Assembly (NCBI GenBank): GCA_903881585.1 | Contig: CAIRTW010000042.1 | Location: 1-42,847, forward strand | DNA length: 42,847 nt | Source: an uncultured Bacteroidota bacterium | GTDB lineage: Bacteria > Bacteroidota > Bacteroidia > Chitinophagales > Chitinophagaceae | Direction of reading: 5' to 3' | In this document: positions 1 to 42,847 of the stretch, piece by piece | How positions within the stretch are numbered: position 1 is the first letter of the stretch | Layout: each line of letters opens with the position of its first letter | The notes under the pieces: model-generated | Database searches by the model: none | What the model saw: only the letters and a program-made list of their open reading frames with translations | Told to the model about the DNA's origin: nothing | Position numbers and translations under genes: made by a program

Positions 1-5
1 CTACA

Positions 6-449
6 TTAAGAAAGTCCACGCAGTGTATGCCATGCATCGCCATAAGGCTTATTCAGATAATGCTCTTTGAATTCCTCGCTCACCACCTTACGCTGCACAT
101 CCAGGCTCTTCTCACTAAACGCCAGCGACAGCAAGCGGTCGCTCTCCAGCCAGAAAGCCGTTTCCAGGTTTTTCAGGGGCAGTTGTATGTAGTAGTTGGT
201 GATGTCGTTGGTAGTATAGGCATTGTTCTCACCGCCCGCCATCTGCAGCGGCTCGTCATATTCCGGTATGTTCACACTCCCGCCAAACATCAGGTGCTCA
301 AACAAATGCGCAAAGCCCGTCCGCTGCGACTCCTCGTCCCGCGCACCTACATCATAGAGTATGTTCATGGCCGCCATAGGCGTAGCCTTATCCTCATGCA
401 CCAGCACCCGTAATCCATTATCCAGCGTAAACCGCTCAAATTGAAGCAT
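6..449 (-). CDS. M16 family (insulinase-like) zinc peptidase, N-terminal part; frame closes at window edge
   Basis: HLFEHLMFGG (HxxEH) followed by NNAYTTNDITNYYIQLP and EEFKEHYLNKPYGDAWHTLRGLS, typical of M16 N-terminal domains; much shorter than a full family member. Confidence 0.85.
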   Translation of the reverse strand: MLQFERFTLDNGLRVLVHEDKATPMAAMNILYDVGARDEESQRTGFAHLFEHLMFGGSVNIPEYDEPLQMAGGENNAYTTNDITNYYIQLPLKNLETAFWLESDRLLSLAFSEKSLDVQRKVVSEEFKEHYLNKPYGDAWHTLRGLS

Positions 450-507
450 AGTTGTTTATTTTTTTCACCCGCCATAGCTTTAGCGAAGGAGGGTCAAATT
501 GAAACAT
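433..507. repeat. Near-direct repeat of the M16 start region (433-450 and ~493-510) around a small CCCGCC...GGAGGG element
   Basis: cgctcaaattgaagcata at 433-450 and ggtcaaattgaaacatag at ~492-509; both encode an M16-like start (MLQFE / MFQFD) on the minus strand. Confidence 0.7.
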
Positions 508-561
508 AGTAGTTTTGTTTTACCCGCCGTAACTTATTTTGGAGCGAAGGAGGGATTTCAC

Positions 562-587
562 GCCAAAGTAAAGGAAAATATCACTGA
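562..587. repeat. 26-bp direct repeat, left copy (partner 1490-1515)
   Basis: gccaaagtaaaggaaaatatcactga identical at both positions; similarity continues imperfectly downstream. Confidence 0.85.
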
Positions 588-669
588 ATGGGGAAAGTAT
601 GTTCTCGGGTGCTGTGCTGTAATAATGCTTATGACTTTCAAATTGATTGCATTTTCATCGTGGATATTA

Positions 670-981
670 TTACATGATTCTGATCCCCTGCTGTTTAATT
701 ATTCCGATAAAAGGATTGTTATATTCCGTATCGTCATTTGAATAGGTATGCGGTTCCAGATAAGTATATCGGACAAGAAGGTATTTAATTGCATCCCAGT
801 CTATACTTAAACATCCAGTAAATTTTTCATCCCAAACTGCGATATCAATGTCTGAATACTCATTTGGCACCCCATTTACATAAGAGCCGAAGAGATACGC
901 TTGCGTTGGCGCATATCCCATGTGCTTAAGTTCGTCCAGAAACTTCTTCGACAATTCTATGGCAGATTTCTGAGTAAACAT
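670..981 (-). CDS. MNT-type nucleotidyltransferase domain protein
   Basis: GSYVNGVPNEYSDIDIAV matches GSX10DXD of minimal nucleotidyltransferases; overlaps upstream HEPN gene. Confidence 0.8.
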   Translation of the reverse strand: MFTQKSAIELSKKFLDELKHMGYAPTQAYLFGSYVNGVPNEYSDIDIAVWDEKFTGCLSIDWDAIKYLLVRYTYLEPHTYSNDDTEYNNPFIGIIKQQGIRIM

Positions 982-1349
982 TCTTTTAGTTTTTCAATGA
1001 TCAACAACTGTTTTGCGGTATATTCCCGTGTACATAAACGATAAAAATTCTTCTTATAATCAACATACCTTCCTTCAATATTCCATGAATTAATAAGCCG
1101 CAAATTTGCAATGTCTTCTTCAGCTAAGTTCAAAGTTGTCTGATTATGAAGCATTTCAAGATTATGAGTGAATGGCGGAAAATTTGGTTCATTATCTCTT
1201 ACCCAGCACGATTTAAGTAATTTTTCGATCATTAAGTGGCAGACAAACAAACACAACATGTAACTCCTTCCGTTGAACAATACAGATATGCTTTCATAAT
1301 CCTGCAACGCAGATTCTTTCCAAAATATGATATGCTCCTCCTTTGTCAT
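957..1349 (-). CDS. HEPN domain protein, partner of MNT gene
   Basis: 130 aa, W-x-ESALQDYES...CHLMIEKLLKS...FTHNLEML pattern of HEPN (PF05168-like); 25-bp overlap with MNT ORF. Confidence 0.75.
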   Translation of the reverse strand: MTKEEHIIFWKESALQDYESISVLFNGRSYMLCLFVCHLMIEKLLKSCWVRDNEPNFPPFTHNLEMLHNQTTLNLAEEDIANLRLINSWNIEGRYVDYKKNFYRLCTREYTAKQLLIIEKLKECLLRNLP

Positions 1350-1457
1350 TGCTTATAGCAAAATTAATTTTTATTCAGACAAAAAATCATATTTTCAGTT
1401 ATTTAATGCCTTGCGCTTTCACGATTGTAGTTTTGAGTAAGCTAATCTGTTTTAAAT

Positions 1458-1515
1458 CGCTCAAATTGAAGCATAATAGTAATTAAGCAGCCAAAGTAAA
1501 GGAAAATATCACTGA
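1458..1515. repeat. Right copy of duplicated M16 start region (18 bp at 1458-1475 and 26 bp at 1490-1515)
   Basis: cgctcaaattgaagcata identical to 433-450; gccaaagtaaaggaaaatatcactga identical to 562-587. Confidence 0.85.
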
Positions 1516-1552
1516 GTATCTAAAGTATGTTATCGGCGTAAGTGCTACTATG

Positions 1553-1584
1553 ACGCACCAGTTGCGTTAGCACCGTTCGGGTGC
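1553..1584. other. Two adjacent short perfect hairpins
   Basis: ACGCA-ccagt-TGCGT (1553-1567) and GCACC-gttcg-GGTGC (1570-1584). Confidence 0.5.
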
Positions 1585-1794
1585 GGATTGCTATTGGGCT
1601 TTCTCAACATGTAATCACCCCGTAGTTGGTGAAAGGTTTGTAGCAGAAACAATACCCACGACCCAAAGCGCCCCCTTAGCGGACGCAACCTGCTTGTGAT
1701 ATGATGCCATCATCCATGCCACCCAAACTGAAGATTTTGTAAAGGATAAAAGAATTATCATGAGTCTGCCTCATATTTTCAGAGTGTGAGAACG

Positions 1795-1858
1795 GAATCA
1801 ACGGTAAGGTACAGGAGTCATAATCCCAAGGTCGCAGATTCTCGCCTCGTCCCAGTCC
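1795..1858 (+). pseudogene. tRNA-like remnant with CAT anticodon-like loop
   Basis: tcaacGGTAaggt resembles a D-loop, GGA-GTCATAA-TCC an anticodon arm, AAGGTCGCAGATTC the variable/T-arm start; acceptor and T stems do not close. Confidence 0.35.
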
Positions 1859-1868
1859 CTAGAAATAC

Positions 1869-1891
1869 AAAACTGCGTTTGGCGCGGTTTT
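1869..1891 (+). terminator. Terminator-like hairpin
   Basis: AAAACTGCG-tttgg-CGCGGTTTT, 9-bp stem with one G-U pair and 3' T run. Confidence 0.5.
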
Positions 1892-1992
1892 GTCGTTCGA
1901 AAAGTCTCATTCCATCGTTTATTTACTTGATATAAAATATAGTAACGATGAGACCATGTCTTTTATACTTTTTTAAAATAGAATATACTTTA

Positions 1993-2000
1993 TACTTTTG
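1993..2000 (+). promoter_or_regulatory. Bacteroidetes -7 box candidate
   Basis: TACTTTTG matches TAnnTTTG, 25 nt before the ATG at 2026. Confidence 0.4.
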
Positions 2001-2025
2001 AGAGTGAAATTTAAAAGAATTTATA

Positions 2026-3024
2026 ATGGAAGACAATACAGAATCAGGATTACAAAAATTGACTGACTCATTAGGAGACATTATGACCGGCATCCCTGCA
2101 CCAGTAAGAAAAAATTTCTTCAAAGCATTTAGTCAACTTTGTACCGCCGCTGTTGACATTCCTGTTGCCTTGTTGGAAAGTAAAGCTTCCGAAATACGCG
2201 CTTTGACAGAAGCTCGTATTCAAATAATAAGGAAGGAAGGGGAAGGGATTTCTGAAGAAATTAAGGTTCCCAAAGAGTATATTTCAAAAGCGTCTAGCAA
2301 ATACGCGTCTAAGATTATAAAAGAACAGATCAATTTAGACCAAATAACATTGAATGCGGCAAATGAATTATCATCTAAAGTAAAAGCAGAAGATGGTATT
2401 TCAGAGACCGAAATAAGTGATGATTGGCTTAATGAATTTGAAAATCAGGCTAAATTGAAGTCTTCAGATGATATGAAATTGATTTTTGGGAAGATCCTTT
2501 CTGGCGAAATATCAAAGCCAGGTACTTTTTCAATAAGAGCAGTAAAATTAATTTCACAATTAGACAATCAAGCTGCTATACTTTTTCAACTCTTCTGTAG
2601 TATTTGTGTTTCAATGCGTATAAGGGAACATATCTTTGATGCACGAGTCGTCTCTGTTAAGGGAGACGCTGCGGCAAATTCTCTACAGGAATTTGGTCTA
2701 ACATTTGATAACTTAAACATCTTGCATGAATATGGTTTAATAATTTCGGACTACAATTCTTATATGAAATATACCACATGCATAGTGAATGAAAATAATA
2801 TGGTATCAATGGCATTATCTTTTGGTAATAAACAGTTTTGTCTTGTTCCAACAGACAAAGAAAAATACGATAAGAACCTTCAATTACATGGAATCGCATT
2901 GACAAAATCCGGGAAAGAACTGTTTGATATTATTCCCAAAACAAACAATACCACTTATACAAATGCATTAGTTGAGTATTTTTATAAAAAACATTTACAA
3001 TTAACAGAAATAGGAAGTGCATAG
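2026..3024 (+). CDS. DUF2806-like protein
   Basis: 332 aa; PAPVRKNFFKAFSQLCTAAVDIPVALLESKASEIRALTEARIQII resembles the DUF2806 N-terminus; family call from memory. Confidence 0.65.
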   Translation: MEDNTESGLQKLTDSLGDIMTGIPAPVRKNFFKAFSQLCTAAVDIPVALLESKASEIRALTEARIQIIRKEGEGISEEIKVPKEYISKASSKYASKIIKEQINLDQITLNAANELSSKVKAEDGISETEISDDWLNEFENQAKLKSSDDMKLIFGKILSGEISKPGTFSIRAVKLISQLDNQAAILFQLFCSICVSMRIREHIFDARVVSVKGDAAANSLQEFGLTFDNLNILHEYGLIISDYNSYMKYTTCIVNENNMVSMALSFGNKQFCLVPTDKEKYDKNLQLHGIALTKSGKELFDIIPKTNNTTYTNALVEYFYKKHLQLTEIGSA

Positions 3025-3616
3025 ATTTAATTATTCAGATGGTTGGGCTACAAATAGCTTTACGATGTCTGTTTAATTGACTAAAGTAATTAAAGTACTT
3101 ATAGTCCGCTCTTTCGGATTTGCAATCTGAAAGCAAACGGTTATGGATTTGGAACCCACCCTATTTTTTGCGTGGCTTTTCCCTATCTCTTTTCTGAATT
3201 CATCAGCAGAAATAGTATCGCCATCCTTGTCGGTTCGCAAGAGCAGAATAGTGAAACCAAAAATGTGGGTATCTTTCGTGGCAGTCAACTTTTCCGGCAC
3301 TCTTTTTGCGGCCTATAATATCATCAGAGATTAGTAAACTGAAATTGCGTTATCCTGAAAATTCCCGCAGCAATCCCGCAACTTCCCAACCTGAAATTGC
3401 GGTAAAAATAAATTTGCGGCAAACTAAAAATGGGTCGAGGCACTTTGTCATAATAAGCTTGCTGCCTGCACTGTGCTTCGAACTAGCCTCCGGTGAGCCT
3501 GTCGAACTGCGATACGTTCGTTATATTTTTCAGAAAACAGTTCATTGATAATCAATAAATAACAAGAGCAATTCACAAAAAAAAAAATACAGCCCTGTGA
3601 TATTTCAAAAAAAAGG

Positions 3617-3664
3617 GGAGATCGCCAGCAAACTGTTTTACCCGATTTCTATAAGGTGGTCTCC
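3617..3664. other. Stem-loop in intergenic DNA
   Basis: GGAGATCGCC (3617-3626) pairs fully, with two G-U, to GGTGGTCTCC (3655-3664); flanking A and T runs. Confidence 0.35.
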
Positions 3665-3789
3665 TTTTTGGAGCATTTCATTGATAACAGAAAAGTGCTT
3701 CGTTAATATTTCACGCATTCGTGCGTTGCTCGTGTTGCCTGCTGTGATCCATATTAAGATTATTATACCCTAAAAACATGGCAGCACTG

Positions 3790-3797
3790 TATATTTG
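3790..3797 (+). promoter_or_regulatory. Bacteroidetes -7 box candidate
   Basis: TATATTTG matches TAnnTTTG upstream of ORF at 3849. Confidence 0.35.
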
Positions 3798-3848
3798 TAA
3801 ATAACACATTGTTGTATTGTTTACACTTAAGTTGTAAAAAACACTATT

Positions 3849-4367
3849 ATGGAAATATTGCCAACAGGTTATTGGACTTTCTTTTGTACTCCTGAAAGAT
3901 GGGATATTGAAGGGTTTATAAATTCCGCTGAAACTAAGACGAGATATAAAATACAAAAAAATCAAAAAGATTATTTTGGTCGGAAGCAATACGGAATTAT
4001 TAGCGTTTTAAACGACAATAGAAAAAATATTTCACCATGGTTTTATGCCAAACAACCACTTAAAAGAGGAATATATGCTATTGTAGAAATTTTAAGTGAT
4101 AAAGCGATACTTGGGGAAAGCTATTTTGACAATTATTCATATCCAGAGGAGGATAACGGACAAAAAAGTTACACCGTTGAAATTCTCTTTCGAAAAGAGT
4201 TGCTTTTTTCGCCTTTATATACAAAAAATATTTCTGATGATTTGATTGAGAACCATAAATGGCTATTAAAAGGAAAACAAGGAATTTCTGCAAGTGTCTT
4301 ACAAAAAGAAACATTTGAACGAATTTTAGAAATAGGCAATGTGCCAAAGTCGAAACTTTACACTTAA
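3849..4367 (+). CDS. Possible EVE/PUA-like domain protein
   Basis: YWTFFCTPERWDIEGF start, GIYAIVEILSDKA middle and LLKGKQGISASVLQKETFERIL end resemble EVE-like folds; fold-level guess. Confidence 0.5.
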   Translation: MEILPTGYWTFFCTPERWDIEGFINSAETKTRYKIQKNQKDYFGRKQYGIISVLNDNRKNISPWFYAKQPLKRGIYAIVEILSDKAILGESYFDNYSYPEEDNGQKSYTVEILFRKELLFSPLYTKNISDDLIENHKWLLKGKQGISASVLQKETFERILEIGNVPKSKLYT

Positions 4368-4646
4368 TATATCAGTAAAAAATTGCTCGACATATATTCC
4401 ATGTTTTAATGGTACAATTATCCATATTAATTGTGGCGGTGGCCCAAAACGTTCGAGCAGCATTACAAAATCTATGTCTTTACTCATCAAAACAACATTT
4501 TGCATTTTAGCCTTCAGAAAAATGGCTTCGTCATCTGCGTCTCTAAGCCCCAATGCACGCAGCGAATGTGCTTTGACATTTTTAAAGGAATTATTGATCC
4601 ATAAAGCAAGAGAAGGAGAAAGCTGGGCATCGATCCATATTTCCAT
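4326..4646 (-). CDS. DUF5615 PIN-like toxin candidate
   Basis: MEIWIDAQLSPSLALWI...ADDEAIFLKAK...VLMSKDIDFVMLL pattern; adjacent to DUF433 gene. Confidence 0.85.
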   Translation of the reverse strand: MEIWIDAQLSPSLALWINNSFKNVKAHSLRALGLRDADDEAIFLKAKMQNVVLMSKDIDFVMLLERFGPPPQLIWIIVPLKHGIYVEQFFTDILSVKFRLWHIAYF

Positions 4647-4661
4647 GCAAAAGACATTTAG

Positions 4662-4892
4662 CTACGCAGCGAGAACAGGATGGTCAAATTTATGGCTTAC
4701 ATACCGAAGCGCAGCTTCAATATCTTCTTTTTCCAGGTCGGGCAGTTCTTCAATAACCTGGTCTTGGGTAAGTCCGGAAGCAAGTAAGTCCAATATATCG
4801 ACAACACGAATTCTCATGCCCCTGATACATGGACGTCCGCCACATTGGTGGGGATTCACAGTTATACGGCCTTTCCATGAATTAATATCCAT
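4662..4892 (-). CDS. DUF433 antitoxin-like protein
   Basis: RITVNPHQCGGRPCIRGMRIRVVDILDLLASGLTQDQVIEELPDLEKEDIEAAL is a DUF433 signature. Confidence 0.92.
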   Translation of the reverse strand: MDINSWKGRITVNPHQCGGRPCIRGMRIRVVDILDLLASGLTQDQVIEELPDLEKEDIEAALRYVSHKFDHPVLAA

Positions 4893-4986
4893 TACTGACT
4901 ATTTGCGACATCAAAGATACAAAGTAAAGACGATATACCCTCCGATATGGCGCGTTTCCAAAAGTGTCCCCTACCTTTGCCTTTAC

Positions 4987-5307
4987 TCACGCTGCATAGC
5001 TGCTCCTGTTATCAAACAGCGGCTCAAACTGCCGTTCAATATTCACATGAAAGCTCTCTGGCAGGTATGCCCAGTCTCTTAGCTCCACTAATATGGGAAT
5101 GTTGCTGTCCCTTATTTTTTCGCATAGCCCGGCATATATAGCGGCAGGCAACGGAGCCAGGGTTTTGCTGCGTATCACAAGGTCAAGGTCGCTGCCTGCA
5201 TGTGCAGTTCCGTTTACACGGCTGCCATATGCCCATACTTCTACAGGCATACCAATGCTTTCAAATATGTGCAGCAGCGCTTGCTTGTCCTTATCTCTTA
5301 TCAGCAT
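4987..5307 (-). CDS. MntA-like nucleotidyltransferase (type VII TA antitoxin candidate)
   Basis: GSRVNGTAHAGSDLDLVI fits GSX10DXD; overlaps HepT-like gene. Confidence 0.8.
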   Translation of the reverse strand: MLIRDKDKQALLHIFESIGMPVEVWAYGSRVNGTAHAGSDLDLVIRSKTLAPLPAAIYAGLCEKIRDSNIPILVELRDWAYLPESFHVNIERQFEPLFDNRSSYAA

Positions 5308-5728
5308 TTTCGCTATTTAATTTTTGTATGGCTGCAACCAGGGCGGTAGCATCAGCAATAAATTGTGGCAGCAGCAGTACGGTTTCTTCAGCAAAGTTTA
5401 CACCGTAATCGTGGGCGGTGCTATTGCGGTTGTCGCGGTATTGCAGCCATCTTCCACATGCCTCATCCGTAATAATATTGCGCAGCACCGCATTACGAAA
5501 AACATCTTTAAATACAAGCTGGTCAACGGCTTTGGATGAATGAAAATAAGGTTTCAACCCTTTACGCAGCAACTTGCCGCTTTGCTCTAAAATGATCTCA
5601 AACTCCTTTATACACGCAGACCGGTACATATCGAAATCAATATTTTCGGGGTCTGCCTGTTTCAGTAAAGTTTGTGCTTTATCCAGCGTACTGACGCAGC
5701 GTTCCAAAAAGGCAGTTTCTATTTTCAT
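5291..5728 (-). CDS. HepT-like / HI0074-family HEPN protein
   Basis: RNSTAHDY fits RX4HXY; overall nucleotidyltransferase substrate-binding protein pattern. Confidence 0.82.
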   Translation of the reverse strand: MKIETAFLERCVSTLDKAQTLLKQADPENIDFDMYRSACIKEFEIILEQSGKLLRKGLKPYFHSSKAVDQLVFKDVFRNAVLRNIITDEACGRWLQYRDNRNSTAHDYGVNFAEETVLLLPQFIADATALVAAIQKLNSENADKR

Positions 5729-5770
5729 AACTCAAACCCTGTATTAAATTTGGCTTTCGGCTTGGAATTT

Positions 5771-6781
5771 TCAAATTTGCGCAGCAAATTCCATCACCTT
5801 GTTCACCATGTTCTTCGACCCAATGAATATCGGTACGCGCTGGTGAAGCTCTGTGGGGATAATGTCGAGTATGTTTTCGGTGCCGCTTACGGCCTTGCCG
5901 CCGGCCGCCTCTACTATAAACGCCATTGGGTTGCACTCGTATTGCAGGCGCAGCTTTCCGTTGGGATTGCTCTTATCAGCAGGATAGATAAATATGCCGC
6001 CTTTTATCAGGGTGCGGTGCATATCGGCCACCATAGAGCCTATGTAGCGCTGTGTGAGCGGGCGGCCCTCTTCTTTATTATGCTCCATGCAATACTTAAG
6101 GTAAGCCTGCATACCATCTGAGTATTTTATGCTGTTGCCCTGGTTCAGAGAGTATATCTTACCATCTGCAGGGCACTTCATGTTGGGGTGAGAGAGGCAA
6201 AACTCCCCTATCGATGGTTCCAGCGTAAAACCGTTTACGCCCAGCCTGGTGGCATATACCATCATGGTGCTGGAGCCGTAAATGATGTAACCGGCGGCCA
6301 TCAGGTTTTTGCCCGGTTGCAGAAAATCAGCATCCGTACAAGGTTTGCCCAGTTCGCTCACCCTGCGGTATATGGCGAAGATGGTACCAATCGGTGCATT
6401 CACATCAATATTCGAAGACCCGTCGAGGGGATCGAAAAGGACTACATACTTGGAGTTGGCAGAGAAAGTATCCTGGTAGGAAATATGGTCGTCGTTCTCT
6501 TCTGAGCCTATGCCGGCGCATTCGGTGCAGTTTTGCAGTATGTTTATCAGCGTATCATTCGCAAAGATATCCAGCTTCATCTGCTCCTCGCCCTGCACAT
6601 TGGTAGCGCCATGCTTGCCCAGTATGTCCACAAGGCCAGCCCGGCGCACCTGGTTATTGATCACCTTGCCCGCAAGGCCCAGGTCTCTGAGTATAGCCGA
6701 CAGATCGCCTGTTGCCTGGGGAAATTTCCGGGTTTCCTGGATGGTGAACTCATCCATGGTTATTAACTTACTTTGCGACAT
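5771..6781 (-). CDS. fbp: Class I fructose-1,6-bisphosphatase
   Basis: YVVLFDPLDGSSNIDVNAPIGTIFAIYRR, GKLRLQYECNPMAFIVEAAGGKA. Confidence 0.97.
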   Translation of the reverse strand: MSQSKLITMDEFTIQETRKFPQATGDLSAILRDLGLAGKVINNQVRRAGLVDILGKHGATNVQGEEQMKLDIFANDTLINILQNCTECAGIGSEENDDHISYQDTFSANSKYVVLFDPLDGSSNIDVNAPIGTIFAIYRRVSELGKPCTDADFLQPGKNLMAAGYIIYGSSTMMVYATRLGVNGFTLEPSIGEFCLSHPNMKCPADGKIYSLNQGNSIKYSDGMQAYLKYCMEHNKEEGRPLTQRYIGSMVADMHRTLIKGGIFIYPADKSNPNGKLRLQYECNPMAFIVEAAGGKAVSGTENILDIIPTELHQRVPIFIGSKNMVNKVMEFAAQI

Positions 6782-6924
6782 TCTTTTGAATTAAAGTTGC
6801 CCCAAATTTAACAAGAAGATCGGAATGATACTAATTGGCACTGTTTTTATTATGATTACATAGCCCATATATTCATAGTATAACCGCCTAACTTTGATCG
6901 GCAGCAAAAAACCATATTTGTATA

Positions 6925-7653
6925 ATGAGATTTAGAATATTACCCTTCATTATGTTGTGTGCTTGTGTAGCTATTGCATTCAGCAGTTGCAAGATGCTGC
7001 ACGAAAACTCAAAATACGATTTCAACGACGGTATCTACCAGACGAAACGGTTCTCGCACCACCGCGTCTATGTGCTGAAAGTAGATGACGATACTATTGC
7101 TGTATTCCCGGTGAAGCAGTTCAAAGACTCTACCTCGATAATATCCAGCCAGCGCACCAATTATACGCCAATGCAGAAAAAGTTCAAAGACAACAAAGTC
7201 TCACATATTTTCTACCGGCCGTCCTTTGATCTGGATGTGATGACGATACCCCTGAAATTCAGGCCGGGACAATACATATTACCCAACCAGCTTACTACTA
7301 ACTTCAACGGCGTGGTCTTTGGCGGCTACCGGATAGATGCTTACAAAGTGAGCTATAAACGCACGCCACTCAATGTCTATAAACAAAAGGTAAAACACAT
7401 TGGTTACAGCGCAGGCTTGTGCGCAGGCATAGGCAACACACTCGTGGACGACAATTCATTAAGAGGACTGAAAAGTGACCTCCAGTATGAGGGAATGATA
7501 CTGATAGCCGGTGCGGCCGCAAACCTGGCCGTGCAAAACTTCACATTTGGTATCATATGCGGCCCCGATTTCCTGATGGATAAGTACAGCAGCCAATGGA
7601 TATACCAGGGAAAAACTTCTGTCGGCTTTACCCTGGGGATCGATATCAATTAA
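6925..7653 (+). CDS. Hypothetical secreted/lipoprotein
   Basis: Signal peptide with ...AIAFSSCK lipobox-like end; no family recognised. Confidence 0.7.
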   Translation: MRFRILPFIMLCACVAIAFSSCKMLHENSKYDFNDGIYQTKRFSHHRVYVLKVDDDTIAVFPVKQFKDSTSIISSQRTNYTPMQKKFKDNKVSHIFYRPSFDLDVMTIPLKFRPGQYILPNQLTTNFNGVVFGGYRIDAYKVSYKRTPLNVYKQKVKHIGYSAGLCAGIGNTLVDDNSLRGLKSDLQYEGMILIAGAAANLAVQNFTFGIICGPDFLMDKYSSQWIYQGKTSVGFTLGIDIN

Positions 7654-7664
7654 AAGATCAGGGG

Positions 7665-8408
7665 CTACTTTCCCCCGTTCGCCCGAAGATCAGCCAGACA
7701 ATTACTATCCAGCACGGGCACTGTGCTCAACATACCGTGGAGCGAGGCATGTGTGTCTATAGCATAGTACATCAGGCAATGGGTATTGTTGCAATGATTG
7801 CCATGCACAGTATCCTGATGAAAAACCTGCATAGCAGAGCCCAGGTTTACCAGCCCGAGAATGTGGCCAAACTCATGCTCCAGCACACCCGTTTCCAGCG
7901 CCACGCGCGATACCTGCCCTAAACCGCCGGAGTTAGTGGAAATATCCTGGCCAAAAAGACAAATGGATGTGTTGCGGTAAGCGAAGCCCAAAGTGGATAG
8001 CGAAGTATCGAAACCATCGGTGACCAATATATATACCGCAATCGTGCTGCCACTTGTATATGCAGTGCGGTTTTGCCGTTCTACAATTGCTGCGGAATCC
8101 ACGGTGAACACATTTACATCCGCAGGGATCTGGGTTTGGGTAATGTTTATTCCGCCAGGCTTACTGCAGAGCCCACTGATATAGGTGGTGAAATTGGTTA
8201 GTGTCGCTGTGTCCAGTTCATACCCTGGCATATACTGCACCTGTATATTGAGTGTGGTGTACTTAGCATCGCTGAGCAGGTCATTGGCCGACTTGCCAAG
8301 TGCCTGGTCACTGTAGCTGTTGGGTAAAGTTTCAGGATTGGTGTTGCTTTCCTTTTTACACGAGAAAAGAAACAGTATAAGCCCTAAAAAAGGCAATAAC
8401 TTCTTCAT
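7665..8408 (-). CDS. Zinc metalloprotease-like lipoprotein
   Basis: LFLFSCKK lipobox and HEFGHILGLVNLG (HExxH metzincin-like) motif. Confidence 0.75.
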   Translation of the reverse strand: MKKLLPFLGLILFLFSCKKESNTNPETLPNSYSDQALGKSANDLLSDAKYTTLNIQVQYMPGYELDTATLTNFTTYISGLCSKPGGINITQTQIPADVNVFTVDSAAIVERQNRTAYTSGSTIAVYILVTDGFDTSLSTLGFAYRNTSICLFGQDISTNSGGLGQVSRVALETGVLEHEFGHILGLVNLGSAMQVFHQDTVHGNHCNNTHCLMYYAIDTHASLHGMLSTVPVLDSNCLADLRANGGK

Positions 8409-8446
8409 AAATAATTTTTAGAAAATCAATAAAAACCCTGCCAATG

Positions 8447-9214
8447 TCACACCCCGAGTTTAAACAGATTGATGTGCTGCTGTTCCGGTGTTGTAAGTAC
8501 AATACTTGCTGCACCTTTATCCGTGTAATTTGTGAGACCCGCTTCCTTCAGTTTAGCTATTTTGTCTTTCATATCAGCAGCAAAAAACGTAATTGCCGGG
8601 CAGCCAAAACTGTCTGTTTGGTGCGCACCAACAATGCTCAGCCCATCAGACAGTATAGCCCACGGATAGGGGGCAGTGAACTTTGAAATAGCTCTGAAAC
8701 CAAGCAACTCCCAGAATGCAAGTGATTTTTCAAGATCAGTAACCGGATGAGCAAACTCGCCGAACAAGCCGCAAGCCTTATTCACATATTTCTCCGGGTT
8801 AAAGTAATCCTGTTGCGGCATAGAGAGCATACCGGGGCCGGGGGGCTGCGAGAAGCCTTCTATAATATTTACAAGGCTCACAGTAAGGCCATCGGGCGAC
8901 TGAAAAACGAAACGCTTAATTGGGTCGGTATCTTTAGCGCGGTAAGTAAACTGGACGCCCTTTTTATCCAGATCAGCCACAACCCCATTTATATCCTTTA
9001 CATAATATGTGAGCGCGATATACGGTACAGAGTCTTTCCTGAGCATGATGAGTAAGACACCATCGGTTATTTGTATCCATGGAAACGGCCAGTCGGCGCG
9101 GTAAAGCTCTTTGAAGCCCAGCATCTGATAATAAACCAGTGACCGATCGAGGTCGGGCGTTGTGATGGTAAACGCAGTAATTTCACCAAGTATTGGTGTG
9201 GGCAAATTTTCCAT
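8447..9214 (-). CDS. VOC (glyoxalase/bleomycin resistance) family protein, two domains
   Basis: Repeated TTPDLDRSLVYYQMLGF and HPVTDLEKSLAFWELLGF motifs. Confidence 0.88.
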   Translation of the reverse strand: MENLPTPILGEITAFTITTPDLDRSLVYYQMLGFKELYRADWPFPWIQITDGVLLIMLRKDSVPYIALTYYVKDINGVVADLDKKGVQFTYRAKDTDPIKRFVFQSPDGLTVSLVNIIEGFSQPPGPGMLSMPQQDYFNPEKYVNKACGLFGEFAHPVTDLEKSLAFWELLGFRAISKFTAPYPWAILSDGLSIVGAHQTDSFGCPAITFFAADMKDKIAKLKEAGLTNYTDKGAASIVLTTPEQQHINLFKLGV

Positions 9215-9314
9215 ATTGTATCAAATAAACGGATGGTTGAAGTTACCGTTTTTATATTCTTTATGATACCGTTTAGTTTGCAATGCTTAATTTTAATAAC
9301 AGAAACAACCCGTT

Positions 9315-9833
9315 ATGAAACCAATATTCTTCAAAGCCGCCACTACGCTGCTGCTGGTTATTTTTTTTACGATCAGTGCAGAAGCGCAGTTCGAGAACGT
9401 ATACATTGGTGTGAACGGGCTCACCTGCTCCCAGTGCTCCCGCACCGTGGAACTAAGCATTCGCAAGCTGGATTTTGTAGCCGATGTGCAGATGAACCTG
9501 GAGCATACCGAGGGCAAAGTAGTGCTGAAAAAAAACAAGAAACCGGATATGGACAAAATCGCCCAGGCCATTGTGAATGCCGGCTTCTCTGTGCGCTACC
9601 TGCAGGCCGACCTGCATGTAGATAACTCGGTGGTTACCTCTGGCTCCTGTTTCAGTTACAACGGCGACCAGTACGTGCTTACAGATGCGCCGAACAAACC
9701 AATAGCAGGAGAACTAAAACTAAAGTTCATAGGTAAAAAATACATGGCGAAAAACGACTTCAAAAAAATGGAAGCCCACATGAATGACAAGTGCGGTAAC
9801 ACTGCCGGAAAAGTGTATCACGTGGCTTTATAA
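9315..9833 (+). CDS. Heavy-metal-associated (HMA) domain protein, secreted
   Basis: Signal peptide, NGLTCSQCSRTVELSIRKL with CxxC. Confidence 0.8.
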   Translation: MKPIFFKAATTLLLVIFFTISAEAQFENVYIGVNGLTCSQCSRTVELSIRKLDFVADVQMNLEHTEGKVVLKKNKKPDMDKIAQAIVNAGFSVRYLQADLHVDNSVVTSGSCFSYNGDQYVLTDAPNKPIAGELKLKFIGKKYMAKNDFKKMEAHMNDKCGNTAGKVYHVAL

Positions 9834-9864
9834 GCCGGCAAGATCCAAACAATTTCCCGGCTCT

Positions 9865-10656
9865 CTATTGCTGGTATCGGAACATATGCGGTATACTATC
9901 CGCGATAAGCTTGCCCAGCGCGGGGTTCACCAGGTTGTTATCTGTTGTGTCTTCAGTTTTAAAGTTTACGCCCGAAAGCAGTTTACCGTAGTCGCAGATC
10001 AGATAGATGTCGTTAGTACCACCCGCCACTGCGGTATATGGTGCATAAGGCGAACCGGTGCGCAACGGCATTTTTACGGTGTCCCTGTTATTAGCGGCGC
10101 TTATCCCGTAAGAGAAATAAGCAAGGTTCGCGCCCGTAAGCCCGGCCGTTGTATCGGCAAAACCCAGCAGGTACATAGACATATACTCCAGTGTGCCACT
10201 CGGGTAAAACATACTGCCGCTTGATACATAACCCGCAGGAAAGAATTCACTCGACGGCAAACCATTGGTATACGGATCAAGGCCAACATTAAAGGAAACC
10301 GAATTGTAAGTGCCGGGAGGCGCCGTCCCTATCACGTAACTTTCGCTATCAATGTCGGTTAATATATACGCATCCGGAACAGTATAGCTGGTGCCATTGG
10401 TATTCTGAAGCACCACATTATAAATGAAAAACTGCCCCAGCGATAACCCTATATGCCGACCCAGGGAATCGGTATACAGCGTTGTAGCGCTGAGTATTCT
10501 GCTGGTATCGATAGTTGGCTGCAGGTGAAAATAAAAAGTAGCCATCGTGCTGCCGGGATTGCTGCCTGGGCTCTTTTTGCATGACGTCATATCGGCAACG
10601 GTAATGGATACAATAATAGCCATCATTGTTAGGCGGATCACTATTTTGTTTTTCAT
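9865..10656 (-). CDS. MbnP-like copper-associated lipoprotein (copy 1)
   Basis: LGQFFIYNVVLQNTNG...DIDSESYVIGTAPPGTYNSVSFNVGLDP...IPHMFRYQQ. Confidence 0.75.
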   Translation of the reverse strand: MKNKIVIRLTMMAIIVSITVADMTSCKKSPGSNPGSTMATFYFHLQPTIDTSRILSATTLYTDSLGRHIGLSLGQFFIYNVVLQNTNGTSYTVPDAYILTDIDSESYVIGTAPPGTYNSVSFNVGLDPYTNGLPSSEFFPAGYVSSGSMFYPSGTLEYMSMYLLGFADTTAGLTGANLAYFSYGISAANNRDTVKMPLRTGSPYAPYTAVAGGTNDIYLICDYGKLLSGVNFKTEDTTDNNLVNPALGKLIADSIPHMFRYQQ

Positions 10657-10821
10657 GATTTTCTAAAATGGTGGCAGTGGTAAAGAAATGCTCCCACATT
10701 AGATAGCCAATCATCAAAAAGTTTAAAACCTTGGTGCAAAAAAAAGCTAAAACACCGGTACGTTTCTAAAACACAGCGGTGCTTGTCTCACAATAAAATA
10801 GTTATACAAGCCAAATGATCT

Positions 10822-11151
10822 CTATTTGTATTTAATTTTATAGGCCCGTGGCTTCTTTACAAATTCATCTTTACATTCTTTGGAGCAGAACCCGATTATT
10901 TTACCCTTGTACATGACAGTATCCTCCGAACCTCTGAGTGTTGGCATACCACAAACCGGGTCCGTTTCGTTGGCAACGGCAATTCTTCCCGGTTTCTCTT
11001 TTTTAGCCGTATCTGCCGGGGCAATCACTGTATTTTGGCCGTTCGCTGCCATACCGGTTTTACCTATAGCAGATGATGTACCGGGCACACTTGCATTACA
11101 ACTGCATAATACCGCAAGGACGGCTAAATGCGCGAAATATTTTGATCTCAT
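10822..11151 (-). CDS. YHS domain lipoprotein
   Basis: ETDPVCGMPTLRGSEDTVMYKGKIIGFCSKECKDEFVKKP. Confidence 0.82.
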   Translation of the reverse strand: MRSKYFAHLAVLAVLCSCNASVPGTSSAIGKTGMAANGQNTVIAPADTAKKEKPGRIAVANETDPVCGMPTLRGSEDTVMYKGKIIGFCSKECKDEFVKKPRAYKIKYK

Positions 11152-11211
11152 GATTCAATATTTTTTTGGTGTAACCTATCTTTTCAAGACAAACACTGCC
11201 CCGTAGCCTGT

Positions 11212-11595
11212 TTAGTTATTTAACGCCCCCTGCTCGATCCAATACAGTATCAGCGCCTGCTGGCTTGCAGACAAAGGGGGCGTTGGGGGCCGTGGCATTT
11301 CATTAGAGCGCACTTCGGTGTACAGCAGGCTGGCCTGCGGACTAGTTGTTGATACCAGTTCCTTTACAATTATGGTATTGTAGGCATATGCGCTGTCAAG
11401 ATTCACATTTTGATTGACTCCGTTACCTCCCAGGTGACAACCACTGTTTAGCACACAACTGGCGTTGAGTATGGGAATAATATCCTTACTAAAACTTATC
11501 TGCGGCGTCTGTGGGCTATGGGTACAAGAAACCATCTCGGCCACAACGAGCAGTGCAGCCGAGATGGCAATAACGATGTGTTTCTTATTCCTCAT
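11212..11595 (-). CDS. Cytochrome-c-like lipoprotein with non-canonical heme motif
   Basis: ISFSKDIIPILNASCVLNSGCHLGG...MPRPPTPPLSASQQALILYWIEQGA; start set to MRNKKHIV, overlapping MbnP copy 2 by 11 bp. Confidence 0.65.
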   Translation of the reverse strand: MRNKKHIVIAISAALLVVAEMVSCTHSPQTPQISFSKDIIPILNASCVLNSGCHLGGNGVNQNVNLDSAYAYNTIIVKELVSTTSPQASLLYTEVRSNEMPRPPTPPLSASQQALILYWIEQGALNN

Positions 11596-12415
11596 ACCGG
11601 AACATATTCGGAATCCTTGCTGCAAGTGTATCTGCAATCAGTGGGTTCACCGAAGTCTGATTGCTTGTTGCAAGGTTGATTCCCGATAACAGTTTACCAT
11701 AATCACAGAGAACGTGAATGTAGTTCGTACTGCCTGCACTGGCGATATATACAGGATATGCAGCAGACCCTCTTGTGGGCAAGGAAACCTGAGTTGCGGC
11801 GGTAAGGCTATTAGGTATTTGAAAACTAAATGGTACACTGCCGGCTGGATTGACTGCGGTATCAGTCGATACCGGATCGTAGGCACCGGTGATCACCATG
11901 CCGTAATAACTAGTGCCGTTCCACATACTCGACTGCAGCGGATACGGAACACCATCGGTGATAAAATTAGTAGCCGGTGCAGTAACATCATCTGTACTAC
12001 TCAAGCCTACTGTGAACATCGCGGAAACATAGGTACCCACTGGCACCCTACACAGGTAATAGTCTTCACTATCCAGGCCTTTCAGCAACACAACATTATT
12101 GAGGCTCAACATATTTCCATTTGCATTTACCAGCATGATGTTGGATACAAAAAACTGGGGCACTAATAACTTAATACGCCGGCCCAACGAATCAAAACAC
12201 CAGGGGCTGTAATTAAAGGAGCCTGTAGTGTTGCTATCGTACCCATCTGTGTTACCGCCAATAGTGCTGTCTATGATCTGGGTGTGAAAATGGAAAAGAA
12301 AGGTTGCAGAATCTGAAGATCCGTTATTTTTTTTCTTGCAGGAAGTCATGCCTGCTGACATAAGAAATACCATTATTACCATCAGCGAAAGGACGGCTAT
12401 TGTATGTTTTTTCAT
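11585..12415 (-). CDS. MbnP-like copper-associated lipoprotein (copy 2)
   Basis: Paralogous to copy 1: SLGRRIKLLVPQFFVSNIMLVNANG...GLDSEDYYLCRVPVGTYVSAMFTVGLSS...IPNMFRYEE. Confidence 0.75.
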   Translation of the reverse strand: MKKHTIAVLSLMVIMVFLMSAGMTSCKKKNNGSSDSATFLFHFHTQIIDSTIGGNTDGYDSNTTGSFNYSPWCFDSLGRRIKLLVPQFFVSNIMLVNANGNMLSLNNVVLLKGLDSEDYYLCRVPVGTYVSAMFTVGLSSTDDVTAPATNFITDGVPYPLQSSMWNGTSYYGMVITGAYDPVSTDTAVNPAGSVPFSFQIPNSLTAATQVSLPTRGSAAYPVYIASAGSTNYIHVLCDYGKLLSGINLATSNQTSVNPLIADTLAARIPNMFRYEE

Positions 12416-12504
12416 GAGTATTTTTAATTGAAGTTTGTTTGAAAAATTAGTTTAGTTAGTTAGCTGCCACACCCCTTTGAGGCATGGGACATCAGCAGGC
12501 GTGT

Positions 12505-12521
12505 CACACTTTAGAAGTGTG
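12505..12521. terminator. Perfect 7-bp hairpin downstream of the Met-rich OMP gene
   Basis: CACACTT-tag-AAGTGTG. Confidence 0.4.
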
Positions 12522-12530
12522 CCGCATCAT

Positions 12531-13667
12531 TTAAAAAGAATATTGCAACCCGGCGAGCAGGTTTGATTTTAAGGCCATCTGTGTGCCATTGAGGTTCTGA
12601 TATACAGGCATACCATACTCGGCCATTATACGGAAATGCTCCAGCACCGGTTTCATCAGGTAAAAGTTGAGGCCTGCATATACGTTCATCCAGGTACCGC
12701 CGTAATTGCTTGCTTTTGTGGTTGGGTCATTTTCCTGGTAGATCACATTAGCTACAACCGGATCAGCGCCAGAGATCATGTCTGCATGAACATCTTCGCC
12801 TCTGAGTGTGGCGCTGAGAAACGGCAGGAACTGGTAGCCCGCCCATGCGGTTGCGTGATATACATTGCCGTCTTTATACCCAAGCGAATTATAGTTGAGT
12901 TTTACATCAGCGCCGGCATTTGCGCCCCAGTAAAACAGCCCATATTTCCGGGCATACGTAATGTCAGGGTCTATGCTCACAGATCCGGTACCGGTCTGCA
13001 TATCGTAGGCCAGGCGCTGGTTGTCACCAAGCATGGTGGTGCCAGTCTCCTTTATGCTCCCGGTAGGAAGGCTGATACCAATGCTGCCAATAATGCGCTG
13101 CGCAGCAGTACCTGAGAAATTATAGAGCGCAGACAATTTCGTATCGGTAATACCGGAAGACATAGTTTGCATGCCCATGTTTGTGCCGGCGGGCATATAC
13201 ATCCACGATCCATTCATAAACATGTATCCTCCCTTGGAGTCCATATGCATGCTCATGTTGTTCACCATATATCCGCCCATAGCCATAACTGTTAGCCTGT
13301 CGGTAACACCATACATGGCCATGAGCATGTGCATCTGCATGGTCATTGTTTCGGGGGCCATCATATAGTTCTTGTAAACTGTATTGTCACTTACCTTGTC
13401 TGTGCCAGCATTGTTGCCGCTCATCATGGAATTCATGTAGGTATAAGACAGCATCCACGTACCCTTTTTATGAATATGGTCGGTCATTACACCAAGCGGC
13501 GCCTGCGTATTTCCCGCACAGCCACAGTATCCACTGCAAGACTGGTCGTTATTAGTATTATCAATCTTTATTCCCTGATCTGTATTTTCTTGCTGGGCGT
13601 AGCTGCGGGAAGCCATGATGCCGCAAATAAACAGCAGGAATATTTTTAAAAATTTCATGCTAAACAT
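12531..13667 (-). CDS. Met-rich outer-membrane beta-barrel protein, copper cluster
   Basis: Signal peptide, CSGYCGC segment, Met/His-rich MMAPETMTMQMHMLMAMYG...MSMHMDSKGGYMFMNGSWMYM, C-terminal aromatic LQYSF. Confidence 0.7.
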   Translation of the reverse strand: MFSMKFLKIFLLFICGIMASRSYAQQENTDQGIKIDNTNNDQSCSGYCGCAGNTQAPLGVMTDHIHKKGTWMLSYTYMNSMMSGNNAGTDKVSDNTVYKNYMMAPETMTMQMHMLMAMYGVTDRLTVMAMGGYMVNNMSMHMDSKGGYMFMNGSWMYMPAGTNMGMQTMSSGITDTKLSALYNFSGTAAQRIIGSIGISLPTGSIKETGTTMLGDNQRLAYDMQTGTGSVSIDPDITYARKYGLFYWGANAGADVKLNYNSLGYKDGNVYHATAWAGYQFLPFLSATLRGEDVHADMISGADPVVANVIYQENDPTTKASNYGGTWMNVYAGLNFYLMKPVLEHFRIMAEYGMPVYQNLNGTQMALKSNLLAGLQYSF

Positions 13668-13734
13668 TTTAAAGTTTAATTAAATAAACGCATCCCGCAG
13701 AAATATGCAGGACACCAATCAACTAAAAAAAACA

Positions 13735-14151
13735 TTAAGCAGATGGCGGATGGAAAACAGAACTATGAAAAGAGGAAGTTCGAAGGTCGTTGTAGGTAAA
13801 ATACTTATTGGGAATTTCTGAAGTAACGAAATGCTTTACTTCAAATTTAGTATTAGCGTAAAACAGGTTTACCACCTGCTCACTCTTCTGGTTGCGGGAA
13901 TTGGGCGCCTGCTCCTTGCCTTCTTTTGCCAGCTTCTTTTTCAGACAGCATTTACCATCGCAATGCATAGATGGTTTGTTCCTGTTCTCACAAAGATTTT
14001 TGGCTATGTAGTCCTTGTTGGCATAATACTGGCCCAGTATTACAACCTGGCTAAAGGTTTGTAACAATATACCCACGAGGGCAAATATGGCAACCAGTCT
14101 TTTCAATATATACTGATTCTTATCAGTTTTTAACGATAAAGTTACGGACAA
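13735..14151 (-). CDS. Small protein with CENRNKPSMHCDGKCCLKKKL motif
   Basis: One hydrophobic segment then Cys-rich motif. Confidence 0.7.
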   Translation of the reverse strand: MSVTLSLKTDKNQYILKRLVAIFALVGILLQTFSQVVILGQYYANKDYIAKNLCENRNKPSMHCDGKCCLKKKLAKEGKEQAPNSRNQKSEQVVNLFYANTKFEVKHFVTSEIPNKYFTYNDLRTSSFHSSVFHPPSA

Positions 14152-14187
14152 CTGCTATTATTTCCTAAATTTACTTACCGGTATTAT

Positions 14188-15180
14188 ATGAAAAAAGCCT
14201 GCTCCCTGCTGTTCGTAACCTTCCTTTCAATTTCCATAAGAGCGCAGGAATTATACAATCTTACGCTGCCGGCCAGCACTTTGCCTAAAGGAGCCTTGGG
14301 CATCAGGCTATTCAATGAAAGCTATAGCGAACAAGGTCTCATCCGTAAGATTACAGAGCTGAAACTGATGTACGGCATAACGTCAAAACTTTCAGTTACT
14401 GTAACAGGAGTAGCATCCGACTACCACTCCTTGTACCTGCCAGTCGATTTTATCCTGCATGACCATTCTGGGGGTAACGCGCCGCCCGCTGCCAATTTGC
14501 CACAAGCGACCCCCAACCCATATATTTTTGCCGGTACTGACCTCTATGCCCAATACCGCTTCCTTGCATCCGATGGGCAGAACTCCCACTTCAGGATGGC
14601 GGCCTATGGCGAAGGGTCTTATGTACGCATTGCTTCGCACCTGGGTGATCCGGAGCTGCTTACCCACAACACCGGCTTTGGCGCAGGCCTTATTACTACT
14701 TATCTGAAATCTCACTTTGCCGCTACAGCTACCTTGGGCTATGTGATCCCGACCGAGTATGCGGGCAATGCTTTCGACAAATATGGTGGTGCATACTATA
14801 CCACCATCAAGTACGGAAATGCCTTTAATTATGATCTTGCGCTGGGTTACCTGCTTTTCCCTCGGCACTATAAAACCTATAATCAGAGCAATGTGAACCT
14901 ATACCTGGAATTCCTGGGCAGGAGTTACGGAGCGGCTGCGGTGACGCAGCAGGACGGGGTGGTAACAGATCACATCCCTAACACGCCTTTCCTGAAAGCT
15001 GGCAACTATGTGGATATAAACCCCGGCGTGCAATGGATCATTAAATCGTCGTTGCGCATAGATGTTTCTGTTGGCTTCCCGCTCATCAATTCATCGTTCA
15101 TACACCAATACCCACTTTATTACATAGGGTTACAACGCTATTTCTTTTTTAAGAAGCGCAGTTCGGCAAAAAGTGATTAA
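14188..15180 (+). CDS. Outer-membrane transporter-like protein
   Basis: Signal peptide and beta-barrel-like pattern, RYFFFKKR end. Confidence 0.6.
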   Translation: MKKACSLLFVTFLSISIRAQELYNLTLPASTLPKGALGIRLFNESYSEQGLIRKITELKLMYGITSKLSVTVTGVASDYHSLYLPVDFILHDHSGGNAPPAANLPQATPNPYIFAGTDLYAQYRFLASDGQNSHFRMAAYGEGSYVRIASHLGDPELLTHNTGFGAGLITTYLKSHFAATATLGYVIPTEYAGNAFDKYGGAYYTTIKYGNAFNYDLALGYLLFPRHYKTYNQSNVNLYLEFLGRSYGAAAVTQQDGVVTDHIPNTPFLKAGNYVDINPGVQWIIKSSLRIDVSVGFPLINSSFIHQYPLYYIGLQRYFFFKKRSSAKSD

Positions 15181-15190
15181 TTTTGATACT

Positions 15191-15607
15191 ATGAAATCCC
15201 TGCCTACAATTACTGCAATTTATCTCATCTGCCTGGTTATTGGTGAAAGCTGCAAGCCTAAATCGGGCAACACGATCACCGGCGGCGGCAAGGGTGGCAC
15301 CTATACCATCAACGTCACTGGCGAGCACCACGGCGGCCTGCTCGATACCTGCAAAATGTATATAAAATATGCGACACTGGATGCACCGGCAAATGGCATA
15401 TATGATGACTCTAATGCTGCCACAATAAGCAATGGAGTGCCTGTAGCTGATTTTAGTGACCTTACTGTTGGCAATTATTATGTGCTCGCAATAGGCTACC
15501 ACGGCGGCTATTCTCCGCCCAATGTTAAAGGGGGCAAGTCATTCGTTGTTTCAGGATCTGCGCAGGTGGTAAGCGATACAATACCTACCTACCAGTATAA
15601 TCCATAA
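15191..15607 (+). CDS. Tandem small lipoprotein 1 (ITGGGKGG family)
   Basis: Lipobox ...GESCKPK; TITGGGKGG; LLDTCKMYIKYATLDAPANGIYDDS. Confidence 0.7.
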   Translation: MKSLPTITAIYLICLVIGESCKPKSGNTITGGGKGGTYTINVTGEHHGGLLDTCKMYIKYATLDAPANGIYDDSNAATISNGVPVADFSDLTVGNYYVLAIGYHGGYSPPNVKGGKSFVVSGSAQVVSDTIPTYQYNP

Positions 15608-16002
15608 TGAAGAATACTATTTACATATCAGCTGTCTTTATTCTCGGCATGGCAGTTACTCAAGGTTGTAAACCCAAGCCCAACAATATCACCGGCGGCG
15701 GCAAAGGCGGAATAGCTGTTATTGCTGCTACGTGCGATTACTACGGTACTTTGCTGGATACCTGCACAGTTTACATAAAGTACAACACACATGACGCTCC
15801 TGCCAACGGTGTTTATGATGATTCGGCGGCAAGTGTATTGGTAAACAACTGGCCAACAGCAACCTTCGACAGCCTTACTGCCGGCAACTATTACCTGCTG
15901 GCTGTGGGTATTCATGCTGGATCTTTGTCGCGCGGAGCCTCACCATGCACCATAGCACAGACCGGAACTACCAAAGCGCTGATAGTAACCGGGCATAATT
16001 AG
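15607..16002 (+). CDS. Tandem small lipoprotein 2 (ITGGGKGG family)
   Basis: Paralogue: CKPKPNNITGGGKGG; LLDTCTVYIKYNTHDAPANGVYDDS. Confidence 0.7.
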   Translation: MKNTIYISAVFILGMAVTQGCKPKPNNITGGGKGGIAVIAATCDYYGTLLDTCTVYIKYNTHDAPANGVYDDSAASVLVNNWPTATFDSLTAGNYYLLAVGIHAGSLSRGASPCTIAQTGTTKALIVTGHN

Positions 16003-16058
16003 CCGTGAGTAAAGCCTTTTCTTTGAGTAGCCTTTAAACAAGGGGCATCCTTTTTTAT

Positions 16059-16066
16059 TACATTTG
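16059..16066 (+). promoter_or_regulatory. Bacteroidetes -7 box candidate
   Basis: TACATTTG matches TAnnTTTG, 18 nt before ATG at 16085. Confidence 0.4.
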
Positions 16067-16084
16067 TGATATACAGTTTCTCTT

Positions 16085-17200
16085 ATGAATAACCGGATAA
16101 CAGAATTAGAGATCAACAACTTCAAGTCCATCAAGCACATCAAGATGGACTGTAAGCGGATCAATGTGCTTATCGGCAGGCCCAACGTGGGGAAGTCGAA
16201 TATTCTGGAGGCTCTATCGTTATTTACTGCTCCTTATAGTGATCCCACTAAGAAATTTCTTGGGGATTATATTAGATATGAAAAGCTAAATAATCTTTTT
16301 TATGATCTCGAAAGAAAAAATCAGGTAAGTGTTGTATCTAATTTGGGCTTTGCGGCATTAAGATTTCACATGAACGGAATAAACGCTTATGACATAATCA
16401 TAGGCTCGGATACTACGGCTTTAGATTCAATGAATCGTTCTGATACTGGTAGAACTCTAAATGATAAAAAAAATCTCTTTGCCAGTCTCTTTACTTCAGA
16501 AGTTGTTTTAGATAATGTAATGAAAAATGCTATCCCAGCTTTTTATGCGTCAATGAATGAAGTTAGCAATAGAATGGATATTTTATATGGTAATGATGAA
16601 GGGTATCATACTCCTGTGAAAAAATATCATTTTAAATCATTAAACGAACATCCAAACCATTTCCCGCTCTTTTTACGACCACCGTATGGCGACAACCTTT
16701 TCACGATTATTGAAAGTAACCGTGATTTATGGGGAGAGGCTGCTGGTTTTTTTAATGAATATGGCTTGGACTTGTTAGTTGATAAAGAATTTGAAAAACT
16801 AAATGTTCAGAAAAGAATAGATCGTTATGTAACAAAGATTCCCTATTCTCTTGCAGCAGACACACTTCAAAGGATAATTTTCCATTTAGCAGCAATAGAA
16901 ACAAACAATGATTCCATTTTGCTTTTTGAAGAACCTGAAAACCACTCTTTTCCACCATACATAAAATTATTTGCGGAGAGATTAATAGAAAACGAGAATA
17001 ACCAATATTTTCTCGCTTCTCATAGCCCTTACATTCTTAAAACATTAATCGAGCAATGCCCTCCGGAAGATTTGTCAATTTTTGTTGCGAGCTATGAAAA
17101 TTATGAAACGAAAATAAAAGTTCTGAATGACGAAGAAATTCAAAATATCCTAGACACTCATATTGACCTATTCTTCAACATTCGTTCTTTTGAAAGATGA
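16085..17200 (+). CDS. AAA_15/AAA_21-type (OLD/RecF-like) ATPase
   Basis: Walker A GRPNVGKSN, Walker B SILLFEEPEN, LASHSPYIL switch. Confidence 0.9.
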   Translation: MNNRITELEINNFKSIKHIKMDCKRINVLIGRPNVGKSNILEALSLFTAPYSDPTKKFLGDYIRYEKLNNLFYDLERKNQVSVVSNLGFAALRFHMNGINAYDIIIGSDTTALDSMNRSDTGRTLNDKKNLFASLFTSEVVLDNVMKNAIPAFYASMNEVSNRMDILYGNDEGYHTPVKKYHFKSLNEHPNHFPLFLRPPYGDNLFTIIESNRDLWGEAAGFFNEYGLDLLVDKEFEKLNVQKRIDRYVTKIPYSLAADTLQRIIFHLAAIETNNDSILLFEEPENHSFPPYIKLFAERLIENENNQYFLASHSPYILKTLIEQCPPEDLSIFVASYENYETKIKVLNDEEIQNILDTHIDLFFNIRSFER

Positions 17201-17712
17201 TCAATATAAAAAGAATTTTTCCCGAATGTTGTGCAGATACCTTCCTTGTATCCCTCTTATTTCAGCAAGAAATGCTCCCCGATTATGACGGCATTGGAGA
17301 TGTTGCTAATGCCATGAACGCATATCCAGGTGAAGAATTTATTATCGGCCTAATTGATACAGATAAATTCAAAAGGCCTGACCCGAAATATCTGCGAGAA
17401 TTTACTGAAGTTGTTGATGACAAATTGGATTCTGAGGGGGTAATCGTAATGAAAATGCCCGGAACTAACCGGCATATAATAAGGCTGCATCCTGCATTTG
17501 AAAAATGGGCACTTGCAACCGCTCAATCTTGTGGGATTTATCCTGAAAAATATCGCTTCGAAACATTTAAGAAATTAGCCAAAGAAGCTAAGAAATTAGA
17601 AGTAGCTAAAAATAAAGATATTGAGGCTTTTCTCATGGATATTATCAATAGAAATCCTCCTGCCATCCAAACACTCAGATTCTGGCTGGAAAAAGCGGGA
17701 AACGATAATTAA
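17197..17712 (+). CDS. ATPase partner, possibly a reduced Toprim-like protein
   Basis: ATGA overlap with ATPase; FPECCADTFLV and FIIGLIDTDKF resemble E...DxD of Toprim. Confidence 0.5.
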   Translation: MINIKRIFPECCADTFLVSLLFQQEMLPDYDGIGDVANAMNAYPGEEFIIGLIDTDKFKRPDPKYLREFTEVVDDKLDSEGVIVMKMPGTNRHIIRLHPAFEKWALATAQSCGIYPEKYRFETFKKLAKEAKKLEVAKNKDIEAFLMDIINRNPPAIQTLRFWLEKAGNDN

Positions 17713-17779
17713 TTCCCTCCCAAAAAAATCATAAATAATCGTACTTTCGCAGCCTCATTTATCTATTATTTCTTAATTA

Positions 17780-18691
17780 ATGTTGCGGGAAGAGCCGATT
17801 AAAGCAAGGTGGCAGATAGCAGCGCGCGCGAAGGACTACAACCAGTTGTTAAAGCCCAATCTCAGCGGCATGGTGGTGTTCAGCAGCGTTATCGGCTACC
17901 TTATGGCGCCCAATGTTCATTTCGCCTGGGCGGATATGCACATCTGGCGGCAGATCATCACTCTTTTCCTGGGCGGCATGCTGGTTACGGGCGGTGCCAA
18001 TACCATCAACCAGATACTGGAACACGAGAGCGATTCACTGATGAAGCGCACCAGCGCCCGTCCCCTCCCTGAGGGCCGCATGGGTCGCACTGAGGCGTGG
18101 ATATTTGCAGCGTTTACTGGCATCGGCGGTGCATTGCTGCTTGCTTATTATTTCAACCCACTTGCCGGCGGGCTCAGTTTCTTCTCTCTTTTACTATATG
18201 CATTTGCTTATACACCAATGAAAAAAGTGCATCCTATTGCGGTGCTAATAGGCGCTGTACCGGGGGCGTTGCCGCCACTAATAGGATGGGTGGCCGCTAC
18301 AGGCGGCTTCACCCTTGGCGGGTGGGTGTTGTTCGCACTACAGTTTTTCTGGCAGTTTCCGCACTTCTGGGCTATAGCCTGGGTGGCGTTTGATGATTAT
18401 AACAGGGCCGGCATACGCATGTTGCCTACACGGGAGAAGGAAACACGATTCACGGGCATCCAGTGCATGCTTTACAGCCTGGTGCTGATACCTATGGCCA
18501 TGGTGCCACATTTCCTGGGCCTTACCGGGAATATTGGCATGTGGGTATGTGTTTTGTGCGGAATGATGTATTTTGCCGCATCGGTAGTATTTTACATCCG
18601 CAATGACCATAAATCTGCGCGCAGGGTAATGTTTGCTTCGTTTATTTACCTGCCAACAATATTGCTGGCGCTGGTGATCGATAAAATGTAA
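17780..18691 (+). CDS. ctaB: Protoheme IX farnesyltransferase (heme O synthase)
   Basis: GGANTINQILEHESDSLMKRTSARPLPEGRM; VIGAVPGALPPLIGW. Confidence 0.95.
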   Translation: MLREEPIKARWQIAARAKDYNQLLKPNLSGMVVFSSVIGYLMAPNVHFAWADMHIWRQIITLFLGGMLVTGGANTINQILEHESDSLMKRTSARPLPEGRMGRTEAWIFAAFTGIGGALLLAYYFNPLAGGLSFFSLLLYAFAYTPMKKVHPIAVLIGAVPGALPPLIGWVAATGGFTLGGWVLFALQFFWQFPHFWAIAWVAFDDYNRAGIRMLPTREKETRFTGIQCMLYSLVLIPMAMVPHFLGLTGNIGMWVCVLCGMMYFAASVVFYIRNDHKSARRVMFASFIYLPTILLALVIDKM

Positions 18692-18846
18692 ACCACTGTC
18701 CCCTAAAGGGGGACCATAAATTTGGCGGCATACCGGTCATTAAGCCATTGAATAAAAAAAGAAGAAGGAAGAAGAGTATTAAGGATTGAATTTTATGTCA
18801 GTAACAAATAACATCTCCCCTTCAGGGGCCGGGGGGTTCACAGTGG
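18692..18846. repeat. Paired inverted element 1 (CCCCTRAAGGGG family)
   Basis: Left ccactgtcccctaaaggggga (18694-18713), right atctccccttcaggggccggggggttcacagtgg (~18813-18846); arms are inverted and share CCACTGT. Confidence 0.65.
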
Positions 18847-19436
18847 AAAGGAAAAGGATACATCCGCAGAAGTTCATGATGTGGCTGGCAATGGCCAGTA
18901 TCAGCATGGCTTTTGCAGGGCTTACCAGTGGCTTTATGGTTCGTGAGGCACAGGGCAACTGGCGCCTGTATCATCTGCCAGCGGTATTTACTTATTCCAC
19001 AATTGCAATATTCATCAGCAGTATTACCATGATAATGGGCGTGCGGGCGTTTAAAGCACGGCAAATGCCCCGCTACAGAATGCTGATATCGGCGACCCTT
19101 TTATTAGGCGTTGTGTTTGGCGTATTGCAATTTGCAGGGTTTTACCAGTTATACCATATTGCGCAGCAGGTGCGCATAAACGGACAAGTGCTCAACGAGA
19201 CCGCTACAGTGCGCCTGACGGGCAATCCCAGCGAATCTTTCCTCTTTGTTATTGCCGGTTTACACCTTGCGCATCTTTTAGGTGGACTAATTGCATTATT
19301 ATTTGTATTTTTCCGCGCATTTAGAACTAAGGTAAAGACCTATAACGCAACTGGATTAGAGATCGTTGCCAGCTATTGGCACTTCCTCGATATATTGTGG
19401 ATATATTTATTTGTATTCTTTCTGGTAAATTTATAA
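18795..19436 (+). CDS. Cytochrome c oxidase subunit III-like protein (short form)
   Basis: LTSGFMVREAQGNWRLYHLPAVFTYST...HLAHLLGGLIALLF...YWHFLDILWIYLFVFF; start moved from the TTG at 18786 to ATG. Confidence 0.88.
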   Translation: MSVTNNISPSGAGGFTVERKRIHPQKFMMWLAMASISMAFAGLTSGFMVREAQGNWRLYHLPAVFTYSTIAIFISSITMIMGVRAFKARQMPRYRMLISATLLLGVVFGVLQFAGFYQLYHIAQQVRINGQVLNETATVRLTGNPSESFLFVIAGLHLAHLLGGLIALLFVFFRAFRTKVKTYNATGLEIVASYWHFLDILWIYLFVFFLVNL

Positions 19437-19485
19437 AATTATTTAGAAATTCGCACACCGATTCGCAACAACACTAAATTAGTCT

Positions 19486-20241
19486 ATGTCACAAACAACA
19501 GTAGTAACTGCAGCAGAAGAACCTAGCCTTTGGGGCGGCGGAAGATCGCCGTATAACGTCAGCTATGGCAAAATGATGACCTGGTTCTTCCTTTTGTCGG
19601 ATGCCCTTACATTCGGTGCATTCCTTATCGCTTACGGCACTACCCGTTTTTTCAGTGCTGTGTGGCCGGATGCCAACGAGGTATTCAAGTCTTTCCCGTT
19701 CATGGGCGAGCACAACCTGCCACTTCTGTTTGTGAGCCTTATGACCTTTATACTCATCATGAGCTCTGTAACTATGGTACTGGCAGTACATGCAGGGCAC
19801 TACGGCGATAAAAAGAATGTAGCAAAATGGCTGCAGTGGACGATAGTAGGCGGCATTTGCTTCCTGAGCTGCCAGGCGTGGGAATGGACACACCTGCATG
19901 GAGAGTGCGGCGGCCTTTGGGGCGCTTTCACTGATCCCAATACCGATCCTAATATGTTCCGGCATTTCTTTGGTGAAAAATCACTGGGCTTTGTTGATGC
20001 ACATCCGCTGGTGGCTATGCAGAGCACTCATAATTTCTTTAATTACTTCTTTACCATCACCGGCTTCCATGGCGGTCACGTTACATCGGGCGTTATATTC
20101 AACATCCTGATACTCGTAAACACCGTTAACGGAGTTTATGAGCGCCGCGGCCACTACGAAATGGTAGAGAAAATAGGCCTTTACTGGCACTTTGTTGACC
20201 TCGTTTGGGTGTTTGTGTTCACTTGCTTCTACCTGTTATAA
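19486..20241 (+). CDS. Cytochrome c oxidase subunit III
   Basis: STHNFFNYFFTITGFHGGHVTSGVIF...GLYWHFVDLVWVFVFTCFYLL. Confidence 0.93.
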   Translation: MSQTTVVTAAEEPSLWGGGRSPYNVSYGKMMTWFFLLSDALTFGAFLIAYGTTRFFSAVWPDANEVFKSFPFMGEHNLPLLFVSLMTFILIMSSVTMVLAVHAGHYGDKKNVAKWLQWTIVGGICFLSCQAWEWTHLHGECGGLWGAFTDPNTDPNMFRHFFGEKSLGFVDAHPLVAMQSTHNFFNYFFTITGFHGGHVTSGVIFNILILVNTVNGVYERRGHYEMVEKIGLYWHFVDLVWVFVFTCFYLL

Positions 20242-20318
20242 TAGTCGGTAGTAGTTAGTCTATAGTAGTTAGCCGCGATTTTTATTTCGAGAAAATTCAT
20301 AAAACAATACTTACAAAA

Positions 20319-20753
20319 ATGTCACACCACAACGATAGCATTCAGCATTTATACGAAGGCGACCAGTCAAAGCTGTATTCAGGCGTCCTGGCACACCATA
20401 CAGATATCAACTCACCTGAAAGCAAAGCCCAGGTAAAGAAGATATGGAACATATTCTGGTTCCTGCTGGTCATTACCGTATTGGAAGTAGTAATGGGTAT
20501 GAAATTCAGCCATTTAATGCCACGCGGAATAGCTAACTTCCTGTTCCTGGCCCTTACACTGGTAAAAGCGGGCTACATCGTAAAGGTATTCATGCACCTT
20601 GGCGATGAATTTAAAGGGTTCATTATTACTGTACTGATACCATTGGTATTGTTTGTGTGGTTTATCATAGCGTTCCTTGCCGATGGCGGTTTCTGGCTAC
20701 GTATGAATGAAGAATCACCTGCAAGGCATACTATAGAACATGTAGCTAAATAA
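20319..20753 (+). CDS. Cytochrome c oxidase subunit IV-like protein
   Basis: Three TM segments, KAGYIVKVFMHLGDEFK, position after subunit III. Confidence 0.85.
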   Translation: MSHHNDSIQHLYEGDQSKLYSGVLAHHTDINSPESKAQVKKIWNIFWFLLVITVLEVVMGMKFSHLMPRGIANFLFLALTLVKAGYIVKVFMHLGDEFKGFIITVLIPLVLFVWFIIAFLADGGFWLRMNEESPARHTIEHVAK

Positions 20754-21469
20754 TGGCTCAGAAAAGATCAAATAAAAAATTCTTCTTAGGACTAGTAGTA
20801 GCATTATTGCTGCCACTTTCTTTTTATTTGATCACCGTGCAGTTCTCGAAAGGAAAGGTGAAGATACCACGGTATTACTTTGTTGACAAAGTGGATAGCC
20901 AGGTTGTAAACGGCATTGTGCAACACGACACGGTTTTTCACCAGGTAGGCGATATAGAACTTACCAACCAGCTAGGCGAAAAGGTATCGCTCAATAAATC
21001 GCTGGCCGGTAAATCGGTGGTGCTCGATTTCTTTTTTACCAATTGCCCCTCCATCTGCCCGCAACTGTCGAAGAACATGCGGCAGCTGCAGATCAGCTTT
21101 AAAAAAGACCCGAAGAAGGAAGCCTCGCTTGATACCATTGTGCAGTTTATATCTATCACTGTTGACCCTTCTCATGATTCCTTCCAGGTACTGCGGACAT
21201 ATGCCGACCGCTTTGGCGCCAACCACGACAAGTGGTGGTTCCTGACCGGCGATAAAAAGGTGATCTACAATTTCATCCGCAATGAACTGGGCATACCTAC
21301 CGGCCCCGGTGATGGCGGCGCTGATGATTTTATACATACCGAGAAATTTGTGTTGCTGGATAAAGATCGCTTCATTCGCGGGTACTATAACGGGCTGAAT
21401 GATACCGATGTGAGAAAGTGCGCTGATGACATAGTGTTGCTGACGCTGGAAAGGAAGAAGAAGAAGTGA
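20753..21469 (+). CDS. SCO1/SenC family copper chaperone
   Basis: VVLDFFFTNCPSICPQLSKNM with CxxxC; ISITVDPSHDSFQVLRTYADRFG. Confidence 0.93.
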   Translation: MAQKRSNKKFFLGLVVALLLPLSFYLITVQFSKGKVKIPRYYFVDKVDSQVVNGIVQHDTVFHQVGDIELTNQLGEKVSLNKSLAGKSVVLDFFFTNCPSICPQLSKNMRQLQISFKKDPKKEASLDTIVQFISITVDPSHDSFQVLRTYADRFGANHDKWWFLTGDKKVIYNFIRNELGIPTGPGDGGADDFIHTEKFVLLDKDRFIRGYYNGLNDTDVRKCADDIVLLTLERKKKK

Positions 21470-21495
21470 TATGCTGATAAGTTTAAAATATTTTT

Positions 21496-22056
21496 ATGTT
21501 AACTCCATCTTTTAAGAAGAACGACAAACAGGCAAAACTGCTGATATGGACCGTATCGTTTGTTGTTTTTGCAGCCGTTGCCTTCCTGGTGAATTTCAAG
21601 CTCTTTAAGGGAGTTGACCTAGGCTTTAATGTACACGTGCTGGCACTATGCAATGCTGTGATCAATGGCACTGTTTCTGTGCTGCTTGTTTGGGCGCTGC
21701 TGGCCGTGAAGAATAAGCAGTACCTGCTGCATAAGCGGCTGATGATGGGTGCTATCGTTTTATCGGTACTATTTCTCGTGTCTTATATAGGGCATCATTT
21801 ACTCGCTGATGAAACAAAATATGGAGGGGTACATGATGCCAAATACTACATTTACCTGTTCATACTTATCACGCACATCTTCCTCGCAACCATAATCCTT
21901 CCTTTCATTCTGTTCACCGCATACCGGTCGCTGATAGGCGAATATGAAAAACATAAGAAACTCGCCAGGTATACCTGGCCTTTGTGGCTGTATGTAAGTG
22001 TTACTGGTGTGCTGGTTTACCTTATGATCAGCCCGTATTATGTACCGCATTTATAA
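21496..22056 (+). CDS. DUF420 family membrane protein
   Basis: Multi-TM, LLHKRLMMGAIVLSVLFLVSYIGHH...YITHIFLATIILPFIL. Confidence 0.85.
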   Translation: MLTPSFKKNDKQAKLLIWTVSFVVFAAVAFLVNFKLFKGVDLGFNVHVLALCNAVINGTVSVLLVWALLAVKNKQYLLHKRLMMGAIVLSVLFLVSYIGHHLLADETKYGGVHDAKYYIYLFILITHIFLATIILPFILFTAYRSLIGEYEKHKKLARYTWPLWLYVSVTGVLVYLMISPYYVPHL

Positions 22057-22144
22057 TCTAACGGGCTCAACACTAGCAACCATTCGTTCAGATAAATAAC
22101 GTTATCAGGAGAAAAACGTAAATTTGAATTAAATAAAGACCGCA

Positions 22145-22525
22145 ATGGGACTCACATGCACAACCATATCCATCAGCAACCCCAGGAAACCGCAGTTAAA
22201 TGCTATAGAGGTAAGGTGCTTGGCTGATACAGGGGCGTTAATGATGAGTATTACAGAGACCATCGTTATACAATTGCAACTAGACGAATTGGAAAAACGT
22301 GTGGTTACTATTGCAGATGGTAGTACAAGGAAAGTTCCGTTGGTAGGGCTTATAAGAATTGATTTTGAAAATCGCTTTTGCTTCACTGGAGCATTTGTTT
22401 CAGGCAATGAACCGCTGCTAGGCGCAGTGCCTATGGAAGAAATGGACCTTGTAGTTCATCCGGCCAAACAAAAAGTAATTCCTAATCCAGAACACCCAAA
22501 CATACCCCAATACATAATGTATTGA
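22145..22525 (+). CDS. Clan AA (retropepsin-like) aspartic protease
   Basis: CLADTGALMMSI catalytic motif, LLGAVPMEEMDLVVHP. Confidence 0.8.
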   Translation: MGLTCTTISISNPRKPQLNAIEVRCLADTGALMMSITETIVIQLQLDELEKRVVTIADGSTRKVPLVGLIRIDFENRFCFTGAFVSGNEPLLGAVPMEEMDLVVHPAKQKVIPNPEHPNIPQYIMY

Positions 22526-22571
22526 TTCAGACATAGCATTTTGCTATTTCGCCTATTCCCGCTAATTTTAT

Positions 22572-22796
22572 ATGATGAAAAGGCTTGTGCTAACGGTTTC
22601 TTTGTTAATGGTTTTTGCCGGGGGGGTATTTGGGCAAGGTTGTGCTGTGTGTACAAAAGCAGCCGCCGGCCTGGACGATAAAAGCGCTAAAGGCTTAAAC
22701 GGGGGAATTGTTTATCTCGCCTTTTTGCCACTTGCGTTTATGGGCACCCTGGGTTATATCTGGTGGCGGCACAACAAAGCGCCACAGGCAAAATAG
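22572..22796 (+). CDS. Small membrane protein with CAVC motif
   Basis: Signal/TM, GCAVCTKAAAG, C-terminal TM; directly follows oxidase cluster. Confidence 0.65.
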   Translation: MMKRLVLTVSLLMVFAGGVFGQGCAVCTKAAAGLDDKSAKGLNGGIVYLAFLPLAFMGTLGYIWWRHNKAPQAK

Positions 22797-22828
22797 TTGT
22801 AATATTTCCACTTTTTCAAATAGCTGCA

Positions 22829-23563
22829 ATGAAGAAACATCTTTTACTCGTTTGCGCCGCAGTATCGTTCCTCGTTGTTCTTTCTTCCTGCCGGATGAAT
22901 ACGCTGAAAGGCGAAGGCAATAAAACAACTGCTGCGCCTGCACTCTCCTCTTTCAATGCTATTGAAATTGAGGTGCCGCTTAAAGCAAATATAACCGTGC
23001 AAAGCGGCTCACAGCCAGGCATACAGATGAACGGGTACGAGAACATACTGAAGCACATCAAGATGACCGTAAAGGATAATGTTTTACACATAACCTGCGA
23101 TCTTGGCGAGATGTGGACGATAGATTGCGATGGCCTTACCACAGAGATCACATTGCCCTCACTCACCGCACTGACACTTACCGGAGCACCTGATGCAGAT
23201 ATACATGGAAACATGACCGGCGGAAATTTCAAACTGGACATATCAGGAGCGACCAATGTAATCATTGACAACATTAATGTTGACAGCTTTGTATCAGATG
23301 TTTCGGGAGCGGCCGACATCACCGTGAAAGGAGGGGCCGTGAAAAGCGCATCCTATGAAATAAGCGGAGCAGGAAAAGTAAAAGCATTTCCCCTGCAAAC
23401 AGGAGAAACCAGTGCATCTATATCGGGGGCGGGAACAAGTGAAGTAACTGCAACCACAAAGCTGACGGCAAGCATCAGCGGGGCAGGCACAATTAAATAC
23501 AAGGGCCATCCTTCCATTTCGCAGGAAGTATCGGGAGTAGGTACGATCAAAGATGCCAATTAA
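22829..23563 (+). CDS. Head-GIN domain (DUF2807) lipoprotein
   Basis: Lipobox VVLSSCR; repeated ISGAG motifs. Confidence 0.88.
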   Translation: MKKHLLLVCAAVSFLVVLSSCRMNTLKGEGNKTTAAPALSSFNAIEIEVPLKANITVQSGSQPGIQMNGYENILKHIKMTVKDNVLHITCDLGEMWTIDCDGLTTEITLPSLTALTLTGAPDADIHGNMTGGNFKLDISGATNVIIDNINVDSFVSDVSGAADITVKGGAVKSASYEISGAGKVKAFPLQTGETSASISGAGTSEVTATTKLTASISGAGTIKYKGHPSISQEVSGVGTIKDAN

Positions 23564-23615
23564 TGGATTTTTTTATTGGCAGGATATTGGTATATTTATT
23601 GGCAAATAATATGCT

Positions 23616-24065
23616 ATGCCGGGAAAATATTCACTGCGGATACTTCTTTTACTAACCTTCATTTTCGGAACACGTATCTGCTCGTTTGCCCAGGCCGACG
23701 CGCTGGAGCGCAACCTGTGGTACAACGAAGAAAAAACAGCCAAGATACAGATATACAAGGCCACCGATGGTAAGTTTTACGGTAAGGTAGTGTGGCTGAA
23801 AGTGCCAAACATAGATGGCAAACCAAAAACGGACAATAACAACCCTGACAAAAACAAGGTCAATGACCCGCTGCTGGGGCTGGTGCTGCTGAAAGGTTTT
23901 AAAAAAGATGGAGAAAAAGGATACGATGACGGCACTATATATGACCCTAAGAACGGCAAAACCTATAGCTGCAAGATAACCAATAAGGGGGATCTGCTTG
24001 ACGTGCGCGGCTATATCGGGTTTTCCTTTATTGGCCGCACAACGGTGTGGACCAAGGCCGACTAA
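23616..24065 (+). CDS. DUF2147 family protein
   Basis: GKVVWLK...GLVLLKGFKKDGEKGYDDGTIYDPKNGKTYSCKI. Confidence 0.9.
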   Translation: MPGKYSLRILLLLTFIFGTRICSFAQADALERNLWYNEEKTAKIQIYKATDGKFYGKVVWLKVPNIDGKPKTDNNNPDKNKVNDPLLGLVLLKGFKKDGEKGYDDGTIYDPKNGKTYSCKITNKGDLLDVRGYIGFSFIGRTTVWTKAD

Positions 24066-24071
24066 CGGGCG

Positions 24072-25919
24072 TTACATAGTAAATTCAATTTTGAATTCAG
24101 TGCCCTTGTTCAGCTCACTTGCCACACTGATCTTTCCACCCAGCGTTTCCACCTGGTTTTTTACCATGTAGAGGCCAAGGCCTTTCCCTTCCACATGATG
24201 ATGGAAGCGTTTATACAATCCGAAAAGCTGGTCGTTGTTTTTGTCCACGTCAAAACCCATACCATTGTCATTGAAAGTAAGCACCATCCTTCGGCCGTCA
24301 ACTTCGCTTTTTATTTTTATCACAGGTATCACTTCCTGCCGCCTGTATTTTATACTGTTGGATATCAGATTACTGAAAATACTGACCATGTAATTCTTAA
24401 GCGTGTAATGCTCATCAACTGATGAAAAGTCCGTTTCAATAACATATTTTCCACTGTTGAAATCCTGCTCTATCCCCCGTTCGATCTCATTGACCAGCAT
24501 CGAAAAAATGACCTTTTCTTTTTTGTCGTCTTGATTATTTTTAAGATGAAGAATATCATTTAGGTCTCTTATAACTTCATCAAGCCGTCCGGCTGACTGC
24601 GAAATTCCACTGACGATCTCTTTTCGCTCATCGTCCCGTAATTCAAATTCTGAAAGTATTTCAGTAAGGCCGATCAGGCTGGCTACCGGAGACCTCAGGT
24701 TGTGAGTAACAATATAAGTGAATTGCTCCAACTCATTATTTCTCTTTACCAGGTCACTGGCCATTTGCTCTTTTTGCAGCTCCGCTTTCCACAGGTCGGT
24801 AACGTCTCTGATGATGGACATAATCGTCTCTATATTCCCGTCTTTGTCCGTAAGGAGTGAATTATACCAGCGGGTGTACAACACCCTTCCATCCTTTGCA
24901 AAATTGCGGTTAACAAGCGGCCCCTTTTCCTGGGTAATATCCCGCTCCAGCAGGCTCTCTTTTACATTAGCAATGTCATCATCAAATATCAGGAATTCAG
25001 TTATTTTCTTGCCCTTCACTTCTTCTTCCGCCCACCCGTATATATCACACGCCCTCTTGCTCCAGAAAGTGATCTTCAAATGTTCATCATACTCCACAAC
25101 GGCAAGCGGGCTGTTATTAATGTGATAGTTCAAGCGTTCATTTGCTTTCTGGCTTTCCTGTTCTGCTTTTTTAAGGGAAGTAGTATCAACAATGTAGCAG
25201 GATATACCCGTCACTTTATCGTCTACAACCACCGGATTAAACCAGGACCGGAAATAATACCGAATCCCATGACTCTCGAAATCTGATTCTACAACCTGCT
25301 TCTCCCCTCCCAAAACACGATCCAATACTCCGTATTTTTTTTCGAGCTGCCCGGGGGAGAGGAAAGTATACGCACGTTCGCCGGGAATTGGCCCCCTGCC
25401 CATGAAAATGTTATAGTATTTGACCAGTTCGTTATTAAAGATCACAAATCGCTTATCGGTATCCAGCAGAAAAATTGTGCCCCCCATATTGTCGAACAGA
25501 GCCCGCAGATGCGATTCCTTTTTCTTGATCTCATTTTCTGCATTCACACGCTCGGTAATATCCAGGCCCATGCCTATCAGGCATCGCATCCCTTCGTAGT
25601 TCACGGCTCTTCCATTAAGATAAAAAGGGACTTTTTTTCCGTACTTGGTTATAGTGTCAACTTCCACCTCTGCCGAACCTTCTTCAAATACTTTTTCGAT
25701 GATACTGATCATGAGCGCATGATCCTTTTCCTCGAAAAAAATCAGGGGATTAAGGTTCTTTATTTCCTCGGCAGTATAGCCCGAAACTCTTTCAAAATTC
25801 TTGTTCCACCGGAGGTAGCGGCCGTCCTCTGCCTGCAGATAAAAGACGCCAGGAAGGCTGTTGATCACAAGGTCCGATACTTCCTCGGCTTTCAATATCT
25901 CTTCAGCTCCGATCTTCAT
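24072..25919 (-). CDS. PAS-domain sensor histidine kinase
   Basis: PAS S-box repeats, FTYIVTHNLRSPVASLIGL, NLISNSIKYR, GLGLYMVKNQVE. Confidence 0.93.
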   Translation of the reverse strand: MKIGAEEILKAEEVSDLVINSLPGVFYLQAEDGRYLRWNKNFERVSGYTAEEIKNLNPLIFFEEKDHALMISIIEKVFEEGSAEVEVDTITKYGKKVPFYLNGRAVNYEGMRCLIGMGLDITERVNAENEIKKKESHLRALFDNMGGTIFLLDTDKRFVIFNNELVKYYNIFMGRGPIPGERAYTFLSPGQLEKKYGVLDRVLGGEKQVVESDFESHGIRYYFRSWFNPVVVDDKVTGISCYIVDTTSLKKAEQESQKANERLNYHINNSPLAVVEYDEHLKITFWSKRACDIYGWAEEEVKGKKITEFLIFDDDIANVKESLLERDITQEKGPLVNRNFAKDGRVLYTRWYNSLLTDKDGNIETIMSIIRDVTDLWKAELQKEQMASDLVKRNNELEQFTYIVTHNLRSPVASLIGLTEILSEFELRDDERKEIVSGISQSAGRLDEVIRDLNDILHLKNNQDDKKEKVIFSMLVNEIERGIEQDFNSGKYVIETDFSSVDEHYTLKNYMVSIFSNLISNSIKYRRQEVIPVIKIKSEVDGRRMVLTFNDNGMGFDVDKNNDQLFGLYKRFHHHVEGKGLGLYMVKNQVETLGGKISVASELNKGTEFKIEFTM

Positions 25920-26115
25920 TGTGTTGCAATAATTTCACTTTAAAAATACTATTAAATAACAAATGTATTACAAACAATCTGAAATGATGTAAGTATAAAG
26001 TTAACGGAACGATATACATTTTTATTTCATTGGATGCAATTGAGAACATGGGCTATTGAAATATTATTATAGCTTTGACAGAAATTGTTTTGCTTATCCG
26101 CTGCCGGGGCTTTTT

Positions 26116-26691
26116 ATGAAGAAAAAAGTATTGCTCACTCTGTTTGTATTGTTTTCACTATTCGTGTGTACCGAGTCGCGTGCACAATACCTCGACCCTC
26201 ATTTTGCGATCTATTTAACCAGTCCTCTCGGTTTATTGTCCAAAGGAGGCGTTAAAGCAGAATACCGGCTCAACCTGCAGCATGCGCTTCTTTTGAGCTA
26301 TACTCAATACTGGGGCTACTTTCCGGGCTACCAAAGCGCACTTGAATATCGCATCTATTTTGCCGCTCACTCACGCGAAAGCAATTCTGAAAATTTCATC
26401 TATGGCAAAGCCGGACTTGGGTATGCAGGCTATACGCCTAACTCCAGCAATAACCAGGTAACCAGTATAGATGATAACCATACCAATGATAAAGCGCCGG
26501 GCGCCTATGCGCTTGCCGGCGGCGGTATTGGCAGACATATAAATTTCGGATGGTTCTTTATCGAACTTAATGCCGGCCTCAAATTTGCCCAGGTCACCGG
26601 GCAGCCACGTGTATATAACGAACACCTTTTTTATGTTACCGGCCCCGGCTCCATTGCCGATTTTAATTTTCATTTCGGCATACAGTTTTAG
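26116..26691 (+). CDS. Secreted hypothetical protein
   Basis: Signal peptide ...CTESRAQ; outer membrane beta-barrel-like composition. Confidence 0.6.
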   Translation: MKKKVLLTLFVLFSLFVCTESRAQYLDPHFAIYLTSPLGLLSKGGVKAEYRLNLQHALLLSYTQYWGYFPGYQSALEYRIYFAAHSRESNSENFIYGKAGLGYAGYTPNSSNNQVTSIDDNHTNDKAPGAYALAGGGIGRHINFGWFFIELNAGLKFAQVTGQPRVYNEHLFYVTGPGSIADFNFHFGIQF

Positions 26692-26711
26692 CCTGATCTA
26701 ATCATTTTACC

Positions 26712-28463
26712 ATGAAACGCCCGCTCCTGCTTTTTTTATTTGCTTTAGCTGCGGCGAATACCGCGAGCGCTCAGACTATTGATAGCGCATTTATCACTTC
26801 TTTCGAGCGGTCTAATGGAATGAAGACCGCCACTTTCATGGAAACGCTTGATTTTTACAAAAGACTAAGCGAGTCCTTCTCTACTATCGTGACAGGCGAT
26901 CTGGGCCCAACAGATATTGGCTATCCGCTGCGCTACGTGTTATACAGCAGCGATTCAAATTTTAACAAGGATGACATCAAGAAAGAAGGTAGAATAGTGA
27001 TACTCATCAACAATGATATTCATCCCGGTGAACCAGATGGTGTGGATGCCTCGATGATGTTGCTTCGTGACGCTGCAACCCGAAAAATAAAAGTGCCGAA
27101 GAATGTTCTGCTCGCCGTTATACCCATGTATAATCTTGGTGGTGCGCTGAACCGCGGCCGGAGCCGCCCCAACCAGAACGGGCCGGAGAGCTATGGATTT
27201 CGCGGCAACTCCCGCAACCTTGACCTGAACCGCGATTTCATAAAATGTGACGCCGGCGAAACAATAGGCCTTGAAGATCTGTTTACCAAGATAAGCCCGG
27301 ATATATTTATTGATAACCACGTAAGTGATGGTGCCGACTACCAGCATGTAATGACGCTGCTGGCCACCCAGCACGATAAACTGGGAGGTGCCACAGGCGA
27401 CTATATGTACAGCACCTTCACACCACTGCTGTATAAAGACATGAAAGAAAAGGGCTACGATATGGTGCCCTATGTAAATGATTTTGACAAAACACCGGAA
27501 ACAGGCTGGCGGGAATTTTACGAGTCGCCGCGCTTTTCAAGCGGGTATGCCGCCTTGTTCCACATCCTCGCTTACGTGCCCGAAACGCATATGCTGAAGC
27601 CCTATAAAGACCGGGTAAATGCCACTTACGCACTTATGCGCAGCATCATTAAACAAAGCGCGGAACACGCTACTGAAATAAAAAAAGCCAGGGCCGATGA
27701 TCTGGCTGCGCTCGCCGGTAAGAATGATTTTGCGCTCGACTGGCAGGCAGACACCACCCGCTGTGATAGTATTTTGTTCAAAGGCTATGAAGCAGCTTAC
27801 AAGCCTAGCGAGGTATCGGGCCTGCCTCGGCTGTATTATGACCATAGCAAACCCTTTACTAAAAAAATTCCCTTTTACGATCACTTTGTGCCTACGAAAA
27901 CGGTTACTGCCCCTAAGGCATACATTATTCCTAAAACATGGGTATCGGTCATCAGCCAATTACGCAACAATGGCGTGAACATCCACCGCTTCAACCGGGA
28001 TACCATCATGACGGTCACGGCCTACCATATAGACAACTATGAGACTACGCCGCACCCTTACGAAAAACACTACCTCCACAAAAATGTACAGGTGACGCCA
28101 AACAAGATATCCATTCGCTTCTACCAGGGCGACTACTACATATCGGCCAACCAAACTGCCAAACGCTATCTCGTTGAGACCTTGGAACCCACCGCCCCGG
28201 ATGCATTCTTTGCCTGGAATTATTTCGATGGCATCCTGCAGCAAAAAGAAGGCTACAGCAGCTATGTATTTGAAGACATTGCAGCAGACCTGCTAAAGAA
28301 ACATCCCGACTTAAGGAAATTGCTCGAGGAGAAAAAAAAGAACGACCCGGCATTTGCTGCAGACGGAAACGCACAACTGGATTTTGTTTACAAACGCTCG
28401 CCGTATTTTGAGCAATCTTATTTGCGGTACCCGGTGTATAGAGTGGAGACCCCAAACCCCTAA
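26712..28463 (+). CDS. M14 family metallopeptidase
   Basis: NNDIHPGEPDGVDASMMLLRD (HxxE), SRNLDLNRDFIK, FIDNHVSDGADYQ. Confidence 0.88.
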   Translation: MKRPLLLFLFALAAANTASAQTIDSAFITSFERSNGMKTATFMETLDFYKRLSESFSTIVTGDLGPTDIGYPLRYVLYSSDSNFNKDDIKKEGRIVILINNDIHPGEPDGVDASMMLLRDAATRKIKVPKNVLLAVIPMYNLGGALNRGRSRPNQNGPESYGFRGNSRNLDLNRDFIKCDAGETIGLEDLFTKISPDIFIDNHVSDGADYQHVMTLLATQHDKLGGATGDYMYSTFTPLLYKDMKEKGYDMVPYVNDFDKTPETGWREFYESPRFSSGYAALFHILAYVPETHMLKPYKDRVNATYALMRSIIKQSAEHATEIKKARADDLAALAGKNDFALDWQADTTRCDSILFKGYEAAYKPSEVSGLPRLYYDHSKPFTKKIPFYDHFVPTKTVTAPKAYIIPKTWVSVISQLRNNGVNIHRFNRDTIMTVTAYHIDNYETTPHPYEKHYLHKNVQVTPNKISIRFYQGDYYISANQTAKRYLVETLEPTAPDAFFAWNYFDGILQQKEGYSSYVFEDIAADLLKKHPDLRKLLEEKKKNDPAFAADGNAQLDFVYKRSPYFEQSYLRYPVYRVETPNP

Positions 28464-28638
28464 AGGGGCTTCACTTGTGAACATATGTTCAGCTAATGAT
28501 GCTTCCTGAGCATTGTACAAATTTGTTGAGAGTAGGAAGATTCTATATCAAATCTTATTTCAAAAATGATATAAAAAGAAGATAGTAGCCAATAGCCGAA
28601 GTTATATTCACAAGTGAAGCCCCTTTAGGGGTTTGGGG
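28450..28638. repeat. Paired inverted element 2 with perfect 32-bp arms
   Basis: ccccaaacccctaaaggggcttcacttgtgaa at 28450-28481, reverse complement at 28607-28638. Confidence 0.95.
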
Positions 28639-29461
28639 TTTTTAATTCCTGATAAAGTTTCACCACCTCTATTGCCTCCTTTACATCATGCACTCTTAAA
28701 ATATTCGCCCCCTGCTGCAACGCCACCATATTCAATGCTGTGGTACCATTCAGCGCATGTTCCGGATTTACCTTCAGCGGTTTGCAGATCATTGATTTCC
28801 TCGACAACCCCGCGAGCATTGGCTTTCCCAATACACTAAAGCTGCTGAGCGACCTGAGCAACGCAAAATTATGCGCTACCGTTTTCCCGAAACCAAAACC
28901 GGGATCAATGATCACCTCTTTTATTCCTGCCGCTTCGCAATCGTTACAAATGTTTCGCAGATATGCAAGAACTTCTTTTACCACATCATCGTACTCCGGA
29001 CTTAGCTGCATCGTTTGCGGAGTGCCTTGCATGTGCATGGCTATATAAGGCACGTCAAGCTGCCCTACTGTTGCCAGCATATCTTTATCAAAGCTGCCAC
29101 TGCTTACATCGTTTACTATAGATGCGCCTGCGTTTACCGCCTCCTTTGCAGTGCGGGCATTATAGGTATCTACAGAAAGCCAGGCATCGGGGAAGTTTTT
29201 GTGAATAGCTTCAATGACGGGAATGATGCGCAGCAACTCATCATCAGCACCCAACAAATCCTGCCCGGGCTTTGTGCTTGCTCCACCAATGTCCAGTATT
29301 GCTGCTCCATCTTTCAGCATCTGCGCTGCAACCTTTAGCAAACTATCCGCATTATTATGTTGTCCTTTGTTATAAAAACTATCGGGCGTGGCATTGAGAA
29401 TACCCATTACCACAGGTTGCGGTATATCTAAAACCTTCCCTTTACTATGCAGCGCAAACAA
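28625..29461 (-). CDS. folP: Dihydropteroate synthase
   Basis: GILNATPDSFYNKGQH, DIGGASTKPG, VIIDPGFGFGKT, GLSRKSMI. Confidence 0.96.
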   Translation of the reverse strand: MFALHSKGKVLDIPQPVVMGILNATPDSFYNKGQHNNADSLLKVAAQMLKDGAAILDIGGASTKPGQDLLGADDELLRIIPVIEAIHKNFPDAWLSVDTYNARTAKEAVNAGASIVNDVSSGSFDKDMLATVGQLDVPYIAMHMQGTPQTMQLSPEYDDVVKEVLAYLRNICNDCEAAGIKEVIIDPGFGFGKTVAHNFALLRSLSSFSVLGKPMLAGLSRKSMICKPLKVNPEHALNGTTALNMVALQQGANILRVHDVKEAIEVVKLYQELKTPNP

Positions 29462-29658
29462 ATTATTTATGATTTATTTATTAAGAACTGTTTAATATTG
29501 TACACTTTACACGATAAAGTTAGCAGGTAAACAGTGAAGGATGTTAAGAGAAACGAAAAAATAGTATTTTCAAACTCACTTTTGAATGGGTAATGACTAA
29601 TTTTACCCGCATTGAAAAAAATTGGCAATTGCATAAAACTAATTAATAAAACAGCTGC

Positions 29659-30822
29659 ATGAAATACATAATCTGGTTATTCAGGATCACCATTGGCCTT
29701 CTGTTTATTTTCTCCGGTCTCATAAAGGCCAACGACCCCATGGGCCTCACTTACAAGATGAACGAATTCTTCGAAGTCTGGAACATGAACTATATGATAA
29801 AGTACACCGAATTTATGTCTGTGTGCATGATAGCGCTGGAGATGATAACAGGTGTGGCTATGCTTGTGGGCAACTACTTCAGGTTTTATATCACGCTGCT
29901 TTTGCTGCTGAATATCTTCTATACCTTCCTTACAGGCTATGCACTTTACTCCGGCAAAATAAAAGAGTGTGGCTGCTTTGGTGATTGTATCAAGCTTTCT
30001 AATTCCGTTACCTTTTATAAAGATGTAGTACTATCGGCAATGAGCCTGTTTTTATACATTTTCCGCTACCGTGTATTCCCCATCACACACAAGCCTGCTA
30101 TCAATGCCTCTATCGTCGGGGCTTCTGTTGTTTTCGCTTTCGGTATTCAGTGGTTTACTTTAACGCACCTGCCACTCAATATCCCCTCTGCTCCTTTGTC
30201 TTTATTTCATGATTGCCTGGCTTATAAACCCGGCAACAACATCTGGGAAAAAATGCATCCCGGCAAAGATGCAGTGGCCCCCGAATATGCGACTACCATG
30301 GTCTATGAAAAAGACGGTGTGAAGAAAGAATTTACGGACAAAAACTATCCGTGGCAAGACACCACCTGGCACTATGTTACCAGCAAGACTGTAACGATCA
30401 AGGAAGGTTCCGGATTGCCGGAGATACATGACTTCTCCCTCACCGATGCGACTGAGACCGACCAGACAGAAGCTATACTCACCGCAAAGGGCTACACCTT
30501 CCTGTGGTTCCTGCGCGAGCCATCTACCGCCCATACCAATAACATGACTGGGCTAAAGAGCCTCATCGCAAAAGCGGCAGCTATGCACATACCATTCTAT
30601 GTAGCCTGCTCTGCCGACCGCGATATTTGCAAAGCCTTCCAGGAAGCATGGGGCATGAAGGACGTACCTTTCATGATAATAGATGGCACAGTGAGCAAAA
30701 CAGCCCTCCGCACTAACCCCGGCCTGCTGCTGCTGAAAGACGGCACTGTAGTGAAGAAGTGGAGCTACCTCGATTATCCCAGGGATATGACCTTAGACAA
30801 TGGCAACCTGGAGCTGAAATAG
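29659..30822 (+). CDS. BT_3928 family (DoxX-like) membrane protein
   Basis: FRITIGLLFIFSGLIKANDPMGLTYKMNEFFEVW; GKIKECGCFGDCIKLS. Confidence 0.88.
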   Translation: MKYIIWLFRITIGLLFIFSGLIKANDPMGLTYKMNEFFEVWNMNYMIKYTEFMSVCMIALEMITGVAMLVGNYFRFYITLLLLLNIFYTFLTGYALYSGKIKECGCFGDCIKLSNSVTFYKDVVLSAMSLFLYIFRYRVFPITHKPAINASIVGASVVFAFGIQWFTLTHLPLNIPSAPLSLFHDCLAYKPGNNIWEKMHPGKDAVAPEYATTMVYEKDGVKKEFTDKNYPWQDTTWHYVTSKTVTIKEGSGLPEIHDFSLTDATETDQTEAILTAKGYTFLWFLREPSTAHTNNMTGLKSLIAKAAAMHIPFYVACSADRDICKAFQEAWGMKDVPFMIIDGTVSKTALRTNPGLLLLKDGTVVKKWSYLDYPRDMTLDNGNLELK

Positions 30823-30873
30823 AATGAGTTGTACAATACTCATTTCGTGAGATTTGACAACTTTTTGAAAGTT
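30823..30873. terminator. Bidirectional terminator candidates between convergent genes
   Basis: AATGAGT...ACTCATT (30823-30844) and AACTTT-ttg-AAAGTT (30859-30873). Confidence 0.4.
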
Positions 30874-30904
30874 CTAATCTGAACGTAGCATGTGATTGCA
30901 TGTC

Positions 30905-31396
30905 TTATAACTTCTTGCTGAACTTAACCCCCGAAACAAAGAAGCCCATTTTTTCATGCGCTTTAATGCTGAGCTCATTGCCCCTCCACGTGTCTGAACA
31001 TACCTGCTGGCACCCTTTTTCTTTAAACCATTTTTCAAGCTCCCGGTAGAGTTGCAGCCCAACACCCTGTCCGCGTACACCGGGCTCAACAAACCAATCT
31101 TCAAACTGGCCCATTCTGCCGAGCACAAGCTCTTCATCTTCCGACGTACTGCCGATGATCATGCCCACTACCCTGCCCGCTTCGTTGCGGGCCATCAGTA
31201 TTTTCCAGCTCTCTTTTTCTTCTGCTATTTCGTCAAGATATTTTTCAAAGGACCGAACGCTATCCTTTTCCCGTCTCAACTCCTGGAATTGTCGCTCTGC
31301 GTTTTCTGCAAAGTAATCCCGCTGAAGTGCAAGTAAAAGCCGCATTAATTCCGGGCGGTCTGGTGGTGTATAATTAGTAATGTTGATTTTGTCCAT
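30905..31396 (-). CDS. GNAT family N-acetyltransferase
   Basis: DWFVEPGVRGQGVGLQLYRELEKWFKEKGC. Confidence 0.88.
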   Translation of the reverse strand: MDKINITNYTPPDRPELMRLLLALQRDYFAENAERQFQELRREKDSVRSFEKYLDEIAEEKESWKILMARNEAGRVVGMIIGSTSEDEELVLGRMGQFEDWFVEPGVRGQGVGLQLYRELEKWFKEKGCQQVCSDTWRGNELSIKAHEKMGFFVSGVKFSKKL

Positions 31397-31502
31397 TATT
31401 TGTTAGTGTTAGCTAGCGACAACAATTCCAACCCAATGCCATAAATTTACTACTTTGAATAATCCGTCTGACTTTTTATCTTTTTAACCTTTTAACTTAT
31501 TA

Positions 31503-32564
31503 ATGGACCTCCGCTACTTCTTCAACCGCGCACGTTATAGCCTGCTGGTGCTGTGGGGGCTGGTTACTTTAGTATTCTTGCTGTTCAATGTATTGCCCGG
31601 CGACCCGGCGCGCCTCACCATGGGCCAGCGTAGCGACCTTGCTTCAATAGCTGCCGCCCGTCACGACCTGAACCTTGACAAGCCGCTGCCCGCCCGCTAC
31701 TTGCTTTACATCAACGACCTGCTTCCCCTAAGCATTAACAACCGCGACAGCGCTTCTAAGCAGTTGTACCACTACCTGCAACTGATACCTGTAACCGCCA
31801 GTAAAGCGCTGGTGCTGAAATGGCCCTACCTGGGCCGCTCCTACCGCACCCACCGCGAGGTCAACGCCATACTCGCAGAGGCATTGCCCGGCACCATAGT
31901 GCTCGCGCTTACCGCCATGACGTTTGCCACCATCATGGGCATACTGCTGGGTGTGCTGGCTGCTTTAAAGAAAGGCACATGGCTGGATACGTCTGCGGTG
32001 GCGGCAAGTGTTGCCGGTATCTCTATGCCCTCGTTCTTTGCAGGCCTCCTCATTGCGTTTGTCTTTGGCTACCTGCTGCACAACTATACCGGCCTCAATA
32101 TGACCGGCAGCCTTTGGGAGAATGACCCAATAACCGGCAGGCACCTGGAATTGAAAAATCTTATCCTTCCGGCATTTGCACTGGGCATCAGGCCACTCGC
32201 CATTATCACCCAGCTCACCCGCAGCGCACTGCTCGATGCTCTTTCGCAAGATTATATCCGCACAGCATATGCAAAAGGATTGTCTAAAACGAAAACAATC
32301 TTTCGGCATGCACTGCCCAATGCGCTCAACCCCGTTATCACTGCGGTCTCAGGTTGGCTCGCCGAATTGCTTGCCGGTTCTTTCTTTGTAGAGTACATCT
32401 TTGGCTGGAAGGGCATAGGTAAAATCACTGTTGACGGTCTTGATAAATTCGACTTCCCGCTGGTAATGGGCGCAGTCTTGCTCACCTCATTCATCTTCAT
32501 TGTTATCAACCTGTTTACAGATATGGTGTATGCGTGGATAGACCCCAGGGTACGATTATCCTGA
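31503..32564 (+). CDS. ABC transporter permease (DppB/OppB type)
   Basis: FNVLPGDPARLTMGQ; DYIRTAYAKGLSKTKTIFRHALPNALNPVIT. Confidence 0.93.
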   Translation: MDLRYFFNRARYSLLVLWGLVTLVFLLFNVLPGDPARLTMGQRSDLASIAAARHDLNLDKPLPARYLLYINDLLPLSINNRDSASKQLYHYLQLIPVTASKALVLKWPYLGRSYRTHREVNAILAEALPGTIVLALTAMTFATIMGILLGVLAALKKGTWLDTSAVAASVAGISMPSFFAGLLIAFVFGYLLHNYTGLNMTGSLWENDPITGRHLELKNLILPAFALGIRPLAIITQLTRSALLDALSQDYIRTAYAKGLSKTKTIFRHALPNALNPVITAVSGWLAELLAGSFFVEYIFGWKGIGKITVDGLDKFDFPLVMGAVLLTSFIFIVINLFTDMVYAWIDPRVRLS

Positions 32565-32652
32565 TCCACCTTCGCACTCATTGCTAGTTAATTGACCACT
32601 TTTCAATACTCGTAATTATTTTTTTATTTACATTTAAGTAAATCGACCAATT

Positions 32653-33285
32653 ATGAATAGACCAATCATTTTACTTGCCACGGTATTATTGACTACAGGC
32701 ACCAGTTTCGCCCAAACAGGCGACGTGTGGAAGAAAACAGTTAGCCGCACGATAGACATTTCCCAGAAAGAAGATACGGTCAGGCATCATCTCACGGATG
32801 TCAGCAACGATTCTACTCTGCTGGAAATGATGACCAGTGCTATTAAAAGTGGGAAGCTAATCGCCTACAGTGCCTTCGATCATAATTTTACTTCAAAGCT
32901 CACGGTAAAAGATCTTAAAGAAATGATGAGTTCAAAGATCGATACACAGGTCGTCGTAGACCCGATAAATAATCAGGAAATAACAAAGATAATAGCCCGG
33001 GATTTTGACCCTACACAAATACGCAAATACCGTTTTCTCGAAGAATGGGTATTTAATCCACACACCGGCAAGACAGACATACAGATAACCGGCATAGCAC
33101 CCATGCTGGACGTATATGGTGACGACGGCGTGTACCGTGGCAGCAGGTCTATGTTCTGGGTGAAGTATAACGATGTACACCAAATATTAGCCCGGTATGA
33201 GCAAGCCCACCCTAATCACACGATCAGCTCACTTATATGGGATGATTACTTTTTGAGCGATGTAAAACCCGGAGTACAGAAATGA
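32653..33285 (+). CDS. GldN-like protein, single unit
   Basis: Signal peptide; VSRTIDISQKEDT...LIAYSAFDHNFTSKLT...YRFLEEWVFNPHTGKTDIQITGIAP...FWVKYNDV...IWDDYF. Confidence 0.7.
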   Translation: MNRPIILLATVLLTTGTSFAQTGDVWKKTVSRTIDISQKEDTVRHHLTDVSNDSTLLEMMTSAIKSGKLIAYSAFDHNFTSKLTVKDLKEMMSSKIDTQVVVDPINNQEITKIIARDFDPTQIRKYRFLEEWVFNPHTGKTDIQITGIAPMLDVYGDDGVYRGSRSMFWVKYNDVHQILARYEQAHPNHTISSLIWDDYFLSDVKPGVQK

Positions 33286-34487
33286 ATAAAAAACTTTTCG
33301 GTGTATTGTTGAGCATCTGTACGTCTGTCTTCTGTAGAGCACAAGAGGACCAAAGTTCAATGTATCAATGGAGAAGAACGGTAAGCCGCGAAATTGATGC
33401 ACCGCAAAAAAACATTAATGCAACGCACGACACTTCGCTGGCTGAAATGATAATCCAGGCTGTGAAAGTTGGCGAGTTGCTCGCATATAACAGCTATGAT
33501 GCTGGTTTTTCGCACCAGCTTACCCTGGAAGAGGTATTGGAAACTAACGTTGATTGTCAATTGGATACAATGTATATTATAGATCCAAAAACCGGGAAAG
33601 AAACTGCCATGGCCCCGAAGAAATTTGATTTCAGTAAAATAAAGAAATTCGAGATTCTTGAGGAATGGTCTTTTAACCCACACTCCGGAAAAACGAAGAT
33701 AGAAATTAGTGGCGTAGCGCCTGTGAGGGATATATATGGAGACGATGGTGTTTACCGTGGCAGAGTGCCAATGTTTTTGGTGCGGTATAGCGATGTTAGA
33801 GCAATAATCGTGCGCCATGACCTGATGCATCCCGAAAGAACTATTTCCAGTGAAATTTGGAAAGACTGTTTCTCGAAAGATACGAATATCAACCTGCGAC
33901 AACAAAAAGTAACAAGGCGGATTGACATGGAGGAAAAAGAAGACACAGTTCATCATCATCTCGGCAACGCAAACAAAGACACCTGCCTTTCATTAATGTT
34001 TTATTGCTCAATTCATGCCAACCAAATGGCCGCATACGGCGATCCAAACTTTACTATTGCGGCCGATCTATCTCCCAATACGATCTTACAAACGATGAAA
34101 AAAACTTTTGATGTTGACGAAATTTTCGACCCTGAAACCAATGCGCCTAGGCCAATCAATGTAATGCAGATGGCCGAAACTTATTTTTGTTCACTGCACA
34201 GCTACAAAATATTGGAAGAATGGAAATTCGATCCTGTTCAGGGGAAAACTGAAATTCAGATTACAGGCATTGCCCCCTGTTATTCGCCGTATGATGGCGA
34301 TCCAAATAAAAAACGAGAGTACTACCCTGTTTTTTGGGCAAGATACAATGACACACGCGACATCATTGCCCGCTACGAACAATACCACCCGACTAACACG
34401 ATTGCCGGGCATATTTGGAACGACTACTTTTTCACCGACATAAAACCAACCCCTTTAGAAACATCAGTTAAAAACGAAAAAAAATGA
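33282..34487 (+). CDS. GldN-like protein, two tandem units
   Basis: Two internal copies of the same pattern; ATGA overlap with preceding gene. Confidence 0.7.
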   Translation: MNKKLFGVLLSICTSVFCRAQEDQSSMYQWRRTVSREIDAPQKNINATHDTSLAEMIIQAVKVGELLAYNSYDAGFSHQLTLEEVLETNVDCQLDTMYIIDPKTGKETAMAPKKFDFSKIKKFEILEEWSFNPHSGKTKIEISGVAPVRDIYGDDGVYRGRVPMFLVRYSDVRAIIVRHDLMHPERTISSEIWKDCFSKDTNINLRQQKVTRRIDMEEKEDTVHHHLGNANKDTCLSLMFYCSIHANQMAAYGDPNFTIAADLSPNTILQTMKKTFDVDEIFDPETNAPRPINVMQMAETYFCSLHSYKILEEWKFDPVQGKTEIQITGIAPCYSPYDGDPNKKREYYPVFWARYNDTRDIIARYEQYHPTNTIAGHIWNDYFFTDIKPTPLETSVKNEKK

Positions 34488-35461
34488 AGTTCATGAAGTT
34501 AAAGACGTTTTCCTTTTTATGCCTTGCAATAGTTGCCATTCAGGCGACTGCCCAAACACGGCAGGAGACCGTAAATAATTTGTTGACATCTGCAAAGGAG
34601 CAAACTATACGCCCGTCAGGGGCGCTGCTTGTCGGCAACGATGAAGGGCTGCAGTTGCTGTTTTCTGCCGATTCGATCGTGAAAACACAAAACGATACGC
34701 TTGGGCAGGCCGCCATAGCCGATCAGATCGGCTTGTACTATTATGGCAAAGATGCCGATAAATCCATAAAATACTACCTGGAGGCTTACCCGCTTTATAT
34801 GGCTGTTAACAATAAAAAAAGAGTTGTCCAATGTCTGAGTAATATTGCTTTTGCATATGATGAACAGAAACACAACTACCCGGATGCCATAAAATATACA
34901 AAGATGTCCATAGATATTCGCCGGGCGATAATGGACACTCTCGGTACAGGCAATATGTGCAAATATCTCGGTTACCTTCAGGGCAAGACCCATGACTATG
35001 AGGAAGCGAAGAAAAATGTTGCGGAAGCTATCCGGTTGTTTTCGCTTAAAAATTACACACCGGGCATTGCGGTCTGCTACCGAGACCTGGCCACGGTCTA
35101 TGAAGAATCGGGAAATGCGGACTCTTGCATCATCAACATATTGCAGGCGCAGAATATTTGGGCCGGCACCCACGACACACTACGCATTTTCGATGCCAAC
35201 AACATTTTGATAAGGGTATATACCGCAGGAAACAGGCTGCAGGAAGCCGAAAACATATTTCACAAGAACGAGGCGATGATGAATGCCCGGTCTTTGCGGA
35301 ATATGCGTCGGGCATACATGGAGATACTCGACTATTACAAAATATGCCAGGCCTATTTCAGCAAAAAGAAAGACGATAAAATGACAGCCGTATATCTTGC
35401 CAAATACAATGAATACAAAACAGAGGCACAACAAAAAGGCTTTCATTTGGAAGGGTACTAA
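34484..35461 (+). CDS. Secreted TPR-repeat protein
   Basis: Signal peptide; AAIADQIGLYYYGKDADKSIKYYLEAYPLY-type repeats; ATGA overlap with upstream gene. Confidence 0.75.
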   Translation: MKFMKLKTFSFLCLAIVAIQATAQTRQETVNNLLTSAKEQTIRPSGALLVGNDEGLQLLFSADSIVKTQNDTLGQAAIADQIGLYYYGKDADKSIKYYLEAYPLYMAVNNKKRVVQCLSNIAFAYDEQKHNYPDAIKYTKMSIDIRRAIMDTLGTGNMCKYLGYLQGKTHDYEEAKKNVAEAIRLFSLKNYTPGIAVCYRDLATVYEESGNADSCIINILQAQNIWAGTHDTLRIFDANNILIRVYTAGNRLQEAENIFHKNEAMMNARSLRNMRRAYMEILDYYKICQAYFSKKKDDKMTAVYLAKYNEYKTEAQQKGFHLEGY

Positions 35462-35603
35462 AGAAAGGCTAAATAATGTTCACCTTGCAGTAACAAAACA
35501 ATCCCTATCTGTCTGCCGGTAGGCAAAGTTCCAAAACCCATTTTGTTATAGTGAGCGAAGCCGAACTACCCAATTCCAATCATTCGCCGTATATTGTCAA
35601 ACC

Positions 35604-36437
35604 ATGGTAAAAGTAGGCGAATACAATACACTGAAAGTACTTAAGGCAGTTGACTTTGGCATGTACCTAGATGGCGGGGAAGATGAGATACTGCTGCCCA
35701 AAAGATACGTGCCTAGAGACCTTAAGGTAGATGATGAGATCACCGTATTCATCTATCATGATAATGACGGCCGGCTCATAGCCACTACCGATAAGCCTGT
35801 GGCAACCGTGGGCGAGATAGCCATGATGGAAGTAGCCGATGTAAACTCCGCCGGGGCATTTGTGAAGTGGGGAATAATGAAAGATGTGTTTGTACCCATC
35901 TCTCACCAGGAGAACAAAATGCGAGCCGGCGACCGGCGGCTTATCCGGTTGTTCATAGATGCACAAACGGGCCGTGTTACCGGCACCGAGAAAATAGACA
36001 AATACCTGAGCAACTACGAGCTCACGGTAGCCGAGCACGAGCCAGTGGACCTGATTGTGTTCCAAAAAACAGACATTGGCTACAAAGTCATCATCAACAG
36101 CCAGCATATGGGCGTACTGCACTTCAACGAAGTATTCCGCGAACTGGAAGTGGGCGAAAAACTGAAAGGCTTCATCAAGCACATCCGGCCAGATAACAAG
36201 ATAGACGTATCGCCGGGCGTAAAGGGATATACCAAGGTGCTGGGCGAGGAAGAGCATATTATGTCTTACCTGCGGAGCAACAGCGGCTACATGCCATTCA
36301 ACGATAAGTCAAGCCCGGAAGATATTCACGCTACATTTGGCATGAGCAAAAAGACCTTTAAAATGACGCTTGGCGCACTGTACAAAAAAAGGCTGGTGAG
36401 TTTTACACAAACCGGCACGAAGCTCGAAGAATCATGA
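35604..36437 (+). CDS. CvfB-like S1 RNA-binding protein
   Basis: VDFGMYLDGGEDEILLPKRYVPRDLKVDDEITVFIYHDNDGRLIATTDKP; C-terminal winged-helix-like FGMSKKTFKMTLGALYKK. Confidence 0.88.
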   Translation: MVKVGEYNTLKVLKAVDFGMYLDGGEDEILLPKRYVPRDLKVDDEITVFIYHDNDGRLIATTDKPVATVGEIAMMEVADVNSAGAFVKWGIMKDVFVPISHQENKMRAGDRRLIRLFIDAQTGRVTGTEKIDKYLSNYELTVAEHEPVDLIVFQKTDIGYKVIINSQHMGVLHFNEVFRELEVGEKLKGFIKHIRPDNKIDVSPGVKGYTKVLGEEEHIMSYLRSNSGYMPFNDKSSPEDIHATFGMSKKTFKMTLGALYKKRLVSFTQTGTKLEES

Positions 36438-36484
36438 TCTCGCATTCTTACTTATCAACTTTTTAACTTATCAACTTATCAGGC

Positions 36485-38140
36485 ATGAGCGACATACAAA
36501 AACGGTCATCAAATTCAGGAGCGCTTTCTACGCTGGTAACCGTATTTTTCTTCTGGGGCTTTATTGCTGCCGGCAACGGCGTCTTTATCCCCTTTTGTAA
36601 GCATTATTTTAAGCTGGACCAGTTCCAGTCACAGTTGATCGACTTTGCATTTTACCTGGCTTACTATCTCGGTGCATTGGCGCTTTACTTTATAGCTTCT
36701 GTATTTAAGAAAGATGTTGTAGCCCGCTGGGGATTTAAAAACAGCATTGTCTATGGCCTCATGTTTTCCGCAATAGGAGCCATGGTAATGATACTCGCAG
36801 TGAACGCCAATACATTTCCTGGTATGCTTGCCGGATTGTTTACTGTCGCTTTAGGCTTTTCATTGCAGCAGACTGCTGCCAATCCGTTCGCAACCCTTCT
36901 CGGTCCGCCCGAAACCGGAACACACCGCATTACCCTCGGCGGCGGCATCAATTCCTTCGGCACCATGATAGGCCCTATTATAGTAGCCTTAGCGCTCTTC
37001 GGCACAACGATCGCCAAAGACGACCAGATCAATTCCCTGGGCCTTGATAAAGTGACTATATTATATGCCTGCGTTGGGGCATTGTTCCTGATGGCCGCAG
37101 CGCTCTTCTTCTTTTCTAAAAAACTACCAGCAGGCAAGTACGAAACACAATCAGAGCAATCACCCAAAGCATTGATGGCGCTCGGTATTATGACGCTGCT
37201 GCTCATTTGCGTTTTTGTTCCTGTATTCCGCAGCTACATGGTAGAGACCACTGATCCTGCGGTGTTGGAAACCATTCAAACGGAGCGTTTCCGTTGGCTG
37301 GTGGGTGGCCTCATTTCTATTGTAGGTGTCTTGCTTGTTTCGCTGCTCAGCGCCCGCAAAAATGCGTCCGGCTGGGGGGCTATGCAGTACCCACAGCTGA
37401 TACTCGGCATGCTTGCCATATTCACTTATGTAGGCGTAGAAGTAACTATACAAAGCAACATGGGCGCATTGCTGGAGCAGCCTTTATTCGGAGGATATAC
37501 AGCATCGCAGGTAGCGCCCTTTATTTCACTGTATTGGGGCAGCCTTATGATCGGCCGCTGGACCGGCTCTATAAAAATATTTGAGCCAAAGGGCAGCGTG
37601 AAAACAATACTGTTGTTTATCGTTCCGGTCATTGCTTTCCTGGTAGTGCTTGGTGTAAATTCTATTGCCCAGAATGACATGACCCCATTCTATGGCTATA
37701 TTGTTTGTGTACTCATACAGGCCGTTGCCTTTTATGCCACGCAGGACAAGCCCGCAAAAACACTACAGGTATTTTCTGTGCTCGGAGTGGTCTTCATGCT
37801 CATCGGGCTGTTTACAACTGGCAAGATATCCACCTACGCATTTCTCAGCGGCGGACTGTTTTGTTCCATCATGTGGCCTTGCATATTTGCATTGTCCATT
37901 GCCGGGCTGGGCAAGTACACCGCACAGGGTTCTGCATTCCTCATCATGATGATCTTAGGCGGCGCTATCATACCACCATTGCAGGGAAAACTTGCAGACC
38001 TTAAAGCCATCGGCATTCACCAGTCATACTGGGTGCCCGTTATCGGCTTTGCATACCTGGCATGGTTCGGTTTCTCGGCAAAGCGCATCTTACAAAAACA
38101 AGGCATTGACTATGACGCAACCATTGGCGCTGGGCATTGA
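36485..38140 (+). CDS. Sugar MFS transporter, FucP-like
   Basis: FFFWGFIAAGNGVFIPFCKHYFKLDQFQSQLIDFAFYLAYYLGAL; LQQTAANPFATLLGPPETGTHRITLGGGINSFGT. Confidence 0.9.
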   Translation: MSDIQKRSSNSGALSTLVTVFFFWGFIAAGNGVFIPFCKHYFKLDQFQSQLIDFAFYLAYYLGALALYFIASVFKKDVVARWGFKNSIVYGLMFSAIGAMVMILAVNANTFPGMLAGLFTVALGFSLQQTAANPFATLLGPPETGTHRITLGGGINSFGTMIGPIIVALALFGTTIAKDDQINSLGLDKVTILYACVGALFLMAAALFFFSKKLPAGKYETQSEQSPKALMALGIMTLLLICVFVPVFRSYMVETTDPAVLETIQTERFRWLVGGLISIVGVLLVSLLSARKNASGWGAMQYPQLILGMLAIFTYVGVEVTIQSNMGALLEQPLFGGYTASQVAPFISLYWGSLMIGRWTGSIKIFEPKGSVKTILLFIVPVIAFLVVLGVNSIAQNDMTPFYGYIVCVLIQAVAFYATQDKPAKTLQVFSVLGVVFMLIGLFTTGKISTYAFLSGGLFCSIMWPCIFALSIAGLGKYTAQGSAFLIMMILGGAIIPPLQGKLADLKAIGIHQSYWVPVIGFAYLAWFGFSAKRILQKQGIDYDATIGAGH

Positions 38141-39053
38141 TATCGGCGGCACAAATACATCGTTTGGCATCGTGAACCGGCGCGGCGAGATCGTCTCCAA
38201 AGGCAGCATGTCCACCACAGGGCATGCTACCACGCATGACTATTTTACTGCAATGAAGCAAGTGCTTACGCCCTTCATAGCCGAGTTCGGCAGAGAGAAC
38301 ATCAACGGAATTGGCATTGGTGCACCCAATGGCAATTTCTTCACCGGTGAGATCGTGTTCGCACCCAACCTCCCGTGGCGCGGGGTTATACCTATAGCCA
38401 AAACAGTAAGTGAAATGTTTGGTTTGAAAGCCACACTAACGAATGATGCAAACGCAGCGGCCATAGGCGAGATGATGTATGGCGCAGCCAAGGGCATGAA
38501 AGATTTTATCCTCGTAACACTCGGCACAGGAGTAGGCAGCGGCTTCGTGGCCAATGGCCAGATGATCTACGGCAATGACGGCTTTGCAGGCGAGTTGGGC
38601 CATGTAATTGCAGTGCGCGATGGCCGCAAATGCGGTTGCGGCCGCAATGGCTGCCTCGAGGCATATGCCTCTGCTACGGGTATTGTCCGCACGGCCAATG
38701 AATGGTTGGATGAAAGAAACACAGATACAATATTGAGAGCAGAGATAGGGAAGATAACCGCTAAGCTGATTCATGAAGCTGCAGAAAAAGGAGATGCTTT
38801 TGCATTGCAACTGTTCGACTACACCGCAAAAATATTAGGGCAGACATTGGCAGATATGGTTGCCATCACCTCACCCGAAGCCATCATTTTCTTTGGTGGA
38901 TTGGCCCAGGCAGGCGAACTGTTGCTCGGCCCGGTCCATCGCTACATGGAAGAAAACATGCTCAACATCTTTCAGAATAAAGTGGCCCTGCTGCAATCTG
39001 CTCTGCCTGATGCCGATGCTGCGATATTGGGAGCGAGCGCATTGGCGTGGTAA
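38112..39053 (+). CDS. ROK family sugar kinase/regulator
   Basis: LALGIDIGGTNTSFGIV; GHVIAVRDGRKCGCGRNGCLEAYAS; start corrected to MTQPLALG. Confidence 0.93.
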   Translation: MTQPLALGIDIGGTNTSFGIVNRRGEIVSKGSMSTTGHATTHDYFTAMKQVLTPFIAEFGRENINGIGIGAPNGNFFTGEIVFAPNLPWRGVIPIAKTVSEMFGLKATLTNDANAAAIGEMMYGAAKGMKDFILVTLGTGVGSGFVANGQMIYGNDGFAGELGHVIAVRDGRKCGCGRNGCLEAYASATGIVRTANEWLDERNTDTILRAEIGKITAKLIHEAAEKGDAFALQLFDYTAKILGQTLADMVAITSPEAIIFFGGLAQAGELLLGPVHRYMEENMLNIFQNKVALLQSALPDADAAILGASALAW

Positions 39054-39055
39054 AT

Positions 39056-39200
39056 CACCCCCCTGCCCCTAAAGGGGAGTGCTATGATCAGGAACATTAG
39101 GGGTTTTGTCCTTTTTTGAAGTTTTTACAGAATACGCTGATCTTTATTCAAAAGCTAAATATCTTTACCTCAAAGCGCTCCCCTTCAGGGGCTGGAGTGT
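39056..39200. repeat. Paired inverted element 3 (CCCCTRAAGGGG family)
   Basis: Left caccccccctgcccctaaaggggagtgct-like arm (~39056-39085), right agcgctccccttcaggggctggagtg (~39174-39200), imperfect inverted copies. Confidence 0.65.
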
Positions 39201-39216
39201 TATAGGACCTGGTTTT

Positions 39217-39654
39217 ATGGACGACACACACTTTATGAAAGAAGCCCTGAAGCAAGCCAGGGAAGCTTATGACGCCGGTGAGGTGCCGGTGGGTGCAGTA
39301 GTGGTATGGGACAATAAGATAATCGCCCGCGGCCACAACCAGGTGGAAAGGCTGAACGATAGTACCGCCCATGCGGAGATGATCGCGCTTACGTCTGCTT
39401 TCAATACACTGGGAAGCAAATACCTGCCCGAAGCCGTGCTTTATGTGACGGTTGAACCCTGCCTCATGTGTTGTGGGGCTATGTACTGGTCCAAAATAAA
39501 GCGCATAGTATATGGGGCAGAGGATGTAAAGAATGGCTACCGCAAAACTACCGGCGAGAACTTTCCTTTTCATCCGAAAGCAGAAGTAACGAAAGGTATA
39601 CTTGCCGATGAATGTGCGCAGTTAATGAAAGACTTTTTTATAGCAAGAAGATAA
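39217..39654 (+). CDS. tadA: tRNA-specific adenosine deaminase family (TadA)
   Basis: DSTAHAEMIAL...VTVEPCLMCCGAMYWSKI; start corrected to MDDTHFM. Confidence 0.92.
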   Translation: MDDTHFMKEALKQAREAYDAGEVPVGAVVVWDNKIIARGHNQVERLNDSTAHAEMIALTSAFNTLGSKYLPEAVLYVTVEPCLMCCGAMYWSKIKRIVYGAEDVKNGYRKTTGENFPFHPKAEVTKGILADECAQLMKDFFIARR

Positions 39655-39989
39655 TGTTTTACAACTGGTATAAAATAGAAGGGGCTCATTTTTCTTCATT
39701 GGAGGAAAATAAACTCACGGAAACAACTGTTTCTGTAAAACGAATAGGTCTGTTGAAAAGGAACGGCAAAATTTATGCCTTCACCGCACTTTGCCCGCAC
39801 GCCGGCGCACCGTTATGCACCGGCTGGATCGATAGCCTGGGCCGCATATTTTGCCCCGACCACAAGTACCGCTTCGACCCCGCCAATGGCCGCAACACCA
39901 CCGGTGAAGGCTACAAACTATTTACGTACCCTGCTGAAGTAAGGGACGATGAAATTTTTGTTGGTATCTTAGATCAAACAACCGTATGA
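39654..39989 (+). CDS. Rieske [2Fe-2S] domain protein
   Basis: ALCPHAGAPLCTGW...FCPDHKYRFDPANG (CxH...CxxH). Confidence 0.9.
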   Translation: MFYNWYKIEGAHFSSLEENKLTETTVSVKRIGLLKRNGKIYAFTALCPHAGAPLCTGWIDSLGRIFCPDHKYRFDPANGRNTTGEGYKLFTYPAEVRDDEIFVGILDQTTV

Positions 39990-40906
39990 GTACGTCTGCA
40001 AAACAACCTCCTTTTTTAAAACAAGGCTCCGTTATCGGCATCACCTGCCCTTCCGGGTACGTACCTGAAGAGCGTGTTACCTACGCAATTACCGTGCTTG
40101 CAAAATGGGGCTTCAGAGTAAAACTGGGCAACACGATAGGAACAGAACACTTCTATTTTTCAGGTACCGATACCGAGCGCCTCTCCGATCTCCAGGACAT
40201 GATGAATGACCCGGAAATAGACGCCATTCTCATGGGGCGTGGCGGCTACGGCATGAGCCGAATCATCGATGATATTGATCTAAGGGGCTTCCTGAAAAAG
40301 CCAAAATGGATATGCGGCTTCAGCGATATTACTGTGCTGCACAATCACATGCAGGCGTGCGGCAACATAGCATCGTTGCACAGTCCTATGTGTGGTGCAT
40401 TCAAGCCCGAAACAGAATACCAAACCTATTTAGAGACTTTGCGTTCAGCCCTAATTGGAGCAGATTTACGATATGAAACGCAACCCGCTTCATTCAATCG
40501 AAACGGAGAAGTTACTGCCGAACTTACAGGTGGTAATCTCTCATTACTGACTCATCTCATTGGCTCCGTATCAGAGGTAGATACAAGCGGAAAAATTCTT
40601 TTCATAGAAGACATTGGAGAACACCTCTACAAAGTGGATCGTATGCTGCTGACGCTGAAACGTGCCGGCAAGCTCGATGATCTCAGGGCCCTCATTGTAG
40701 GCGGATTCACGGAGATGGAAGACACGACACGTCCCTTCGGGCAATCAGTAGAAGAAATAATCTTCGACAAAGTAAAAGAATACGACTACCCGGTATGCTT
40801 CAACTTCCCCGCCGGTCACCAGGAGATCAACTATACCCTTACCCTCGGCGCCACTCATAAACTCGTCGTTAACGACGATGGCGGCACACTGGAATTAGTA
40901 AGATGA
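39986..40906 (+). CDS. LD-carboxypeptidase (peptidase family S66)
   Basis: GSVIGITCPSGYV; AILMGRGGYGMSRIIDDID; WICGFSDITVLHNHM. Confidence 0.93.
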   Translation: MSTSAKQPPFLKQGSVIGITCPSGYVPEERVTYAITVLAKWGFRVKLGNTIGTEHFYFSGTDTERLSDLQDMMNDPEIDAILMGRGGYGMSRIIDDIDLRGFLKKPKWICGFSDITVLHNHMQACGNIASLHSPMCGAFKPETEYQTYLETLRSALIGADLRYETQPASFNRNGEVTAELTGGNLSLLTHLIGSVSEVDTSGKILFIEDIGEHLYKVDRMLLTLKRAGKLDDLRALIVGGFTEMEDTTRPFGQSVEEIIFDKVKEYDYPVCFNFPAGHQEINYTLTLGATHKLVVNDDGGTLELVR

Positions 40907-40957
40907 CAGGAGTCGCAAACTTTCTGCTACCTTGTTACGTACCTTTAATGTGGTAGT

Positions 40958-41800
40958 ATGAAAAAACGCATTGTAAAAAAGCATCCCCTCGCCATCCGCT
41001 GGTTTCATTGGGTCAACTTCCCGGTGCTCACTATTATGATCTGGAGCGGCTTGCTTATTTACTGGGCTAATGACATCTATAAACTCGGCTGGAACGATAA
41101 AACATTGCTCAAATTTTTCCCACAGTCGTTTTATGATGCACTGCACGTACCGTTTAAGCTCTCTACAGGTATGGCTTTCCACTTCTTCTTCATGTGGTTC
41201 TTTTTCCTCAATGGCTTGCTATATGTGCTGTACACCATATTTTCCGGCGAGTGGCGCTATCTTTTACCCAACAGGCATTCGTTTAAAGAGGCATGGCTGG
41301 TAGTACTTCACGATCTGCATATACGAAAGACCGCACCGCCACAGAACAAGTATAATGCCGCGCAGCGCATAGCTTATTCATCGATAGTTGTCATGGGCAT
41401 GGGGTCGGTAATTACGGGCCTGGCAATTTATAAGCCTGTGCAGTTCCACTTACTTTGCGCCATGTGCGGTGGCTACGAGGCGGCACGCATAGAGCATTTT
41501 ATACTTACCCTTGGCTATGCACTTTTTTTCCTGGTGCACGTAGGGCAGGTAATACTCGCAGGCTGGAATAATTTCCAGGCAATGGTTACCGGCTTTGAAG
41601 TAGAAAAGTATGAAGACCCGGCTCCTGTACAACAACCCGAACCGCCAACACTGCCCGAAGTAACCGAACCAATTGAAACAATTGAAACAGTAGAAGCAAC
41701 CGAACAAGTTGAATCAATGGAAACGACCAAAACAAGTGAACAGATCGAAATAACCGGCACAGCCGATCCGGCAGAGATAACAGAAACACCACAAGCATGA
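40958..41800 (+). CDS. Cytochrome b/b561-domain protein with Thr/Glu-rich tail
   Basis: KKHPLAIRWFHWVNFPVLTIMIWSGLLIYW; His-containing TM segments. Confidence 0.85.
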   Translation: MKKRIVKKHPLAIRWFHWVNFPVLTIMIWSGLLIYWANDIYKLGWNDKTLLKFFPQSFYDALHVPFKLSTGMAFHFFFMWFFFLNGLLYVLYTIFSGEWRYLLPNRHSFKEAWLVVLHDLHIRKTAPPQNKYNAAQRIAYSSIVVMGMGSVITGLAIYKPVQFHLLCAMCGGYEAARIEHFILTLGYALFFLVHVGQVILAGWNNFQAMVTGFEVEKYEDPAPVQQPEPPTLPEVTEPIETIETVEATEQVESMETTKTSEQIEITGTADPAEITETPQA

Positions 41801-42566
41801 AAACGCCACAAAACATAGACTCAGCCGGCAATCAACCGGTGGAACGCGAGATCAAACGGCGAACCATTATTTCATTTTCTGTTTTCTTTATCTGCCTCAC
41901 TATTGGCGGCATTCTGTTCTTTAAGCTATTCAACCAGCCAGCCACTGCCAGCGGGGTACAACCCACATTGCGAAAGGCTTTGAACGCAAACGAAAAATAT
42001 TCAGCCTGTTCTTCAGCAAAAAAAATGAAGCCCGGTCATTTAAAAAAGAAAGTGCTGTGAAAAACGTGCGCGTAAATGGTGACGTAGGAATGGACGGAAT
42101 ACTCGACACAACATGGCGGCTGAAAGTGGCCCGCAAACCCGGCGATACTTTAGTGCTTACGCTTGCTGACATAAAAGCGCTCCCGAAAACAGAGATCGTA
42201 TTTGACTTCAAATGTGTTGAGGGCTGGAGCCAGGTTACCTGGTGGGGAGGTGTGCGTTTCTGTGATTTTATTGAGAAATACAACCTGGCACCGCAAATGG
42301 CTACGAAGTACGTAGGCATGATCACTCCCGACGGAACCTACTATGTGGGCAACGACATGCCCAGCATGCTGCAGCCGCAAACATTGCTCTGTTATGAAAT
42401 GAACGGTAAGCCGCTACCGCAAAACCAAGGCTATCCGCTCCGGCTCATCATCCCCGTAAAGTACGGCATCAAACACCTGAAGCGCATAGGGGTGATGTAC
42501 TTCAGCAACGACCGGCCCAAAGATTATTGGGCCGAACAGGGATATGATTATTATGCCGGGTTGTAA
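41797..42566 (+). pseudogene. Membrane-anchored molybdopterin (sulfite-oxidase-like) oxidoreductase split by a one-base frame change
   Basis: ORF 41797-42060 has the TM anchor; ORF 42057-42566 has FDFKCVEGWSQVTWWGGVRFCDFI; the downstream frame stays open upstream as IFSLFFSKKNEARSFKKESAVKNV. Confidence 0.75.
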
Positions 42567-42592
42567 TTGTTTATCCTAGGGACTGATAATTA

Positions 42593-42847
42593 TTAGCCCT
42601 TCTTACATAACAACACGTTCGCAGTCGCCACTATCCCCTCTTCCCTGCCTATAAAACTCAACTGCTCGGTAGTGGTAGCCTTGATAGAAACATCGTCTAT
42701 AGATACATTCAGTATCCCTGCTATCGCAGCCCTCATATCGTCCACATATTTCCTGATCTTAGGAGCCTGGAGTAATATGGTGCTATCAATATTCACAAGT
42801 GCATATCCCTTCTCGCAAACCAGCTGGTAAGACCTTTGTAATAATAC
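42593..42847 (-). CDS. ispF: 2-C-methyl-D-erythritol 2,4-cyclodiphosphate synthase, C-terminal part, truncated by window edge
   Basis: GYALVNIDSTILLQAPKI...IKATTTEQLSFIGREEGI. Confidence 0.93.
   Translation of the reverse strand, partial: VLLQRSYQLVCEKGYALVNIDSTILLQAPKIRKYVDDMRAAIAGILNVSIDDVSIKATTTEQLSFIGREEGIVATANVLLCKKG

Follow-up and report, generated by a model that had tools for sequence, protein, structure and literature searches.

A candidate split ATPase-nuclease abortive-infection unit with a previously undescribed, probably Toprim-like partner family

The window, by which we mean the whole stretch of 42,847 nucleotides analysed here from an uncultured member of the Chitinophagaceae, carries two genes that are joined by an ATGA overlap, just as the initial annotation had placed them. 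The first encodes an ABC/OLD-type ATPase and the second a small partner protein that is probably Toprim-like. Their features are listed below, with the partner residues set against those of a Burkholderia (Bp) class 2 OLD nuclease.

16085..17200, plus strand: ATPase gene, 371 aa, ABC/OLD-type (AAA_15/AAA_21)
16175..16198, plus strand: Walker A GRPNVGKS of the ATPase, residues 31-38; G31, G36, K37 and S38 invariant in 55 ATPases
16919..16939, plus strand: Walker B LLFEEPE of the ATPase, residues 279-285; E282, E283, P284 and E285 invariant
17021..17023, plus strand: H-loop histidine H313 of the ATPase (SHSP); H-S-P invariant
17159..17179, plus strand: C-terminal motif of the ATPase, HIDLFFN in the window and GVDLFFN in the consensus; D361, F363 and N365 invariant
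17197..17712, plus strand: partner gene, probably Toprim-like, 171 aa, ATGA overlap with the ATPase gene
17224..17226, plus strand: E10, putative metal ligand, counterpart of Bp OLD E400; invariant, 64/64
17236..17238, plus strand: D14, putative metal ligand at +4 from E10, like E404 after E400 in Bp OLD; invariant, 64/64
17356..17364, plus strand: D54-T-D56, DxD motif, counterpart of Bp OLD D455/D457; both Asp invariant, 64/64
17500..17502, plus strand: E102, counterpart of Bp OLD E508 and RNase M5 E110; E or D in 64/64
17590..17592, plus strand: K132, possible counterpart of the catalytic K562 of Bp OLD; Lys in 63/64

The assignment of the upstream protein as an OLD/RecF-like ATPase holds. 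It scores 67.9 bits against AAA_15 and 54.2 bits against AAA_21, both above the curated Pfam cut-offs; Walker A, a Walker B with EEPE and the H-loop are all present; and its AF2 model (pLDDT 80) has an ABC-type fold, nearest to the Rad50, SMC head, OLD, PtuA, GajA and retron Eco8 ATPases. In place of the ABC signature LSGGQ these ATPases have ADTLQR or a similar string, conserved in most members. The AriA, GajA and HEC ATPase models match all 55 paired ATPases tested. Matches to EngA/Der were rejected, since they stem only from the common GRPNVGKS string. Two ATPase subgroups, distinguished by a Walker A of RPNVGKS or of QSSGKS and with the latter at ~20-25% identity to the window ATPase, share one partner family, and the GVDLFFN-like motif at the C-terminus is possibly a docking site for that partner.

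For the partner, the initial annotation had singled out PECCADTFLV and IIGLIDTDK as resembling the Glu and DxD motifs of Toprim nucleases. Both strings are there, with the correction that the residues it numbered E9, D53 and D55 are E10, D54 and D56, and of the likeness it proposed the residue constellation stands while the fold finds no significant Foldseek or hhalign match. In the Bp OLD nuclease the two-metal site is made up of E400, E404, D455, D457 and E508, with K562 as the catalytic lysine, and in RNase M5 D31 and E110 take the E404 and E508 positions (PMC6755086). The partner agrees with the Bp OLD site in residue order, in the +4 spacing after the first Glu and in the DxD, with only partial agreement in spacing otherwise; position 102 is E in 42 and D in 22 of the 64 aligned partners. 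The family thus has the Glu, the DxD and the accessory acidic residues of a Toprim two-metal site. The structural check that had been proposed gave a confident AF2 model (pLDDT 87.2, pTM 0.83), in which E10 comes right after strand 1, D54 ends the strand of residues 49-54 and E102 starts the helix of residues 101-111, and it gave no Foldseek match at E<=0.001 among PDB and viral models. Profile comparison by hhalign with DUF4276, RloB and OLD-like Toprim sets, sampled from genomes, was likewise not significant, though a non-significant local alignment to OLD Toprims puts E10, D14, D54 and D56 on VEGxTE and DxD. Because neither Foldseek nor the profile comparison reached significance, we describe the partner as a probable Toprim-like nuclease and go no further.

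The partner had no match in Pfam (E<=1), NCBIfam, PADLOC or the PDB, and PHROGs gave nothing convincing; 19 family members scanned singly against the family libraries returned nothing of substance beyond weak single-member matches, to HEC-01B at E=0.01 and to two unnamed PHROGs at E about 3e-4. Within the taxonomic family 22 of 299 genomes have a relative, within the phylum 10 of 396, and none of 4 congeners carries the pair. The listed match L022 is spurious and was rejected as a relative, its frame being SixA-phosphatase-like. One genome-contig scan returned 153 partner loci, 80 of which were read; these are mainly from Bacteroidota, with others from Methylobacter (L073, L075), a Desulfobacterales MAG (L083) and a Chlorobi MAG (L057). 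On the partner tree the window protein forms a deep branch with its 58-59% identical relative from genome G006. It has P28, D29, M87 and R92 where nearly all other members have N, H, H and H, and despite these differences it retains every putative catalytic residue.

In all 80 loci an ATPase gene lies directly upstream of the partner gene (75 scored by regular expression and 5 by inspection of ATPase motifs, one of the latter a contig-edge case with the ATPase C-terminus only), so that the co-occurrence on which the initial annotation had staked its reading was borne out. The pairing spans Bacteroidota, Pseudomonadota and Thermodesulfobacteriota, with gaps between the two genes mostly of -8 to +9 bases. 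Judged from its sequences, the partner belongs to a real, previously undescribed family, and the pattern and pairing are well beyond chance, because the family recurs, E10, D14, D54 and D56 do not vary across the alignment, and the ATPase gene is always upstream. At five loci (L028, L029, L030, L036 and L046) a small XRE-type HTH gene sits just 5′ of the ATPase gene, which suggests a regulator in some lineages.

The GC content of the two genes is 34% and 38% against a gene mean of 45%. Relative to the homologues in G006, the closest relative, dN is 0.21 for the ATPase and 0.29 for the partner with dS saturated or near-saturated, and since dN is low against such synonymous sites, both proteins are under purifying selection. 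In a sister species (G271) the flanks align over 12501-15606 and from 17712 on, and the pair is absent; the alignment resumes at the partner stop codon, before ctaB (cyoE). The equivalent site there, from a lipoprotein gene to ctaB (L126, G271:C37), holds a YoeB-like toxin, named from sequence alone, and an antitoxin, in the place that is taken in the window by a second lipoprotein gene and the ATPase-partner pair. Elsewhere in the window, at 670-1349 on the minus strand, an MNT-like nucleotidyltransferase gene and a gene for a HEPN-like protein, recognised by eye, likely form a toxin-antitoxin pair.

The same genome has a second copy of the pair (L130, G000:C115, 7323-8926), set between nuoF and nuoG and bringing hardly any other sequence with it: its ATPase gene starts 8 bp after nuoF and its partner gene overlaps the start of nuoG. 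At this junction three congeners have a short spacer and the fourth a different ORF. At least 14 separate loci have the pair at nuoF|nuoG, and these copies cluster on the partner tree, with 3-4 changes needed; the placement may have had a single origin. Across 30 genomes of the family, the junction is short (<=165 bp) in 15, holds the pair in 2, a GxxExxY-type ORF (named from its sequence motif) in 8 and other ORFs in 3, and in the remaining 2 is a stretch of about 480 bp with no clear forward ORF, so that in this family the junction seems to act as a hotspot for compact cargo. Other cargo seen there (L196-L225) includes retropepsin-like, four-helix-bundle and glycosyltransferase-like ORFs. 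A small retropepsin-like ORF (LADTGA) also adjoins the cytochrome oxidase genes of the window, at 22145-22525, and is of the same sort as one of the ORFs seen at nuoF|nuoG.

Comparable placements are found in other operons, with neighbours named from their sequences. In Methylobacter (L073, L075) the pair stands between glyQ and glyS, with a gap of 3 bp on one side and an overlap of 4 bp on the other, and seems to have crossed phyla into an essential operon; at L106 (398-1922) it is flanked by a parE-like and a parC-like gene, at distances of 6 and 2 bp; and further copies lie between rfbF and rfbG (L092), after metH, sufD or menD, and before metG. Operon embedding is not universal: of 69 pairs, 13 have both neighbours in the same direction and within 150 bp, and 32 have them in the same direction at any distance. 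Neither an integrase nor a transposase was noticed next to the pair. A bolder proposal can be built on these placements, namely that the pair represents an undescribed split ATPase-Toprim immune class carried as ORF-only cassettes that lodge precisely between the subunit genes of essential operons (nuoF|nuoG, glyQ|glyS, parE|parC), with nuoF|nuoG as a general hotspot; we regard it as speculative and rather doubtful. If it were true, the expression and retention of such cassettes would be tied to an essential transcript. The recurrence of the pair in housekeeping operons, for the most part away from defence islands and mobile elements, suggests that units of this kind may escape guilt-by-association scans, and the lodging itself makes the entry of ORF-only cassettes into operons a testable question.

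The reading that we favour, with modest confidence, is that the two genes form a split-OLD ATPase-nuclease unit that acts by abortive infection after an infection-induced trigger. A nucleotide-bound assembly of the ABC/OLD-type ATPase would keep the small partner inactive and would also sense the trigger. The partner, a putative minimal Toprim-like nuclease with a two-metal site of E10, D14, D54, D56, E/D102 and K132, would, once released or activated, cut nucleic acid, and the resulting arrest of the infected cell would constitute abortive infection. RNA such as tRNA would be a likelier target than DNA, because AriB and RNase M5 cut RNA; the AriB of PARIS is a two-metal tRNase (PMC12409363). 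The proposed anti-phage role is drawn by analogy with PARIS and with the TOPRIM_OLD toxins that are neutralised by AAA proteins. Neighbourhoods of the pairs are mostly housekeeping genes, the immediate neighbours including AbiE, BrxH, restriction enzyme, MADS3-like and AbiLi-like genes, and among the matches listed defence-like genes number at least about 8 of 148 near the pairs versus about 2 of 116 distal to them. By PADLOC this is a mild enrichment, and with so small an excess the defence-island argument was downgraded. Pattern-based scans found no relatives on phages, plasmids or IMG/VR viral contigs, and our literature search found no phage-defence experiment for the partner family.

Three other explanations have to be weighed. 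The pair could be a toxin-antitoxin module, in which the ATPase would constitutively neutralise a toxic Toprim-like nuclease and the genes would persist by addiction and not by phage protection. That AAA (D29) proteins neutralise TOPRIM_OLD toxins in E. coli, as found with NetFlax (PMC10440598), speaks for this, as does the YoeB-like toxin-antitoxin pair at the equivalent site in the sister species, and ORF-only cassettes within essential operons would fit a selfish element. However, the nearest split ATPase-Toprim system, PARIS, tolerates the deletion of either gene without toxicity (PMC9122126), and the toxin-antitoxin model is thereby excluded for it. We consider such a module unlikely here, while noting that it overlaps mechanistically with abortive infection. 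A doubt of another kind attaches to the partner itself, which might be a metal-binding protein of some other fold, devoid of nuclease activity and with a coincidental E/DxD pattern, as the failure of both sequence and fold searches to return a significant Toprim match would allow; this is decidedly improbable, given that six residues of the Toprim constellation are conserved in order through a 64-row alignment and that the gene is always paired with an OLD-like ATPase.

Very unlikely, in our judgment, is a host enzyme of nucleic-acid maintenance, that is, a RecF/Rad50-like ATPase with a Toprim nuclease that would serve in repair or RNA processing and would have been domesticated in some lineages. 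The patchy presence of the pair in the family, its absence from the four congeners, its AT-richness and its varied genomic sites all argue against such a role, even though the ATPase fold is closest to Rad50/SMC heads, the nuo-lodged lineage occurs in several genera, and the archaeal OLD protein Cran1 works in the cell cycle and apparently not in defence (PMC12796447).

Among known systems PARIS (AriA/AriB, OLD class 4) is closest in layout, an AAA_15/AAA_21 ATPase gene followed by a separate gene for a Toprim-type nuclease. Of the PADLOC models, AriA fits the window ATPase best (72 bits). The published rule for detecting PARIS asks for AAA_15 or AAA_21 over 32/27 bits together with DUF4435 over 27 bits (PMC9122126); the window ATPase lies well above the former values, whereas DUF4435, the domain of AriB, was found neither in the 171-aa partner at E<=1 nor in 19 family members at E<=10, and so the pair falls outside the rule. 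DUF4435 sequences were sought for comparison in 99 genomes, and none was found. AbiL (AbiLi/AbiLii) and RloA/RloB likewise join an ATPase to a small Toprim-like effector, and the window ATPase aligns with AbiLi over almost its full length (61.6 bits), but no RloB (PF13707) or DUF4276 match was found in the partner across the 19 members. The earlier impression of a layout recalling PARIS and AbiL that can be assigned to neither is therefore upheld, and in the PADLOC comparison then suggested it is the ATPase that matches (AriA and AbiLi models) and the partner that does not.

By description, and not by sequence, the pair also resembles the AAA(D29):TOPRIM_OLD combination of NetFlax, an AAA protein with a separate Toprim toxin that was experimentally validated there (PMC10440598). 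Gabija GajA, OLD classes 1-3 and the retron Eco8 effector couple an ABC ATPase to a two-metal Toprim nuclease in one fused chain, in contrast to the separate genes here, and in some of them a helicase or reverse transcriptase accompanies it, a neighbour that the pair lacks; the 371-aa ATPase has no fused Toprim, and the gene after the partner is ctaB/cyoE and not a UvrD-like GajB. Septu is defined by an HNH partner, PtuB; no HNH match was found in the partner or in the 19 members, whose conserved residues are E/DxD and not H-N-H. HEC-01B, of the PADLOC candidate HEC-01, matches 1 of the 19 weakly (E=0.01), and a search for it in 148 genomes gave no match, nor any control match. RNase M5 is a housekeeping enzyme of rRNA maturation and, unlike our partner protein, works without an ATPase partner. 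The likeness to it, taken from published residues and not from an alignment, lies in a compact Toprim with a Glu, a DxD, D31 and, later, E110 on a helix (PMC6755086). The PADLOC-DB version used dates from 2023, and therefore newer system descriptions may exist. The pair would function like a split OLD/PARIS unit but lies outside the described systems in the libraries searched, and the best reading is that it is a new variant of the split ATPase-Toprim abortive-infection systems. With it the split OLD/PARIS group gains a partner family that is widespread, bears no label and goes undetected by the models of PADLOC, Pfam and NCBIfam used here.
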